In this document: positions 1-54,275 of the stretch, piece after piece
Layout: every line of letters starts with the position of its first letter
Position numbering within the stretch: position 1 is the stretch's first letter
Source of the DNA: Candidatus Aegiribacteria sp. MLS_C
GTDB taxonomy: Bacteria; Fermentibacterota; Fermentibacteria; Fermentibacterales; JCC-6
DNA: 54,275 bases
Direction: 5' to 3'
Assembly (NCBI GenBank): GCA_002030045.1
Contig: LQBI01000009.1
Coordinates: 1-54,275 of the forward strand
The notes under the pieces: model-generated
What the model saw: the letters and a program-made list of their open reading frames with translations, nothing else
What the model was told of the DNA's origin: nothing
The model's database searches: none
Position numbers and translations under genes: made by a program

Positions 1-2
1 CA

Positions 3-773
3 ACGATGATATCCCTCTGTCACAGCGCCTATGAGTGGGCCGTATACCGCACCGGTAAAGGTGCCGCCAAGATGCACGTACTTCTCGATGCTACGGATGT
101 AATGCCCGACTTCGTACACATCACGGAGGGACGGGCACACGACCTTGTGGTCCGTGACCTCCTCAAGATCAGGGAAGGAACCATCGTTGTCTTTGACCGG
201 GGTTACAACTCTCACGGCTTTTACGATGACCTTACGAGCCGGGAGGTGAACTTCGTGACGAGGATGCGCAGCAATACCCTCTATGAAGTTATCGAGAACA
301 GATCGGTATCCTACAGCATCAACCATCTCATAACCGACGACCAGGTGATCAGGATTACCGGCAGCAGCTATTATTTCAGAAGAGTGGTATCCATAGACCA
401 GGAGACTGGTCAGGAGATCGTTCTCCTGACCAATCTCCTACAATTCGGCCCTACCACCGTATCGAACATCTACAGGGCAAAGTGGGATATCGAGGAGTTC
501 TTCCGTCAGATAAAACAGAACCTTCATATCCGTACCTTCGTTGGTACCAGCAAGAACGCCTTCGAGATCCAGATTTGGACAGCATTGATATCGCTTCTGA
601 TCCTGATCTGGCTGAAGCACCGATCCCGATCAGAATGGTCATTCTCGGTGCTTGCTGCCATGGTGCGCTTCATTCTACTGTCCAACATTGATTTAGATGA
701 CTGGTTGCGTGATCCAGAAGGCAAACTGCTCAGATCATCTCAATCGGATCAGTTGAGTCTTGCCTTCTGTTAA
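3..773 (+). CDS. IS4-family DDE transposase, 5' end outside the window
   Basis: This is the C-terminal two thirds of an insertion-sequence transposase that cuts and pastes its element through an RNase H-like DDE core. The frame is open at the window edge. The first visible residues (T-M-I-S-L-C-H-S) match the stretch right after the first catalytic Asp in IS4 transposases, so that Asp lies just upstream. The second Asp sits in 'VFDRGYNSHGFYDDL' at about residue 65. The IS4 signature Y-x2-R...E...K is seen as 'YRAKWDIEEFFRQIKQ' near residue 160, with the Glu being the third catalytic acid. The C-terminus looks complete and ends '...LSLAFC'. No terminal inverted repeat could be recognised downstream. 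It adjoins a patch of broken genes, which fits a role in local rearrangement. Seen: the motifs. Known: the IS4 YREK signature. Confidence 0.9.
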   Translation, partial: TMISLCHSAYEWAVYRTGKGAAKMHVLLDATDVMPDFVHITEGRAHDLVVRDLLKIREGTIVVFDRGYNSHGFYDDLTSREVNFVTRMRSNTLYEVIENRSVSYSINHLITDDQVIRITGSSYYFRRVVSIDQETGQEIVLLTNLLQFGPTTVSNIYRAKWDIEEFFRQIKQNLHIRTFVGTSKNAFEIQIWTALISLLILIWLKHRSRSEWSFSVLAAMVRFILLSNIDLDDWLRDPEGKLLRSSQSDQLSLAFC

Positions 774-1149
774 TTGGACAGCATTCGGAAGGAGGTGAAT
801 ATCGAAGAGGGGTCAAACTGAGAATCGGACTACTCGGAAACGTAAGTTATTGATATGCTTGAAATGTTACGGACGGGTTTAGCTGTTTTGGACACTACTG
901 GTAATCGAGAAAGAATGCTAAGGATTTTGAAGGTTCAAGTCATTATTGAAGGTGCAAGTCAATGCTTTCGGAATTATTCAGGTTCAGGAATATCAGCATG
1001 TACTCGCACGGAGATAAGCTGCAATATCTGAACGGGATCATTCCCGCCCCAAGCCCCGAATCTTCTTCGGGATTCATAAAGCCTCACCGCCTGCAATCTG
1101 TACCGCGTTACGTGAATGGGTGCCCGTCCGTGTTCACAACCGGCGCCAC
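774..1149. other. Intergenic, no gene recognised
   Basis: No convincing coding frame is seen. It has a short imperfect tandem repeat with a 19-base period at about 927-943 and 946-962 (units reading TTGAAGGTTCAAGTCA and TTGAAGGTGCAAGTCA). It may include the end of the IS4 element, but I could not identify an inverted repeat or a target duplication. Confidence 0.5.
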
Positions 1150-1623
1150 TCAAGATCCGGACGGAATATCCAGTTCGTAGTGCAGCCTGCCTTCAGAGTC
1201 CGTCTCGCTTCTGCCCCCTGCCCCGTCCCAGATAGCCTGCAGGTAATGGTTGTCTTTCCGGATCGTTGCCGAGAGCCTGGAAATGCCCCTGTCCCTGGCT
1301 TCCTGAAGGAGCAGACCGAAGGCTTCAGAGCAGATTCCCCTGTTCCTGTAGCTGCTGCCTATCCAGCAGCCGACCCGGGCGGTTCCCGCCTTTCTTTTCA
1401 CATGGCTCAGTGAAAACAGTCCCACGAAGCTGTACCCCTCCATTATGGAGAAGCAGACAGACCTTTCGGCTCGCTCCCATTTCTGTATCTTCCTTCTCGC
1501 ATCCCGGGGGGTGATGTAGGAGCCGGCCGGAAAACCCATATCCAGGCGCAGGGCCTCGTCCTCGTTGAGGAGAACGGCCAGTTTGATGGTGTCTGTCTCT
1601 TCGAACCTCTTCAGTATAGCCAA
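1150..1623 (-). CDS. GNAT-family N-acetyltransferase
   Basis: This is a predicted cytoplasmic acetyl-CoA-dependent N-acetyltransferase of 157 residues, of the RimJ/RimL-like type that acetylates amino groups of proteins or small molecules. The acetyl-CoA loop is visible as 'WIGSSYRNRGICSEAF' around residues 90-105 (R/Q-x-x-G-x-G/A variant), followed by the usual beta-strand 'RLSATIRKDN'. The start is TTG, 4 nt after the stop of the upstream remnant, with no clear Shine-Dalgarno. It is supported because the N-terminus then lines up with the ATG-started paralogue at 27632-28159, to which it is about 40% identical by eye. The substrate cannot be told from sequence. Confidence 0.85.
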   Translation of the reverse strand: MAILKRFEETDTIKLAVLLNEDEALRLDMGFPAGSYITPRDARRKIQKWERAERSVCFSIMEGYSFVGLFSLSHVKRKAGTARVGCWIGSSYRNRGICSEAFGLLLQEARDRGISRLSATIRKDNHYLQAIWDGAGGRSETDSEGRLHYELDIPSGS

Positions 1624-1627
1624 GGTT

Positions 1628-1936
1628 CTAGTAGAAGAGTCTCTGAAAGGTGTTCATCATCTGCTCACCCCTGTATGTGAAGGTTGCGGCCAGTTCCAGC
1701 TGTTCCGAGCCGAAACTGGTGTGAATTCCGGAATCGTCCACCAGTTTGATCAGCTCACCCTGATCGTAGTAGAACCTGGTTTCGGCCATGTCGGGCCTTC
1801 CGGTGACATATACGAAGATCAGTTCTCCGTAGCCGCCGTCGAGGCATTCCGTATACTCATGGCAGGCTGCTCTGTCAACCACCAGATGAGCCTTCATCAG
1901 GTTGTCCGGATAGGGCTCCTCCTCGGAGAAGCCTAA
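1628..1936 (-). pseudogene. 5'-truncated hypothetical gene
   Basis: The frame reads well as protein from about 1936 to its stop (roughly 100 residues). Coding-like sequence ('FSEEEPYPDNL') lies upstream of the only ATG at 1897, and a TAA closes the frame three codons further up. No start or ribosome binding site is present there, so this looks like the 3' end of a longer gene. The visible part has a 'FTYRGEQMMNTFQRLFY' end and alternating acidic and hydrophobic residues. I do not recognise the family. It lies 4 nt upstream of the GNAT gene. It could instead be a short intact gene of 89 residues from 1897. Confidence 0.5.
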
Positions 1937-1991
1937 TTAGAGGGACCTGCCGCTTCGTCGTCTAGAGTTAAGGGTAGAGGCTTATTTTCGC

Positions 1992-3020
1992 TCAGCCTGT
2001 TTCATAGAATTCCACCAGATCACACAGTAGCCCGCAGAGTTCCTCGAATTCGAGTCCTGGAAGCTGTATAGCCCGTTTAAGGCGCGCTGATTGGAGTGGA
2101 GCCGTTTGCTGCAGTTGCGGCAGGACCTTATGAATTGTCAGCCTCAGCTCACCGTGGATCGTACTGATCGGTTCATTCTCCAGGCTGGGATTATTCAGAG
2201 CCATCCAGATGCTCTCAAGAGCTCTTAATGCCTTGGGCCAATCCATCCAGTCTGCTGTTCTGCCAGCAGGACAGAGGAATTTCTCCCATGAATCGTCCCC
2301 GAAGCTGTACAGGGATTCCTTTCCACTAACTCGCTTGATCAGTTTCCCGGACATATACATATCGGAGATAGCATTGTAGATCGTCTTTGACGAATACCCT
2401 GTTACCGAAGCAATCTCGGTAGGATTTGCTTCCTTGTGTGTAAGCAGATAGGTGATCAATTCACATCTGGAATTCAAGCCGAGGAGAGCCCGGAGCTTTA
2501 GTATCAGGTTCGCGGAGAGATCCGGGTTGAACTGTACAACTGCTTCACGTCGTCTGAATTTCCGCCTGATGTAACCAGCTTTTTCGAAAGCATCGTCAGA
2601 ATCGCCAAGCTGTGGCTGAGGTGAGCCATCCTTCAGTTTGAAAAGCTGTTCTGATCTTGCCGAATCGCTGAATATCTCCTCGCTGAGTCTCTCCCATTTC
2701 GACCTGGAAGCCGGTTTCATCAGAAGGTGCGCAATGGCTGCAAGGAGCTGCTTCCCTTTGAAATCCCCGCGCCGATTAATGGTTTTCAGACGCTGGATAT
2801 TGAGTAATCGCTGATTGAAGCTCAGCCACTCCAGCATGGAATCAAATATACGGGGTTCGTACCTGCCTACTGTGCAGGTAAAGAGCACCAGGGCTTCAGG
2901 ATCCAGTACCCACTTCTCCACAGGACGGGCATTACCGGATATGCCCAGTGTGGTCCACTGCGACCAGACGAGGTCAAGCATTCGATTCAGCAGTCTGAGT
3001 CTACAGTCTTTCAGCGACAT
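1992..3020 (-). CDS. Winged-helix protein, antitoxin-like partner of a nucleotidyltransferase
   Basis: A 342-residue protein with an N-terminal helical region ('LVWSQWTTLGISGNA', then 'DPEALVLFTC') and a winged helix-turn-helix near residues 200-260 ('NPTEIASVTGYSSKTIYNAI' plus a wing with 'GKLIKRVSG'). I recall this architecture paired with nucleotidyltransferase genes in toxin-antitoxin-like modules; that recollection has not been checked. The ATG at 3020 is preferred to one at 3083. The longer form would be read through the C-terminal codons of the remnant at 3001-3294, and the short form gives the natural 20-nt overlap of a translationally coupled pair. Its partner is truncated, so this may be an orphan. 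It is probably a cytoplasmic DNA-binding protein. Confidence 0.7.
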   Translation of the reverse strand: MSLKDCRLRLLNRMLDLVWSQWTTLGISGNARPVEKWVLDPEALVLFTCTVGRYEPRIFDSMLEWLSFNQRLLNIQRLKTINRRGDFKGKQLLAAIAHLLMKPASRSKWERLSEEIFSDSARSEQLFKLKDGSPQPQLGDSDDAFEKAGYIRRKFRRREAVVQFNPDLSANLILKLRALLGLNSRCELITYLLTHKEANPTEIASVTGYSSKTIYNAISDMYMSGKLIKRVSGKESLYSFGDDSWEKFLCPAGRTADWMDWPKALRALESIWMALNNPSLENEPISTIHGELRLTIHKVLPQLQQTAPLQSARLKRAIQLPGLEFEELCGLLCDLVEFYETG

Positions 3021-3294
3021 CTTCGTATCCAAGCTGCTCATACATTGAGATAAGGATCTTCCTGAACCCTTCGGAGGGATCATGTGTCATGCTCCACCGA
3101 GCAGCGTTCTCCATTTCCCGGGGGGAAGGATCCAGCAGGATAAGATCATCTACATGAACTCCAAGGCTGTCCGCTGCGGCAAAGACCTTGAAGTGGATTT
3201 GATCGACACGGTCGATGAAGTAAGCGATAATTGGGGGGCATTCTTTATATGCAGTCGTTCTCCGAGCATACTTAGTGCTGTTTCTAGGTTGGAG
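3001..3294 (-). pseudogene. 3' remnant of a nucleotidyltransferase-like gene
   Basis: An open frame of 97 codons has no start and is closed upstream by a TAA at 3295-3297. The decoded end contains 'FIDRVDQIHFKVFAAADS', 'GVHVDDLILLDPSP' and 'ARWSMTHDPSEGFR', and ends 'GYEDVAERL'. I associate this ending with nucleotidyltransferase proteins encoded next to winged-helix partners such as the one that follows here. The N-terminal catalytic half is missing, and the sequence upstream (to about 3520) is AT-richer with several stops. The stop overlaps the start of the next gene by 20 nt, typical of an ancestral two-gene operon. The family call is an inference from memory. Confidence 0.55.
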
Positions 3295-3521
3295 TTACTC
3301 AATTCCATTTCTTCTCTCCAACTTTGTACTTATTGTCCCTATAATACGTACAATAACTTCCAACGTCCAGTGTCTTCACATGAGATTTCAGATAAACCTA
3401 AGCAGCAAGCCGTTTAGAACGATACCCGGTCTCGCCTTCTCCCCTAACCCGGGAAACGGGTTGGTGACTGGGAATGAAGTTGTCTGCGAAATGCTGAGAG
3501 CTATTCAAGATGCCTGCGATA

Positions 3522-4151
3522 TCATATGAGGACTATTCCGTGGGCGGCGCGGATAAAGAAGGCCTTGCATTCCTCCCATCTGAACGGCACCAGCATAACA
3601 GGCATGGGCTCCCTCTCCGCATCCTGGAAATAGTTGAGGCTTTTCAGGGTCTGGTAGAGGTTTATTCTGGAGATGTCGTATTTCTCGGGGAGAAGGGTGA
3701 AGTAGTCCTGAAGCAGCAGATCGCCCTGGAGTACCGTGTAGAGGTCGATAAAGTCCTTCCGGCTGCCCCTGTTATGGATTTCCATGAGTTTCATCAGGGC
3801 GATGTCCCTTATGTCCGCTATGGAGAAATCCCTGTAGGGTACTGTCTCGTAGAGCCAGGGTGCATCCAGTTTAAAAAAAGACATCTTCGTTCCATCTATC
3901 AGTACGGTGAGAGTATGAGCGTAATCCTGCAGCGTCTCATATGGTCCTAAGCGGCGGAGTCCCTCATGGAGATGCCGTACATCTTCAACATCCCCCCGGA
4001 AGAGGTCCAGGTCATCGGATACTCTATGTCCCAGCTGAAGTCCGAGACCGGTTCCACCGGCCAGAACCCATCCCCGGAGAAGGGAAGAAGGATCGGATTC
4101 CAAACTTCTCAGGAATTCCAGGCAATTCTTCGAAAGGACCTTTTCGTGCAT
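3522..4151 (-). CDS. AbiEii/AbiGii-type nucleotidyltransferase toxin
   Basis: A 209-residue protein with the AbiEii-type nucleotidyltransferase core. The segment at residues 31-51 reads AGGTGLGLQLGH-RVSDDLDLF and supplies the G-G-T...G-H-R...D-D-L-D-L-F signature with the metal-binding Asp pair (D47, D49). The downstream 'ALMKLMEIHNRGSRKDFIDLY' is the family's helix with K...R...KD-x-x-D. Characterised members (AbiE, MenT) transfer nucleotides to tRNA or another target and stop growth. The gene overlaps the upstream XRE gene by 43 nt, so the two are co-translated in antitoxin-first order. It looks intact, unlike the module downstream of it. Confidence 0.85.
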   Translation of the reverse strand: MHEKVLSKNCLEFLRSLESDPSSLLRGWVLAGGTGLGLQLGHRVSDDLDLFRGDVEDVRHLHEGLRRLGPYETLQDYAHTLTVLIDGTKMSFFKLDAPWLYETVPYRDFSIADIRDIALMKLMEIHNRGSRKDFIDLYTVLQGDLLLQDYFTLLPEKYDISRINLYQTLKSLNYFQDAEREPMPVMLVPFRWEECKAFFIRAAHGIVLI

Positions 4152-4630
4152 TCCATTCCCTCCTTCCGAAGGATACCGTTCCAGAAATCCCTGGTTTCAG
4201 GTGACAGCCTTGTAGCCTTCTGTACCGATTTCAGGAAACGTTCTTTCCCCATCAATTGCTGAAGGGCATGGACATCTGACAGCCTGCCGTTTTCCAGCAC
4301 TCTCTCCACCACCCATACTGAATGATCCTTAACTGTATCCCCGCTGAATTCGGTATCCCAGAAAAGCCTCTTCAGCTGCTTGATGATGTCCTCTGCAGAT
4401 CCGGGGTCCCCTGTGCTATTGCGGCAAGCCGAAAGGTTCACATCAAGCCGGCAGTCCAGGGCCATGGCCAGTTTCCGAAGTGTTGCAATTTCGAACCTGG
4501 TCCAGCCGTTCTCGTACCTGGAGATGGTGGCGGGGGAAGTATCCGCAAGCCTGGCAAGATCGTAAACAGACAGCCCCATTTCGATCCTGCGCCTCTTCAA
4601 CTGTTCGGAAACACTATCAATACTCTTCAT
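4109..4630 (-). CDS. XRE-family antitoxin/regulator of the AbiEii-type toxin
   Basis: A 173-residue protein with an N-terminal Cro/C1-type helix-turn-helix at about residues 10-65 ('VYDLARLADTSPATISRYEN') and a C-terminal half ('FWDTEFSGDTVKDHSVWVVE') that I take to be the toxin-binding part. I recall this C-terminal half as common in antitoxins paired with AbiEii-like toxins. The ATG at 4630 is chosen over a longer frame reaching 5185, because the extension is read through by another remnant and the promoter and operator lie right in front of 4630. The predicted transcription start falls at or within a base or two of the ATG, so the message may be leaderless. It probably represses its own operon. 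Confidence 0.85.
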   Translation of the reverse strand: MKSIDSVSEQLKRRRIEMGLSVYDLARLADTSPATISRYENGWTRFEIATLRKLAMALDCRLDVNLSACRNSTGDPGSAEDIIKQLKRLFWDTEFSGDTVKDHSVWVVERVLENGRLSDVHALQQLMGKERFLKSVQKATRLSPETRDFWNGILRKEGMECTKRSFRRIAWNS

Positions 4631-4634
4631 ATTG

Positions 4635-4650
4635 TTATCATAGATGATAA
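4635..4650. promoter_or_regulatory. Operator-like perfect inverted repeat over the -10 box
   Basis: TTATCAT-AG-ATGATAA is a perfect 7-bp inverted repeat with a 2-bp centre. It covers the -10 box and lies 4 bp before the antitoxin start. This is the size and place expected of an operator bound by an XRE dimer for autoregulation. The palindrome is seen; the binding is inferred. Confidence 0.7.
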
Positions 4651-4665
4651 TATTTAGTCGGTCAA
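4637..4665 (-). promoter_or_regulatory. Promoter of the toxin-antitoxin operon
   Basis: On the minus strand a -35 TTGACC (4665-4660), a 17-bp spacer and a -10 TATGAT (4642-4637) are present, a close match to the sigma70 consensus. The start point about 7 nt after the -10 box coincides with the ATG at 4630, which suggests a leaderless transcript. Confidence 0.65.
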
Positions 4666-4801
4666 TGCGTAAAACCTCATGCCGCAGTACAGCTGCTCCG
4701 GCTGTGCATGTTCCCCCAGACAGCAATTTCAGCACGGAGTTCGAATCTGCCGGTCCTTTTGGTGACATGGGACGTGGATCCTCCTGATCATGCCGGGATG
4801 A

Positions 4802-5071
4802 CACTCTTCCGATTACTGGAAGGGGGATGTGGACGGGGCCATCTCCGAATATGAAGGCCTGGTGACATTCCAGCCTGAAAGCAGGGACCGGCATCTCGTT
4901 CATCCCCGGTATCATTACCGCCTGGCCGGATTGTACGAGGAGAAGGGCCTCTGGAAGAAGGCGGCCGGGCAGTACCGGGTGTTCCTGCACCACTGGAAGG
5001 AAGCGGACAGGGACCTTCCCGAGCTTGCGGACGCCGAGGAGAGGCTGGCGAAGCTGCCGGACAGGGATTAG
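4802..5071 (+). pseudogene. 3' remnant of a TPR-repeat protein
   Basis: About 89 codons read as the C-terminal end of a tetratricopeptide protein: 'DYWKGDVDGAISEYEGLV', then 'RYHYRLAGLYEEKGLWKKA' and 'QYRVFLHHWKEAD', ending 'AEERLAKLPDRD'. This ending is typical of large TPR proteins fused to kinase or TolB-like domains, where the last repeat has 'F-L-x-x-W-K-x-A-D'. The frame is closed by a TGA at 4799-4801. The good match continues upstream of the first possible start (GTG 4829), so the N-terminal part has been lost. It starts about 140 bp from the divergent toxin-antitoxin promoter. Confidence 0.6.
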
Positions 5072-5102
5072 TACAGCAATCGAGAACTGACAGCTGGACA
5101 GT

Positions 5103-5270
5103 ATGGAATACATGAAACGAATGCTGACGGCATTAATCGCTTCTCTCTTGCTTGCGGGTTGATTGCTCGCACAGGACACGGACACTTCGTATCACTGGAC
5201 TTCGCTTCAACGAAGTCCCCTGCAGGGACATTATCAGGTTCAAGCCCGCATTAGTGTGCAAATCCATTGA
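5103..5270 (+). pseudogene. Short exported-protein gene with a stop inside its signal peptide
   Basis: ATG at 5103 opens a textbook signal peptide (M-E-Y-M-K-R-M-L-T-A-L-I-A-S-L-L-L-A-G). It is cut by a TGA at 5160-5162 and then continues in the same frame as 'LLAQDTDTSYHWTSLQRS' to a stop at 5268. Restoring one codon would give an uninterrupted signal sequence with an 'LLAQ-D' cleavage region and a short mature part. Other genes here use TGA as a normal stop, so recoding is unlikely and a nonsense mutation is the simplest reading. The mature part is also short, so the 3' end may be lost too. Confidence 0.5.
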
Positions 5271-5458
5271 ACACTCTCGCAGGATGGTTGTGCTCGGATT
5301 GTTCGGTTATGTCCGGTACAATCGTCTGTACTGGTATTCTTCACAGGAGTTGTATTGCCGGAAAAGGGCGCTGTACTCAGGAATTCAAGTATCATGAGAA
5401 CTGCGCAGCATCACGGGAATGACACTGCGCAGCAAGATGTACTGGATTCAGGAATCGT

Positions 5459-6679
5459 CTATCTCATTATCACGACCCTGGCGGAAACACCCTCCTCGGC
5501 GGTTACGAGCCGGATGAAGTAGACACCTGAATCCAGCTCTGCTCCTTGAGAACTCCTTCCGTCCCAGGAGACCGTGTGCTGACCTGCGGGAGAACTTCCC
5601 AGGTCCCGTGTACTGACGAGACGTCCGGCGGTGTCGTAGACCTCGAGGGTTGTCGCGGATAGTCCGGGGGACTGATACGATATCGTCATCAATGAGGTCA
5701 TCGGATTTGGAGTTATCCCCTGAATGGATAGTGAGGAAGGGAAAACAATCTCATGTGAAGCATCCCCTATTGGAACGTCGATCTCCCTCAGCCCGAGGCT
5801 GTGATTGATCCCCGCCGAAAGGGCCACGAAATGCTCGTTGGGCTCAGGAACATCGCACTGGCCGTACAAGTTATACCCCCACGCTACTATGGAGCCATCC
5901 GTCTTAAGCCCGAGGCTGTGGCCATGTCCCCCCGAAACCGCTACGAAATCACTGTTGGGAGAAGGCACATCGCACTGACCGTAGCCATTATTCCCCCACG
6001 CTACGATGGAGCCGTCCGCCCTCAGCCCCAGGCTGTGAATCCCTCCCGCCGAAACGGCCAGATAATCGCTGTTCGGTAGGGGCACATCGCACTGACCGTC
6101 GTCATTTTTCCCCCACGCCGCGATGGAGCTGTCTGCCCTCAGCCCCAGGCTGTGCATGCTTCCTGCCTCTATCGCCACGAAACCTGCGTTGGGTGCAGGT
6201 ACATCGCACTGGCCGTAGTAGTTGTCCCCCCACGCTGCGATGGAGCCGTCCGCCCTCAGCCCCAGGCTGTGCATGCTTCCTGCCGCTGCCGCCAAGAAAG
6301 GACCACTGTCAGGCACATCGCACTGACCGCAGACATTATCCCCCCACGCCCAGATGGAGCCGTCTTCTTTCAGGCCGAGGCTGTGACTGCCTCCTCCCGA
6401 TACCGCCATGAACCCCTCGTTGGGTGCAGGAACATTGCACTCGCCTTGCTGGTTGTTCCCCCACGCCACGACTGAGCCGTCTTCCTTCAGTCCGAGGCTG
6501 TGAAAGAATCCCGCTGCAGTCGCAACGAAATCCTCGTTGGGCACAGGCACATCGCACTGGCCGTACAAGTTATACCCCCACGCCAGGATCTCATAGCTAA
6601 CCTGCGCCAGCCCGGTCCCCGCTGCAGCCATAAGAAGCATTGGAACAAGCGCGAACACTGCACTGAAGCGCTTTTTCAT
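5459..6679 (-). CDS. Secreted RCC1-type repeat protein with C-terminal sorting tail
   Basis: A 406-residue exported protein. The start is the ATG at 6679 (M-K-K-R-F...), with GAGAGG 8 nt upstream; a GTG three codons earlier is less likely. The signal peptide ends near 'GTGLAQ'. Seven tandem repeats of 38-39 residues follow, of the form AWG.N..GQCDVP.P (15 residues), then F.A...G..HSLGL..DGS. This is the RCC1/alpha-tubulin-suppressor repeat, which folds as a seven-bladed propeller. The last ~85 residues are a FlgD-Ig-like or Por-secretion-like tail ('VYDTAGRLVSTRDL', ending 'GVYFIRLV...VVIMR'). Most blades carry the Cys of 'GQCDVP'. It is probably on the cell surface; the ligand is unknown. 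Confidence 0.85.
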   Translation of the reverse strand: MKKRFSAVFALVPMLLMAAAGTGLAQVSYEILAWGYNLYGQCDVPVPNEDFVATAAGFFHSLGLKEDGSVVAWGNNQQGECNVPAPNEGFMAVSGGGSHSLGLKEDGSIWAWGDNVCGQCDVPDSGPFLAAAAGSMHSLGLRADGSIAAWGDNYYGQCDVPAPNAGFVAIEAGSMHSLGLRADSSIAAWGKNDDGQCDVPLPNSDYLAVSAGGIHSLGLRADGSIVAWGNNGYGQCDVPSPNSDFVAVSGGHGHSLGLKTDGSIVAWGYNLYGQCDVPEPNEHFVALSAGINHSLGLREIDVPIGDASHEIVFPSSLSIQGITPNPMTSLMTISYQSPGLSATTLEVYDTAGRLVSTRDLGSSPAGQHTVSWDGRSSQGAELDSGVYFIRLVTAEEGVSARVVIMR

Positions 6680-7241
6680 GAGTATCACCTCTCAGAGATT
6701 AACTGTCTTACAAGCACAATCCTTGCCGTCGCTGTCTGTCAAACGCCTGAAGCCTGATCGGAAAGCTCCCTGAAGACAGGTCGGTTGCTTAACCGAACCA
6801 CCAGTTCCAGCAAATGCTCTTCCTGAATGCGTGAATCTATTATGGACGGAGACGGAGTCGCCCGGGGCGGGATACGGTAACTTCATGGAGAAAAGGGTCC
6901 TGGATGAAGCGACCGAGATGTCGCTCATTGTTTGTCCTTCAACTACGTAGTCAGCAGGTGGCTGCAATCTGCATGCAAAACCTTAAGGGGGTTGCAGTCG
7001 CTTTATGGCTAAGTATCTCTTTAATACACCGAACGTATATGGAGCATTAAACGGACCCCGTCAATAGAGTCATTCCACACTTGGGCAGTATGAAGGATGT
7101 CCATGGCAAGGGTTCTCGGAGCCATACTCGTGAACTCACTGTTCTTCATGATCTTCAGCAACGGGAAACTGGATCACACGCTTTCCAAGATCTTATCTGT
7201 GCCCATGCTGATCGGGGTAATATCACCGATTACCACCGATT
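6680..7241. other. Intergenic, mostly without recognisable genes
   Basis: The last ~130 bp before the RCC1 gene start should hold its promoter, but none is clear. On the plus strand, 7097 to about 7260 reads as a hydrophobic peptide (M-S-M-A-R-V-L-G-A-I-L-V-N-S-L-F-F...) with moderate codon bias, then loses protein character where it meets the 3' end of the opposite gene. It could be the 5' remnant of a membrane-protein gene; support is weak. Confidence 0.35.
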
Positions 7242-7682
7242 TCAATGCTCTTTTATCAGTATGGGAACGCTTACCGCAAAGACCCGATGCCCGGCGGAAG
7301 GCTCCATGCCGGTTGAATACCCGACCCCGCCGCCGTAGAGGAAATCCCATGCGGCAGGGCTGTCCGCCCACACCAATTCGCCGCCACAGACAAAAGGACC
7401 CCGGGAATCCGCGGATACCCCTGCTTCGTACAGGTCCTCCAGTTCATCGATGGAAGGCATCCGCCAGCCGTTCCCCAGGCTGTCCACCCAATCCCGGGCT
7501 TGAGCCCAGTCAAGGTCCCGGTCCGGTCCCACCAGCCATTGAAAGCCTGTGGCGGTATCGATGACGAACTCCCCGAAGGTCTGGAACCGGTCCTCAGTGG
7601 TAGCGTCGGGAGCGGCGAGGACCAGCGAGGCCAGGAAGCCTGCGATCATGGTCCAACAGAGTACGGGTTCCCTTGTTCTCAT
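7242..7682 (-). CDS. Exported DUF1566-like (Lcl C-terminal-like) protein
   Basis: A 146-residue protein. The ATG at 7682 has GAGG 7 nt upstream. The N-terminus (M-R-T-R-E-P-V-L-C-W-T-M-I-A-G-F-L-A-S-L-V-L-A-A-P) is a signal peptide or membrane anchor. The mature part has the DUF1566 pattern: 'TATGFQWLVGPDRDLDWAQA', 'GNGWRMPSIDELEDLY' and a final 'HRVFAVSVPI'. This domain occurs in bacterial surface proteins; its function is unknown. Its first 53 bp of leader and codons are almost the same as those of the unrelated membrane protein at 10657-11016. Confidence 0.75.
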   Translation of the reverse strand: MRTREPVLCWTMIAGFLASLVLAAPDATTEDRFQTFGEFVIDTATGFQWLVGPDRDLDWAQARDWVDSLGNGWRMPSIDELEDLYEAGVSADSRGPFVCGGELVWADSPAAWDFLYGGGVGYSTGMEPSAGHRVFAVSVPILIKEH

Positions 7683-7694
7683 ACCATCACCTCT
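7642..7694 (-). repeat. Shared 5' gene cassette, copy 1
   Basis: This stretch of ribosome binding site plus the first 13 codons matches 10976-11028 at 47 of 53 positions. The match starts 12 nt before the ATG and fades after the codons for W-T-x-I-A. Confidence 0.8.
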
Positions 7695-8105
7695 ACTATT
7701 AAGCCGACCTCCGCCCAGGCGGTGCCTTCGAAGGCCTTCCCGTTGACTGCCCTTACCGCTTCCTCGTCTTCCGGACATTCGGGTCTTACCTTGATCATCT
7801 TCCTCCCGGGGGAGGCTTGCAGACCGGCAAGTCCTTACTTGAGGCCGGTCGGTGCAGACCTGGTATGCTGGCCTCATCACACTCTTCTCTTCTGACGCTT
7901 TGATCCTGCAACAGTATACCCGCCAGCACAAAACCCGCTCAGGCTGTCCATATTAACATGGCCACTTCAGAGAGTAACATATACCAGAGCATGGAGAAAG
8001 CGTTGGAAACGCATCCGGATGCCTACATGGTATTGGTGAGCCAGGTATGGTAGCGGAGGACCATGCCCGTTGAGGAGTACCTGGATTCTCTATGGAGGTT
8101 TCACC
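7683..8105. other. Intergenic, no gene recognised
   Basis: No ordinary gene is visible. On the plus strand 7958-8053 could encode a 31-residue peptide ('SNIYQSMEKALETHPDAYMV' in the middle) that looks protein-like but has no ribosome binding site. It is perhaps a fragment of a lost gene. Confidence 0.35.
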
Positions 8106-8762
8106 CTATGGCAGGATCCAGGATGGCCGGTGACCCTGTCTGTAAAGGATTATGTAGTCATCGTCGCCGTTGGGCCACATCATCAGAGAACCGTCGGGCA
8201 TGGGCTGGACGTGCAGCCACTGCAGTGTGTAGCCCGGATCCATCCTGACCCCCAGTCCCAGTAGCGGGCCCTGAGTGTAGACCGGATAGAGCGCCGCGTG
8301 CTGTGTTCCGCTGGGACTCTGCATGATTATCGAATCGGCGCTGCATGTTACACTGCCGAAGTCCACTACTCCCTCCGGTGTCCATACCATCCATTCCCCC
8401 ATCATCTCCGGGGGCATTTCAAGCTGGCGCACCGCGTAATGCACGTTATCATCATCGGGCATCCAGGCAAGGGCCTGGTCCGGGTCCTGGAACAGCCAGT
8501 AAATGTTGCCTTCCTGGAGCTTCATGGCGTGCATGGGCCCCGAGCACATCTCAGGCAGATATCTGACTTCCATCCCTGCGTCTTCCGGTTCATCCAGGGA
8601 GAAAGCAGTTATACCCTGCGGCGTTATCACCAGCCTGAGGCTGAAACCCTCGTCGGCCTCCGCAACCAGCCAGGTCCCGTTAAGGGCATCCCTGGAGGAG
8701 AGGGACTGGGCCTGGACCGGACACGCCAGCATAAGGACGGATACGACAAACGTCACCTTCAT
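8106..8762 (-). CDS. Exported hypothetical protein
   Basis: A 218-residue protein starting at ATG 8762 with AAGGGGG about 8 nt upstream. It has a clear signal peptide (M-K-V-T-F-V-V-S-V-L-M-L-A-C-P-V-Q-A-Q). The mature part starts with 'LNGTWLVAEADEGFSLRLVI', a pattern seen in lipocalin- or beta-barrel-like secreted proteins, and has several 'W' turns and acidic loops ('WMPDDDNVHYAV'). I do not recognise a specific family. It has no sorting tail. It is probably periplasmic or released. Confidence 0.65.
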   Translation of the reverse strand: MKVTFVVSVLMLACPVQAQSLSSRDALNGTWLVAEADEGFSLRLVITPQGITAFSLDEPEDAGMEVRYLPEMCSGPMHAMKLQEGNIYWLFQDPDQALAWMPDDDNVHYAVRQLEMPPEMMGEWMVWTPEGVVDFGSVTCSADSIIMQSPSGTQHAALYPVYTQGPLLGLGVRMDPGYTLQWLHVQPMPDGSLMMWPNGDDDYIILYRQGHRPSWILP

Positions 8763-9208
8763 AATAGTACCCCCTTTCGCCCGGCAATTCCCCTGGCCGA
8801 GCACTTGGACAATGTGCAACCACCGGAAGCGGGTCTACCCCCTTAGTAATGGCAAAGCCCCGATGATCATCTGTTATTGACATGAATACCTATGCACTTT
8901 CCATCACAACTTCATATACACCGGTTTCGGTTACACTACCGGTATAGCCGAGAGCGGTGATTCATCCATGATGATCTACTCCTCGATAATATGGTAGAGC
9001 GATCATCCCCCGGTGACCGGTCTGTTCCGTCCGGTATTTGGAATCAAGAGTGAGATCAATGCTATTGGATGAAAGATGCGAGTCGCGAAGCATGGGGTTG
9101 CGTCCGACATAGTGCGCACTTTCCTCGGGGTTGCCCAGGAAGCAGGAATGGGCCATCCCGGTCCCCTGTTACTCTGACATTGCACCACCAACGCAGAAGG
9201 GTTTTCTG
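8763..9208. other. Intergenic, no gene recognised
   Basis: There is no convincing coding frame. Composition is AT-richer than the flanks around 8880-9060. It leads into the transposase remnant at 9209 and may be debris of the same event. Confidence 0.4.
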
Positions 9209-9277
9209 ATGACCCGGTTGAACATTACACTCGATTTGGAAGATGTGCAAGGACTGTCCCTCCCGACGATGGAGTGA
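9209..9277 (+). pseudogene. N-terminal remnant of an IS256/mutator-type transposase
   Basis: ATG at 9209 opens 22 codons (M-T-R-L-N-I-T-L-D-L-E-D-V-Q-G-L...) closed by a TGA. This closely resembles the conserved first ~16 residues of IS256-family transposases, as I recall them ('MTQLNITLD...LQGLF'). The rest of the transposase is missing; the patatin gene on the other strand ends 25 bp away. It is short, so chance cannot be excluded. Confidence 0.4.
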
Positions 9278-9302
9278 GCAACCTGACGGAGCGGGTTTTC
9301 CC

Positions 9303-10478
9303 TCAGTCACAGGTGTCCATGGGCAGCCTCTGCGGTCTTGGCAGCTCCGGCCTCAGGTGCCTCCTCAGGGCGGTGTCGCAGATGACGTAGCCCCAGTTGA
9401 CCAGGCCGGCCCGTATGGAGGGCGACAGGCTTCTGAAGCGGGTGGGTATGAGGGCGAGTTCCTCAGCCTTTTCCCGGGGGAACTCCAGGTGGTCGTCCAG
9501 CCCGTAGTCTGCCACATGGCTGCCGACGCCCCAGTAGGTGCCCTGCCTGGTCCCCTCCACGAACGACTGTATCAGCTGCCTCTTCCTCAGCGTCCTCACC
9601 TGGTTGTCTATGAGGAAGAGTGTCCTCCAGCTCTGTGCCAGCCAGTTGCGGCATACGCTTCCCATGGTCCTGAAGGGAGCCCCTGAGTCGCTGGCCAGTA
9701 TTGTCCGGTAGCGTTTCCAGGCGGTCTCCAGACCCAGGTTGTCGTACACCCCTGCGTCGGTGAGGATGACCCTCTCCCGCAGCCCGGCACTTCGGTCCAC
9801 CGCTCCGTAATCCGGGGAGTACACGGAGGGGGGGAACCTGAGGACCATGGGAGAAAGCACCGGAGGGAAGGCGGACGAGGCGGCCACGGCGGTAGCCAGA
9901 TCCAGCGCGGGGTTCCTTATCTCCCCCACCTTCCAGTCACGCATGGCATGCTTCATGAAGCGCCAGAGGGCTCCGGACTGCATGTTGGTGGAGTTTATCA
10001 CGAACATGGGGCGGTCGGGAAGGTCCTGAAGTGTTTTCCTGCCCAGGAGGTGTCGCCTGTAACTTGCAGCAAGGGCCCTGCTGGAACTCCAGGGCGGAAG
10101 CAGGCTCCTCAGAACCGCAGGGATGTCTATGGTCCTGCCGGCAAGGGCCAGTATCGGCTCGGCGACCCTCTGCCTGAAAGCGTCCCTGTCCTTCGGGTCC
10201 TGCAGGTGTTCCCACTGCAGGGCGGCGGCCGCAGCCGTGATGGAGCCGCCGGAGACGCTGGAGATGCGTTCCAGTTCTTTGAGGATGCCTGTCTCGTGAA
10301 GGCGCCAGAGAGCGCCGGTATGAAAGAGCATGGCCCTGTAGCCTCCTCCGGAGAGGCACAGGGCGATACCCTCCTCGGGCCTATCCTCGGGCACGTCGGT
10401 GCCTATGTACCTTACCGGCCGGGCCAGTCTTGCGGTTTTCTTCTCCATCACGGGCATTTCAGTTTGTTCCCCAGGCAT
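9303..10478 (-). CDS. Patatin-like phospholipase
   Basis: A 391-residue predicted lipid acyl hydrolase with a Ser-Asp dyad. The oxyanion loop 'LSGGGYRAM' (residues 42-50) is followed by the nucleophile elbow 'SSVSGGS' (Ser76, in G/S-x-S-x-G form) and the Asp motif 'LTDAGVYDNLGLE' near residue 230. No signal peptide is present, so it is probably cytoplasmic or membrane-peripheral. Start choice is uncertain: the ATG at 10478 has no clear ribosome site, and the internal Met8 has GGGGA about 10 nt upstream. It is longer than minimal bacterial patatins (~300 residues), with a helical C-terminal part. The substrate is unknown. Confidence 0.85.
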   Translation of the reverse strand: MPGEQTEMPVMEKKTARLARPVRYIGTDVPEDRPEEGIALCLSGGGYRAMLFHTGALWRLHETGILKELERISSVSGGSITAAAAALQWEHLQDPKDRDAFRQRVAEPILALAGRTIDIPAVLRSLLPPWSSSRALAASYRRHLLGRKTLQDLPDRPMFVINSTNMQSGALWRFMKHAMRDWKVGEIRNPALDLATAVAASSAFPPVLSPMVLRFPPSVYSPDYGAVDRSAGLRERVILTDAGVYDNLGLETAWKRYRTILASDSGAPFRTMGSVCRNWLAQSWRTLFLIDNQVRTLRKRQLIQSFVEGTRQGTYWGVGSHVADYGLDDHLEFPREKAEELALIPTRFRSLSPSIRAGLVNWGYVICDTALRRHLRPELPRPQRLPMDTCD

Positions 10479-10656
10479 CGCGCTGCTGAAGCAATGACAG
10501 GTATTCCGGGCTCATCCTGCCGGCTTCATCATGGATTCGCGGAACTTCAACAGGGGCATCACACTGTTCCGGGGGCGGTGCAGGATGCATTCATATCGTT
10601 TCCAGGCTGCATACAGCGACGGGCCGGTCCATTGATCCGTGCCCGGGCAGCGGCTG

Positions 10657-11016
10657 TCAGTCACCGTCATCACTGTCCTTCTCTCTTCCGCGCAGGAGCA
10701 GCAGGGGCCCCAGGAATAAGATGGGCAGAAGGACCCAGCCGCCTCCCCGGTCGAAGCTGCCGGTGCCTGCAAGCCAGATCAGCACCACTGCCAGGATCAG
10801 TGAGAAGACGAGGGCCACTCTTATGTGTACCCTTCGCCTCTCGGAGCTGAAGTGGACTATGGTGAAGCCGGTGGCGATGGATGCCATGACGCCAAAGGAG
10901 AACTGCGCGGGGTAAAGCAGTAGGGATGCCTTCTGCGGAAAGACGAGCCTGATCAGGGGGGATACCAAACAAAGCGCGATGATGGTCCACCAGAACACTG
11001 GTTCCCTTGTTCTCAT
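10657..11016 (-). CDS. Small integral membrane protein, four predicted helices
   Basis: A 119-residue protein from ATG 11016, with AGAGG 7 nt upstream. Hydrophobic segments lie at about residues 8-26, 32-58, 66-85 and 92-108, and a charged tail ends 'REKDSDDGD'. No family is recognised. The leader and first 13 codons are nearly identical to those of the gene at 7242-7682, though the rest of the two proteins is unrelated. A longer frame to 11082 exists but would bypass the good ribosome site. Confidence 0.7.
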   Translation of the reverse strand: MRTREPVFWWTIIALCLVSPLIRLVFPQKASLLLYPAQFSFGVMASIATGFTIVHFSSERRRVHIRVALVFSLILAVVLIWLAGTGSFDRGGGWVLLPILFLGPLLLLRGREKDSDDGD

Positions 11017-11028
11017 TCCATCACCTCT
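10976..11028 (-). repeat. Shared 5' gene cassette, copy 2
   Basis: It matches 7642-7694 at 47 of 53 positions, including 12 nt of leader (AGAGGTGATGG plus one differing base) and codons for M-R-T-R-E-P-V-x-x-W-T-x-I-A. Confidence 0.8.
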
Positions 11029-11119
11029 GCCGTTGTGCCGAATAAAGCCGGCTGCCGGCGATCCCGGTTCGGCCTCTCCCAACCGGCGGTCGGGACCCTG
11101 GTTCCCAAGTTCCGGCGAG

Positions 11120-13150
11120 CTAGCGAACGACCAGGAACCTGACGGAGTCGGAGAAGCCGCCGCTCCCGGCCATGGCGAAATAGACGCCGGGGGCCAGTGA
11201 GCTGCCGTAGTCCCAGCTCACGACGCACGCCTCCTGAACGAACCGGTCCCAGACCATCCTTCCCGAGATATCGTAAACCCGGATCCTGGCATCAGCGGAA
11301 GAAAGCCCCACCTGAAAACTCACCGAGCCGCATGATGGATTGGGTACCGGCGGACCTATGGTCACCGGGGCGCCGATAGCGACGGAGGACGGAGAATCAG
11401 CTATGCCGGTGCTGCTGCCCAGTACCGGCATCGCGGGATCGTGGAACGCATGCCAGTCGTGTATGCAGTAGAGTTCACGATCGAAACCGCCGCTCCATAG
11501 AGGGACCCGCCTGTCCTTGGCGGTGGCAAAGGCCTGGCCAATCATGGTGTTGCCCAGCTGGAACACCTCTTCGGTAAGGTACACGCACATCCATTCACTG
11601 ACCCCCATCTCCGGGATGTTACCCTCCCAGCCGTAGCTGGTGTTGAACATCACCGAGGATGCGCCCCCCGCCGGATTGTGCAGGAGGGCCTCAGCGCAGC
11701 ATTCCCCGCTGTGGAAGGCCCCGGGCATGCAGGCGATGCTGTGGTGGACACCCGCCATGGAGCCGTTGGTGAGAGCGGAAGCTATGGAGTTGGTCATCAT
11801 GCTGGAGGGGTAGCCCTGCCAGTAGATGCCCGTCGTGCTGCCGTGGCCCGCGTAATGGACCCAGTTGGTGCCGTCGTTGATCACATCTATATGGGTGGTG
11901 AAGCCGTCCGATGATTTGGCCTCCTCGTAGGCCTTGTACACCGTCCATTCCCCCGGAAGGTTGACGGCTATGGAATCGCATACCTTGGCTCCGGTGTAAC
12001 CGGTGAAGAGACCCGCCCCGCAGAGCATGGCCGTGGTCCTCCATTCCCCTGAAGGGGGGTTCTGCTGGTATTCGATGGTGCGCTCCACGAAGAGGGCAGC
12101 CTGGTCCTGGGATCCCACCAGTGCCCGTCCCACGGCCACATCGCTGTACAGGTCAAGGTCATCGTCAGGTTGTCCGTAGTCGTGGTCGCCGCTGGCGTCC
12201 CAGGTCCCGTCGAGGTCGCTGAAGTAGAGGTCTACGGGAACGTTGTCGGAGTATCCCTCGCAGTAGAGGTTCACCATACGAACGGGCACCGCTGTCTGGT
12301 CCCCGCCCAGAAGAACGTACTGGAGCCCGTCGTTCTGGTACCTCTCGATTATGTAGTTCCTCAGCTTCTCGGCATCGTCCCATCCCGAAGTGTTGGCGAT
12401 CACGGAATCCACATCAACGAGTTCGGTGACGATCCCCTGGGAATTCCTGTAGTCCACCAGCATCGAGAAAGAGTCCGAATAGTCATCAGTGGTTATCACC
12501 ACCATGTCCACGCCGGCTTCAGAGCCGGAAGCCGGGGGAGAACAGGCCCAGAGGTCCTGGGGATTGTCTATCCAGCTCCGTATCTGATCCATTGCCGGTC
12601 CCGTCTGCTCCTGGGACAGGAAGGGCGCGGTTCCCTCCGTCCAGCTCACATGGGCCCGAATGCTCCCCGCAAGCTCCAGCAGGCCGCCCACCGGATCGTA
12701 CCGTACGGGTCTGACCTGAAAGCTCACCAGCCTGTACCCGGATCTTGCTCCGGCATGAACGGCGGAAACCCTGGTGGAGGGCCAGAACCCCGCGGTCCCG
12801 TAGACCAGCGGGTCCGGCACCACCCTCTGGGGAGCCCCGCAGTCGGAGAAGGGCCTGGGGACTGGACAGGGCTGGACGGTTGTCCTGGCTTCGAGAACGG
12901 CGACATCGGTGGCTTCCACGGACACACTGACCTCCCGGGCACATGCCGGAACAACCAGGACCACGGTCCGGACCGGAAGGAGCGGCTGGCCGGGTTCCGC
13001 CAGGTCGCAGCAGCCTGGAAGCTGCATCCTCAGGTATCCATCGTACATGTAGAATTCAAGGTCCTCCCTCTGGAATTCCATTTCAAAGTCCATCCCACCT
13101 GCCAGGACCCATTGGACTGCGATCAGGACGACGATCATCATACGGGACAT
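11120..13150 (-). CDS. Gingipain-like C25 cysteine protease with sorting tail
   Basis: A 676-residue secreted protease, starting at ATG 13150 with GGAGG 4 nt upstream. The signal peptide (M-S-R-M-M-I-V-V-L-I-A-V-Q-W-V-L-A-G-G) is followed by a propeptide-like N-terminal region. The C25 domain runs from about residue 215: 'QYVLLGGDQTAVPVR', 'VPVDLYFSDLDGTWD' (Ca-binding loop) and 'DVAVGRALV'. The catalytic His436 lies in 'NWVHYAGHGS' and the catalytic Cys474 in 'HHSIACMPGAF'. The last ~85 residues are a sorting tail ('PVPNPSCG', 'VYDISGRMVWD', ending 'RFLVVR'). C25 proteases of Bacteroidota are exported by type IX secretion; the same is inferred here. No dedicated propeptide gene is nearby. 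Confidence 0.9.
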   Translation of the reverse strand: MSRMMIVVLIAVQWVLAGGMDFEMEFQREDLEFYMYDGYLRMQLPGCCDLAEPGQPLLPVRTVVLVVPACAREVSVSVEATDVAVLEARTTVQPCPVPRPFSDCGAPQRVVPDPLVYGTAGFWPSTRVSAVHAGARSGYRLVSFQVRPVRYDPVGGLLELAGSIRAHVSWTEGTAPFLSQEQTGPAMDQIRSWIDNPQDLWACSPPASGSEAGVDMVVITTDDYSDSFSMLVDYRNSQGIVTELVDVDSVIANTSGWDDAEKLRNYIIERYQNDGLQYVLLGGDQTAVPVRMVNLYCEGYSDNVPVDLYFSDLDGTWDASGDHDYGQPDDDLDLYSDVAVGRALVGSQDQAALFVERTIEYQQNPPSGEWRTTAMLCGAGLFTGYTGAKVCDSIAVNLPGEWTVYKAYEEAKSSDGFTTHIDVINDGTNWVHYAGHGSTTGIYWQGYPSSMMTNSIASALTNGSMAGVHHSIACMPGAFHSGECCAEALLHNPAGGASSVMFNTSYGWEGNIPEMGVSEWMCVYLTEEVFQLGNTMIGQAFATAKDRRVPLWSGGFDRELYCIHDWHAFHDPAMPVLGSSTGIADSPSSVAIGAPVTIGPPVPNPSCGSVSFQVGLSSADARIRVYDISGRMVWDRFVQEACVVSWDYGSSLAPGVYFAMAGSGGFSDSVRFLVVR

Positions 13151-13464
13151 GATTCCTCCATTATTCCGAAACCGTGACATATATCATGGCTGTTCCTCGA
13201 GATACTAAGAAAGAAGTTGAAGAATGTCTACTTCCGGCAGCCGTTTCCGGAGACCCGGGGCCGAATCCCTCAGATGCGACCGCATCAGTGTCGCCTTTGC
13301 GCGGGTGTTGCCTCTGTTGCGTTTAAGCTCCCGCAAATGGGAAAGATGATCCGGCAGGCGCTTCGGGGCCCTAAGGCAATTAAGGATGGGGGTTCGTCGA
13401 AGCGGGGCGAGCTGCATCAGACACCGGCAGGATCCCATGTCATCTGTGGCCCGAAGCATACAGG
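13151..13464. other. Intergenic, no gene recognised
   Basis: It separates the C25 protease start from the end of the next minus-strand gene. Possible frames are Arg-rich and lack a plausible start. Nothing else is seen. Confidence 0.4.
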
Positions 13465-13737
13465 CTATTTGAGCATGACCAGGTACAGTCTCTTCCCGCA
13501 GGTGGAGCCGTCCCGTATGAGGCAGTTTTCCAGGGTCAGCCTGATGCCGCGCTCTCTGTCCAGAACAAGGGCTGCATGGCTGAACGGCTCCTCCGGCCAG
13601 TCTTCGACATCATGCCTGCAGATCCTCGGACCGAGCATCTCGACGTACTCCCGGGGCAGGACCTGAATCGTCTCATCGACGACCTCCTGGTCCCCGCCTC
13701 CCTCTATGAACAGGTGAGCCTCCTTTATCGGTATCAT
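13465..13737 (-). CDS. Hypothetical small protein
   Basis: A 90-residue protein from ATG 13737, preceded by GACGGGG about 7 nt upstream. A TTG nine codons earlier overlaps the previous stop and is less likely. The sequence starts M-I-P-I-K-E-A-H-L-F-I-E-G-G-G and contains 'ALVLDRERGIRLTLEN', a beta-rich pattern with no motif I know. It lies 16 bp after the gene at 13754-13957 and probably shares its transcript. Confidence 0.5.
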   Translation of the reverse strand: MIPIKEAHLFIEGGGDQEVVDETIQVLPREYVEMLGPRICRHDVEDWPEEPFSHAALVLDRERGIRLTLENCLIRDGSTCGKRLYLVMLK

Positions 13738-13753
13738 TCGAAGACCCCGTCCA

Positions 13754-13957
13754 CTATCGTGCAAGCAGGAGGACGAGTCCTGTCAGGAACAGGACCGACC
13801 CGATGACGAGGGGTTTCCTGCTGGCCCTCCTTACCCCGTACAGGTCACGGACGTAGTCGGTCACATCCCCGACCAGGATCGGTCCTCCCGGATTCCTGTT
13901 CCTCCAGATGCCGACCGCTACCGTGATCACACCGGCTATCATCAGAATTATGCCCAT
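13754..13957 (-). CDS. Small two-helix membrane protein
   Basis: A 67-residue protein starting M-G-I-I-L-M-I-A-G-V-I-T-V-A-V-G-I-W at 13957, with AAAAGGGGGTC just upstream. It has two hydrophobic segments (residues 2-18 and 47-65) joined by a polar loop 'GDVTDYVRDLYGVRRA'. The family is not recognised. It is probably the first gene of a two-gene operon with the gene at 13465-13737. Confidence 0.6.
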   Translation of the reverse strand: MGIILMIAGVITVAVGIWRNRNPGGPILVGDVTDYVRDLYGVRRASRKPLVIGSVLFLTGLVLLLAR

Positions 13958-14068
13958 TTTGACCCCCTTTTGATGTGCAGGCACACTATGAGCGCACCGG
14001 ATCGGACCCCCGCCCTATGCCAAGAATAAGCCTGCAAGTAATGACGGGTCAAGTGATGCATGTGGAAG

Positions 14069-14096
14069 GCCGGCAGAGCCCGATCACTCTGCCGGC
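14069..14096 (-). terminator. Hairpin downstream of mscL
   Basis: A perfect 10-bp stem (GCCGGCAGAG / CTCTGCCGGC) with an 8-nt loop starts 19 bp past the mscL stop. There is no strong U tract on the minus strand, so Rho-independent termination is likely but not certain. Confidence 0.6.
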
Positions 14097-14114
14097 ACGG
14101 TTTCTGGAAAGGGC

Positions 14115-14516
14115 CTATTTCTGCTTCAGCAGGTCCCTTATCTCCCCGAGCAGCGTCTCCTCCGCGGTCGGAGCCGGGGGAGCCGCGGGGGCGGCCTCCT
14201 CCTTCTTCTTCAGGGCGTTCATGGCCCTGATCACCATGAAGATGGCGAAGGCTATTATCACGAAGTCGACTATCGTCTGGATCAGGATGCCGTAGTTCAG
14301 GGTGACCGCGGCCGCATCCCCGCTGGCGGCCTTGAGAGTTATCGCCAGGTCGCTGAAGCTGACCCCTCCCAGGAGCGTCCCCACCAGCGGCATTATCACA
14401 TCCGCAACCAGGGACGACACTATCTTCCCGAACGCTCCGCCTATCACAATGCCGACCGCCATGTCAACCACGTTTCCGCGCATGGCGAACGCCTTGAACT
14501 CCTTCATCATGCTCAC
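14115..14516 (-). CDS. mscL: Large-conductance mechanosensitive channel
   Basis: A 133-residue channel that opens on membrane stretch to release solutes during osmotic downshock. It has the conserved N-terminal '[19 protein letters not shown]', first helix '[18 protein letters not shown]', second helix '[18 protein letters not shown]' and a charged C-terminal helix ending 'EIRDLLKQK'. I chose the GTG at 14516. It has GGAGG 7 nt upstream and gives M-S-M-M-K-E-F, which matches the M-S-I-I-K-E-F of E. coli MscL; the ATG two codons later would be 13 nt from that ribosome site. An Ala/Pro linker replaces the usual charged loop. It is monocistronic, with a hairpin behind it. Confidence 0.95.
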
Positions 14517-15095
14517 GGTCTGTCCTCCCTCGGTCCGGTCTTCCGTTTCAGCACACATGCCTCCGCCCACTTGCGACCAGAACAGGCTTCTTTCTTCCGC
14601 CCCCTTCCAATCTGCGCTCCGAATATCATACCGTGGAACCCCCGCAAGCCCGATAGCAGCCGCGGCCGGCCCATGTGCGAATGAAGCGTCTTACCCCCTC
14701 AACCGATAACACCATTACTGTGAGTTCATCCATGGCGAATCGTTTTTCATAAGGCCTCCCGACCAGAGCGGCGTACAAGGCCGTCCGGTGCATATACGCG
14801 GCACCATCAGCGGGCCCGGTCCGCACGGGCATTCAATTCATACTCCAAAAGTCCAGCAGATTCAAATCCGGGAGGCCATCGAGGGCAGGCGTTCCTCCCG
14901 GTCATTCCCGTTGCGCTGACATCATTCCGGTGCAGAAGAGGACCCGAGCGGCCGGGCTGCATATGAGATAAACGATCGCATTAACCGGGAACGGTCATTG
15001 ACCCTTAGGGGTCACATAAGTATTTTATTTACGTACGTGCTCTCCAATTCACAATCACAGATAACCTTTCCATTACTGAACTCCGGGAGGACATC
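14517..15095. other. Intergenic between divergent genes
   Basis: No gene is seen. The right part holds a good promoter (14998-15026) for the propeller/sulfatase operon. Short frames around 14626-14832 and 15012-15341 on the minus strand look like chance. The left part should hold the mscL promoter, which I cannot place. Confidence 0.45.
14998..15026 (+). promoter_or_regulatory. Promoter with overlapping inverted repeat
   Basis: TTGACC (14998-15003), a 17-bp spacer and TATTTT (15021-15026) make a sigma70-like promoter for the operon at 15096-17545. The -35 box lies in an inverted repeat, TGACCC-TTAG-GGGTCA (14999-15014), a possible operator. The 5' leader would be about 60 nt. Confidence 0.55.
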
Positions 15096-16193
15096 ATCAT
15101 CAGATCCACAACCGGCACCTGTCTTCTCATCTGCATCATAATGATGGGCTGTTCTCTTCAGCAGGATGACACCGCGGAGATGTTCCGCGGTGACGTAAAC
15201 CGTTCGGGAGTCTATGAACCATCGGGTCCGGTAAGTCTCAACAGCCTCAAATGGAGGTACCAGGCGGGAGACGGCATAAGCTCCACCGCCGCGGTATGGG
15301 AAGGTTCCGTCTACTTCGGCAGCTGGGACGGAACACTGCATTCCATCGACGCGGCCACCGGTGAGAAGAACTGGGAATACAGGACGGACGGCAAGATATC
15401 CTCATCCCCTGCGGTCTCGGGGGGAATAGCCGTGTTCGGAAGCATTGACGGGCTGATCTACGCTCTGGACACGGACACCGGGCAACCCCTCTGGAAGCTG
15501 CGGACAGGCGGAGAGGTGGTCTCCTCGCCTCTGATATCGGGCGATACGGTATTCGTAACAGGTTTTGACGGTTACCTCAGGGCCATCGAACTGGAGACCG
15601 GAGAGGAACTCTGGCGCGTAAGCACGGAAGCCGAACTCTTCTCGTCACCCGCCATGTACTGTGGATACATTTACTTCGGCGGCCTGGACGGGATACTGTT
15701 CGCTGTGAACGTAGCCACTGCGCAGGTCGAATGGAGCTACAAGGCTGATGGCGACATCTTCTCAACTCCATCTGCAGTCGATGGAAAGGTGTATTTCGGC
15801 ACCGACGCCGGTACCATGTACGGGCTGGACGCCGCAACCGGAGAGGAAGTCTGGAGCCGCGGGATCGAGGGCGGCGTTGTGGGCTCCCCTGCCGTAAGGG
15901 CCGAGACCCTGTTCGTGGGCACCCGGGAAGGACGGTTCTACAGCCTCGGGACCTCGGACGGCGATGAAATCTGGAGCGTAGACCTCGAAGGGGAGATGAT
16001 CTCTTCCCCCGCTGTATCCGGAGAGACCGTCTACACCACCTGTATCGACGGCACGCTTCACGCTCTCAGTACCGGATCGGGCGAACTCCTCTGGTCCTAC
16101 GTGACAGAGGGCTCTATAAGCTCGTCACCGGTAGTCCACGAGGGAATGGTCCTCTTCGGGGGGCTGGACGGCAGCCTGTTCGCGCTCATCTGA
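15096..16193 (+). CDS. PQQ-repeat beta-propeller lipoprotein, probable ATC start
   Basis: An outer-layer lipoprotein built of eight ~40-residue PQQ-like blades, each with a 'SSPAVSG..V.FG..DG..YALD..TG...W' pattern. The only ATG near the front (15141) would start M-M-G-C and leave no signal peptide. The frame is open upstream to 15009 and reads R-S-T-T-G-T-C-L-L-I-C-I-I-M-M-G-C, a good lipoprotein signal with a lipobox Cys. There is no ATG, GTG or TTG in that stretch, but GGGAGG at 15085-15090 sits 5 nt before ATC at 15096 (three ATC codons in a row, 15093-15101). An AUC start, or an indel or base-call error, is therefore implied. This type resembles BamB-like or exported propellers; the ligand is unknown. 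The next gene begins 26 bp later. Confidence 0.75.
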   Translation: MIRSTTGTCLLICIIMMGCSLQQDDTAEMFRGDVNRSGVYEPSGPVSLNSLKWRYQAGDGISSTAAVWEGSVYFGSWDGTLHSIDAATGEKNWEYRTDGKISSSPAVSGGIAVFGSIDGLIYALDTDTGQPLWKLRTGGEVVSSPLISGDTVFVTGFDGYLRAIELETGEELWRVSTEAELFSSPAMYCGYIYFGGLDGILFAVNVATAQVEWSYKADGDIFSTPSAVDGKVYFGTDAGTMYGLDAATGEEVWSRGIEGGVVGSPAVRAETLFVGTREGRFYSLGTSDGDEIWSVDLEGEMISSPAVSGETVYTTCIDGTLHALSTGSGELLWSYVTEGSISSSPVVHEGMVLFGGLDGSLFALI

Positions 16194-16219
16194 TCCTTCT
16201 AATCTGGAAAAGAGTCATT

Positions 16220-17545
16220 ATGCATAGAATCCTCCTTTTCACCGGATGCATCCTGATGGTGCTCTCATCCTGCGGCGAACCGGCAAGGCCGAACATAGTC
16301 ATGATAGTCATCGACACGCTGAGGGCGGAGAACCTCTCCTGCTACGGCTACGGAAGGAATACCACCCCTTCCATCGACAGCCTGGCTGCGGCGGGGACAC
16401 TCTGGACCAGTTGCATCGCCCAGTCCAGCTGGACGCTGCCGAGTTTCACATCAATGCTCACCGGGACATCGGAGAGGACCCACGGGGCCGGTGTAGACCC
16501 TGAACTCACCGACATGGATGAAGGATCGGAATGGTGGTCTTGCGAGAACATGCTTCATCCCGATGCCCCCTACCTTCCCACCATTCTCCGTGACTACGGC
16601 TACCGGACCTACGGGCATTTCAATACGGCTTATGTCGACAGTGTGCACGGATTCAGCAGAGGTTTCGACCGATACACCTGCCAGACGGGTGCGCCTGCAG
16701 ATGCGGACGTCATCGTCCAGGGGTTCATCGGCTGGGCGGACAGCACGGATTCGGAGGAGCCCTTCTTCGCCCTTCTTCACCTGTTCGACCCCCACGCGCC
16801 TTACGACCCGCCTTCACCCTACGATACGCTCTTCGGTCCCCTGGCGGAGGAGCACAGGACCTTCTGGGACGTGAGCAGGGACAGTACCCGGAGGTCGATC
16901 AGCGACCCCGGGAACCGCCAGCATTACATCGATCTGTACGACGGGGAGATAGCCTTCGCCGATGCCCAGCTGGGACGCCTGTTCTCCTTCATCAGGTCCG
17001 AAGGGCTTGCCGGGAACACCATGATAATAGTCGTGGCGGACCACGGGGAGGAATTCCTCGAGCACGGAGGTTTCGGCCACGGCCACGCCTTCTACCAGCA
17101 GATAGTACATGTGCCCCTCATCTTAAGCGGTGCTTCCATTCCCGCCGGTGTCAGGGACACTGCCTGGGTCGGTCATTTCGACATAGCTCCAACCATTCTG
17201 GCCATGCTGGACATCGAGGTCCCTGAAGTCATGGAAGGTAACGACCTGTTCAGCCCTTCGCGGGTTTCCAGGGTCATACCCAGCAGCGGAAAACTGTACA
17301 TGGAGAACGACTGGATATGCTCAGTGGTACGCGACGGCGTAAAGACCCTTCGAATGGACGATGGAACCCGGTTCATCGACTTCTCCGCGAACCTGGTCAC
17401 CGACCCCGGAGAGATGGAGCTGGAGGAAGTGGAGAACAGCGGAGATCTGGATAACTACATGCTCACTCCCAGGGCATGGGAACCGATGCAGGTCCGTATG
17501 GATGAGTCATTGAGCCCGGCGCTGAGGGACCTGGGGTATTTCTGA
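16220..17545 (+). CDS. Sulfatase-fold (alkaline phosphatase superfamily) lipoprotein
   Basis: A 441-residue exported metal-dependent hydrolase or transferase. The lipoprotein signal ends in 'MVLSSC' (Cys18). The metal site is formed by 'IVMIVIDTLRAENLSCYGYG' (Asp32) and 'VVADHGEEFLEHGGFGHGH'. The nucleophile region is 'QSSWTLPSFTSMLTG'. A classical sulfatase has C/S-x-P-S-R to make formylglycine, but here the aligned residue is Thr72 (T-L-P-S-F). The enzyme is thus more like the Thr-dependent phosphoethanolamine or phosphoglycerol transferase group, or a non-FGly hydrolase. It is probably attached to a membrane facing the periplasm. It shares an operon with the propeller lipoprotein, and a hairpin follows. 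Confidence 0.85.
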   Translation: MHRILLFTGCILMVLSSCGEPARPNIVMIVIDTLRAENLSCYGYGRNTTPSIDSLAAAGTLWTSCIAQSSWTLPSFTSMLTGTSERTHGAGVDPELTDMDEGSEWWSCENMLHPDAPYLPTILRDYGYRTYGHFNTAYVDSVHGFSRGFDRYTCQTGAPADADVIVQGFIGWADSTDSEEPFFALLHLFDPHAPYDPPSPYDTLFGPLAEEHRTFWDVSRDSTRRSISDPGNRQHYIDLYDGEIAFADAQLGRLFSFIRSEGLAGNTMIIVVADHGEEFLEHGGFGHGHAFYQQIVHVPLILSGASIPAGVRDTAWVGHFDIAPTILAMLDIEVPEVMEGNDLFSPSRVSRVIPSSGKLYMENDWICSVVRDGVKTLRMDDGTRFIDFSANLVTDPGEMELEEVENSGDLDNYMLTPRAWEPMQVRMDESLSPALRDLGYF

Positions 17546-17570
17546 CCGTATCCCGGCGTTCTCGATACGG
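17546..17570 (+). terminator. Hairpin after the sulfatase operon
   Basis: CCGTATC / GATACGG is a perfect 7-bp stem with an 11-nt loop, immediately after the stop codon. There is no long U tract. A terminator is plausible. Confidence 0.45.
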
Positions 17571-17677
17571 GATGTCCGGTCATCCGCGTGAGGACAGGTC
17601 TTCGGGTTGGGAACCATTTGGCCATGGTTACCATGAAGCAGCCGGCGGGGGCAGGCGAAGCCGGTCCGTTCCAGAGA

Positions 17678-18331
17678 TCAGCCCCTGCCGGTCAGCATCC
17701 TCCTGAACCAGTGCGACAACGGCGCGAATATGGCAGCGAACAGGACACCCAGGGCGATTCCCGCCGTAAGCGTCACCGACCCCCACTCACCGGTAGCAAG
17801 GCCCGTAACAAGTACCGCAGCGGCAGACAGCACCAGGCCGAGAAGGACGAACCTCTTCAGGCATCCTCCGAAGTCGAAGGGCTCCCTGGCACCGGAGAGC
17901 TCGGGCGCCCTGACGAGTTCGGGCCTGGTCCTCTGCACCATCTCGACTATCCTGAAGGGGGCCCTGTCGTTGGCATTGAACCTGGGAAGCTTGCTGAAGG
18001 TTATGTTCATCAGCTTCTCACCGGGGAGCTTGAGCAGAAGGGAACCCGTGATGGCGTGGGTGAGAGCCCCCTGCAGGTTCAGCTTCAGGAGTTTCGGGGT
18101 AGAGGAGTCGCCTTTCGCCGGGTAGATGAGTTCGATGTCCTCGAATGGTATCCTTCTGAATTCCTTCTCCTTGAAGGTGATGGTAACGTATTCCAGGACC
18201 AGGGCGGAAGGGGTTGCTCCGATCAGTACGTTCCTGGTTCCGACGGTTCCCCATCCGCAGGCGGTGATATCCTCGCCGGACCTTTCCCGGAGCCTCTTCT
18301 CAAGCTCCTCGCCGTTCCTGATCCCTGTCAT
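17678..18331 (-). CDS. Membrane-anchored hypothetical protein
   Basis: A 217-residue protein. The N-terminal ~150 residues are soluble and read like a PH-like or DUF-type beta domain ('NVLIGATPSALVLEYVTITF', 'KEFRRIPFEDIELIYPAKG'), where a basic protein is followed by threshold-type 'F.DI..I' elements. Two hydrophobic helices follow at about residues 158-177 and 181-200, with a short basic tail ('HWFRRMLTGRG'). I infer a cytoplasmic lipid-binding-like domain anchored by a hairpin at its C-terminus. The family is not recognised. It stands alone between the operon on the left and the S9 peptidase on the right. Confidence 0.6.
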   Translation of the reverse strand: MTGIRNGEELEKRLRERSGEDITACGWGTVGTRNVLIGATPSALVLEYVTITFKEKEFRRIPFEDIELIYPAKGDSSTPKLLKLNLQGALTHAITGSLLLKLPGEKLMNITFSKLPRFNANDRAPFRIVEMVQRTRPELVRAPELSGAREPFDFGGCLKRFVLLGLVLSAAAVLVTGLATGEWGSVTLTAGIALGVLFAAIFAPLSHWFRRMLTGRG

Positions 18332-18735
18332 TCCATTCTCCTATGAAAGGTACCTTGTGGAAAGGGTGCCGACACCGGAAGTCTGAAAACCTGTCTCTAC
18401 ATAATCCGCTTCACGCTTCCGCAGGGAATTTGCATTCCTCCTCCAGCCCCGTCAATTCCGGGCCTCGCCAATGATACCGGGGCGGGAGTCAGCTGCGCTT
18501 GATCCTTCAGGTTCCGCGAGGTGCATTCCGGCAGCTCCCTGTAAGCGGTAGAGGGAGTTGCCGGCTGTGCCGCATCACTTCCGATCGCTTGCCCGGCTTG
18601 CCGCATCGTTTCCTCATAATGCCGGTTTCTATCAGCTGGCGTACGCATAGCACTCCGCCGATCCCGGGGAAAAAGCTCCGTGTGATCGAGCCGCGTATCT
18701 GTTATTATTGCCATAACCGCCCGGGAGGAGATACG
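18332..18735. other. Intergenic between divergent genes
   Basis: No gene is supported. Frames running through it are upstream extensions with poor protein character. The last ~40 bp (around TTATTATTGCC) is AT-rich and may hold the promoter of the S9 peptidase. Confidence 0.4.
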
Positions 18736-20535
18736 ATGGCCGTCGGAAAGACACTTACCGCTGAACAGCTGATGAAGAACACGAAGTACCTCCTTCCCTC
18801 GCTGTCCCGGGACAACATGAAGCTGCTGTTCGCCAGCGACGAGGGAGGGGTGCCGAACACCTGCGAGATGGACATGCGTGAAGGTTCGGTGAGGAAGCTC
18901 ACGGATTCCGGGGAGCCGGTCTATCCCATGGGCTACGCCGGAAACGGAAGCAGGTTCCTCTTTGCGAAGGACGAGGGAGGGAACGAGCTGTTCCACATAT
19001 ACCTGCAGGACGGCGACCGTTGCACGGACCTCACCGATGCCCGGGGGGCCGTGGCCCACTTCTTCACCTGGAACGAGGACAGGAGCGGCTTCTTCTTCAC
19101 ATGGAACAGGAGGGACAACCGTTTCTTCGACCTGTGGCACATGGACCTTGATAACATGGACAAGGTGATGGTCTACGAGAACGGCAGGTACAACATAGGG
19201 GCAGTGGACCTGTCGGGTTCCCTGGTGGCGCTGGAGCTGGAGAATACCGGCAATGACAGCGACATCTACCTGTACGACGGGAAGACCGGGACGGAGAAAC
19301 TGTTGACGCCCCATTCGGGGGAGGTGAAGTTCTCCGCGGCGGGTTTCTCAAGGGACGGCTCGAGACTCTTCATGCTCACAGACGAGGGACGGGAGTTCCG
19401 GTACCTGGCGGTCCTGGACCTGAATACACTGGAGAGGGAGGAGCTGATGGTCTTCCAGGGGGACGTCAGGGGAGTCTCCTTCTCCGACGACTGTAAGAAG
19501 ATGGCCGTCCTGGCGGGGATCAAGGGAAGTACAGGCCTGTTCATCCGGGACATGGACACCGGCAGCGATAGGGAAGTGAAGGGCCTTCCCAAGGGGCAGA
19601 CGATGAGCCCGCGCTTCTCACCGGACAACACGTTCCTGACCTTCGTGGCCGGTACCTCCGCGCGTCCCGAGGACATCCACGTGCTGTCACTGGGATCGGA
19701 CGAACTCCGGAGAGTCACCAGGGCTCTCAACCCGGAGGTGGACCCGGAAGACCTGACCGAAGGCACCTACCGGGAGTTCGAATCCTTTGACGGCCTCCGG
19801 GTGCCGGGCATCCTGTACAGGCCCCAGGATGCGTCCGTGTCCGAACCGGTCCCTGCCGTGGTGTTCGTGCACGGCGGTCCCGGCGGGGAGAGCGTGCTGT
19901 TTTACACGCCCATGATACAGCTGATGGTCAACCACGGCTTCGCGGTGTTCTGCGTGAACAACAGGGGAAGCTCGGGCTACGGGAAGACCTTCTTCAGGGC
20001 CGCGGACCACAGGCACGGGGAAGTTGACCTGGACGACTGCGTCTGGGCGGGAAAGTACCTCAGGAGCCTGCCCTTCGTCGACCCTGGCAGGGTCGGCATC
20101 ATGGGCGGAAGCTACGGCGGCTACATGACCCTCGCTGCGCTAGCCTTCCGGCCGGATGCCTTCAAAGTCGGCGTGGACCTCTTCGGCATATCGAACTGGC
20201 TTCGGACACTCCGGGAGATGCCGGTCTGGTGGGGGGCCCACAGGGAAGTGCTCCTTCGCAAGATAGGAGACCCGGACACCGAGGAGGAGTACCTGAGGAG
20301 CATCTCGCCCCTCTTCCACTACGGGAACATCCGGAAACCCCTCCTGGTGATACAGGGGGCCAACGATCCGCGGGTGCTGCAGGCGGAGTCGGACGAGATC
20401 GTGGAGAAGGTCCGGGAGGCCGGGGTGCCGGTGGAATACGTGCTCTTCGACGACGAGGGGCACGGTTTCCGGAAGAAGTCCAACCAGATAACGGCCGACG
20501 ACGCCATAGTGGGATTCCTGGAGGAGTACCTCTAG
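18736..20535 (+). CDS. S9 family (prolyl oligopeptidase/acylaminoacyl-peptidase-like) peptidase
   Basis: A 599-residue serine peptidase. The ATG at 18736 has GGGAGGAG 5 nt upstream; a longer frame to 18499 has no support. The N-terminal ~350 residues form a WD/TolB-like propeller ('SRDNMKLLFASDEGG', 'FSRDGSRLFMLTDEGREFRY') that gates the active site. The alpha/beta hydrolase domain carries 'VVFVHGGPGGES', the nucleophile in 'GIMGGSYGGYM' (Ser459), Asp544 in 'GANDPRV' and His576 in 'DEGHGF'. No signal peptide is seen, so it probably finishes peptide degradation in the cytoplasm. The arrangement is complete for the family. Confidence 0.92.
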   Translation: MAVGKTLTAEQLMKNTKYLLPSLSRDNMKLLFASDEGGVPNTCEMDMREGSVRKLTDSGEPVYPMGYAGNGSRFLFAKDEGGNELFHIYLQDGDRCTDLTDARGAVAHFFTWNEDRSGFFFTWNRRDNRFFDLWHMDLDNMDKVMVYENGRYNIGAVDLSGSLVALELENTGNDSDIYLYDGKTGTEKLLTPHSGEVKFSAAGFSRDGSRLFMLTDEGREFRYLAVLDLNTLEREELMVFQGDVRGVSFSDDCKKMAVLAGIKGSTGLFIRDMDTGSDREVKGLPKGQTMSPRFSPDNTFLTFVAGTSARPEDIHVLSLGSDELRRVTRALNPEVDPEDLTEGTYREFESFDGLRVPGILYRPQDASVSEPVPAVVFVHGGPGGESVLFYTPMIQLMVNHGFAVFCVNNRGSSGYGKTFFRAADHRHGEVDLDDCVWAGKYLRSLPFVDPGRVGIMGGSYGGYMTLAALAFRPDAFKVGVDLFGISNWLRTLREMPVWWGAHREVLLRKIGDPDTEEEYLRSISPLFHYGNIRKPLLVIQGANDPRVLQAESDEIVEKVREAGVPVEYVLFDDEGHGFRKKSNQITADDAIVGFLEEYL

Positions 20536-20696
20536 AAAAGGCTCCCCGTCACGGGCAGGAAGGGACAGGGCCTGTTCTCGGGCCCTAGGCTGCAGCAGGG
20601 CGCCGGGATGCCGATCCCGGCACGGTCGGCGACATCCACGATGTTCCTGTTACTCGGAGCTGTCTTCACGCGTCCGTCTTCTATCGTTACCTTCAT
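20532..20696 (-). CDS. Small ferredoxin-domain-like ORF, possibly a remnant
   Basis: ATG 20696 opens 54 codons starting M-K-V-T-I-E-D-G-R-V and containing 'NIVDVADRAGIGIPAPCC' and a second Cys in 'ENRPC'. This resembles the first half of plant-type 2Fe-2S domains ('...IL.AA..AGI.IP.LC'), as in NADH dehydrogenase and hydrogenase subunits, but the later cluster cysteines are missing. No good ribosome site is present, and two GC hairpins fall inside it. It is therefore either a decayed ferredoxin gene or a small protein of unknown role. It overlaps the S9 stop by 4 nt on the opposite strand. Confidence 0.35.
   Translation of the reverse strand: MKVTIEDGRVKTAPSNRNIVDVADRAGIGIPAPCCSLGPENRPCPFLPVTGSLF
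20567..20621 (+). terminator. Two GC hairpins after the S9 peptidase
   Basis: AGGGCC/GGCCCT (20567-20572 with 20581-20586) and GCCGGGA/TCCCGGC (20602-20608 with 20615-20621) lie just beyond the stop. No U tract is present. They could end transcription from either side. Confidence 0.35.
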
Positions 20697-20765
20697 GATA
20701 ATGTACTTTGCTGTTGCCGACTCCGGCGTAATCCAGCCGATTCCTGCAAGGCGCCAACAATGGAG

Positions 20766-21383
20766 TTAATCCGGACCCCTGCCGGCTGTGATCAGTTTCA
20801 CTATGCCGAACAGATTGTCCTCGACGGATGATACCTCGAAGCCGGCATTCCTGATGCTGCTCAGGGTCCTCCTCACCATGGAGTCGCCGAGGATCGGCCT
20901 CGTGAATCTGCTCATCGCGCAGAGGAAGATGTTCAGTATCGGGTTCCCGCTCCTCATGTGCTCGAGGAATACGGCCTTCCCTCCGGGTTCCAGTACCCTC
21001 CTGATCTCCATCAGGCCTTTCATGGGATGGGGAACGGTACAGAAGACGAATGTGCTGATCACGGTGCTGAAGGAGCCATCGGCGTAGTCCATGTCCTCCA
21101 GGTCCATTTCCCGGAGTTCGACGAGCGGCATGCCCGGCTGTTCGGCCTTCCTCGCGGCCACCTCCAGCATGCCGGGGCTGAAGTCGATGGCCGAGAGTTC
21201 CATGCCGGAAGGATAGAACTCCAGGTTCTTGCCGGTGCCTACACCCACTTCCAGCGTACGACCCTCGGCGTATTCGACCGCCCTGCACCTGAGCCTCCTG
21301 AAGAGCAGCCTCTCCATTGGCCATTCCATCAGGTCGTAGATGCCTGCCATCCTCGAATACTTCTCCGCGGGGCCGTGTTCCAT
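20766..21383 (-). CDS. Class I SAM-dependent methyltransferase
   Basis: A 205-residue methyltransferase of the UbiE/phosphatidylethanolamine N-methyltransferase-like type. The SAM-binding motif I is 'RTLEVGVGTGKNLEFYP' (residues ~42-58), with an acidic end of strand 2 in 'LSAIDFSPGMLEVA', motif II 'EMDLEDMDYADGSFSTVIST' and post-motif 'EIRRVLEPGGKAVFLEHM'. The 'YDLMEWPMER' N-terminus is typical of lipid- or quinone-methylating members. A helix with 'NPILNIFLCAMSRF' may touch the membrane. The substrate cannot be told. It is encoded alone. Confidence 0.88.
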   Translation of the reverse strand: MEHGPAEKYSRMAGIYDLMEWPMERLLFRRLRCRAVEYAEGRTLEVGVGTGKNLEFYPSGMELSAIDFSPGMLEVAARKAEQPGMPLVELREMDLEDMDYADGSFSTVISTFVFCTVPHPMKGLMEIRRVLEPGGKAVFLEHMRSGNPILNIFLCAMSRFTRPILGDSMVRRTLSSIRNAGFEVSSVEDNLFGIVKLITAGRGPD

Positions 21384-21773
21384 GTTCCCAGTATACGGAC
21401 AGCCGTGGATTCCGCAAGCCGTCTGGAACCGGAATACGCAGCGTCAGGAGGCGAGGGCACGGCTTCAGGAAGATGGCCTTCTCCAGTTCTGCGGAAAAGG
21501 GGCGGCAATCTGACCCTGCCTGCACAGCTCTACCGAAGACGCGGGAGTTTCATACCTGACCCTGAGCATAAGCATCCGCATACATGGCTCAAGATTGATG
21601 GTGGACCGATCATGAATGCATGCTTCACGGAACGGTTAATAACACGGATCATGGTAGGCAAGGCGCCTGGCGGGAGGATGGGCAGCCGGGCGCCTGCGGG
21701 CTGCCCCTGGTGGAATCGCTGCCGTCGATCGCGCTGCAGGAAGGCTCATCGGGGTCAGGGCATGCGCCCCGGC
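21384..21773. other. Intergenic, no gene recognised
   Basis: No coding frame with protein character or ribosome site was seen on either strand. Confidence 0.4.
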
Positions 21774-22187
21774 TCAGGCTTTCAGGAGTTCATCAACTGT
21801 AAGACCGGCCAGGGATACTCCCTTTTGGGCAAGCACCGGCGACGCCCCGTCCATGGCCGCCCGGGAGAGCAGCTCCGAGTTCCCGAGGAGAGTATTCCCG
21901 GTCATGCTTCCGCTCACCGCGCCGAGTTCATTCTTGAAGGACCTGACCACCAGATCTCTGAGGTAGTTGGAGAATTGCTTCAGAGAATCGCTGCTATGCG
22001 CGTCGCATCCGTTCTCCGCCAGCAGAGCGGCGTCGGCGATCTCGCAGCTGAACCTGCCGAAGGCCCGAATGCTGCCGATGCCGTCCGAGAACTGCACCAT
22101 CAGCGGGGATGATATTTCCCACCGTATCTCGCGCCACTCTTCCGGAGCCGTACTTACGGTCTTCTTCCTTCTTCCGAACAATCCCAT
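21774..22187 (-). CDS. Short SPFH-like protein
   Basis: A 137-residue protein starting M-G-L-F-G-R-R-K-K. The centre ('PLMVQFSDGIGSIRAFGRFS') and the following 'EIADAALLAENG' and 'FSNYLRDLVVRSFKNELGA' resemble the middle of YdjI-type SPFH (band 7) proteins. Those normally have ~350 residues with an N-terminal membrane-associated part and a C-terminal zinc ribbon. Both ends are missing here. The short N-terminus is still fused in frame to the core, so this may be a natural mini-version or an internally deleted gene. The likely location is cytoplasmic or membrane-associated. Confidence 0.5.
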   Translation of the reverse strand: MGLFGRRKKTVSTAPEEWREIRWEISSPLMVQFSDGIGSIRAFGRFSCEIADAALLAENGCDAHSSDSLKQFSNYLRDLVVRSFKNELGAVSGSMTGNTLLGNSELLSRAAMDGASPVLAQKGVSLAGLTVDELLKA

Positions 22188-22678
22188 GACAGCCGTCCCT
22201 CCAGTCTGAATAACATATGAGAACCAGTCTTAGGGAGCCACCGCCCTCATCACAGTGGAATCCACATCGTCAACGGTCATGCGGATGCCCTGGAAGGGTG
22301 CATGTCCCTGCGCTCATCGGGCTGGGCCGCGATAACCACCGAGGCCCTTCCGCGAGAATGAACCCCGGAAGCCCTGACCGGCAATCCCTCCCGGCAGGAC
22401 CAGGGCTTCCCGAGCCATTCCGGTCCGTTACATGTCTTGAAGGCCAGCTCGAACATCCTCAGGCGGACCTTCGGCCGCTGCGGATCCACTGAGGGTCTCT
22501 TCGTGCCTGCCGTCCGTGATCCTGGCTCTCGTCAGGCTGAACGCAAGACGGGTCTCCCTTCCCCTGCCGAGTAACAGGAAACTTAATCTCACAAGAAATG
22601 TGCAAAGCTAAACATGAATAATCGCGTGAACATGTATTCAGTGTCGTTCACCTATCCTGAAGGATACACTTTTCAACA
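22188..22678. other. Intergenic, decayed sequence
   Basis: No intact gene is seen. Frames are short. An AT-rich part around 22590-22680 precedes the sorting-tail remnant and may belong to the same lost gene. Confidence 0.4.
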
Positions 22679-22876
22679 ATGACTTACGTGATCGCGGATC
22701 ATCGAAATGTTCCCGGCCGTGTCAAACACGAGGCACAGCCTCTTTCGGAATACCTTGCCGCCGGTGTTCATCAGGTCTGCCGGATTCCGGGGAGTTCTCC
22801 TCCAGCTGGGGAGTACACTGTTGTTATGAGTGCGCATGGAACCAACGTTTCACAGACGGTGGTGCTTCCGCGGTAG
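22679..22876 (+). pseudogene. Remnant of a C-terminal sorting tail
   Basis: The last ~55 codons read 'NVPGRVKHEAQPLSEYLAAG', 'VHQV', then 'PAGEYTVVMSAHGTNVSQTV' and end V-L-P-R. This is the second half of the same FlgD-Ig-like/Por-like tail found on six exported proteins in this window ('..GR.V......L.aG.H.v.....PaG.Y.v......' ending V-x-R). The rest of the protein is absent and the 'YD..G' part is damaged. It is therefore a 3' remnant of a secreted-protein gene. It ends 2 bp before the stop of the oppositely oriented transporter gene. Confidence 0.5.
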
Positions 22877-22877
22877 C

Positions 22878-24731
22878 TTATCCCTCGCGCATTCTCTTGG
22901 AAAGCAGCACCAGATCCCTCAACCCCTGGGGCGTTCTGCATTTCTCCCATGCGCTGTCGAAGCCGGAGGCTGTAGTTATCTGCGCGATTGCCATAAGCGC
23001 TTTCAGGTGAAAGTTCCTTTCATCCATGGTTCCCGCAAGGATGAACACCGTGTGCACAGGGCCGGTGCCTTCTTCGAAATCAATCCCATCCCTGCACCTT
23101 GCCAGGGTGACTGAGAATTTGTGCTCACCAGGAATAATGATGTGGGGTATGGCCAGCCCGGGTCTCAGGGCGGTGGGGGAGGTTCTCTCCCTTTCCAGAA
23201 GCAGTTTGAAAAGCTCGGTCTTGTCCATGTCAAGCTTTTCCGAAAGCCTCTCGGACGCAATGTGAAGAAACTCCTCCAGCCCAAGGGCCTTTTTGATATC
23301 CAGTATCTCCGCTTCAAGAACAAGCTTGTCAAACCTGTCCTCGGTTATCACATCCCTGTCCATCAGAACACTTTTGAGTTCCTTTTCTATGGACCCGTCC
23401 CTGGGCTTGAGCTCTTTTGGAAATATCCTGTCGGCCAGGCAGAGAAGGGCGGAATCCTTGGCGACTCTGCTTCTTGAGTAGATGAAATACCAGAGAGTAC
23501 CTCCCAGTGAGATGGCCAGGAACGCAATAAGCGCCTTCATCCCGATCATTATCATAAGAACTGTCATGGTGACGATACCGGCTATCTGCGTCCAGGGATA
23601 GAGAGGGGTTCTGAATGAAGGCCTGTATGTGTGTATCCTGCTTTCCCTCATCACGATCACGGCGATATTGCTCAGCACGTACAGCAGAAGCTGCATCGCA
23701 CTGGCCATTTTCACCAGGCTTTCAAAATCAAGGAACATCATACCTGCGATGAATCCGCCGGTTAAAAGTATTGAAACCCAGGGAGTTCCCCGATTTGTAC
23801 CAATTCTGGCTATTATGCCCGGGATCAGCCTGTCTCGGCTCATTGCCATCGGGAACCGGGCGGAGGCCATTATCCCCGCATTGGCTGTGGAGAGAAATGC
23901 CAGAACCGCTGCGATGGTCAGGACAATGTAGCCTGTATTGCCTGCGAAGGCTCTTCCCGCGTCGGAGAGGGGGGTCATGGAAGCCGCCAGCGCCGGCCCG
24001 TCCAGTGTGCCCACGCAGACCAGAACCGATGTGAAGTAAAGGAAGGTTACCACCGCCAGGGCGCTTATCAAGCCCAGGGGTATATCCCTTTTGGGGTTTG
24101 AAGACTCCTCGGAAACGCTGGCTGCTTTGGTGAGTCCTCCGAAGGCAACGAAAACCAGCGCAGTGGCCTCCAGGAAACCCTTTATCCCCCCTGTGAAAAA
24201 AGGTGTCATCCTTACCGCCGATGTGTGAACGCTGCCCACCACGGAGAAAACAAGCAGTATGGCCAGAAGACCGACAACGAGGATTACCTGGGTCCTACCC
24301 GCGTGGGATACTCCCCTGAGGTTGAGAACCGTGAAAAAAGCGCAGGCTATCAGACTGAAGAGCAGGCCGTCGATCTGAGGCAGAAGTGCCTGAAGGAATA
24401 TCCTGATCCCCACGAAGGCAAAGGCTGTTTTGATACTGATGCTGGACCATGCGGCTATGCCGGCTATGGTGCCGGCAAGATGTCCCAAGGATCTGTCCAA
24501 GAAGTAGTAGTCTCCGCCAGCCTTCGGCATGGCTGTGGTCAGTTCAATTTTACTGAGAAGTGCGGGGACGATAAGTATTCCGGCAAAAAGATAGGCAAGA
24601 ACAGCCGAAGGACCGGCGTAGGCGTAGGCAAGCCCCGGAAGAACGAAGAGGCCGGAACTTATCATCGAACCGGTTGCAACGGAGAAAAGGTCGGGAAGCT
24701 TAAGGCTTCTGCGAAGTTCCTGCGCGGTCAT
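22878..24731 (-). CDS. APC-family amino-acid permease fused to a PTS EIIA domain
   Basis: A 617-residue protein. Residues ~1-420 form a 12-helix APC transporter ('DLFSVATGSMISSGLFVLPG' at the start carries the helix-1 G-S/A-G substrate motif). After a linker, residues ~470-610 form a fructose/nitrogen-type EIIA domain ('LFKLLLERERTSPTALRPGL', then 'AIPHIIIPGE', with the phosphorylatable His in 'AIPH'). EIIA domains take phosphate from HPr, so transport may be tuned by PEP/phosphate status, or the domain may act only as a sensor. Permease-EIIA fusions are known in some bacteria and archaea; no HPr or EI gene lies here. No operon partner is present. Confidence 0.88.
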   Translation of the reverse strand: MTAQELRRSLKLPDLFSVATGSMISSGLFVLPGLAYAYAGPSAVLAYLFAGILIVPALLSKIELTTAMPKAGGDYYFLDRSLGHLAGTIAGIAAWSSISIKTAFAFVGIRIFLQALLPQIDGLLFSLIACAFFTVLNLRGVSHAGRTQVILVVGLLAILLVFSVVGSVHTSAVRMTPFFTGGIKGFLEATALVFVAFGGLTKAASVSEESSNPKRDIPLGLISALAVVTFLYFTSVLVCVGTLDGPALAASMTPLSDAGRAFAGNTGYIVLTIAAVLAFLSTANAGIMASARFPMAMSRDRLIPGIIARIGTNRGTPWVSILLTGGFIAGMMFLDFESLVKMASAMQLLLYVLSNIAVIVMRESRIHTYRPSFRTPLYPWTQIAGIVTMTVLMIMIGMKALIAFLAISLGGTLWYFIYSRSRVAKDSALLCLADRIFPKELKPRDGSIEKELKSVLMDRDVITEDRFDKLVLEAEILDIKKALGLEEFLHIASERLSEKLDMDKTELFKLLLERERTSPTALRPGLAIPHIIIPGEHKFSVTLARCRDGIDFEEGTGPVHTVFILAGTMDERNFHLKALMAIAQITTASGFDSAWEKCRTPQGLRDLVLLSKRMREG

Positions 24732-25410
24732 TGCTGCTCCTCAGTTCTGTAAGGCTTTTAATCTACGAAGCCGTTGCTGTACTGTCAGCGGTTGCGTCCG
24801 AAGTCTGCGTCCCATCACCTTGCCTGCAGGGTGTCCCTCTTCCCGCCAGTGATTCTGTATCGGTATTCGCCGCCGGTGGAGGGGCGGGCGAGTTCCACAT
24901 GAACATAGTCTGATATGGTTCTAAGCTTCTTCCGGCCGTTGCCCGCTGGAAATCCTTCATTACCGGCACTGCAAAGTGTCAGTGCTTCCACAGTGTTCCC
25001 GAGGTTCTATCTGCATGCGGCATGCCTGGCGCTTTCAGTCACATCGGAGTGCCTGGAAATGGCCGGGAGTATTCCTGGGACAACAACAACGATCATGAGT
25101 TCTATCAGGGAGAAGGCATTCCGCCGGGGCCTCATATTTCTCCTCTTCCAAAGGCTGCCGCGTCCATGTCCGAAATGCACAGGAGACCGCCGTGTGTTTC
25201 CAGTGACCGGGAACCTTCTCCTTCAAGGATGTATATGAAGCGCGGCGGAAGGACCAGGTCCGAAGCCGCTGGAAGGGAACCGTTCAGATGGATGAATTGA
25301 TCCACCCTGCAGGCCACCGCCAGGACAGAATCCCTCTCAAGCTGCTCTGGTCTGTGAGGAGTATCCATTATTCCCCCCATCCTGCATTATTTTAGGGCAC
25401 TCTTACCCAC
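24732..25410. other. Intergenic with one doubtful small ORF
   Basis: The only candidate is a 78-codon minus-strand frame at 25132-25368 starting M-D-T-P-H-R-P-E-Q-L, with GGGGGG 4 nt upstream and a 'PRFIYILEGEGSRSLETHGG' core. It is protein-like but not recognised. The rest shows nothing. The end (25400-25430) is AT-rich. Confidence 0.35.
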
Positions 25411-25428
25411 TTGATTATACTAGAAAAT

Positions 25429-25734
25429 ATGGTTCTTCTCCAGAAAAGTCAGTTGATCGAGGTAGGATCTGCTTGTTTTGAGATCGTCCGTTCGAATGAC
25501 ATCGATGGTGCCATCGAGTACGTACAGCCCGAGCAGGAGGCCGATCCCCGCCATGCCATGAGCACCGGAACACCCGACGTGCCCTTCGGCCGGGAGGTCG
25601 TCGTCATGGCGGAGGGAGACCGGGACGAGGCTTCGATAACCGGCGCAGACCCGGTTATCGACTCGATGCTCGCCGACGGGAGATGGTGGGTGGGCCGACA
25701 GGACTGCGGTAACCGCACGAGCACAGTTACCTGA
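25429..25734 (+). CDS. Doubtful hypothetical protein
   Basis: A 101-codon frame from ATG 25429 contains 'FEIVRSNDIDGAIEYVQPEQ' and ends '...RWWVGRQDCGNRTSTVT'. Codon third positions are GC-rich as in the real genes, and the peptide is acidic and soluble-looking, but no ribosome site is clear and no family is recognised. A frame on the other strand covers the same bases and is less protein-like (Ser/Thr/Arg-rich). It could be a fragment. Confidence 0.3.
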   Translation: MVLLQKSQLIEVGSACFEIVRSNDIDGAIEYVQPEQEADPRHAMSTGTPDVPFGREVVVMAEGDRDEASITGADPVIDSMLADGRWWVGRQDCGNRTSTVT

Positions 25735-25749
25735 AGCCGGCCCGTCTCC

Positions 25750-25935
25750 TCAGCTCTCCTCTTCCCCGGCTCGCTCTTTCCCGGTGCAGAGACCGTTGTA
25801 CCCGGGCACGTCGCTGTTCAGGTGCGCGTATACCGGTTTCTCGTTCCTCAGAACGTCCACGCAGTCGTGCATCTCGTCTATCGGAACGTTGATGGTGGCG
25901 AACTTCGCGTCCGGGAAGTACCACGGAGGGACCAT
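25750..25935 (-). CDS. Conserved-looking small protein
   Basis: A 61-residue protein from ATG 25935: M-V-P-P-W-Y-F-P-D-A-K-F, then 'ATINVPIDEMHDCVDVLRNE', 'KPVYAHLNSDVPGYNGLCTG' and 'EEES' at the end. The regular pattern, hydrophobic core and double Cys look like a genuine small conserved protein, though I cannot name it. The frame is open upstream to 25980, but that part is Arg-rich and unlikely. The product is probably cytoplasmic. Confidence 0.5.
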   Translation of the reverse strand: MVPPWYFPDAKFATINVPIDEMHDCVDVLRNEKPVYAHLNSDVPGYNGLCTGKERAGEEES

Positions 25936-26011
25936 CCGGCTCCCTGCGGAGCATCGCTGCAGCCTGAGGGGCCGCATCATTGAATTGCCGGGCCGAAACG
26001 GCCCAGCGGGA

Positions 26012-27154
26012 TCAGCGGACGGTCAGGAGGTTCCTCCTGCACCACATGCCCAGGAACCTGTCCATGACGGCATATCCGCCGTCAGTGGTCCTGATGATGA
26101 TGTCATGAGCTGCCAGGTACTCTATCGCCCTACCGGCACTGGACGGGGACCTGAAACCATACCTGGCGAGGACATCGCCGGAGTATGGGGTAAGGAGCGG
26201 ATCCTCCGTGGCCACGGCCCTGAGCATCCGCCGGGACATCTCCGGCAGTGAGTCCCAGAGGGTGAGGTAGGTCGAGTGTTCCCTTTCGAGCAGCACTTCC
26301 AGGGCCCTGTCCGTCATCTCCTCCGTTATCCTGCTCCCGGAACCGCTTATGTCATGCAGGGCGGAACAGAGCATCTGCCGTGTAGAAGGGGTGACCGGAA
26401 GTCATTCCGACGAGTTTCCTCAGCACGCTGTCCCGCACGTCCCTTCCATTGGAGACGAACTTCTCCCTGATGAAGGGGATCCAGCAGCCCTCTCCGATGG
26501 ACTCCAGGGGGTAGTGCCCGGCGCTCCTGTAGAGCGGGCTGGATGAGTCCAGGAACATCTCCCTGATGAGATGCGTGCGGCTCCCGCAGAAGAACCAGGC
26601 TATATCGTTCTTCTCCTGCACCACGCTTCTCAGTACCCGTTCGATGCCTTCATCTCCGAGCTTCCTCACCTGCTGGAACTCGTCAAAGATAACCACAAGC
26701 CTTCGGTCGCTGTTGGCGTCGGCTATCCTCCAGGAGGCCTTCAGTACGTTCTCCAGCTGGTCCGGCGAATACCCGCGGCGACCCCTGGACAGGGTTACGG
26801 AGGGTCTGCCGTCATCGCTCACGGCTGCAGCGGGCGACTACCCCTCGAAGATCCTGCCCACCCTCTTCAGAACGCCTTCCGTGCCTTCTGCCCCGGCGAA
26901 CTCGGATGCGCACAGATCGATCGTATCTGAAATGTCGACGCATTCCCAGACGTTTTTCAAAACCACAATGGCGCCGACCCCTCGGAGTTCCTTCGCGACC
27001 GCCCTCAGGAGCGAGGTCTTGCCTAGCGTCTTTCCCCGTGCAGGAAGAGCATCTCCCCGTTGAGCCCCGCCTGGACAAGGTCCCTGATCTCCTCCGTCCG
27101 ATTGCAGAAATCGTCTCCGCCGACTATTCCGCCATAGGTGAAGGGGTTCTGCAT
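26012..27154 (-). pseudogene. Broken AAA-type ATP-binding protein (ATPase_2-like)
   Basis: Three pieces on one strand together make a full ~380-residue ATPase of the archaeal ATPase_2/MNS clade. Piece 1 starts at ATG 27154 (M-Q-N-P-F-T-Y-G-G-I-V) and runs to 'LFLHGERR'. A 1-nt loss near 27023-27026 then shifts into 'LGKTSLLRAVAKELRG' (Walker A). Next is an in-frame TAG at 26838-26840. Then comes 'RRLVVIFDEFQQVRKLGDEG' (Walker B). A 1-nt gain near 26378-26379 turns 'HPFYTQMLC' into 'HPFYTADAL'. The C-terminal winged-helix part runs to 26012. Three independent lesions make sequencing error unlikely and show an old pseudogene. Such ATPases are often mobile or defence-linked. Confidence 0.85.
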
Positions 27155-27242
27155 TCAGGCCCCTCCCTCTTCTACGCATACCGCGTTACACAGATAGCGT
27201 AATGAATACCGGGACCCGGGTCAGGTTGAGGCGCCGGTTCCT

Positions 27243-27632
27243 CTACCGCTCCATGGTCCTGAGCTTCAGGACATGCACGGTAACCCCGACGGCGATGAGC
27301 AGGAGAAGGATCTCCACCCAGAGAACGGAGACCGCCAGCAGGACCGTGAGGCCGATGGTAGCCCAGAGAAGGGCCAGGGTCAGTACCTTGTGGGGCATGG
27401 TCACTCCCCTGCCGTCCCGGTAGTTCCTTACGTACTCGCCGAACCAGCGGTTACCCATGAGCCACCGGTAGAAGCGCCTGGAACTCCTGGCGTAGCAGGC
27501 AGCCGCCAGCAGCAGGAGGGGCGTGGTGGGCAGCAGGGGCAGGAATATCCCTATGATCCCCAGGACGAGGCTGAGGGTTCCGGCCACTGCGAGGAGGGGC
27601 TTCAGGAGTGTCCCGAGAGTATCGCGTTCCAT
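27243..27632 (-). CDS. DUF454 (YbaN-like) membrane protein
   Basis: A 129-residue inner-membrane protein. It has the family's start 'LSLVLGIIGIFLPLLPTTPL' and 'LLAAACYARSSRRFYRWLM', then 'FGEYVRNYRDGRG' and two further helices ('KVLTLALLWATIGLTVLLAV', 'LWVEILLLLIAVGVTVHVL'). This is the pattern of DUF454 proteins, whose function is unknown. The start overlaps the stop of the upstream acetyltransferase by one base (TAATG), so translation is coupled. Confidence 0.88.
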   Translation of the reverse strand: MERDTLGTLLKPLLAVAGTLSLVLGIIGIFLPLLPTTPLLLLAAACYARSSRRFYRWLMGNRWFGEYVRNYRDGRGVTMPHKVLTLALLWATIGLTVLLAVSVLWVEILLLLIAVGVTVHVLKLRTMER

Positions 27633-28159
27633 TATCCGCTCCGGTGATGCTTCATACCTGATGCCGCCTCGTCTTTCATGGAAGTACCGTTCCGCATCAG
27701 GTCCAGTGTGTAGGACATCTTGCCATCGGCCTTCAGCTCCCCCCTGGCGCCCTCCCTCTCCCATATGGCGCGGGATGCACCGTTGCCGGCGGCCACCGTC
27801 GCCGAGAGGGATGCCAGCCCGATACCCCGCGCTACATCCATGATCAGGCGGAAGGCGGCGGAGCATATGCCCCTGTTCCTGTACCTGCTGCCGATCCAGT
27901 AGCCGGCCCTGGCACGGGCCCTCTTCAGGTCTATGTGGCTGAGGGATATCATTCCCACGGGTTTCTCGTTCTCCAGTATGCAGTAGCAGACGGAGTCTTG
28001 GACCGTCTCCCAATCCCGGATCTTCTTCTCGAACTCCCCCGGCGTGATGCCGGTGTCGGGGGGGAACCCCAGTTCCCTCCGCAGGGTCCCGTCCCGGTTC
28101 AGGAGGCGGGCCAGGAGACCGGCTTCCCCCGACCCTATGCGCCTTATGGTGACCATCAT
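27632..28159 (-). CDS. GNAT-family N-acetyltransferase (paralogue of 1150-1623)
   Basis: A 175-residue acetyltransferase from ATG 28159 (M-M-V-T-I-R-R), with AGGAGGG about 10 nt upstream; the next ATG is one codon on. The acetyl-CoA loop is 'WIGSRYRNRGICSAAF' and the following strand 'ASLSATVAAGN'. It aligns throughout with the product of 1150-1623 (both have GFP...ITP, SVC and SLSH landmarks). It has an extra ~18-residue C-terminal extension. It forms an operon with the DUF454 gene. The substrate is unknown. Confidence 0.85.
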   Translation of the reverse strand: MMVTIRRIGSGEAGLLARLLNRDGTLRRELGFPPDTGITPGEFEKKIRDWETVQDSVCYCILENEKPVGMISLSHIDLKRARARAGYWIGSRYRNRGICSAAFRLIMDVARGIGLASLSATVAAGNGASRAIWEREGARGELKADGKMSYTLDLMRNGTSMKDEAASGMKHHRSG

Positions 28160-28353
28160 CCCAGACGTACCCTCCTCCGAGATCCCAGGGACAGCACCCA
28201 CCGGCTCACGGGTTTCCGGGCCGGCCCTGCCGGGGCAATATGATAATCCCGGATGCTCCTGTCGGGAAGGATGCCGGGCGGCCTGCAGGCTGTCTGGTCC
28301 AGACGGTACGGTGCGAGTAGATTAAGGGCAGGACACCGGGCAGGGAGGGAACC

Positions 28354-29571
28354 ATGAGGAACCGCTCTTTCATGGTGCTTGTGGCGCTGCTCGCGGCTGC
28401 GGCGCCGGAGACCGTTTCCCAGGTGTACCAGGAGCCCGGGGACTACGGATACTCCTACCGCACCGAGGACATCCCCGGGGTGTACGAGACGATGGAGGAC
28501 TCCCGCATATACTACCCGGATTCGGGAGGCGTCATCCCGCAGTCCGCGGTCCCCTGTCCCGTAGTGGTTCTCGGACACGGCTTCATGATGGGCATAGACA
28601 GGTACGAGAGCTACGCCGAGCACCTGGCCACCTGGGGCTACCTGGTGGTGCTCCCGACCTACTCCAACCCGCTGATAGAGCCGGAGCACTTCACGAGGGC
28701 CCGGTGCATCGTGGACGCCGCCCTCTTCACCGCCGGCCTGGACACCCAGCCCGGGGACCTCTTCTTCGGGAAGGTGGACGAGACGAACTGGGGCTTCACC
28801 GGCCACAGCATGGGAGGAGGCTGTGCCTTCCTGGCCGCCGACACCTTCGACCTGGCCGACACGCTGAGGGTGGTCGTCTCCTTCAACTCGCCCCAGACCA
28901 CACCCCCGGTCAGCCCGGCCGGACTGGACCTGCCCAAGCTGGTCCTCGCAGGGGGAGTCGACACCACAGCTCCATGGCAGGAGGTCCGGGAGGCCATGTG
29001 GGCGGAAGCTCCGGCCCCGGGGGCCTTCGCGGTCATACACGGCGCGAACCACGGGTACTCCATGGACTACTCCTACTGGTGGGAGGACGGGGGCACCGCG
29101 ACCATCAGCCGGGAGGAACAGCAGGCGACCATCCGCCTCTACATGACGGCCTACTTCGAGAGATACCTCCACGGGGACGCCTCTTCTCTCAACTTCATGG
29201 TCTGCTACGGCGACTCCATACTGAGCGACCCGGCGCTTGATTCAGTGGAGGTCCGGCTGGAAACCGGGATCTCCCCGGGACCCGGAGGATCCGGCGCTTC
29301 GGCAGGCGTCATACGGGTGTTCCCGAACCCCTCCGCAGGACCGGCCAATCTTGAGCTCGTCCTTGCCAGCCCGACCGCGGTCACCGTGAGCATCTTCGAC
29401 ATGCTGGGAAGGATGGTGTGCGTCCCGGCAGACGGCAACCTGTCCGACGGCGTGCACCTCTTCAGCTGGAACGGCACCGACCGTGATTCCGACCCTCTTC
29501 CCCCGGGGATCTACATGTGCGTGATGGAGACGCAGGAGGGTGCGGTCGCCGCAAAACTGGTGAGAAGGTAG
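28354..29571 (+). CDS. Secreted alpha/beta hydrolase with sorting tail
   Basis: A 405-residue exported esterase-like protein. The signal peptide is M-R-N-R-S-F-M-V-L-V-A-L-L-A-A-A-A-P. The hydrolase domain has the oxyanion region 'CPVVVLGHGFMMG', the nucleophile elbow 'GFTGHSMGGGCAF', an acid near 'LVLAGGVDTTAPW' and the catalytic His in 'VIHGANHGYSMD'. This resembles dienelactone hydrolase, chlorophyllase and PAF-acetylhydrolase-like enzymes. The C-terminal ~85 residues are a sorting tail ('VFPNPSAGPANLEL', 'SIFDMLGRMV', ending 'AAKLVRR'). It is probably at the cell surface, cleaving an ester or polyester; the exact substrate is unknown. The ribosome site GGGAGGGAACC precedes the ATG. Confidence 0.85.
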   Translation: MRNRSFMVLVALLAAAAPETVSQVYQEPGDYGYSYRTEDIPGVYETMEDSRIYYPDSGGVIPQSAVPCPVVVLGHGFMMGIDRYESYAEHLATWGYLVVLPTYSNPLIEPEHFTRARCIVDAALFTAGLDTQPGDLFFGKVDETNWGFTGHSMGGGCAFLAADTFDLADTLRVVVSFNSPQTTPPVSPAGLDLPKLVLAGGVDTTAPWQEVREAMWAEAPAPGAFAVIHGANHGYSMDYSYWWEDGGTATISREEQQATIRLYMTAYFERYLHGDASSLNFMVCYGDSILSDPALDSVEVRLETGISPGPGGSGASAGVIRVFPNPSAGPANLELVLASPTAVTVSIFDMLGRMVCVPADGNLSDGVHLFSWNGTDRDSDPLPPGIYMCVMETQEGAVAAKLVRR

Positions 29572-29580
29572 GTCCGGGCT

Positions 29581-32271
29581 TCAGTCCGCCTTCCCCCGGC
29601 GGTTACCTCCATCGCTCTTCCCGTATGCGCCGATGAGCTTGAAAAGCTCGTCAACCGCGAATATGGACGCGGCGGCGACGGCCACGAGCCCCCAGTCCGC
29701 CAGGGTCAGGGGCTCAAGTCCGAAGATGTTCCTGCCGACGGGAGTATTTACCGCCAGGACCTGGAGCACAACGGCGGCGAGGATCCCTCCCCAGAGCCAC
29801 AGGTTGCTGAAGAGGCCGATGGAGAACACCGAGGAGGATGACGACCTGGCGTTCAGGGCGTGGTACCACTGGAATGCGGCCAGGACCGTGAAGGCCACCG
29901 TCCTGGCGTGGGCCTCCGTACCGCTGTCCAGCGCCTTCGAGAAGAGCAGGAGAGTACCGGCGGCCATGACGGGGGCCAGGGTCAGCACGCGCCTTATCAG
30001 ACGGCGGTCCATGACTCCGGCGCCGGGCGGTCTGGGAGGCTGCCTCAGCACGCTCCTGTGGCGGGGTTCTATTCCCAGCGGGATGGTGCAGGCACCGTCG
30101 GTCACAAGGTTTATCCAGAGTATCATCACCGCGGTCAGGGGCAGCGGCATGCCAAGGAGCAGGGCGGCGGCCAGGGTCATTATCTCGCCCAGGTTGGTGG
30201 TAAGCAGGAAGAAGACCACCCGTCTCAGGTTGGAGAATATCGTCCGGCCCTCCTCCACCGCGTGCATTATCGTTGCGAAATCGTCGTCGGTCAGTATCAT
30301 GTCCGAGGCTTCCCTGGCCACCTCGGTGCCCGCCTTCCCCATCGCCACCCCGATATCGGCGCCCTTCAGCGCCGGTGCGTCGTTGACCCCGTCTCCGGTC
30401 ATGGCCACGATCTCGCCCCTGCCCTTCAGCGCCCTGAGTATCCTGAGCTTGTGTTCCGGGGACACCCTGGCGTAAACCGCTGTGTCCCCGGCCAGCTCCT
30501 CCAGTTCCCCGTCGCTCATCCCGTCCAGTTCCGCCCCGGTGACGATCCTCTCGCCGTGGCCCGTTATTCCGGCCTGCCGTGCTATGGCCGATGCAGTCGC
30601 CGCATGGTCCCCGGTGATCATGACCACCCTCATGCCGGCTCTCTGCGCATCCGCTACAGCCTGAACCGCGTCTTCCCTGGGAGGGTCGACCATGCCCCAC
30701 ATCCCTGTGAAGACCAGGCCGCTCTCGGCGTCCTCCCGGTCCAGTTCCCCCCTGTCCCCCGGCACCTCCCTGTAGGCCCCGGCCACCAGCCTCAGCGCCT
30801 TCTCTCCGTATGAAGCGATGGCCTGCTCTATTTCTCTCCTGCGTTCGTCGTCCAGTGGCTCCGTCCCGCCTTCGACCAGTACCCTGTCGCTGAAATCCAG
30901 TATCCTGTCCGGTGCTCCCTTTACCAGGACAAGCCTGCGGTCCGGGTCACCGGTGCCGTTGAGCGTTGCCATGTACTTGTGTCCGCTGTCGAAGGGGATC
31001 TCGTCGATGCGGGGATGTTCCTCCGACTCCTTCCCCGGGTCCCGGACGCATTCCAGTGAAGCGGTCAGGATAGCGGCCTCTGTGGCCGTGCCTGATACCT
31101 CACCGGAATCGCCTGCCGAGGCGTTCCCGGCCAGGATGCCAATCCTGTGCAGCATGGCCATATCGGTTTCGGAGCATCCCTCACTCTTCCCGGTTTCGGC
31201 ACCTGACGGCCTTGCTTCTCCGGAAAGGGTCCAGAAGCGGGTCACCGTCATCTCGTTCTTCGTTATCGTTCCCGTCTTGTCGGTGCATATCACGGTGGTG
31301 GAGCCCAGGGTCTCCACAGCAGGCAGCGTTCTGATCACGGCGTTGCGCCGGGCCATCCGTCTCACGCCCAGGGCAAGTGTCACGCTTATCACGGCAGGGA
31401 GTCCCTCGGGTATCGCGGAAACGGCCACGGCCACGGAGAAGAGGGCCATTTCCGCCGCCGGATGGCCCTGCAGGATGCCAAGCAGGAACACCACGAACGC
31501 CAGCGCCACCCCTCCGGCCCCCAGGAACAGCCCGAGCCTGTCCATTCGCTTCTGTAGAGGCGTCTTCTCCTGCTCGGCGCTCCTCACTGAACCGGCAATA
31601 CGGCCGAGTTCAGTCCCCATGCCCGTTTCCACCACCAGTGCCCGGCCCCTTCCCGAGGTGATGGAGGATGACATCCAGAGCATGTTGGACCTGTCTGCCG
31701 GCTGGGTATCCTCAGGCAGGGTCCCCGGCTCCTTGCTGACCGGTTCGCTCTCTCCGGTGAGGGCCGACTCGTCGGCATGCATGTCGGTGGCTGACAGCAC
31801 ACGGGCGTCGGCAGGAACCCTGTCACCGGTCTCCAGTATCAGGAGGTCCCCGGGGACTACCTCCTCGGAGGAGATGCTCCGCTCGGTCCCGTCCCTGAGC
31901 ACCACGGCGTGGGGTACCGATAGTTCCCTGAGGGCCTCCATGGCCCTGTCGGCCTTCCACTCCTGGACCGCCCCGAGCAATGTGTTGAGGATTATGACCG
32001 CGAATATCACCCCCGCGTCCACCGTGTGCCCGGTGGCGAGGGAGAGGGCCGCTGCGCCTATCAGAAGGTATATGAGTGGATTATGGACCTGCCTGATGAG
32101 TATGCCGGCGACGGAGACCTTCTCCCCCTCCTCGAGGGCGTTGCCGCCATAGCGCTGCAACCTGCCGTCCGCTTCGCCGGAGGACAGCCCCCCTTCATCG
32201 GCGCCCGTTTCCCGCATGACCGCCCGCTCACCAAGCGAGTGCCACTCCCGGGACATTCCCTCGTCCGTCAT
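29581..32271 (-). CDS. P-type (P2, Ca2+-ATPase-like) cation transporter
   Basis: An 896-residue ATP-driven cation pump. Start ATG 32271 (M-T-D-E-G-M-S-R-E-W-H) has GGAGG 3 nt upstream; ATG 32256 is an alternative. The actuator loop 'DESALTGESEPVSKE' is followed by membrane helix 4 'SAIPEGLPAVISVTLALG' (P-E-G-L ion site as in SERCA/PMR1), the phosphorylation site 'CTDKTGTIT' (Asp331) and the hinge 'MTGDGVNDAPALKGADIGVA'. The C-terminal six-helix block is present. The arrangement is that of a bacterial Ca2+ or Mn2+ exporter with a shortened N-terminus. An upstream zinc-ribbon-like frame ends on the start codon (ATGA overlap). Confidence 0.93.
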   Translation of the reverse strand: MTDEGMSREWHSLGERAVMRETGADEGGLSSGEADGRLQRYGGNALEEGEKVSVAGILIRQVHNPLIYLLIGAAALSLATGHTVDAGVIFAVIILNTLLGAVQEWKADRAMEALRELSVPHAVVLRDGTERSISSEEVVPGDLLILETGDRVPADARVLSATDMHADESALTGESEPVSKEPGTLPEDTQPADRSNMLWMSSSITSGRGRALVVETGMGTELGRIAGSVRSAEQEKTPLQKRMDRLGLFLGAGGVALAFVVFLLGILQGHPAAEMALFSVAVAVSAIPEGLPAVISVTLALGVRRMARRNAVIRTLPAVETLGSTTVICTDKTGTITKNEMTVTRFWTLSGEARPSGAETGKSEGCSETDMAMLHRIGILAGNASAGDSGEVSGTATEAAILTASLECVRDPGKESEEHPRIDEIPFDSGHKYMATLNGTGDPDRRLVLVKGAPDRILDFSDRVLVEGGTEPLDDERRREIEQAIASYGEKALRLVAGAYREVPGDRGELDREDAESGLVFTGMWGMVDPPREDAVQAVADAQRAGMRVVMITGDHAATASAIARQAGITGHGERIVTGAELDGMSDGELEELAGDTAVYARVSPEHKLRILRALKGRGEIVAMTGDGVNDAPALKGADIGVAMGKAGTEVAREASDMILTDDDFATIMHAVEEGRTIFSNLRRVVFFLLTTNLGEIMTLAAALLLGMPLPLTAVMILWINLVTDGACTIPLGIEPRHRSVLRQPPRPPGAGVMDRRLIRRVLTLAPVMAAGTLLLFSKALDSGTEAHARTVAFTVLAAFQWYHALNARSSSSSVFSIGLFSNLWLWGGILAAVVLQVLAVNTPVGRNIFGLEPLTLADWGLVAVAAASIFAVDELFKLIGAYGKSDGGNRRGKAD

Positions 32272-32465
32272 GGTCCTCCGTCCTGGTTGTCCACTTCTTG
32301 CGCCAGGCGGCCGGGCCGGTCCGCTGCTCCAGCTGCCGACCACGGTCTGGAACTAGGACTTGCAATCGATATCCCGTCCCGGAATGGATGCAGGGTTCCG
32401 CATTCAACGCATTCGAAGTGGTCCGGGTTACTTGTTCGAATGCCGCCGCCGCAGGCGGGGCAAAT
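32268..32465 (-). CDS. Zinc-ribbon-like ORF without a normal start
   Basis: Reading upstream from the P-type ATPase start, the frame whose TGA overlaps its ATG is open to 32477. It contains 'CPACGGGIRTSNPDHFECVE' followed by C-G-T-L-H-P-F-R, i.e. two Cys-x2-Cys knuckles 17 residues apart, like a small zinc ribbon. No ATG/GTG/TTG precedes it; ATT at 32465 just before the first Cys is the only start-like codon. The half after the ribbon is Pro/Gly/Ser-rich and not convincing. It could be a remnant or a gene with a rare start. Confidence 0.35.
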   Translation of the reverse strand: MCPACGGGIRTSNPDHFECVECGTLHPFRDGISIASPSSRPWSAAGAADRPGRLAQEVDNQDGGP

Positions 32466-32560
32466 GAAAAAACCGCTCTATACCGTCACGTACTAATGAG
32501 GTGCTTTCGGTCAGTCGCTCCGGGAAACGTCAGTCTTCCGGGGCCTGCTTCGGGCAGCTC

Positions 32561-32725
32561 TCAGCCCGGAAGTCCCAGAAAACGGCCCAGGTACCAGGGC
32601 CAGATGATCAGGCCCAGAACACCCTGCCAGAAGCTCAGCTTCACGAAACCCAGCGTGAAGAGCCATCCTGCGAACCAGAAAACCCCGGTTATGTCGCTGT
32701 TGAGCTTGAATTCCTTCTTCGACAC
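32561..32725 (-). CDS. Small two-helix membrane protein, GTG start
   Basis: A 54-residue protein that starts at GTG 32725 (V/M-S-K-K-E-F-K-L-N), with GGGAG 6 nt upstream. It has two hydrophobic segments, 'ITGVFWFAGWLFTLGFVKL' and 'GVLGLIIWPWYLGRFLGL', the second rich in Trp. This resembles short proteins often found near cation pumps and stress genes, but the family is not recognised. It lies about 290 bp beyond the P-type ATPase start on the same strand and may be co-transcribed. Confidence 0.65.
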   Translation of the reverse strand: MSKKEFKLNSDITGVFWFAGWLFTLGFVKLSFWQGVLGLIIWPWYLGRFLGLPG

Positions 32726-32957
32726 TTCATCTCCCTTCGTCCATGAACGTGTTGCCGGCATAGGGAAAAGACGTCGGCGGAAAGGCTGGCAGTTGCCGCA
32801 GCCGCTGTCTCGGCTGTTTCACGGGATCGCTTCGATCGATGGCCCGGATTTCCAGGACAGAGTGCCCCTCGAGTACTGAAGACGGCTCACCGGGTCTCTG
32901 CCGTGGAAGGATCGGGTTCACTCGACCCCGACCCCCTTCAGTCGTCCCCGAACCCCT

Positions 32958-33101
32958 TCAGTCGGCTTTCCTGCCCTTGAGTTTCAGAAAAAGTATCAGG
33001 GCGATGCTGTCCAGGGAGACCAGCGTGGAGACGGTCTGGGCGTCGCCCAGATGGTTGTAGCCGAACACAAGTCTCAGTACCAGGAATACAATGGTTCCCA
33101 T
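32958..33101 (-). CDS. Very small membrane protein (47 residues)
   Basis: ATG 33101 has GGAGGG 4 nt upstream. The peptide M-G-T-I-V-F-L-V-L-R-L-V-F-G-Y-N-H-L-G-D is followed by 'VSTLVSLDSIALILFLKLKG' and a basic end K-A-D. It has two hydrophobic stretches, a strong ribosome site and correct termination at TGA 32958, so it is probably a real small protein. Nothing similar is known to me. It may share a transcript with the genes at 32561-32725 and 29581-32271. Confidence 0.55.
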   Translation of the reverse strand: MGTIVFLVLRLVFGYNHLGDAQTVSTLVSLDSIALILFLKLKGRKAD

Positions 33102-33269
33102 ACTTCCCTCCTTCTGCGGGCGGTATTCTTCAGTGGCTCCAGATCCAATATGAATAGTAATATACGATTATATGCGGCGGGGCAAGTTACTTCCAGCCGG
33201 CAGTCAGAAAATGGAAGGGCATCCCGTCGTGGACCTCCGTATTCCCGAAGCCCGCACCGGCGGCCTCGG

Positions 33270-33815
33270 TCACTCGGCGAAGGCGATGCTTCCCACCACG
33301 CCGTCGAAGATCTCCCGTCCCCGCTGCCTTTCCTCCCAGGGGCAGCCGCACTGAAGTATTACCAGCATGCTCTCACTGCCGACCAGGCTCAGCTGCAGGT
33401 ACCAGTCCCCGCCGTCCTGCCACCGGCCGCGGAACCGGGCCGTCACGGAACGGTATCCGACCCCGGGATCGATCCTCTCCGTCTCATCGCAGGATCCGCC
33501 CCGGCGGGCGGTCATGTCCCCTGCGTAGTCGGCGATCATGTACTCGGCCGTGGAGAGGAAGCCGGACGGCTTCACATCGGCGAGCCTCACCTGCAGTCCC
33601 ATGTCGTCACCACCCGTGAGGTCGGCCCTTATGGCCGCACCAGTCCCGAAGTGCTCCGAGACGGTCCAGCCGTCAGGTACCGTCAGGGAGTAGCCGGCGG
33701 GGTCCGTCATGACCCGGTCACCGGCGGCAGGTGCTTCAGAGCCGCATCCTTCAGCCGGAAGTGCCGCCGCTGATATGCAGGCTGCGGCAAGGCCCACGAA
33801 GCAGGGGACATGCAT
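33270..33815 (-). CDS. Lipoprotein of unknown function
   Basis: A 181-residue protein whose ATG overlaps the preceding stop by one base (TGATG). The N-terminus M-H-V-P-C-F-V-G-L-A-A-A-C-I-S-A-A-A-L-P ends in 'LPAEGC', a plausible lipobox. The mature part has 'AGYSLTVPDGWTVSEHFGTG', a pattern seen in PsbP/DUF1795-like proteins ('Y.i..P.gW'), and ends 'EIFDGVVGSIAFAE', which is also typical of that fold. It is likely attached to the outer membrane and is the third gene of the operon with the barrel and lipoprotein genes upstream. Confidence 0.7.
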   Translation of the reverse strand: MHVPCFVGLAAACISAAALPAEGCGSEAPAAGDRVMTDPAGYSLTVPDGWTVSEHFGTGAAIRADLTGGDDMGLQVRLADVKPSGFLSTAEYMIADYAGDMTARRGGSCDETERIDPGVGYRSVTARFRGRWQDGGDWYLQLSLVGSESMLVILQCGCPWEERQRGREIFDGVVGSIAFAE

Positions 33816-34882
33816 CAGTTGAGCCTGTCCAGGGTGGCGCCCAGCGACACGACGGTGGAGGTGCCTTCGTAGGATTCCATTCCGGTGTAGCCGTAGTGGT
33901 CGAGCATGCCTTTCACCGGGGACCATGAGATACCGGCGTTGATGGTGAAGATGCCAGTGGTGTAACCTGCGCCCACCCCCAGCCCCAGGCCTTCCCTGCT
34001 TATACATTCGGTATGGGCCGCATGGAAGATGCCCGTACGAAGCACAATGTCGTCCATCGGTCTCGCCATGCAGAAGACCCTGCCGGTGAGAGCTTCCGCA
34101 TCGTCCAGTACTGAGGACTCCAGCTCGGCTCCTGCCGTGAGAAAGCTTGTGATGTTTACCGCTCCCCCCGCCGCAAGTATTCCGGGGGTGTAGTCCCCGG
34201 GGGAAGCCCATGACGCTCCCAGGGTGAACCTCTCCAGGGGCAGGGCGGCTCCAAGATGCCAGGTCGTCTCGTTCCACTCGTAACCCAGGAAACCTATTCC
34301 GTAACCGGGCTCCTCTGTGGATATGTCGAACTCCTGCCTCGTGACCCTCAGTCCCACGGCAGCCCCCAGCACAAACCAGCGGGCTGCATCCCAGGAGAGC
34401 CCGATCCCGCCTTCCGAGAAATAGCCCTCCATTTCCATTGAACCCTGCAGACTGTCGCCTCCCCCGGGGATGTAGTCGACCCTCGTGAAGGGGACCTCCG
34501 CAGTGCCGGTGGCTCCGAATCCCAGGTTCAGGCCTTCGATGAGCCTCACCTTCATTCCCAGTGACGAGCTTCCCAGCCAGTCGGTCCACGATTCGGAGTA
34601 GCTCCCGTTGCCGTCGGTGATATCGTATTTCGAGAAAACAGGTCCGTAGGCCGCGGAGAGCAGCCTGCAATCAAGGAGGTCCGATATGCAGGAGGGGTTT
34701 GTGAGTACGCAGACCGGGTCACCGAAACCCAGTGACCTCGCTCCGCCCAGGGCCAGTTGCTCCGGCCCGTATCCTGGAATCGGTATCCCGTTCCTCAGGG
34801 GTGGATGAATGGCCGAAGCGGCTCCTGCAATGACGAGGACCAGGGTCAGAGAAGTCATCGGTGACCGGAGCTTAGATCTCAT
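33815..34882 (-). CDS. Outer-membrane beta-barrel protein
   Basis: A 355-residue protein from ATG 34882, which overlaps the end of the preceding gene by 11 nt. The signal peptide (M-R-S-K-L-R-S-P-M-T-S-L-T-L-V-L-V-I-A-G-A-A-S-A) is followed by 'GPEQLALGGARSLGFGDPVC' and 'LTNPSC', close to the start of PorV/FadL-like barrels ('...G..ARSLGMGGA......A...NPA.L'). Alternating amphipathic strands follow to the C-terminus ('VVSLGATLDRLN'). Members include type IX secretion shuttle proteins and fatty-acid channels; which one cannot be told. The operon context (two lipoproteins) suggests a complex. Confidence 0.75.
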   Translation of the reverse strand: MRSKLRSPMTSLTLVLVIAGAASAIHPPLRNGIPIPGYGPEQLALGGARSLGFGDPVCVLTNPSCISDLLDCRLLSAAYGPVFSKYDITDGNGSYSESWTDWLGSSSLGMKVRLIEGLNLGFGATGTAEVPFTRVDYIPGGGDSLQGSMEMEGYFSEGGIGLSWDAARWFVLGAAVGLRVTRQEFDISTEEPGYGIGFLGYEWNETTWHLGAALPLERFTLGASWASPGDYTPGILAAGGAVNITSFLTAGAELESSVLDDAEALTGRVFCMARPMDDIVLRTGIFHAAHTECISREGLGLGVGAGYTTGIFTINAGISWSPVKGMLDHYGYTGMESYEGTSTVVSLGATLDRLN

Positions 34883-35345
34883 GGAGGCTTCCCCGGCAGT
34901 CAGGTGCCGTCCCGTCCACGAACTCAACGTAGAAGTCAAGCTCGAAGGAGATGTCCGAGAGATGCTCGGTATTGTCCTCGTGGAGCGTGGTGTCCTCGGA
35001 GATGAACACTCCGTTGCTGTCGCCGTCAACATCCGTCACGGTGACCTTTATATCGATGGGGTTCCAGTCCTGTGACGGGAAGGTGCCGGTACGGTACTCG
35101 TAATACCCGCTTGAATCGGTGTAGGGCGTATTTCCCTTAGAGTAATGAACATCGAGGTCGAAGATCAGGTACGCACCAGGTACGGGAGTGGAGTCGGCCT
35201 CGTTCATCACGTACCCGGTTATTTCCACCTGGTTGAAGGTCCCCTGGTCGCTTATGCAGCCTGCGGCCATCATCGCAACTGCAGCTGCCGTACCCGCGGC
35301 GGCCGGAAGCATCCGGTATCCGCCTGCCGTTACCTTCACTCCCAT
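34872..35345 (-). CDS. Lipoprotein with carboxypeptidase-regulatory-like domain
   Basis: A 157-residue protein. The signal peptide ends in 'MMAAGC' (lipobox Cys30). The mature part has 'VEITGYVMNEADSTPVPGAY', then 'YTDSSGYYEYRTGTFPS' and 'DIKVTVTDVDGD'. This is a transthyretin/carboxypeptidase-regulatory-like beta domain, in which 'G.V.D....PvpGa.V.......a.TDs.GyY' is typical. It resembles the putative lipoproteins that accompany radical SAM genes in Bacteroidota, but no such gene is adjacent. It is the first gene of the operon running to 33270. The start gives a normal n-region with M-G-V-K. Confidence 0.75.
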   Translation of the reverse strand: MGVKVTAGGYRMLPAAAGTAAAVAMMAAGCISDQGTFNQVEITGYVMNEADSTPVPGAYLIFDLDVHYSKGNTPYTDSSGYYEYRTGTFPSQDWNPIDIKVTVTDVDGDSNGVFISEDTTLHEDNTEHLSDISFELDFYVEFVDGTAPDCRGSLHEI

Positions 35346-35426
35346 ACGGGACCCCCTTCCCGGTCATCAGAGGGAGCATATTCCGGAGAAGGCTAGTCCG
35401 TCAAGAAACCCTTCCGCGGCAGTTAC

Positions 35427-35780
35427 TCAGGGAAGGTTCCTCAGGGCTCCATCGTGGTCGACCGAGTAGAGCCTCCCTCCTTCGATGAGCAGCGCCTGCT
35501 GACCCCCCAGCTCCTCCACCGTCGCATCGATGGCTATAATCCTTCCGTTGTGGAGGGGGGTGATGCCGTTCACCTCCGCATGACCCACCACCATTCGGTC
35601 GACTCCGTAGAATTCCAGGAGCGCTTCTACCTCCTCGACCGAAGCCATCGTGTATCTCCCTTCCGTACCGTAGTGGTAACACCTGTACCAGAAGGGGCCC
35701 GTGCCGCTGAAGAGGGCGGACTCGTCCGGGCTGAACTCAGGCATGACGCCGGATATGTGAATGGCGCTCCGGCTATCCAT
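35427..35780 (-). pseudogene. 3' remnant of a calcineurin-like metallophosphoesterase
   Basis: About 118 codons read as the C-terminal part of a bacterial metallophosphatase: 'HISGVMPEFSPDESALFSGT', 'GPFWYRCYHYG', the metal-binding 'RMVVGHAEVNG' (G-H motif) and 'RIIAIDATVEELGGQQALLI', ending 'DGALRNLP'. The N-terminal half with D-x-H and G-D-x-x-D metal ligands is missing; further upstream the frame runs into unrelated sequence and the divergent M16 gene. It is most likely a truncated, inactive gene. A start at 35780 or 35744 could still give a small product. Confidence 0.6.
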
Positions 35781-35957
35781 TCCGAAAGCAGAAGACCACG
35801 GCCGTGGTATCGTCCAGCCACAGGACGCGGGGCCCGTCAGACGCGGGCAGCGGGCCGTATTATTCCGCGGGAGTGCGGTGTTTTGCCCCCGGAACGGCCC
35901 GGGCCTATATTCCATCAGGAATTCCATATCCATACATGTCCTGGAAAGGACGTCCCC

Positions 35958-38642
35958 ATGAAAACTGCTGCAGTCGCTGCGTTGCTGCTCCTGTGCTGCC
36001 TGTCCGTGGCCGGGGAGCCAGAGGTCTACACACTGGACAACGGACTTCGAGTCGTCCTGGACAGGATGGACTTCGCACCAACGGTGGTGGTGATGGTCCA
36101 GTACAACGTGGGCTCCAGGAACGAGACACCGGAGATATCCGGGATCAGCCACTTCGTGGAGCACATGATGTTCAACGGAACGCCGGACATGCCCGGCTCC
36201 AGGTTCTGGCAGCTGGTCCAGATGGAGGGCGGCATGGCCAACGGAGGCACGGGCACCGACATGACCAGCTACCACATATACTTCCCCGCGGCCATGCTGG
36301 AGAAGGCGCTGAGAATAGAGTCCGACAGGATGCGGAACTGCCTGATGGACTCCGCCGACATAGCCCAGGAGATAGGGGTGGTGACCGATGAATGGCGCCT
36401 CTACCAGGATTCACCCGACAACCAGCTCCACGCCAGGGCAAACCGGGAGTTCTTCGGAGACCATCCCAGTTCGAGGAGCGTACTGGGCACGGGAGAAACG
36501 ATCGCAGCCTTCGACCGGGAATCGGTCAGGGAGTACTACGACACCTGGTACAGGACCTCCAACGCCACTCTGATAGTTGCCGGCGACTTCCGGCCGGAGG
36601 AGGCCAGGGCCCTGGTGGAGCAGTACTTCGGCTCCATACTCTGCGACGGGCCGGTCCCGGACAACGTGCCCGAGCTGGGCGAGAGGGACTTCCCCGGGAG
36701 GGTGGATTTCGAATTTCCCGCCGAGACCGACAGGATCCTCATCTACTTCGAGGGCTGCGGACCGGACAGCCCCGACATCCCGGCGCTGATGCTGCTGTCC
36801 GCCCATTTCAGCGGCGGCAGGCTGGGATGGATGGAGCGGGAGCTGGTAAACGGCGGACTCCTCACCTCCGGCTACTCCAGCAGCCCCCACGGCAAGGACT
36901 GCTCCCCGTTCAGGTTCTACGGCAACGTGGCGGAGGGAGTGGACACGGACAGCGTCATAGACATCATCACGGAGGAAGCGTTTTCCCTGACGGAGGAACT
37001 TCTCCCCGAGGAGAGGGTCTCCATGCTGCAGCGCTACGCCCTGGCCCGTGAGCTGACCAGCGTGGACACGCCTGTGTCCCAGGCCTGGAGGCACGCGTAC
37101 TACCTTTCCGTCTACGGCGACATAGACGCCTACGACATGATGCTGGAAAGGATGGCGCAGCTGACGCCGGAGGACCTCCGGGAGGTGGCGTCCCGCTACT
37201 TCACGACGGAAAGTATGATGGTCACTGTCCTGCACGCCGCGGAAGGGGCGTCGGGAGCCCCGGAGACATCCACCGCCGGTACCACCGAGACCGTGGTGCC
37301 CGAGGTGACCGACTGGAGCGGGCTGGACCTGGACCGGGAACTGGTGCTCCCCGAGGCCTCCGTGTCCGAAGGTGTGGAGCGCTATGTCCTGGACAACGGC
37401 CTGGTTCTCCTGGTGAAGGAGGACCACAGCTTCCCCATAGTGGAGATCATGGCCGCCTTTCCCATGTGCACCCGCAGGGAGGACCCTGACATGTGCGGCA
37501 TATCCTCCCTCACCGCCGAGCTGATGCTTCGGGGTACAGATGAACTTGACTACGATGCTTTTCACGAGAGGCTGGCGGTCCTTGGCAGCGGCACATGGAT
37601 ACAGGTCAGCGCCCATTACTCCATGGCCAACGTCTACGGTCTCAGCGAGAACACTGATACCTTCTTCACCTCCCTCTCGGACCTTCTCATGAGGCCGGCG
37701 CTGGAGGAGGAGGACTTCCAGAGCGTGAGGACCAGGCTCCTCGGATACATGGCCATGCGCATGGAGATGCCCTTCTACGCCGCCATCATGGCCTTCGACG
37801 ACGTCCTCCTGGAAGAGGGCAACAGCAGGACCGAGACCGTCGAGACCCTCTCCTCCGTCACCAGGGACGACGCAGAGGTATGGTGGAGGACCTGCGTGAG
37901 GCCCGGAGGAACCGTTATTGCCGTGGTCGGCGACGTCAGCCCGGAAGAGGCCCTTTCACTGACCGAGGAGCACCTGGGTGATTGGCGGGACCCTGAGGAA
38001 CCCCTCCCGGAGCTTGTGCCGCTGGCCTTCCGGGACGGCCCCTCCGACACCCTGGTGATATCCATGCCGGGCAAGGTGCAGGTGGGTGTGATGATGGGCT
38101 GCCGGGCGCCCTCGTACTTCTCCGATGACTACGTTCCCTTCCTTGCGATGAACCGGATACTTGGAAGCGGAATAGGCTCCAGGCTGGGGCAGAACATTCG
38201 GGAGACACAGGGTCTGGCCTACATGGTGGGCAGCAGCGTGGACGGCCCGACGACCGGTTCCGAAGGCGGCAGCAGGTTCATCGGCATGCTTGCCACGGGA
38301 GCCCCGATGGCGTCCCGCGCGCTGGAGGCGATGGTCTACGAGACCCGGCGCATGGCAGAGGAGCCGGTGGCCGAGGAGGAGCTGCTGCTGGAGCAGTCAC
38401 GGGCCGCCGGGCGCTTCGCCCTGAGCTACGATTCCTACGACTCCCAGGCAAGGTACCTCGCCTCCTGCGAGGCGGCGGGGATCCCCCTTGACCGTGACCT
38501 GGCCGACCTGGAGCGCACCTTCCGGCTCACCGTGGACGACATCCTGCAGGTGGCCGGGAAGTACTTCACGGGGGACTGGTCATTCGTGATAGCCGGAGGG
38601 GTCGGAGAGGACCTGCAGCCACTCCAGCAGGTCATTCGATAA
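35958..38642 (+). CDS. M16 family zinc peptidase, two-domain, exported
   Basis: An 894-residue protein made of two M16 halves. The start ATG 35958 is preceded by AAAGGA 7 nt upstream. The signal peptide is M-K-T-A-A-V-A-A-L-L-L-L-C-C-L-S-V-A-G. The N-terminal half has the inverted zinc motif 'GISHFVEHMMFNGT' (His65, Glu68, His69) and the distal Glu in 'IAQEIGVVTDEWR'. The C-terminal half (from about residue 465) repeats the fold with 'VERYVLDNGLVLLVKEDHSF' but lacks HxxEH ('CGISSLTAELMLRGT'). It has a PqqL/PepR-like arrangement and is likely a periplasmic oligopeptidase. A strong hairpin follows. It lacks the sorting tail. Confidence 0.92.
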   Translation: MKTAAVAALLLLCCLSVAGEPEVYTLDNGLRVVLDRMDFAPTVVVMVQYNVGSRNETPEISGISHFVEHMMFNGTPDMPGSRFWQLVQMEGGMANGGTGTDMTSYHIYFPAAMLEKALRIESDRMRNCLMDSADIAQEIGVVTDEWRLYQDSPDNQLHARANREFFGDHPSSRSVLGTGETIAAFDRESVREYYDTWYRTSNATLIVAGDFRPEEARALVEQYFGSILCDGPVPDNVPELGERDFPGRVDFEFPAETDRILIYFEGCGPDSPDIPALMLLSAHFSGGRLGWMERELVNGGLLTSGYSSSPHGKDCSPFRFYGNVAEGVDTDSVIDIITEEAFSLTEELLPEERVSMLQRYALARELTSVDTPVSQAWRHAYYLSVYGDIDAYDMMLERMAQLTPEDLREVASRYFTTESMMVTVLHAAEGASGAPETSTAGTTETVVPEVTDWSGLDLDRELVLPEASVSEGVERYVLDNGLVLLVKEDHSFPIVEIMAAFPMCTRREDPDMCGISSLTAELMLRGTDELDYDAFHERLAVLGSGTWIQVSAHYSMANVYGLSENTDTFFTSLSDLLMRPALEEEDFQSVRTRLLGYMAMRMEMPFYAAIMAFDDVLLEEGNSRTETVETLSSVTRDDAEVWWRTCVRPGGTVIAVVGDVSPEEALSLTEEHLGDWRDPEEPLPELVPLAFRDGPSDTLVISMPGKVQVGVMMGCRAPSYFSDDYVPFLAMNRILGSGIGSRLGQNIRETQGLAYMVGSSVDGPTTGSEGGSRFIGMLATGAPMASRALEAMVYETRRMAEEPVAEEELLLEQSRAAGRFALSYDSYDSQARYLASCEAAGIPLDRDLADLERTFRLTVDDILQVAGKYFTGDWSFVIAGGVGEDLQPLQQVIR

Positions 38643-38646
38643 GGAA

Positions 38647-38680
38647 GGTCCCCGCGGTGCCCCGAGGCGCCGCGGGGACC
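38647..38680. terminator. Bidirectional hairpin between convergent genes
   Basis: GGTCCCCGCGG pairs with CCGCGGGGACC without mismatch. A further TGCC/GGCG (one T-G pair) extends the stem to about 15 bp around a CCGA loop. It lies 5 nt after the M16 stop and faces the end of the secreted propeller gene. Confidence 0.75.
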
Positions 38681-38716
38681 CTTCGTTTCAGCCGGGCCTG
38701 ATACCTGTCTGCCCGT

Positions 38717-40375
38717 CTACCTGCTGACCACCAGCTTCTGCGATACGGTCTCCTCCCCGAAGCGGAGGCTGACTATGTACAGGCCGCTGGGCAGGTCCGC
38801 GGATATGGGCATGGCGTGGTCCCCCCGTGCCAGTCCGTCGGCCGTCATCTGCTGGACCTTCCTCCCGGTGAGGTCGAATACGCTGACCTCCACGTTCCCC
38901 TGCGCCGGAAGTGTGAAGCCGATGGCGGAGGAACCGGAGGAGGGGTTGGGGTAGAGTGACAGACCGAGGGGTCCGGAATAGCCGGAGCCCTCGATCCCCG
39001 TCTCGCTCACGTCCGCCATGTAGACATCGGCTCCGGAACCCATGACGTTGGCGTGGACATGCTTGCCCGTAGCGCACACGTAGCTCCCGTCGGGGGAGAT
39101 GTCCACGTGCCACATTGAACCGGGACTGTTCACGGAGAAGAAGGGCTCAGCGGGGGAATCGTCCGCGATGACTATCACCTCGTCACCGCCGCCGCTCTGG
39201 CAACCCCATGAAGCCACCGCCAGCTTGCTCCCGTCCAGGGTACAGTCCATCCAGCTGACAACGTCCTGGTATCCTCCGCCTCCCGAGGGAGTGTCGTAGG
39301 TCCAGACCGGGGAAGGGCTGGCGGCGTCGAACCTGATTATACGGTTGGAGAGGTAGGTGTTCTTGTAGAACCCGTAGAAGACCTTCTGTCCGTCGGCGGA
39401 TATGGCTGCCGACCCGGCGTAGTAGCCGGATATGGGATATGACCACGCCTGGGCGTAGCTGCTGCCGTTCCACTGGGCCAGCCTGGCCGATGTGAACCCG
39501 TATGCTACAGCCGAACCGTCGGCGGATATGGCGAAGCAGTCGGTGGATGCGCCAAGGTTGTAAGTGGTCTCGAGGTTGCCGGTGGCGATGTCAACCCTCA
39601 GAAGGTCGGCTGCCACGCTGCAGATTATCTTTGAACCGTCGGCGGTCACCCTTACCTGGCGGGGGAAGTACTGGTAGCTCACGTTCTCGTAGAGGAGAGA
39701 GGGGTTCGCCGAGTCGGGATGGAAAACCGCGAGACCGGTATTGTTGTTGATGGCACCTCCCACAACAAGGACGCTGCCGTCGTCGGTGCAGGTGCACGTG
39801 CCCGGCTCGTCCGGCGATGCAGGCAGGAAGATACCGGTGCCGTCCCAGGTCCACTGAGGATCGGAGTCGTCCCCCAGGAAGTAGCACACCTCCACGTTGT
39901 CCTCGGAGACCAGGAAGTCGTCCCCGGAGCTGCCGGGGGTGCCGTTGTCGTTCCATACGTCGAAGGTGCGCACCAGGAAGAATGCGTCAACGTTGTATGC
40001 CGAGGCCGTGCCGGTGGCAAGGTTCTTGGTGTACAGGCTGTCGCCCAGGACGGGCTCCGTCTCCCAGTAGACGGTACCGTCGCCGTCCAGGCCCCGGAAC
40101 ATCAATCCTCCGCCGTACCATCCTCCGGTGAACACGTAGTAGCCCTGGTCGCCCATGGTGCTTATCTTCTGCGTGAGACCGGTGGCCACGGTGTAGTGCC
40201 AGATGAGGTCCGCGTCCTGGGACAGGGGTTCGGTCATTCGGAAGAGTGCCGGGAAAGGCCCCGCGGGGTGGGTGGCGAAGGCGCCCTCGGGGGTGACCTC
40301 CATGACCGTGGAGGTGCTGTAGCCCGCCGCCATTGCCGCGGCCGTGAAGAACAGGAGGAACCTCGAATATTTCAT
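38717..40375 (-). CDS. Secreted propeller-type protein with sorting tail
   Basis: A 552-residue exported protein. ATG 40375 has AGGAG 8 nt upstream. The signal peptide is M-K-Y-S-R-F-L-L-F-F-T-A-A-A-M-A-A-G. The middle has repeated 'ADGS.....' strands ('RVTADGSKIICSVAADLLRV', 'AISADGSAVAYGF', 'AISADGQKVFYGFYKNT', 'DISPDGSYVCATG'), as in TolB/WD-like propellers. The C-terminal ~80 residues are a sorting tail ('LSLYPNPSSGSSAIGF', 'SVFDLTGRKVQ', ending 'SQKLVVSR'). No catalytic motif is seen; it is probably a surface binding protein. It is divergent from the next gene. Confidence 0.8.
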   Translation of the reverse strand: MKYSRFLLFFTAAAMAAGYSTSTVMEVTPEGAFATHPAGPFPALFRMTEPLSQDADLIWHYTVATGLTQKISTMGDQGYYVFTGGWYGGGLMFRGLDGDGTVYWETEPVLGDSLYTKNLATGTASAYNVDAFFLVRTFDVWNDNGTPGSSGDDFLVSEDNVEVCYFLGDDSDPQWTWDGTGIFLPASPDEPGTCTCTDDGSVLVVGGAINNNTGLAVFHPDSANPSLLYENVSYQYFPRQVRVTADGSKIICSVAADLLRVDIATGNLETTYNLGASTDCFAISADGSAVAYGFTSARLAQWNGSSYAQAWSYPISGYYAGSAAISADGQKVFYGFYKNTYLSNRIIRFDAASPSPVWTYDTPSGGGGYQDVVSWMDCTLDGSKLAVASWGCQSGGGDEVIVIADDSPAEPFFSVNSPGSMWHVDISPDGSYVCATGKHVHANVMGSGADVYMADVSETGIEGSGYSGPLGLSLYPNPSSGSSAIGFTLPAQGNVEVSVFDLTGRKVQQMTADGLARGDHAMPISADLPSGLYIVSLRFGEETVSQKLVVSR

Positions 40376-40560
40376 GCGTCTGTCTCCTTTCCATCCATCA
40401 TCCGATAATGGTTCAAATAGCACAGGCTTCATAGTAATACAATAACAGCCCCTCCGCAACAGGACAGCAGGCATCGTGGCCGTCGAGCTGTTTACGTCTC
40501 TCCCGCCCATCCCTTATCTTCATGAGGCAATGCAATTCCAGTCAGTGAGGAGACCATACC

Positions 40561-43110
40561 ATGATCAGTCTTTTGCTCTGTGCTCTCGCAGCCTCTGTCA
40601 CCTCCCCGGACGGGGAACCTTTCGAGCACTTCGAGACCCTGGATCCGGGCAGCGGGGTCACAGCCGACCAGGTCATACCCTTCCTCGCGTCGGTTGATGC
40701 GGACACCGTGGTCGACGTGGAACCGGGCGTCATACCCGAGGGCGACTACCTGATGGACATCGCATTCACCACGGACGGTTCGAAGGTCCTGGTCTGCAAC
40801 TACATGACCCGGAACGTCACCGTGATGGACTGGGCTTCCATGTCCATCGACACCACCGTGGGAGGCGACGGCCTGCCCGGCGGCATCGCGTGCTCGGACC
40901 AGTACGCCGTTATCGCGGTGCCCTTCTCCGACCGCATTGACGTGTACGAACTGTCAGACGCATCGCTGGCCGCATCTTTCCCCTGCGGGGAGCAGCCCTG
41001 GGAGATAAGGATAAGCGGAGACGGCGGCCACGCTTTCGTCAGCTGCGACATAGACGACGTGTGCGAGGTCATAGACCTGAACACCCTGACCCACGAGCGC
41101 ACGATAACCGGCTTCCCGGTGTGGCTCTCCTCCTACGGCTGGGGCAGCGAGGCGAACAGGTTCTACACGGTGTTCTCCGGTTTCGAGATCGTGGGCGATT
41201 CCCTCATAGCAGTGGGTACCGGAGACGACCAGCTCCTATTCTTCAGCACCGCCACCGGTGCGGTGGCGGAGACCGTCGACATTCCCGAGTGCGCAAGCGT
41301 AGCCATCTCCGGGGACGGCACCACGCTGATAGCACTGAGCGCCACCGACCCGGTGATGCTGCACAGGGTGGACCTCTCCACTTTCGGCATACTCAACAGT
41401 GTGGCCGTTACGGGTTACACAAGCGGAATGACCCGGGACATAGCGGTCAACCAGGACGGCACCAAGGCCTTCATATCAACCAGCAGCAACACCAGCCACC
41501 TGGTGGACTTCGTTGACATGGAGGCTGTCACCTTCACCGGTACCTACTCAGCATTCTGGGTCGGCGTATCGCCGGACCGCTCGCTGGCGGTGAGCGGACA
41601 GTACAGGTACTCCATAATCGATTTCGCCACCGAGACCATGGTGGCACAGCACCAGGGCAACTCACAGTACATAGGCTGCGTTTCCCCGGTGGCGAACCAT
41701 ACGGCCAGCTATGCGCCCACCACGCACGAGGGGGTCTACTTCTACACCTTCGACGGCTCGTCGGCGAACTACCTGGGGGACGTTATGTCCGGCTCGCAGG
41801 TGGAAGGCGACGGGACCAGGAGGGTTGCCATTGCCCCCGACGGTACCGTGGCGCTGGTCTCCAACACGATGTCCGACAACGTGAGCATCGTGGACATGGG
41901 CACACTTGAAACCACCGCGGTCATCGAGATAGGGGACAGGGTCCAGGACGTCGCCGTCACCGGCGACTCGCAGTGGGGAGTGGTCTGCGGGTTCAACTCC
42001 AATTCGGTGATGATCATCGACCTGGACGCGGAAGCCATAGTCGCGAACGTTCCCACCGGCAACAGGCCCTCCGTGGTATCCATCTCCCCCGACGATGCCT
42101 TCGCCTTCGTCGGCAACATCACATCCAACACGGTTTCGGTGGTGGCCCTGGCGGGAGCTTCCAGCTACGAGGTCGCCGAGATACCCTGCGGCGTCATCGG
42201 TGTGGTATGGGCGGCCTGCGGCGTCAGCAGCGACGTAAGGGTGAGCCCCACCGGCGAGTACTGCCTGGTGGCCGCCTCCTTCGACGACAGGGTGAAGGTG
42301 ATCGATACCTCCACGAACACCGTCGTGGCTGACCTTACCGTGGGCGATTTCCCACTCCAGACAGCCTTCAGCTCCGACGGCGCCAGGGCCCTGGTCACCA
42401 ACTACCTGGGCGACACCTACTCACTCATCGAGATCGACGGCGCATCCTCCTCGGTGGTGGGCACCTGGCCCGCCGGGGACGGCCCCCTCAGGGTCGCATG
42501 GGACCCGGTTACAGGGCAGTTCGGCATGGGGCTCTACTCGGACCGCCAGGTGAAGATGGTAGATCCCGCAACAGGCGACATCACCGCCACTCACAGCTAC
42601 ACGGCCCACGGTGCAGTGGTGGACCTGGAATTCTCTGACGATGGGAACCGGCTGGTGCTGACGGGCCCCGACGGTGCCGTGCCCTGCCGCATGCACCTGG
42701 ACGGCGAGTACGAAGACCTCAGCGGCAGCGCGGTCTACTTCGACTACTGCGATCAGACGCAGACTTCCATGGCCGCGGTTCCCGGCCCGGACTACGCCAT
42801 ATGCCTGGAGTACTCCCTACAGGGGTTCGCCGAAGGAGTGATATCCGTCTCCTGGATGCCGGGACTTTCGGTCTCGCCGAACCCCGGGACGGGCAGTTTC
42901 TCCTTCGATGTCTTCCTGCCTGCCGGAGGTCCTTTCAGCATCGGTGTCTACGACCTGGGTGGAAGGCTGGTGTCCGGCGCAGCCTCGGGAACCCTCGAAG
43001 CGGGGAACCATCTCTTTTCATGGGACGGCGGCGTGCCCGCGGGGGTCTACGCGGTAAGGGTGGATGCATGCGGGAGGACTGTCTCGAAGCTGCTCACCGT
43101 ATGTGACTAG
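40561..43110 (+). CDS. YVTN-type beta-propeller surface protein with sorting tail
   Basis: An 849-residue protein with a short signal peptide (M-I-S-L-L-L-C-A-L-A-A-S-V-T-S) and AGGAG 6-7 nt upstream of the ATG. It contains many ~40-residue blades of the YVTN/cytochrome-D1 type ('AIAPDGTVALVSNTMSDNVS', 'SIVDMGTLETTAVI', 'VSPTGEYCLVAASFDDRVKV'), enough for two propellers. The C-terminal ~80 residues are a sorting tail ('LSVSPNPGTGSFSFDV', 'GVYDLGGRLVSG'), here ending 'SKLLTVCD' instead of the usual V-x-R. YVTN proteins occur in surface layers. It is divergent from 38717-40375, with a ~185 bp intergenic region that should hold both promoters. Confidence 0.85.
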   Translation: MISLLLCALAASVTSPDGEPFEHFETLDPGSGVTADQVIPFLASVDADTVVDVEPGVIPEGDYLMDIAFTTDGSKVLVCNYMTRNVTVMDWASMSIDTTVGGDGLPGGIACSDQYAVIAVPFSDRIDVYELSDASLAASFPCGEQPWEIRISGDGGHAFVSCDIDDVCEVIDLNTLTHERTITGFPVWLSSYGWGSEANRFYTVFSGFEIVGDSLIAVGTGDDQLLFFSTATGAVAETVDIPECASVAISGDGTTLIALSATDPVMLHRVDLSTFGILNSVAVTGYTSGMTRDIAVNQDGTKAFISTSSNTSHLVDFVDMEAVTFTGTYSAFWVGVSPDRSLAVSGQYRYSIIDFATETMVAQHQGNSQYIGCVSPVANHTASYAPTTHEGVYFYTFDGSSANYLGDVMSGSQVEGDGTRRVAIAPDGTVALVSNTMSDNVSIVDMGTLETTAVIEIGDRVQDVAVTGDSQWGVVCGFNSNSVMIIDLDAEAIVANVPTGNRPSVVSISPDDAFAFVGNITSNTVSVVALAGASSYEVAEIPCGVIGVVWAACGVSSDVRVSPTGEYCLVAASFDDRVKVIDTSTNTVVADLTVGDFPLQTAFSSDGARALVTNYLGDTYSLIEIDGASSSVVGTWPAGDGPLRVAWDPVTGQFGMGLYSDRQVKMVDPATGDITATHSYTAHGAVVDLEFSDDGNRLVLTGPDGAVPCRMHLDGEYEDLSGSAVYFDYCDQTQTSMAAVPGPDYAICLEYSLQGFAEGVISVSWMPGLSVSPNPGTGSFSFDVFLPAGGPFSIGVYDLGGRLVSGAASGTLEAGNHLFSWDGGVPAGVYAVRVDACGRTVSKLLTVCD

Positions 43111-43344
43111 ACCGGCGGGACCTCACGGGGAAGGTCCACCAGGCAAGGCTTCGCCGACCTTCAGCGCCGCGCTTGATGGGTCCCTTGCCTGCCTGCCTTC
43201 GGAACCGGAAGCTGCGCCCGGTCGCCGGCGGAAGGATCGTAAACTCGGGCCGTCTTTCTTTGTTTTTGAGTGCCACGATGGTAGATTCATGGGCGCCGGG
43301 ACCTTCATTCCGTCATTATCGGTACCGCAGGGAGGATATGTACA

Positions 43345-44676
43345 TTGGTCTGCCGCAGCAGGAGCCTGGACGGCCGGGAGTGCCGTTCCGAAGTATGCAT
43401 GATAGTCAAGAACCAGCTCTGGAACGATGCCAGGGTCAAGAAGGAAGCCTCGACCCTGAAGAGGATGGGCCTGTCGGTCACGATAATCGCCTATCCCGAG
43501 GAGGGCCGTCCGGAGAGCGAGGTCTGGAACAATGTTCAGGTGCTGCGCGTGCCGAGGTCCGGAGCGCTCAAGGCCAGGCTCAGGAAGGCCCTGGATTCCT
43601 GCGAGGAGGACGACAGGGGGCTTCTGCGCCGCATGGTGGCCGCTCTCAGGCACAATCCGATGAAGAAGTTCCTGGGTCTGCTGTTCCACTCTCTCCTCTA
43701 CCAGGCCAGGCTCCTCAGGCACGCCCTGGCCACGGGAGCCGAGGTGTTCCATTCACATGATCTGGACACTCTGCCGGTATGCGCGGCGGCGGCTTTCCTC
43801 ACCTCCGGAAAACTGGTGTACGATTCCCATGAACTGTGGCTGGAGAGCAGGAGGCACCTTCTGGAGACATCCAGGCCCTTCAGGGTCCTGGAGAAATGGA
43901 CCGAGGAGCTCATCGCACCCCTGGCCGACGCCGTCATCGCAGTAACCCCGGGAAGGGCCGGTATAATGCGGGAGATGTACCCGGACATGGCCGGGCCGGA
44001 CCTGGTTCCCAACTATCCCCCCATGATTCCCAGAATGAAGAAGAGCGGGGAGGTGCGCCGAAGCCTCGGCGCATGGGAGGAGCCATGCTTCGTGTTCCTC
44101 TACCAGGGCATCCTCGGGCTGCATCGAGGCCTTGAGGAGCTGGTGGATGCCGCTGCCATGCTTCGTGGCCTTCCTGTCCGCATAGCCCTGGTGGGCCACG
44201 ACAGGTCCCGCGGGGTCATTCCCGAGTACGCAGCGGAAAGGATGACTGCGGACGTGCTGACGTTCCATCCTCCGGTCCCGTCGGAGGACCTCCCGGGAAT
44301 AACCGCCTCGGCCGACTGCGGTCTGCTCCTATTCCAGGGGAGCTGTCTGAACCATACCTACTCCCTTCCCAACAAGCTCTTCGAGTACATGATGGCCGGC
44401 CTGCCCATAGTGGCCTGCGACCTGCCCGAGATATCCGCCGTAGTCCGCAGGCACCGCTGCGGAGTGCTGGTGGACGCCGGGGACCCCGCCTCCATAGCCG
44501 ATGGAATGAGGAGAGTAGCTGCGGACCCGGCAGGGGCAGCGGAGATGGGGATGAATGGATACCTTGCCGCCAGGGACCTCTATACCTGGCACAACTCGGC
44601 GCTTACCCTTCACGGCATCTACCAGAGGCTCCTGGGAAGGAGACTGCCGCTGCCCGGGCCGGGAGGGGCGGAATGA
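43345..44676 (+). CDS. Family 4-like (GT-B) glycosyltransferase
   Basis: A 443-residue glycosyltransferase that would transfer a sugar from a nucleotide donor. The frame begins at TTG 43345, with GGGAGG 9 nt upstream; no ATG fits. The N-domain has 'VCMIVKNQLWNDARVKKEA' and 'AEVFHSHDLDTLPVCAAAA'. The C-domain has 'FLYQGILGLHRGLEELVDAA' and 'GLLLFQGSCLNHTYSLPNKL', then 'FEYMMAGLPIVACDLPEISA', the classic E-x7-E-like GT4 donor site. Its stop overlaps the start of the next glycosyltransferase by 4 nt (ATGA). The two probably act in one pathway for a surface polysaccharide or lipid-linked glycan. Confidence 0.88.
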   Translation: MVCRSRSLDGRECRSEVCMIVKNQLWNDARVKKEASTLKRMGLSVTIIAYPEEGRPESEVWNNVQVLRVPRSGALKARLRKALDSCEEDDRGLLRRMVAALRHNPMKKFLGLLFHSLLYQARLLRHALATGAEVFHSHDLDTLPVCAAAAFLTSGKLVYDSHELWLESRRHLLETSRPFRVLEKWTEELIAPLADAVIAVTPGRAGIMREMYPDMAGPDLVPNYPPMIPRMKKSGEVRRSLGAWEEPCFVFLYQGILGLHRGLEELVDAAAMLRGLPVRIALVGHDRSRGVIPEYAAERMTADVLTFHPPVPSEDLPGITASADCGLLLFQGSCLNHTYSLPNKLFEYMMAGLPIVACDLPEISAVVRRHRCGVLVDAGDPASIADGMRRVAADPAGAAEMGMNGYLAARDLYTWHNSALTLHGIYQRLLGRRLPLPGPGGAE

Positions 44677-45956
44677 GAAGGCTGGTCTTCGTAGCGTACA
44701 CATTTCCTCCCGTATCCACGGGCTCGGCTCCAATGAACCTCCGGCTTGCCGACATCCTCGTCCGCAACGGATGGATGCCTTCCGTTGTGACCGCGGAGAG
44801 GACGGGCAGCATGCCAAGGGACCCCTCCCTGCTGGAACTCCTTCCGAAGGAGGTGCGGGTGATACGTACCGGAGGCACCGCCGCCAGGGGAAGCGGGCAG
44901 GCAGCCGGCAGGGGAGGGACCGTAACGGGCGCCGGGGGACGGAGGGGTTTGAGGAAGTTCGTCCTGGAGACGCTTCTGCAGCCGGACAGGTACGTAACCT
45001 GGCTGCCCGGTGCGGTTCCCGCCACCCTGGCGGAGATAGACAGGGTCGGCGCCGATCTTATAGTGACCCTGGGCCCTCCACATTCGGTCCATCTCACCGG
45101 CATGATCTGCTCCTTCCTGTCCGGCAGGCCATGGGTGGCCTACTTCGGCGACCTCTGGGCCCTGGATGGTTACGTCGACTGGAAGAACACCAGCTGGGTG
45201 CGGAGGAGGCTGACCCCCCTCATGGAGAGGGCGGTGGTGTCCGGAGCGGACGGAATAATCACCACCACCGAAGGTTCATCGGATTACTTCAGGAAGACCT
45301 ACGACCACGAGTGTCCTCCAGTCCAGACGCTCTGGAACGGAGTCCCGCTGGAGGAGAGGGAGATGCGGTGGAACCGCTCCGGAACAAGGGTACCTGAGGA
45401 CGACATAGTGATCACCTACACCGGTTTCTTCATGGGACTGCAGACGCCGGAGTACTTCCTCAGGGGGTTCAGGCTGTTCGTGAACAGGCACCCGGAGAGC
45501 CGGCTGCGGTTCAGGGTGGTCGGTGATTTCGGCGCCTTCTCCGATCTGCCCGGTGAGCTGGGTCTGACGGATCGTGTGGATATCCTCGGTACCGTTCCCT
45601 TCGCCGAGGTGAGGGAACTCCAGCTGGATTCCGACGTGCTCCTGCTGATTCTGCCGCCCCAGCCCGGGAACGAGCTCAAGAACCCGTCGAAGACCGTGGA
45701 GTATCTGCTGGCGCGCAGGCCGGTGCTGGCGGTGGCGCCGGAGGGGGACCTGACCGGACTGATAGAGAAGCTGGGAGCAGGCTACACCGCTTCCCACGAT
45801 CCCGAATCGGTCTGTTCCGCCATAGAGGAGATACACAGGGACCTGGCCGCCGGCAGGCACCGCATCCTCGGCGATCCATCGGACCTGGACGGCGAGATGG
45901 ACATGGACGCCGGCGGACGCCGAATTGCCGCCTTCCTGGACCGAATCTCCGAATAG
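44673..45956 (+). CDS. GT-B glycosyltransferase
   Basis: A 427-residue protein of the GT4-like fold. The N-terminus reads 'VFVAYTFPPVSTGSAPMNLR' (F-P-P...G/S motif of WcaI-type enzymes), with an acceptor-domain 'TLGPPHSVHLTGMI' and 'PWVAYFGDLWALDGYVDWKN'. The C-domain has 'ITYTGFFMGLQTPEYFLRGF' and 'LLLILPPQPGNELKNPSKTV', followed by 'EYLLARRPVLAVAPEGD', the donor-binding region. It is translationally coupled to the preceding glycosyltransferase. A lysine/glycine-rich insert near residues 70-90 is unusual but short. Confidence 0.87.
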   Translation: MRRLVFVAYTFPPVSTGSAPMNLRLADILVRNGWMPSVVTAERTGSMPRDPSLLELLPKEVRVIRTGGTAARGSGQAAGRGGTVTGAGGRRGLRKFVLETLLQPDRYVTWLPGAVPATLAEIDRVGADLIVTLGPPHSVHLTGMICSFLSGRPWVAYFGDLWALDGYVDWKNTSWVRRRLTPLMERAVVSGADGIITTTEGSSDYFRKTYDHECPPVQTLWNGVPLEEREMRWNRSGTRVPEDDIVITYTGFFMGLQTPEYFLRGFRLFVNRHPESRLRFRVVGDFGAFSDLPGELGLTDRVDILGTVPFAEVRELQLDSDVLLLILPPQPGNELKNPSKTVEYLLARRPVLAVAPEGDLTGLIEKLGAGYTASHDPESVCSAIEEIHRDLAAGRHRILGDPSDLDGEMDMDAGGRRIAAFLDRISE

Positions 45957-46006
45957 GGGGTCGGCAACCGGGGGTCGCAAACCGGGGGCGTACGGTCATC
46001 GACGAC

Positions 46007-46086
46007 CGGCCGTTACTCAGGGTCACTTAGCGGGCAAATCGCCGCCCAATCGTTCATTATCGGCCGTTCCCCCGGGTCACCTGAGG
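46007..46086. repeat. Imperfect direct repeat between convergent genes
   Basis: CGGCCGTTACTCAGGGTCAC (46007-46026) and CGGCCGTTCCCCCGGGTCAC (46061-46080) are followed by similar CTTAG/CTGAG ends. They are two ~25 bp units 54 bp apart, with three mismatches in the first 20 bases. Just before them, ACCGGGGG occurs twice. The function is unknown. Confidence 0.5.
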
Positions 46087-46126
46087 AAGAAACGCATTCT
46101 TAGAAATGAGCACTTTCCGGATGCTG

Positions 46127-46798
46127 TTAAGGGGCCGTGCAGTCCGTACCATGCCCCGCGGCCGCAAGGCGCTTCAACTCATGGAGTTCCCTCATTCGCT
46201 GCGGGTAGGGCACTCCCTTCAACCCCGAGGAGAGGGTCAGGCAGCTGTAGCCTGTACGGTAACGGAGCACCTGCTCACCGATGCAGTTGCTGTCGAGGTA
46301 ACGCAACTCGTAACCGCTTTTCGGAAGAGCGGACATGCCGGTGACGACTACGGCATGGGCGTCCAGTCCGGGTGTCTGGAACTTTGCATAGACCAAGCCC
46401 TGGGAACTCAGATCGAAGAGGGCGTCCATGCGGGCTTTCATACTGCAGGGGTCCAGTCCGGACGCTCCTGCGAGACCGTCGATCCAGGCGAACAGGAAGA
46501 CTCCCTCGAGTATCTGGCGCCTCTCCAGTACACGCTGAATCTCATGATGGTACTCGGCGGAGAAATCCCTCAGGCATGAGAAGCCGGGAATGCAGGTCAC
46601 GGCGGAAGCACCCATGATACATGAAATCATCCTGCGTGCCTCCGCCCTGGACGGGGGAGGGCGGTCAGGATAGAAGCGGGCCAGGTAGAGGGCGTTCCTG
46701 GTGAACCTGGAGTACCACCAGCACACGCCCTTGCCAAGCAGGCCGCCGTGGTTCCTGAACCCGAGCAGATCGCGAGCCGCCAGCGGACCTCCGTCCAT
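46127..46798 (-). CDS. Papain-like Cys/His/Asn protein of unknown function
   Basis: A 223-residue protein with AGAGGCG 6-7 nt upstream of ATG 46798. I do not recognise the family. Three features appear in the order of a papain-fold active site: Cys26 in 'GLLGKGVCWWYSRFTR', His148 in 'GLDAHAVVVTGMSALP' and Asn171 in 'YELRYLDSNCIGEQVL'. The Gly-x-Cys-Trp-Trp and Leu-Asp-Ser-Asn contexts resemble C39/C70-like or transglutaminase-like enzymes. No signal peptide is present. Several other Cys residues (60, 69, 75, 118, 172) occur. It is divergently transcribed from the radical SAM gene, which suggests functional linkage, perhaps as a peptidase or cyclase of a modified peptide. This is an inference. 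Confidence 0.6.
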   Translation of the reverse strand: MDGGPLAARDLLGFRNHGGLLGKGVCWWYSRFTRNALYLARFYPDRPPPSRAEARRMISCIMGASAVTCIPGFSCLRDFSAEYHHEIQRVLERRQILEGVFLFAWIDGLAGASGLDPCSMKARMDALFDLSSQGLVYAKFQTPGLDAHAVVVTGMSALPKSGYELRYLDSNCIGEQVLRYRTGYSCLTLSSGLKGVPYPQRMRELHELKRLAAAGHGTDCTAP

Positions 46799-46996
46799 TT
46801 GGCACGCCTCTCTTCCTGAGTGGGGTACAAGCGTCGACGGATCCTTATATACTGGATACGATTAATTGAGAGAATGCAGACCGGAAAGGAAGCCGTCGAA
46901 CAGGATCCAATTAGGAAGGCAGGCGAGGACTGCGGCGGCGGGAGGTGACGTGCAGCCGGCGGAGAGCAGGGGAGGCCGGCTCGAAAACCGCTGTCA

Positions 46997-47140
46997 GACC
47001 GTGGTGAACGCTATACGCTGTCCGGCAGCATATCGAGGTCATTCTACGGGGACCCCGACCGCTGCAGGTGGATCTTCGGGATCGTCTGCCCGATGCTCCG
47101 GGATCCGGATCGAATGCTTAATGGGAAGGACACGGGCAGG
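46997..47140 (+). pseudogene. LysM-domain-like remnant
   Basis: In the frame of the downstream radical SAM gene, the sequence reads 'GERYTLSGSISRSFYGDPDR' followed by 'RWIFGIVCPMLRDPDRMLNG', closely following the LysM pattern as I know it ('YTV..GDTLWSIS..FYGDP..W..I...N...I.DPD.I.PG'). The G-D-T-L turn is deleted and the end is damaged. There is no start codon (frame closed by TGA at 46946-46948) and no ribosome site. It is probably the 3' end of a lost peptidoglycan-binding gene. The frame stays open into the radical SAM gene, but that gene has its own ribosome site. Confidence 0.45.
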
Positions 47141-47317
47141 CTCCGGCAGTCCCGGAAACCGTGCCGGCCTGAGTTCCGAAGGAACATAAGGGATCTGCAC
47201 GGACTACTTTCCGGCAGAAATGGTCCGACCCATGACATAGCGTTATCATCACTGAAACCTGATCGCCGGGTGATAACGCCTGAACTGAGCGGCAACCGGA
47301 CCTGGAAGGGGAACGTC

Positions 47318-49579
47318 ATGGGCAGCTGCAGTATGACGGGTTCGCACAGGATTCGCGGTGCAGGCGATTTCTTCCGGGAGCATGGGTACACGGAAAAACC
47401 TCGCCTGGTACAGTGGTTCGCCACTCTCAAGTGCGGCATGGACTGCCCTCACTGTCTTGCGGCAACTGAATCCAGCGGTTTCGACGACATGAGCATAGGT
47501 GATGTATTCCGTCTCCTTGAACAGGTCTCCGATATGGGTGTCGAAGAGTTCCTGGTGACGGGGGGAGAACCCCTGGCCCGGGCGGACCTTCCCGAGGTCC
47601 TGCAGCGTATCGGTGAACTGGGCATAGTATGGTCGCTGAATACCGCGACAACGCCTTCACCTGCCCAGAGAAAAGCTCTTGAAAAACATCCCCCCGCCTT
47701 CGTAGCTGTCAGCGTGGACGGACCACGGGAGGTCCACGACAGCTTCAGGGGGAAACGGGGCGCCTTTGAGGAAGCGCGGGATGCCATCTCGTATTTCTCT
47801 TCCCTGGGTTCCTTCGTCTGCGCCGGAACAACCGTGACCTCCTTCAATTTCCCGCACCTGGAAGAGACCTTCGGCGTTGTCCTGTCCTGCGGTGCGGACC
47901 GCTGGGGAATCCACCTTCCGGTCCCCGAGGGGAGAGCTTCAGCCAGGCGCGACCTGTTCCTGTCCCGAAAACAGCTCAGGCGACTTATCGGCTTCGTGGC
48001 GAGGAAAAGGAAGTACTTCGACGTGGAGATGGCGGACGAGATCGGTTATCTGGGTCACCTGGAGCCTCTGGTGAGGGAGCGGCCGCTCATCTGCGGCGCG
48101 GGCAGGTCCCAGTGCGTCGTTCTCCCGGACGGCTCGGTGATGCCGTGTACGACACTGGACAGGCGCTTCAGTGCCGGTAACTGCCTTGAATCGGCTCTCG
48201 CGGACATCTGGAGGAACGGTTTTCAGGAGCTGAGGAACTGGCAGCCTGAGGGACGGTGTCTTGAGTGCAGGTATTCCCCCGCGTGCAGGGGCGGCTGCTG
48301 GCTGCAGAGGAAATCGGGCCGGCACTGCTACAGAGACGTATGGAGCACGCCCGACGCGCTCATTTCAAGGGTGGGGGCAGCGGTCTGCCTGGGATTGGCT
48401 TCTCTCCTTCCTCCCGCGGCGATTGCTTCGGATCCTCCAGCAGATCAGGCTGAGCCGCCCTCTGCCAGGGTCCAGGTCACGGGTTCGTTCGAGGAAGCCA
48501 TCACCTCCATTTACACCGCCATCTTGACGAGAACGGACATCCCCGTGATAGAGGTACCGGAGACGCAGGATCCGGGATGGCTTTTCATTGATCGTTTCGC
48601 CCGGGAGGAGATGCCCGCCGGGATCCGCGAGAGATGCCTACTTGTCCGTGAGGCACTGGAGACGGAAAGCCGGTCACTTTCCCTGGTGGCCCTCATGTGG
48701 CGCGTCCTCAGCGAGGAAATGCTGGATGGAGGATTAGAACTGCAGGACCTTCAGGGACAGGGGAGGTCACTGTACATAGAGACGATGGAACTGCTCCGCC
48801 AGGCTTCGGTTGAGTGGAGGCCCGAGTTCGTCAGGTCCAGTCTACTTCCCTTCGTGGAGCGGGGCGGGCTGTTCGAGGTCCCCTTCTCCATGTTGAGCAA
48901 GGCGGGTCCAAGGCCTGGACAGATGGAGGAGCATACACTGACAAGGGACCTGGCCCTGGAACGGCTGGAAGGTCTGCTGGGTCCCGACAGTACTTCTATT
49001 CAGATGGAATACCTTCATCTCCATCCCTTTGCCGGGAACATGATCCTCCGAATCCAGCGCGGCAATACGGGCAACCTGTTCCTGCAGAGGTCCTTGGCCG
49101 GTACCAGGGAGAGCAATCTGGAGAACGATGAAGTGCTGAACGTCGGCGTGTTCGACAGGGTCTCACCCGGCCGGGACGATGCCGGAATAAACCTGACCAT
49201 CACCTGCTGCCTCGCCGGCCGGGATCACTCCGCCATGGCTGATGATCCGGTGGCCGAGGGGGATGGCGCCGGAGAACTGCGTTTCGAGCTCAGCGCGACG
49301 CTTCAGGGAGGAAGGGAATACACCTATGCGGAACTGCTGCACGAGATACACGAGCAGAACGCCGCCCTTCTGGACGGGCTGGCGCTTGACTGGATAGCCG
49401 GCAGCGCAGTAACGGACGAGGGTGGGAAGATATGTGGAATAGTCGAGAACGAAGTCCTGCTCTGGCCCTCCATCAGGATACTGGCCGACGGGAGCGGAGA
49501 GCTGACCGCAGCCGGTATGGGCCGGGTGGAAACAGGCTTCCTGGCCCGTCTCAGGGACTGCGATATGTGGATGTTCTGA
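47318..49579 (+). CDS. Radical SAM/SPASM enzyme with a fused hydrophobic segment and unknown C-terminal domain
   Basis: A 753-residue protein. ATG 47318 has AAGGGG 6 nt upstream. The radical SAM core has Cys39-x3-Cys43-x2-Cys46 in 'LKCGMDCPHCLAA' and 'VTGGEPLARADL' (G-G-E-P SAM loop). The SPASM domain holds Cys259, Cys277, Cys314-x2-Cys317-x5-Cys323-x3-Cys327 and Cys337, the full set for two auxiliary clusters. Radical SAM/SPASM enzymes modify peptides (as in PqqE, AlbA and anSME). After residue 350 comes a hydrophobic stretch ('VGAAVCLGLASLLPPAAIA'), then ~380 residues with no motif I know. That part contains 'LHLHPFAGNMILRI' and 'GINLTITCCLAG' and ends '...CDMWMF'. It could be a membrane anchor or signal-like segment plus an exported domain. 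It is followed 37 bp later by a propeller lipoprotein gene. Confidence 0.8.
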   Translation: MGSCSMTGSHRIRGAGDFFREHGYTEKPRLVQWFATLKCGMDCPHCLAATESSGFDDMSIGDVFRLLEQVSDMGVEEFLVTGGEPLARADLPEVLQRIGELGIVWSLNTATTPSPAQRKALEKHPPAFVAVSVDGPREVHDSFRGKRGAFEEARDAISYFSSLGSFVCAGTTVTSFNFPHLEETFGVVLSCGADRWGIHLPVPEGRASARRDLFLSRKQLRRLIGFVARKRKYFDVEMADEIGYLGHLEPLVRERPLICGAGRSQCVVLPDGSVMPCTTLDRRFSAGNCLESALADIWRNGFQELRNWQPEGRCLECRYSPACRGGCWLQRKSGRHCYRDVWSTPDALISRVGAAVCLGLASLLPPAAIASDPPADQAEPPSARVQVTGSFEEAITSIYTAILTRTDIPVIEVPETQDPGWLFIDRFAREEMPAGIRERCLLVREALETESRSLSLVALMWRVLSEEMLDGGLELQDLQGQGRSLYIETMELLRQASVEWRPEFVRSSLLPFVERGGLFEVPFSMLSKAGPRPGQMEEHTLTRDLALERLEGLLGPDSTSIQMEYLHLHPFAGNMILRIQRGNTGNLFLQRSLAGTRESNLENDEVLNVGVFDRVSPGRDDAGINLTITCCLAGRDHSAMADDPVAEGDGAGELRFELSATLQGGREYTYAELLHEIHEQNAALLDGLALDWIAGSAVTDEGGKICGIVENEVLLWPSIRILADGSGELTAAGMGRVETGFLARLRDCDMWMF

Positions 49580-49615
49580 ATCACAGTGTGTGAATGAGGA
49601 TCGGAGGGGAACGAC

Positions 49616-50749
49616 TTGAAGAGAAAACCTGCAGTACTCTTATTATCGCTGATTGCGTGCACGGGCTGCGGAGATGGGACGGACGACCAGTACGGATCCG
49701 GCGCCGGCCCGGGCGCGATCGAACTGGCCATCACTGATACGGTCGGCGTGGAGCTGGGGGACTCGTGCTACGTGTTCGGATACCTTGCCGACGCGGCGCG
49801 GACCGACAGCATCATATACGCCCTGGACATGTCCCGTTCACAACTCCGGAAGTACACACCCGACGGAGAATGGGCCGGGTTCATAGGCGGAAGGGGTGAC
49901 GGTCCCGGCGAGCTGGTCATGCCCCACTGGCTCGCTCTGCTGCCCGACGGCTCCATACTGATCCAGGACATAACTGACCTCGGTCTCTATTCCCCGGACG
50001 GCGGATGGACAGGCCACGTCCTCACTCATTCCGGCAACTGGCCGTCGATGCATACCCCCCTTGGGAACGGCACCTTCGCCATAAGCTGGCACGAGTTCCT
50101 TCGCGAACCGGAGCACATTCTGCGCAGGTTCATAGCCTCCTACGACCTTCAGGGGGCGAAGATCACCGAGTACCTGGCCGATTCCATACGCGTTCCCGCG
50201 CCTCCCGAGGAGAACACCGACGCCATAAACCGATTCCTTTTCTCCCACTACATGGCAGGGGACCTGGACGGCAACCTCTACATCGTGACAAGGCATTCGC
50301 CCGATTACCGCATTGTCTGCTACGGACCCGACGCTTCACCCTTCGACACCCTCTCACTCGATGTCCCCGTGGTGGAGAGAACGGCGGAGGAGATCGGCCT
50401 GGTGAAGAGGTACACCGAGGAATACCTGCGCGGCATGGGTACGTCCAACGTCATGGAATGGGTCTACGAGCCTGACCCGTTCAAGCCCCCCATCAGCGGG
50501 ATCTGGCTGGGATGGGGCGGCAACCTCTGGGTGCTCAGGGGCAATACGGAGGTCCCGGAGTTCGACGTGTGGAGCGTGCCGGAAGGCGAGCTTCTCTACA
50601 CCGCCAGACTTGACCTTGAACTCCCGCCGACGCAGTTCCTGACCTTCTACATCGCTCCATGGTGCCGTGACTTCCTTGCGGTGCACGAGGACGAATCCAT
50701 GGTGCAGAGGCTCCTTCTGATCGACGCTTCGTATCCGGAAGGGGACTAG
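49616..50749 (+). CDS. 6-bladed beta-propeller lipoprotein, TTG start
   Basis: A 377-residue lipoprotein. The TTG at 49616 has GGAGG 8 nt upstream and opens M-K-R-K-P-A-V-L-L-L-S-L-I-A-C-T-G-C, with a lipobox at 'ACTGC'. The mature part starts with 'TDTVGVELGDSCYVFGYLAD' and has NHL/6-bladed blades ('YALDMSRSQLRKYTPDGEWA', 'LGWGGNLWVLRGNTEVPEFD'). It also has a 'GRGDGPGEL' loop that I associate with 6-bladed propeller lipoproteins of Bacteroidota. It is about 30-35% identical by eye to the next gene product. It probably shares the radical SAM transcript. Its role may be sensing or binding at the outer membrane. Confidence 0.85.
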   Translation: MKRKPAVLLLSLIACTGCGDGTDDQYGSGAGPGAIELAITDTVGVELGDSCYVFGYLADAARTDSIIYALDMSRSQLRKYTPDGEWAGFIGGRGDGPGELVMPHWLALLPDGSILIQDITDLGLYSPDGGWTGHVLTHSGNWPSMHTPLGNGTFAISWHEFLREPEHILRRFIASYDLQGAKITEYLADSIRVPAPPEENTDAINRFLFSHYMAGDLDGNLYIVTRHSPDYRIVCYGPDASPFDTLSLDVPVVERTAEEIGLVKRYTEEYLRGMGTSNVMEWVYEPDPFKPPISGIWLGWGGNLWVLRGNTEVPEFDVWSVPEGELLYTARLDLELPPTQFLTFYIAPWCRDFLAVHEDESMVQRLLLIDASYPEGD

Positions 50750-50790
50750 AGACCGGAATTCCCGCAGGACGGAGATCCAGTACCGGTTTT

Positions 50791-50818
50791 TTGCCGCTTT
50801 GCGTTTTTTGTCTATATA
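50791..50818 (+). promoter_or_regulatory. Possible promoter before the second propeller gene
   Basis: TTGCCG (50791-50796), 16 bp and TATATA (50813-50818), within an AT-rich patch with two T6 runs. The start would lie about 40 nt before ATG 50867. The -35 match is weak; the AT-rich island is clear. Confidence 0.35.
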
Positions 50819-50866
50819 TGGTGCGGTCCTGATTCCCAGTGAACAGATGGAGGGTAGTCCAGCACC

Positions 50867-51967
50867 ATGAGAATCATACTGGTTTCTTTCCTTGCAGTCG
50901 CTCTCGCAGGATGCGGCGGCGACGAGACGGCCGCGGTTGAGGCTTCACCGGCCTGCAGCCTGCGAGTGACCGATTCCATCGGGATCGAACTTGGTGATTC
51001 AGCCTACGTCTTCGGAGCGATCCTCGGCCTGGAGTTCATGCCCGGCGGCGGTTTCGCGGTCCTGGACAGGGCTGCGTGCAGCGTGCGGCTCTACGACGAT
51101 ACCGGTACACATGCCGGCACTATCAGCGGTCCGGGTTCCGGACCGGGGCAACTGGTTCTTCCCTACGGCCTGCTGGTATGGTCCAACGGAGACATCGGCA
51201 TCATCGATCCCTACCAGGGCGGCCTGCTCAAGTTCTCCAGTGAAGGGGAATACCTCGGTCTGGCTGCGGAGATGACGCACAACATCCCCTTCAATCCGAG
51301 GATGGCGGGCGACACCGCATTCGTGGCCTACAGGACGGAAACTGTCCAGGATGGTGACCGGGCCACCATCGAGGCTTTCCTGGGACGTTTTCCACTGTCC
51401 TGGGAACCGTCCCACAAGTACGTCTCGAACAGCATACCCTTAGATCCGGAGACCCTTGCGGGCTTCCTGCTCGAGGTCTTCTTCTACTCGCAATGGACCG
51501 TCGACCGGGAAAGAGGAGTTGTCTACGCCGCGCCCTTCGACCATGGCAGGTACCGCATCCTCGCCTTTCCTGCAGGAGGAGGAGAGCCCTCGGTGATCGA
51601 GATGGAGACAGAACCCGTTCCGAAGACGGAGGAGGAGATCCGTCTGGAGCGGGCCTACATTGAAGAGTACCTTACCACGGCGGAGGGCGGCGAGCCTGCA
51701 TACGACGTCAGCTGCGATCCATGGCCCTTCCACCTCCCCATAGCCGGTATGGAGGCCGACGACAGAGGCAACCTCTGGGTGCTCAGAGGTGACAGGGACG
51801 AGGTCTTCTTCGACGTCTGGGATTCCGACGGCAGGTTCGTTCGAAACTGCGTCCTTCCGGGATTTCCCGCCGGCGACCTTAGATACAGGATACGGGGTGA
51901 CCTGATGCTGCTCTACGAGGAGAACCCGGAGAACTACCAGAAGATCTACTTCATCGCGATCAATTAG
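50867..51967 (+). CDS. 6-bladed beta-propeller lipoprotein
   Basis: A 366-residue paralogue of the previous gene product. The signal peptide is M-R-I-I-L-V-S-F-L-A-V-A-L-A-G-C, with a lipobox Cys at 16. Shared landmarks are 'TDSIGIELGDSAYVFGA', 'SGPGSGPGQLVLPYGLLV', 'RLERAYIEEYLTTAEGG', 'PFHLPIAGMEADDRGNLWVL' and 'RGDRDEVFFDVWDSDGR'. The upstream gene has the same order of motifs, including 'KRYTEEYLRGM' and 'GGNLWVLRGN'. It ends 'IYFIAIN'. Its stop codon shares bases with the inverted repeat of the AT-rich element. The ribosome site GGAGGG is 12 nt away, rather far. Confidence 0.85.
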   Translation: MRIILVSFLAVALAGCGGDETAAVEASPACSLRVTDSIGIELGDSAYVFGAILGLEFMPGGGFAVLDRAACSVRLYDDTGTHAGTISGPGSGPGQLVLPYGLLVWSNGDIGIIDPYQGGLLKFSSEGEYLGLAAEMTHNIPFNPRMAGDTAFVAYRTETVQDGDRATIEAFLGRFPLSWEPSHKYVSNSIPLDPETLAGFLLEVFFYSQWTVDRERGVVYAAPFDHGRYRILAFPAGGGEPSVIEMETEPVPKTEEEIRLERAYIEEYLTTAEGGEPAYDVSCDPWPFHLPIAGMEADDRGNLWVLRGDRDEVFFDVWDSDGRFVRNCVLPGFPAGDLRYRIRGDLMLLYEENPENYQKIYFIAIN

Positions 51968-52118
51968 GGACGGAGGAATTTTATTTTTTCTCGTGAATAA
52001 ATCAGCTAAATTCTGAAAGTCTGTTGAATAAAACTAAGTAACCACTTGAAGATTCTTTAGACTGGAAGACGAGAATAACCGGTTTAATCAGTTTATCAAA
52101 ATAAAATTGCTCCGTCCC
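51967..52118. mobile_element. AT-rich element with 21-bp terminal inverted repeats (MITE-like)
   Basis: The left end (51967-51987: GGGACGGAG, G, AATTTTATTTT) and right end (52098-52118, read on the other strand: GGGACGGAG, C, AATTTTATTTT) match at 20 of 21 positions. The ~110 bp between them is AT-rich, with no gene. A second inner pair, TCTCGT/ACGAGA, can form a further stem. It sits exactly between two convergent genes and touches both stop codons; TTAG occurs on both flanks (51964-51967 and 52121-52124). It resembles a non-autonomous insertion or a palindromic repeat dispersed by a Y1-type transposase. It might also act as a two-way terminator. Confidence 0.7.
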
Positions 52119-52120
52119 CC

Positions 52121-52819
52121 TTAGAGGAGGGCGGTGCGGAGAAGGTCGAGCAGTGGGGCGATCGCCAGTGCGGGGAGGTAGTTGGCCACCTTGACCTTCT
52201 TTATGTCCAGCAGAAGAAATCCTATTCCGAGGATCATCACGCCGCCGGTCGCTGTCATCTCGGTGATCATCGACTCCGTCAGTACCTCCTGAAGGAACCC
52301 GGCCCCGAGGGTTATACCGCCCTGAAAGACGAGGACCGTCAAAGCGGCGAAGGCCACACCGAAACCCATGCTCGCCGCGAAAGCCAGGCCGGCGAAACCG
52401 TCCAGCACGCTCTTTATGGCAAGGAGCCTGAAATTGCCGGTAAGGCCGTCCTCGATGGACCCAAGAAAGGTCATCGGTCCGATGCAGAAGACGAGGCTGG
52501 CGGTGACGAACCCTCTGGTGAAATCACCTCTCGTAAGCATCGGATACCTGGAGGCGGCCTTCTCGAAACTCCTGCCAAGGCCGTTCAGTCTCTCCTCGAG
52601 TCTCCACCACTCACCCAGCATTCCACCAAGCATAATACTGAGGAGGACTACCAGTATGTTGCCGGTGGTCAGCGCCATCTGCATGCCCAGGACAAGTGTG
52701 ATGAGCCCGATGCCGTAGATGACCGTCTGCCTGATACGGTCCGGGAGCCTGTCGCCAAGGAGCGTCCCAAGCCCGGCTCCCGCTATCACCGCGGCGGTGT
52801 TCAGAAGGGTCCCGGTCAG
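52121..52819 (-). CDS. DUF554 (YdfK/YqgA-like) membrane protein, probable CTG start
   Basis: A 232-residue integral membrane protein with about seven helices ('VIYGIGLITLVLGMQMALTT', 'NILVVLLSIMLGGMLGEWW', 'TATGGVMILGIGFLLLDIKK'). The DUF554 family normally starts M-x-G-T-x-x-N-x-x-A-I-I-x-G. Here the frame reads L-T-G-T-L-L-N-T-A-A-V-I-A-G from CTG 52819, with GAGAGG 7 nt upstream and no ATG/GTG/TTG before an in-frame TGA. The next possible start (GTG 52789) would remove the conserved N-terminus. CTG is therefore the most likely start. The function of the family is unknown; a transporter is suspected. Confidence 0.85.
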   Translation of the reverse strand: MTGTLLNTAAVIAGAGLGTLLGDRLPDRIRQTVIYGIGLITLVLGMQMALTTGNILVVLLSIMLGGMLGEWWRLEERLNGLGRSFEKAASRYPMLTRGDFTRGFVTASLVFCIGPMTFLGSIEDGLTGNFRLLAIKSVLDGFAGLAFAASMGFGVAFAALTVLVFQGGITLGAGFLQEVLTESMITEMTATGGVMILGIGFLLLDIKKVKVANYLPALAIAPLLDLLRTALL

Positions 52820-52913
52820 TTCTCCACCTCTCTCTTCCGGCTCTCTTCATATCTAAGAACCGAAAGATACGGTGAACCTGTTCTCGGTGCCAGTTACGCC
52901 CTGTGCCCGCCGC

Positions 52914-53930
52914 CTACTTCAGCACGACCAGGCTGGTGTTCGCCGTCATTCCCGAACCGGTTACCAGCCTTACTATATAGATACCGGACGAGGGCAGTTC
53001 GAATGTCTCCTCGTGCCCGTTCAGTGCCGGCACGCCTGCCACCTGTCTTCCCGAGAGGTCGTAGACCGAGATGTACCCGCCGGTCTCGTCAGGCAGGACT
53101 GGAGTGACCATTATAGTGCCGTTCGAGGGGTTCGGCCCTGCGACCAGGTCCGGCTGGACTGGCGCTTCCGCGCCGCCCTCGATACCGGTCATCAGGTCCA
53201 TGAACTTGTACCACCGGGCGTTGAGGACCTCCTTGTCCGCACTGGTGTACTTCTGCACGAAGACGGCAAGGTACAGGTTGTCGGAGACCCAGCTGGATAT
53301 GTCGTAATCCGCCTGGAAGTATACCGTGTCGGGATAGGGGGCCTGGAACTCGACCAGCGGTCCCGCAACTCCGAAGAGATTGTCCCTGAAGGCCTGCTCG
53401 AAGTAGGAACCGGCCCAGTACTGCACTCCGGGCACCTGGTCCTCCACGATGGTGGCGAACAGGCGTATCGGGTCGGTGAGTCCAAGGTCCTCCTCGGCCA
53501 CGAGCCCTATGCTCACGTTGCCGGTCTGGTCATCGCCGTTCCGGGCAACGAATATGTCCAGGTAGGAAGGTACGCCGATCCGGCTGCTCAGGGCGGATTC
53601 CAGGCCCGGACCGCTGCTGGAGGCATGTATCTTGCCATCCACCTGTACCCAGGGCACGCCGTTCACCCCGTAGGCGCTCTTCCTTGCGTTCTGCTCGGTG
53701 GGATTGGCCTGGTATATGGGATCATTCGCATAAGGCCAGTTCACATGAACCCTTATTACGGCGATCTCCCCGGAAGCAAGGTGGGTGTTGACGAATCCAT
53801 TGAGCGCGGGTTCGAAGTTCCAGCAGTAACTGCATCCGCAGTTGGTAAAATCCTCGATGAGCACGACCCTCTCCGCTCCGAATACCGGAACGGCCAGCAG
53901 GATAACGATTGATACGAACAGTAACCTCAT
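52914..53930 (-). CDS. Omp28-like thioredoxin-fold exported protein with sorting tail
   Basis: A 338-residue protein with signal peptide M-R-L-L-F-V-S-I-V-I-L-L-A-V-P-V-F-G and a thioredoxin-like start 'VVLIEDFTNCGCSYC' (Cys31, 33, 36) as in Omp28-related proteins. It continues 'GVNGVPWVQVDGK', the cis-Pro loop. The C-terminal ~85 residues are a sorting tail ('VAGPNPSNGTIMVTP', 'SVYDLSGRQVAGV', ending 'NTSLVVLK'). The redox role is uncertain; Omp28 proteins are surface antigens in Porphyromonas. A ~95 bp gap separates it from the DUF554 gene. Confidence 0.85.
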   Translation of the reverse strand: MRLLFVSIVILLAVPVFGAERVVLIEDFTNCGCSYCWNFEPALNGFVNTHLASGEIAVIRVHVNWPYANDPIYQANPTEQNARKSAYGVNGVPWVQVDGKIHASSSGPGLESALSSRIGVPSYLDIFVARNGDDQTGNVSIGLVAEEDLGLTDPIRLFATIVEDQVPGVQYWAGSYFEQAFRDNLFGVAGPLVEFQAPYPDTVYFQADYDISSWVSDNLYLAVFVQKYTSADKEVLNARWYKFMDLMTGIEGGAEAPVQPDLVAGPNPSNGTIMVTPVLPDETGGYISVYDLSGRQVAGVPALNGHEETFELPSSGIYIVRLVTGSGMTANTSLVVLK

Positions 53931-54056
53931 GATGCACCACCCTCTCAGATTTCCGAAATTCGAATGAATTTACGATGGTTGCGTACAGCAAGTCAAACCG
54001 TATCGTTCATCATATTCTGTCGTGGAGTCACCGGCAATATCCGGAACTGCTCTATA

Positions 54057-54275
54057 TCATTGTTCCAGCCGAAGAATGAAAACCTGCTGGAACAGCTCCG
54101 GGTTGCTGGAGAATGCGGCCATTCCCTCGGGTTCTATTGTGAAGCTCCAGAACTGGCCGGCATCCCCTACCCCCGGCACACGGGCCGTGAAGAGGTGCTC
54201 CCCTTCTGGAGAGAATCCCTCGAAGACGGGCTCGAGCTCCGTCCCCCTGCGCGCCCAAAGCCTTCCCTGGGAATC
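54057..54275 (-). CDS. 6-bladed beta-propeller protein, 5' end outside the window
   Basis: The last 72 codons of a gene that enters from the right edge: 'DSQGRLWARRGTELEPVFEG', 'FSPEGEHLFTARVPGVGD' and an end 'ELFQQVFILRLEQ'. The 'D..G.LW..RG......' plus 'F...G' pattern matches the final blades of the propeller lipoproteins at 49616-51967, so it is probably a third member of that family. The start is not visible. Confidence 0.6.
   Translation of the reverse strand, partial: DSQGRLWARRGTELEPVFEGFSPEGEHLFTARVPGVGDAGQFWSFTIEPEGMAAFSSNPELFQQVFILRLEQ

Follow-up and report, generated by a model that had tools for sequence, protein, structure and literature searches.

We have found that the window analysed here, a complete contig of 54,275 nucleotides from a parent assembly of 2.98 Mb (genome G000), encodes a 753-aa enzyme (P0002; 47318-49579, forward strand) in which a radical SAM/SPASM catalytic half is fused, within a single ORF and with orthologues elsewhere, to a previously undescribed C-terminal domain (CTD). 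It is normally a precursor peptide encoded nearby that leads to the discovery of radical SAM/SPASM enzymes; the fused family has no such peptide, and carries its own large undescribed domain, which is conserved in two phyla and has an invariant C-terminus. Since no stable partner or precursor was found, the fusion is permanent and the motifs of the CTD are conserved, we tentatively favour the reading, which seems to us to fall somewhat short of probable, that the enzyme is self-contained, its CTD acting in cis as the source or the presenter of a protein or peptide substrate. The finding centres on this single protein, not on a gene system. Should the CTD be the substrate or its presenter, the modification would be detectable directly by mass spectrometry on one recombinant protein.

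The catalytic half, a radical SAM core followed by a SPASM domain, occupies residues 28-340 (47399-48337, forward strand). In an alignment of 14 loci the radical SAM cluster motif C39-x3-C43-x2-C46 was intact, and all seven SPASM cysteines (259, 277, 314, 317, 323, 327 and 337) fell in invariant or near-invariant columns, arranged as C259, G272-x4-C277, C314-x2-C317-x5-C323-x3-C327 and C337. Pfam matched Radical_SAM PF04055 (6e-15, 56.2 bits against a cut-off of 29.5) and SPASM PF13186 (8e-10, 39.2 bits against 21.5). As judged from its sequence, the enzyme can be assigned to the radical SAM superfamily, having CxxxCxxC and PF04055 above cut-off, and to the SPASM subfamily, having the pattern C-x9-15-G-x4-C - C-x2-C-x5-C-x3-C - C and PF13186 above cut-off. 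An RNA family search gave no match, and a search for a link to defence systems gave nothing beyond a generic viperin-like radical SAM match. The catalytic half is followed by a moderately hydrophobic linker (residues 341-371; 48338-48430), in which C357-L358-G359 is invariant across the 14 loci. The hydrophobic segment described in the sequence-only reading is real in the window copy (mean Kyte-Doolittle 1.93) and in G036, the only two genomes with a clearly hydrophobic linker, whereas most orthologues show a modest 1.1-1.6; an internal signal peptide, a membrane anchor or export of the CTD is thus at most a candidate role for it. The roughly 380 extra residues of the divergent radical SAM/SPASM enzyme, described in the same reading, proved to be part of a real fusion that is conserved in both phyla.

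The CTD comprises 382 residues (372-753; 48431-49576, forward strand). Pfam recognised no domain past residue 317 of the 753-aa enzyme, and the CTD itself had no credible family match in Pfam, NCBIfam or PHROG and no credible match to the PDB by sequence; a fold search, whose query was a moderate-confidence model, also gave nothing credible (best E 0.29). The isolated-domain model had a mean pLDDT of 70, and the alignment behind it was shallow, with 16 sequences. Among close relatives the dN/dS of the CTD was 0.29-0.45, as against 0.10-0.22 for the catalytic half, leading to the conclusion that the CTD is a real domain under purifying selection. Three islands are conserved between divergent copies. 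The first, RC..V..A..T...SLSL.AL.WR, lies around residues 438-463. The second, SKAGPRxG..E...L..DL..ER (residues 527-549), belongs to motif 1, PF..xSKAGPRxGxxExxxLxxDLxxER (residues 521-549; 48878-48964), in which 13 of 25 residues are invariant among five divergent copies, a figure equalled by 20 of 5000 shuffles. Motif 1 sits within a low-confidence stretch of the model (pLDDT <50 at CTD residues 146-187), as would be expected of a motif that contacts the catalytic half or the substrate, but its "unfolded" look may be caused by the shallow alignment instead. The third island, the tail D-x-W-M-F (residues 749-753; 49562-49576), stands immediately before the stop codon and is kept in every copy that reaches one. 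Other proteins with this tail were considered as candidate substrates in trans and rejected, as no other gene of the phylum was found to end in D-x-W-M-F; the extra exact matches were only on the opposite strand of kinase or regulator genes, or in a gene cut by a contig end (G018). In one genome (G033, L066:4383-5159) a stretch similar to the end of a secretion tail is attached to the C-terminal half of the CTD, through either a chimeric assembly or a real rearrangement.

Full-length or partial orthologues of the fused enzyme were found in 19 of the 42 genomes analysed from the phylum (that of Ca. Fermentibacteria, Aegiribacteria and Sabulitectum), 18 of them through the CTD and one, G018, through its last codons only, at a contig end. 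The same architecture is present in more than 10 further loci of the phylum and in one Phycisphaerales MAG. A range scan of 84,980 species, one genome each, which was seeded by conserved motifs so that divergent relatives could be missed, yielded 17 relatives, comprising Fermentibacterota, the Phycisphaerales MAG UBA2218 and a remnant in CP070782.1. The UBA2218 copy is full-length, with 788 residues (L105, 656-3022). The Phycisphaerales chromosome CP070782.1 (L114:7842-8309) holds a decayed CTD that lacks a credible start and ends in KEIDFWMF, and is therefore evidence of former presence followed by loss. In two trees the fused copies formed one clade (support 100/100 and 99/99). Contigs break off within the fused gene in seven genomes (G001:C66/C67, G007:C272, G013:C69/C82, G018:C123, G025:C17, G029:C26/C36 and G036:C312), and in four more (G006, G010, G014 and G017) they end within about 1.6 kb of it. 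By a rough estimate, contig ends in or near the fused gene are commoner than contig numbers suggest, and the locus may contain repeats or vary between strains.

In the mechanism that we propose, the radical SAM/SPASM half (28-340), which is permanently fused via the Cys357-Leu-Gly linker to the CTD as one self-contained protein, would modify a protein or peptide substrate by radical chemistry. The CTD would cooperate with this half in cis, or between the subunits of a dimer, and might either hold the modified residues itself or present the substrate, with the SKAGPRxG..E...L..DL..ER motif and the invariant D-x-W-M-F C-terminus as candidate contact points. This reading draws on the single ORF with its intact Cx3Cx2C and seven-Cys SPASM, on the architecture common to the phylum loci and the Phycisphaerales MAG together with the Phycisphaerales remnant, on the single clade of fused copies, on the purifying selection acting on the CTD, on its conserved islands and tail, with motif 1 in a low-confidence stretch of the model, and on the lack of any stable neighbour, common small ORF or second gene of the phylum with the same tail. 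On the other hand, a folded domain of 380 residues is unlike a typical RiPP precursor, and the model of the CTD is a moderate one, so that the "unfolded motif" may reflect the 16-sequence alignment behind it.

In its strong form, this reading makes the CTD the substrate itself: the WMF tail or the SKAGPR motif would be modified by the protein's own radical SAM half, and the modified CTD perhaps then released, by analogy with the fungal borosins, in which a precursor fused to its own methyltransferase is auto-modified (PMC11285071). The permanent fusion, the lack of a precursor in trans, the invariant tail, the conserved motif that appears unfolded in the model and the borosin precedent are all consistent with such self-modification. 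We nevertheless regard it as unlikely: purifying selection acts on the CTD, which is a large and mostly folded domain in which no cleavage site was seen, and no radical SAM precedent turned up in the papers searched. There is accordingly only a minor chance that the catalytic half would install a radical cross-link or cofactor in the CTD, making the protein a radical SAM counterpart of the borosins.

It is also conceivable, although somewhat unlikely, that the fused enzyme acts on a tetrapyrrole, a sugar nucleotide or another metabolite, with the CTD binding the metabolite or anchoring the enzyme. Two SPASM enzymes that modify peptides, PqqE and SkfB, are among the nearest homologues of solved structure, as judged by sequence, which favours a protein or peptide target and with it the CTD-in-cis reading, but the best PDB sequence match is a small-molecule enzyme, the cytosylglucuronate decarboxylase BlsE, and the NCBIfam runners-up AhbD, NirJ2 and MftC, which are haem-synthesis and cofactor enzymes, score close behind the best match. 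It is because of these scores that a small-molecule role has to be taken seriously, and the fact that no peptide partner was found also agrees with it. Against this, no pathway genes are kept beside the enzyme gene in relatives, and the CTD has no recognised ligand-binding or catalytic fold.

In the sequence-only reading the enzyme had been part of a four-gene system, together with a papain-like protein and two propeller lipoproteins. All four ORFs are present at the positions given for them. The Cys protein (P0001, 223 aa; 46127-46798, reverse strand) is separated from the enzyme by a divergent gap of 519 bp (46799-47317), and the enzyme stop codon lies 37 bases before the start of lipoprotein 1, which has a good ribosome-binding site. 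A system in which the Cys protein serves as a processing protease could call on the adjacency of the four genes in the window and on the closest relative, G006, where the Cys gene, the enzyme and a relative of the first propeller are found together, in the order glycosyltransferase, glycosyltransferase, Cys gene, enzyme, small gene, propeller. Examination of relatives, however, showed that the genes separate. The Cys gene is present in nine of the 42 genomes of the phylum and the enzyme in 19, and both occur, and adjoin one another, only in G000 and G006; seven of the nine Cys-gene genomes lack the enzyme and 17 of the 19 enzyme genomes lack the Cys gene. Their co-occurrence is no commoner than chance (Fisher greater p = 0.98; less p = 0.12). 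In G004, a genome 98% complete, the fused enzyme is absent and the Cys gene accompanies only the two glycosyltransferase genes, which in the window lie at 43399-44676 and 44673-45956 (forward strand) and adjoin the Cys gene in G006 as well. Such a separation in relatives is the outcome that the sequence-only reading had itself named as refuting the system. The four-gene system was thus rejected, and we consider it scarcely credible; the Cys gene and the two propeller genes are separate from the enzyme gene, and their position beside it here is coincidental. Arguments from gene neighbourhood in one genome can point to systems that are not upheld once relatives are compared.

The Cys protein is of interest in its own right. 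Cys26, His148, Asp169 and Asn171 are invariant in nine homologues and stand in papain order, so that a Cys-His-Asn/Asp triad can be proposed from the sequence; the motifs include an invariant GVCWW at a helix start, an invariant DAH at a strand and LDSN. In the model (pLDDT 68) the Cys precedes a helix and the His begins a strand. The top two Foldseek matches were staphopains, with probabilities of 0.96 and 0.90 at E-values of 0.07 and 0.10 that are not significant; for staphopain 1cv8 (probability 0.96) E was 0.066 and TM 0.26. P0001 matched no family in Pfam, NCBIfam, PADLOC or PHROGs, and strong matches were confined to the phylum among 385 genomes sampled outward. Elsewhere the gene has unrelated neighbours, such as cation transporter-like and M20 peptidase-like genes (names from sequence inspection). 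The residues named earlier for this protein thus hold, while the papain fold attributed to it is weakly supported (staphopain E 0.07). Like the papain-like proteases, P0001 has their motif order and staphopains as its top two fold matches; it differs from them in having no sequence family match and in the weakness of its fold match. A papain-like protein is plausibly the best reading, and we presume it to be comparable with the C58-type papain-like proteins.

Lipoprotein 1 (P0003, 377 aa, TTG start; 49616-50749) and lipoprotein 2 (P0004, 366 aa; 50867-51967), both on the forward strand, are paralogues with 31% identity (E 2.5e-33), as had been claimed, and the 37-bp spacing behind the enzyme was also borne out. 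Their six blades are plausible only, because the match to DUF5128, the 6-bladed propeller family, is below its cut-off of 22.9 bits (12.6 for P0003 and 17.9 for P0004), so that on these scores the two would not be counted as members. The family, to which lipoprotein 2 also belongs, is multicopy, with eight matches to one lipoprotein in the window's genome, query included. A further propeller-lipoprotein fragment lies at 54057-54275 (reverse strand) and runs past the contig end. The gene at 52914-53930 (reverse strand) encodes an Omp28-like protein whose match to the T9SS type A sorting domain reaches 36.3 bits against a cut-off of 23, which suggests, from sequence, a type IX-like secretion system in the phylum. 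G000 and G006 are the only genomes in which propellers lie behind the enzyme on the same strand, and only in G006 is a close relative of lipoprotein 1 found downstream; in G005 a propeller relative lies 1.2 kb from the enzyme on the other strand. Several enzyme loci have little downstream flank, which limits the absence of propellers there.

It might be supposed that these lipoproteins are the substrates, as in a TIGR04133/TIGR04134-like enzyme-lipoprotein pair, a system known chiefly from Bacteroidota. The best NCBIfam match of the enzyme is indeed TIGR04133, "rSAM/lipoprotein system", and lipoprotein 1 starts 37 bp after it, with a relative downstream in G006. In addition, bona fide TIGR04133 members (502-506 bits) occur in the sister genus g5, in Sabulitectum-type genomes (L140:5215-7208, L141:5793-7783 and L144:168-2150), directly downstream of tandem TIGR04134-like lipoproteins, some of which score above the TIGR04134 cut-off and some just below. 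The fused enzyme, however, reaches 151 bits against a cut-off of 425, and the Phycisphaerales copy 166 bits; P0003, P0004 and the CTD gave no TIGR04134 match; the propellers are multicopy and do not lie downstream of the enzyme in other relatives; and a tree uniting the fused family with TIGR04133 was disfavoured (p-AU 0.032), a result of moderate weight given the long branches. The idea that the CTD is itself a fused TIGR04134-like lipoprotein was rejected, as a profile comparison with the phylum's own TIGR04134 lipoproteins gave no similarity (hhalign probability 0.1%). Because of the low score, the missing lipoprotein, the unrelated CTD and the tree, the fused family was not placed in TIGR04133, and lipoprotein substrates seem very unlikely. 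Nothing on TIGR04133 or its lipoproteins was found in the papers searched.

The earlier observation that no precursor peptide is visible was upheld, as the window locus and the main Aegiribacteria clade have no precursor-like small ORF in common within 1.5 kb of the enzyme. Small ORFs shared by the window locus and G006 do occur, but they overlie known neighbouring genes and are apparently shadow frames. One Aegiribacteria clade encodes, just upstream of the enzyme in nine loci (L052:7354-8310, L054:10335-11258, L056:7612-8535 and six others), a secreted protein of about 307 aa with a VHEWG motif (VHEWG protein), whose gene directly adjoins that of the enzyme in seven and is one gene removed in two. 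This protein had no family match and no similarity to the CTD, and the window's genome has two complete copies of the family, unlinked to the enzyme (L115:6169-7185 and L116:5185-6162). The VHEWG protein may be a partner specific to this clade, conceivably the true one in those nine loci, which would count against the CTD-in-cis reading, or its position may be plain synteny among close relatives.

Compared with known systems, the fused enzyme resembles TIGR04133/TIGR04134 in the best profile of its catalytic half, in the radical SAM-then-SPASM order and in its occurrence in the same phylum, but it scores far below the cut-off and has the CTD in place of a separate lipoprotein. With PqqE, SkfB, PapB and MftC, the SPASM peptide maturases and their relatives, it shares CxxxCxxC and a seven-Cys SPASM, and sequence similarity to PqqE and SkfB is detectable. 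Unlike these maturases, it has a large C-terminal extension and neither a nearby precursor peptide nor a PqqD-like domain (RRE) recognised by Pfam at E up to 1, a search that divergent RREs can escape; defined by an RRE domain and a nearby precursor peptide, RiPP maturases would thus probably not include it. Like the borosins (OphMA), the fused enzyme has enzyme and candidate substrate in one chain, but the borosin enzyme is of another class, a methyltransferase, and self-modification in the fused enzyme is putative.
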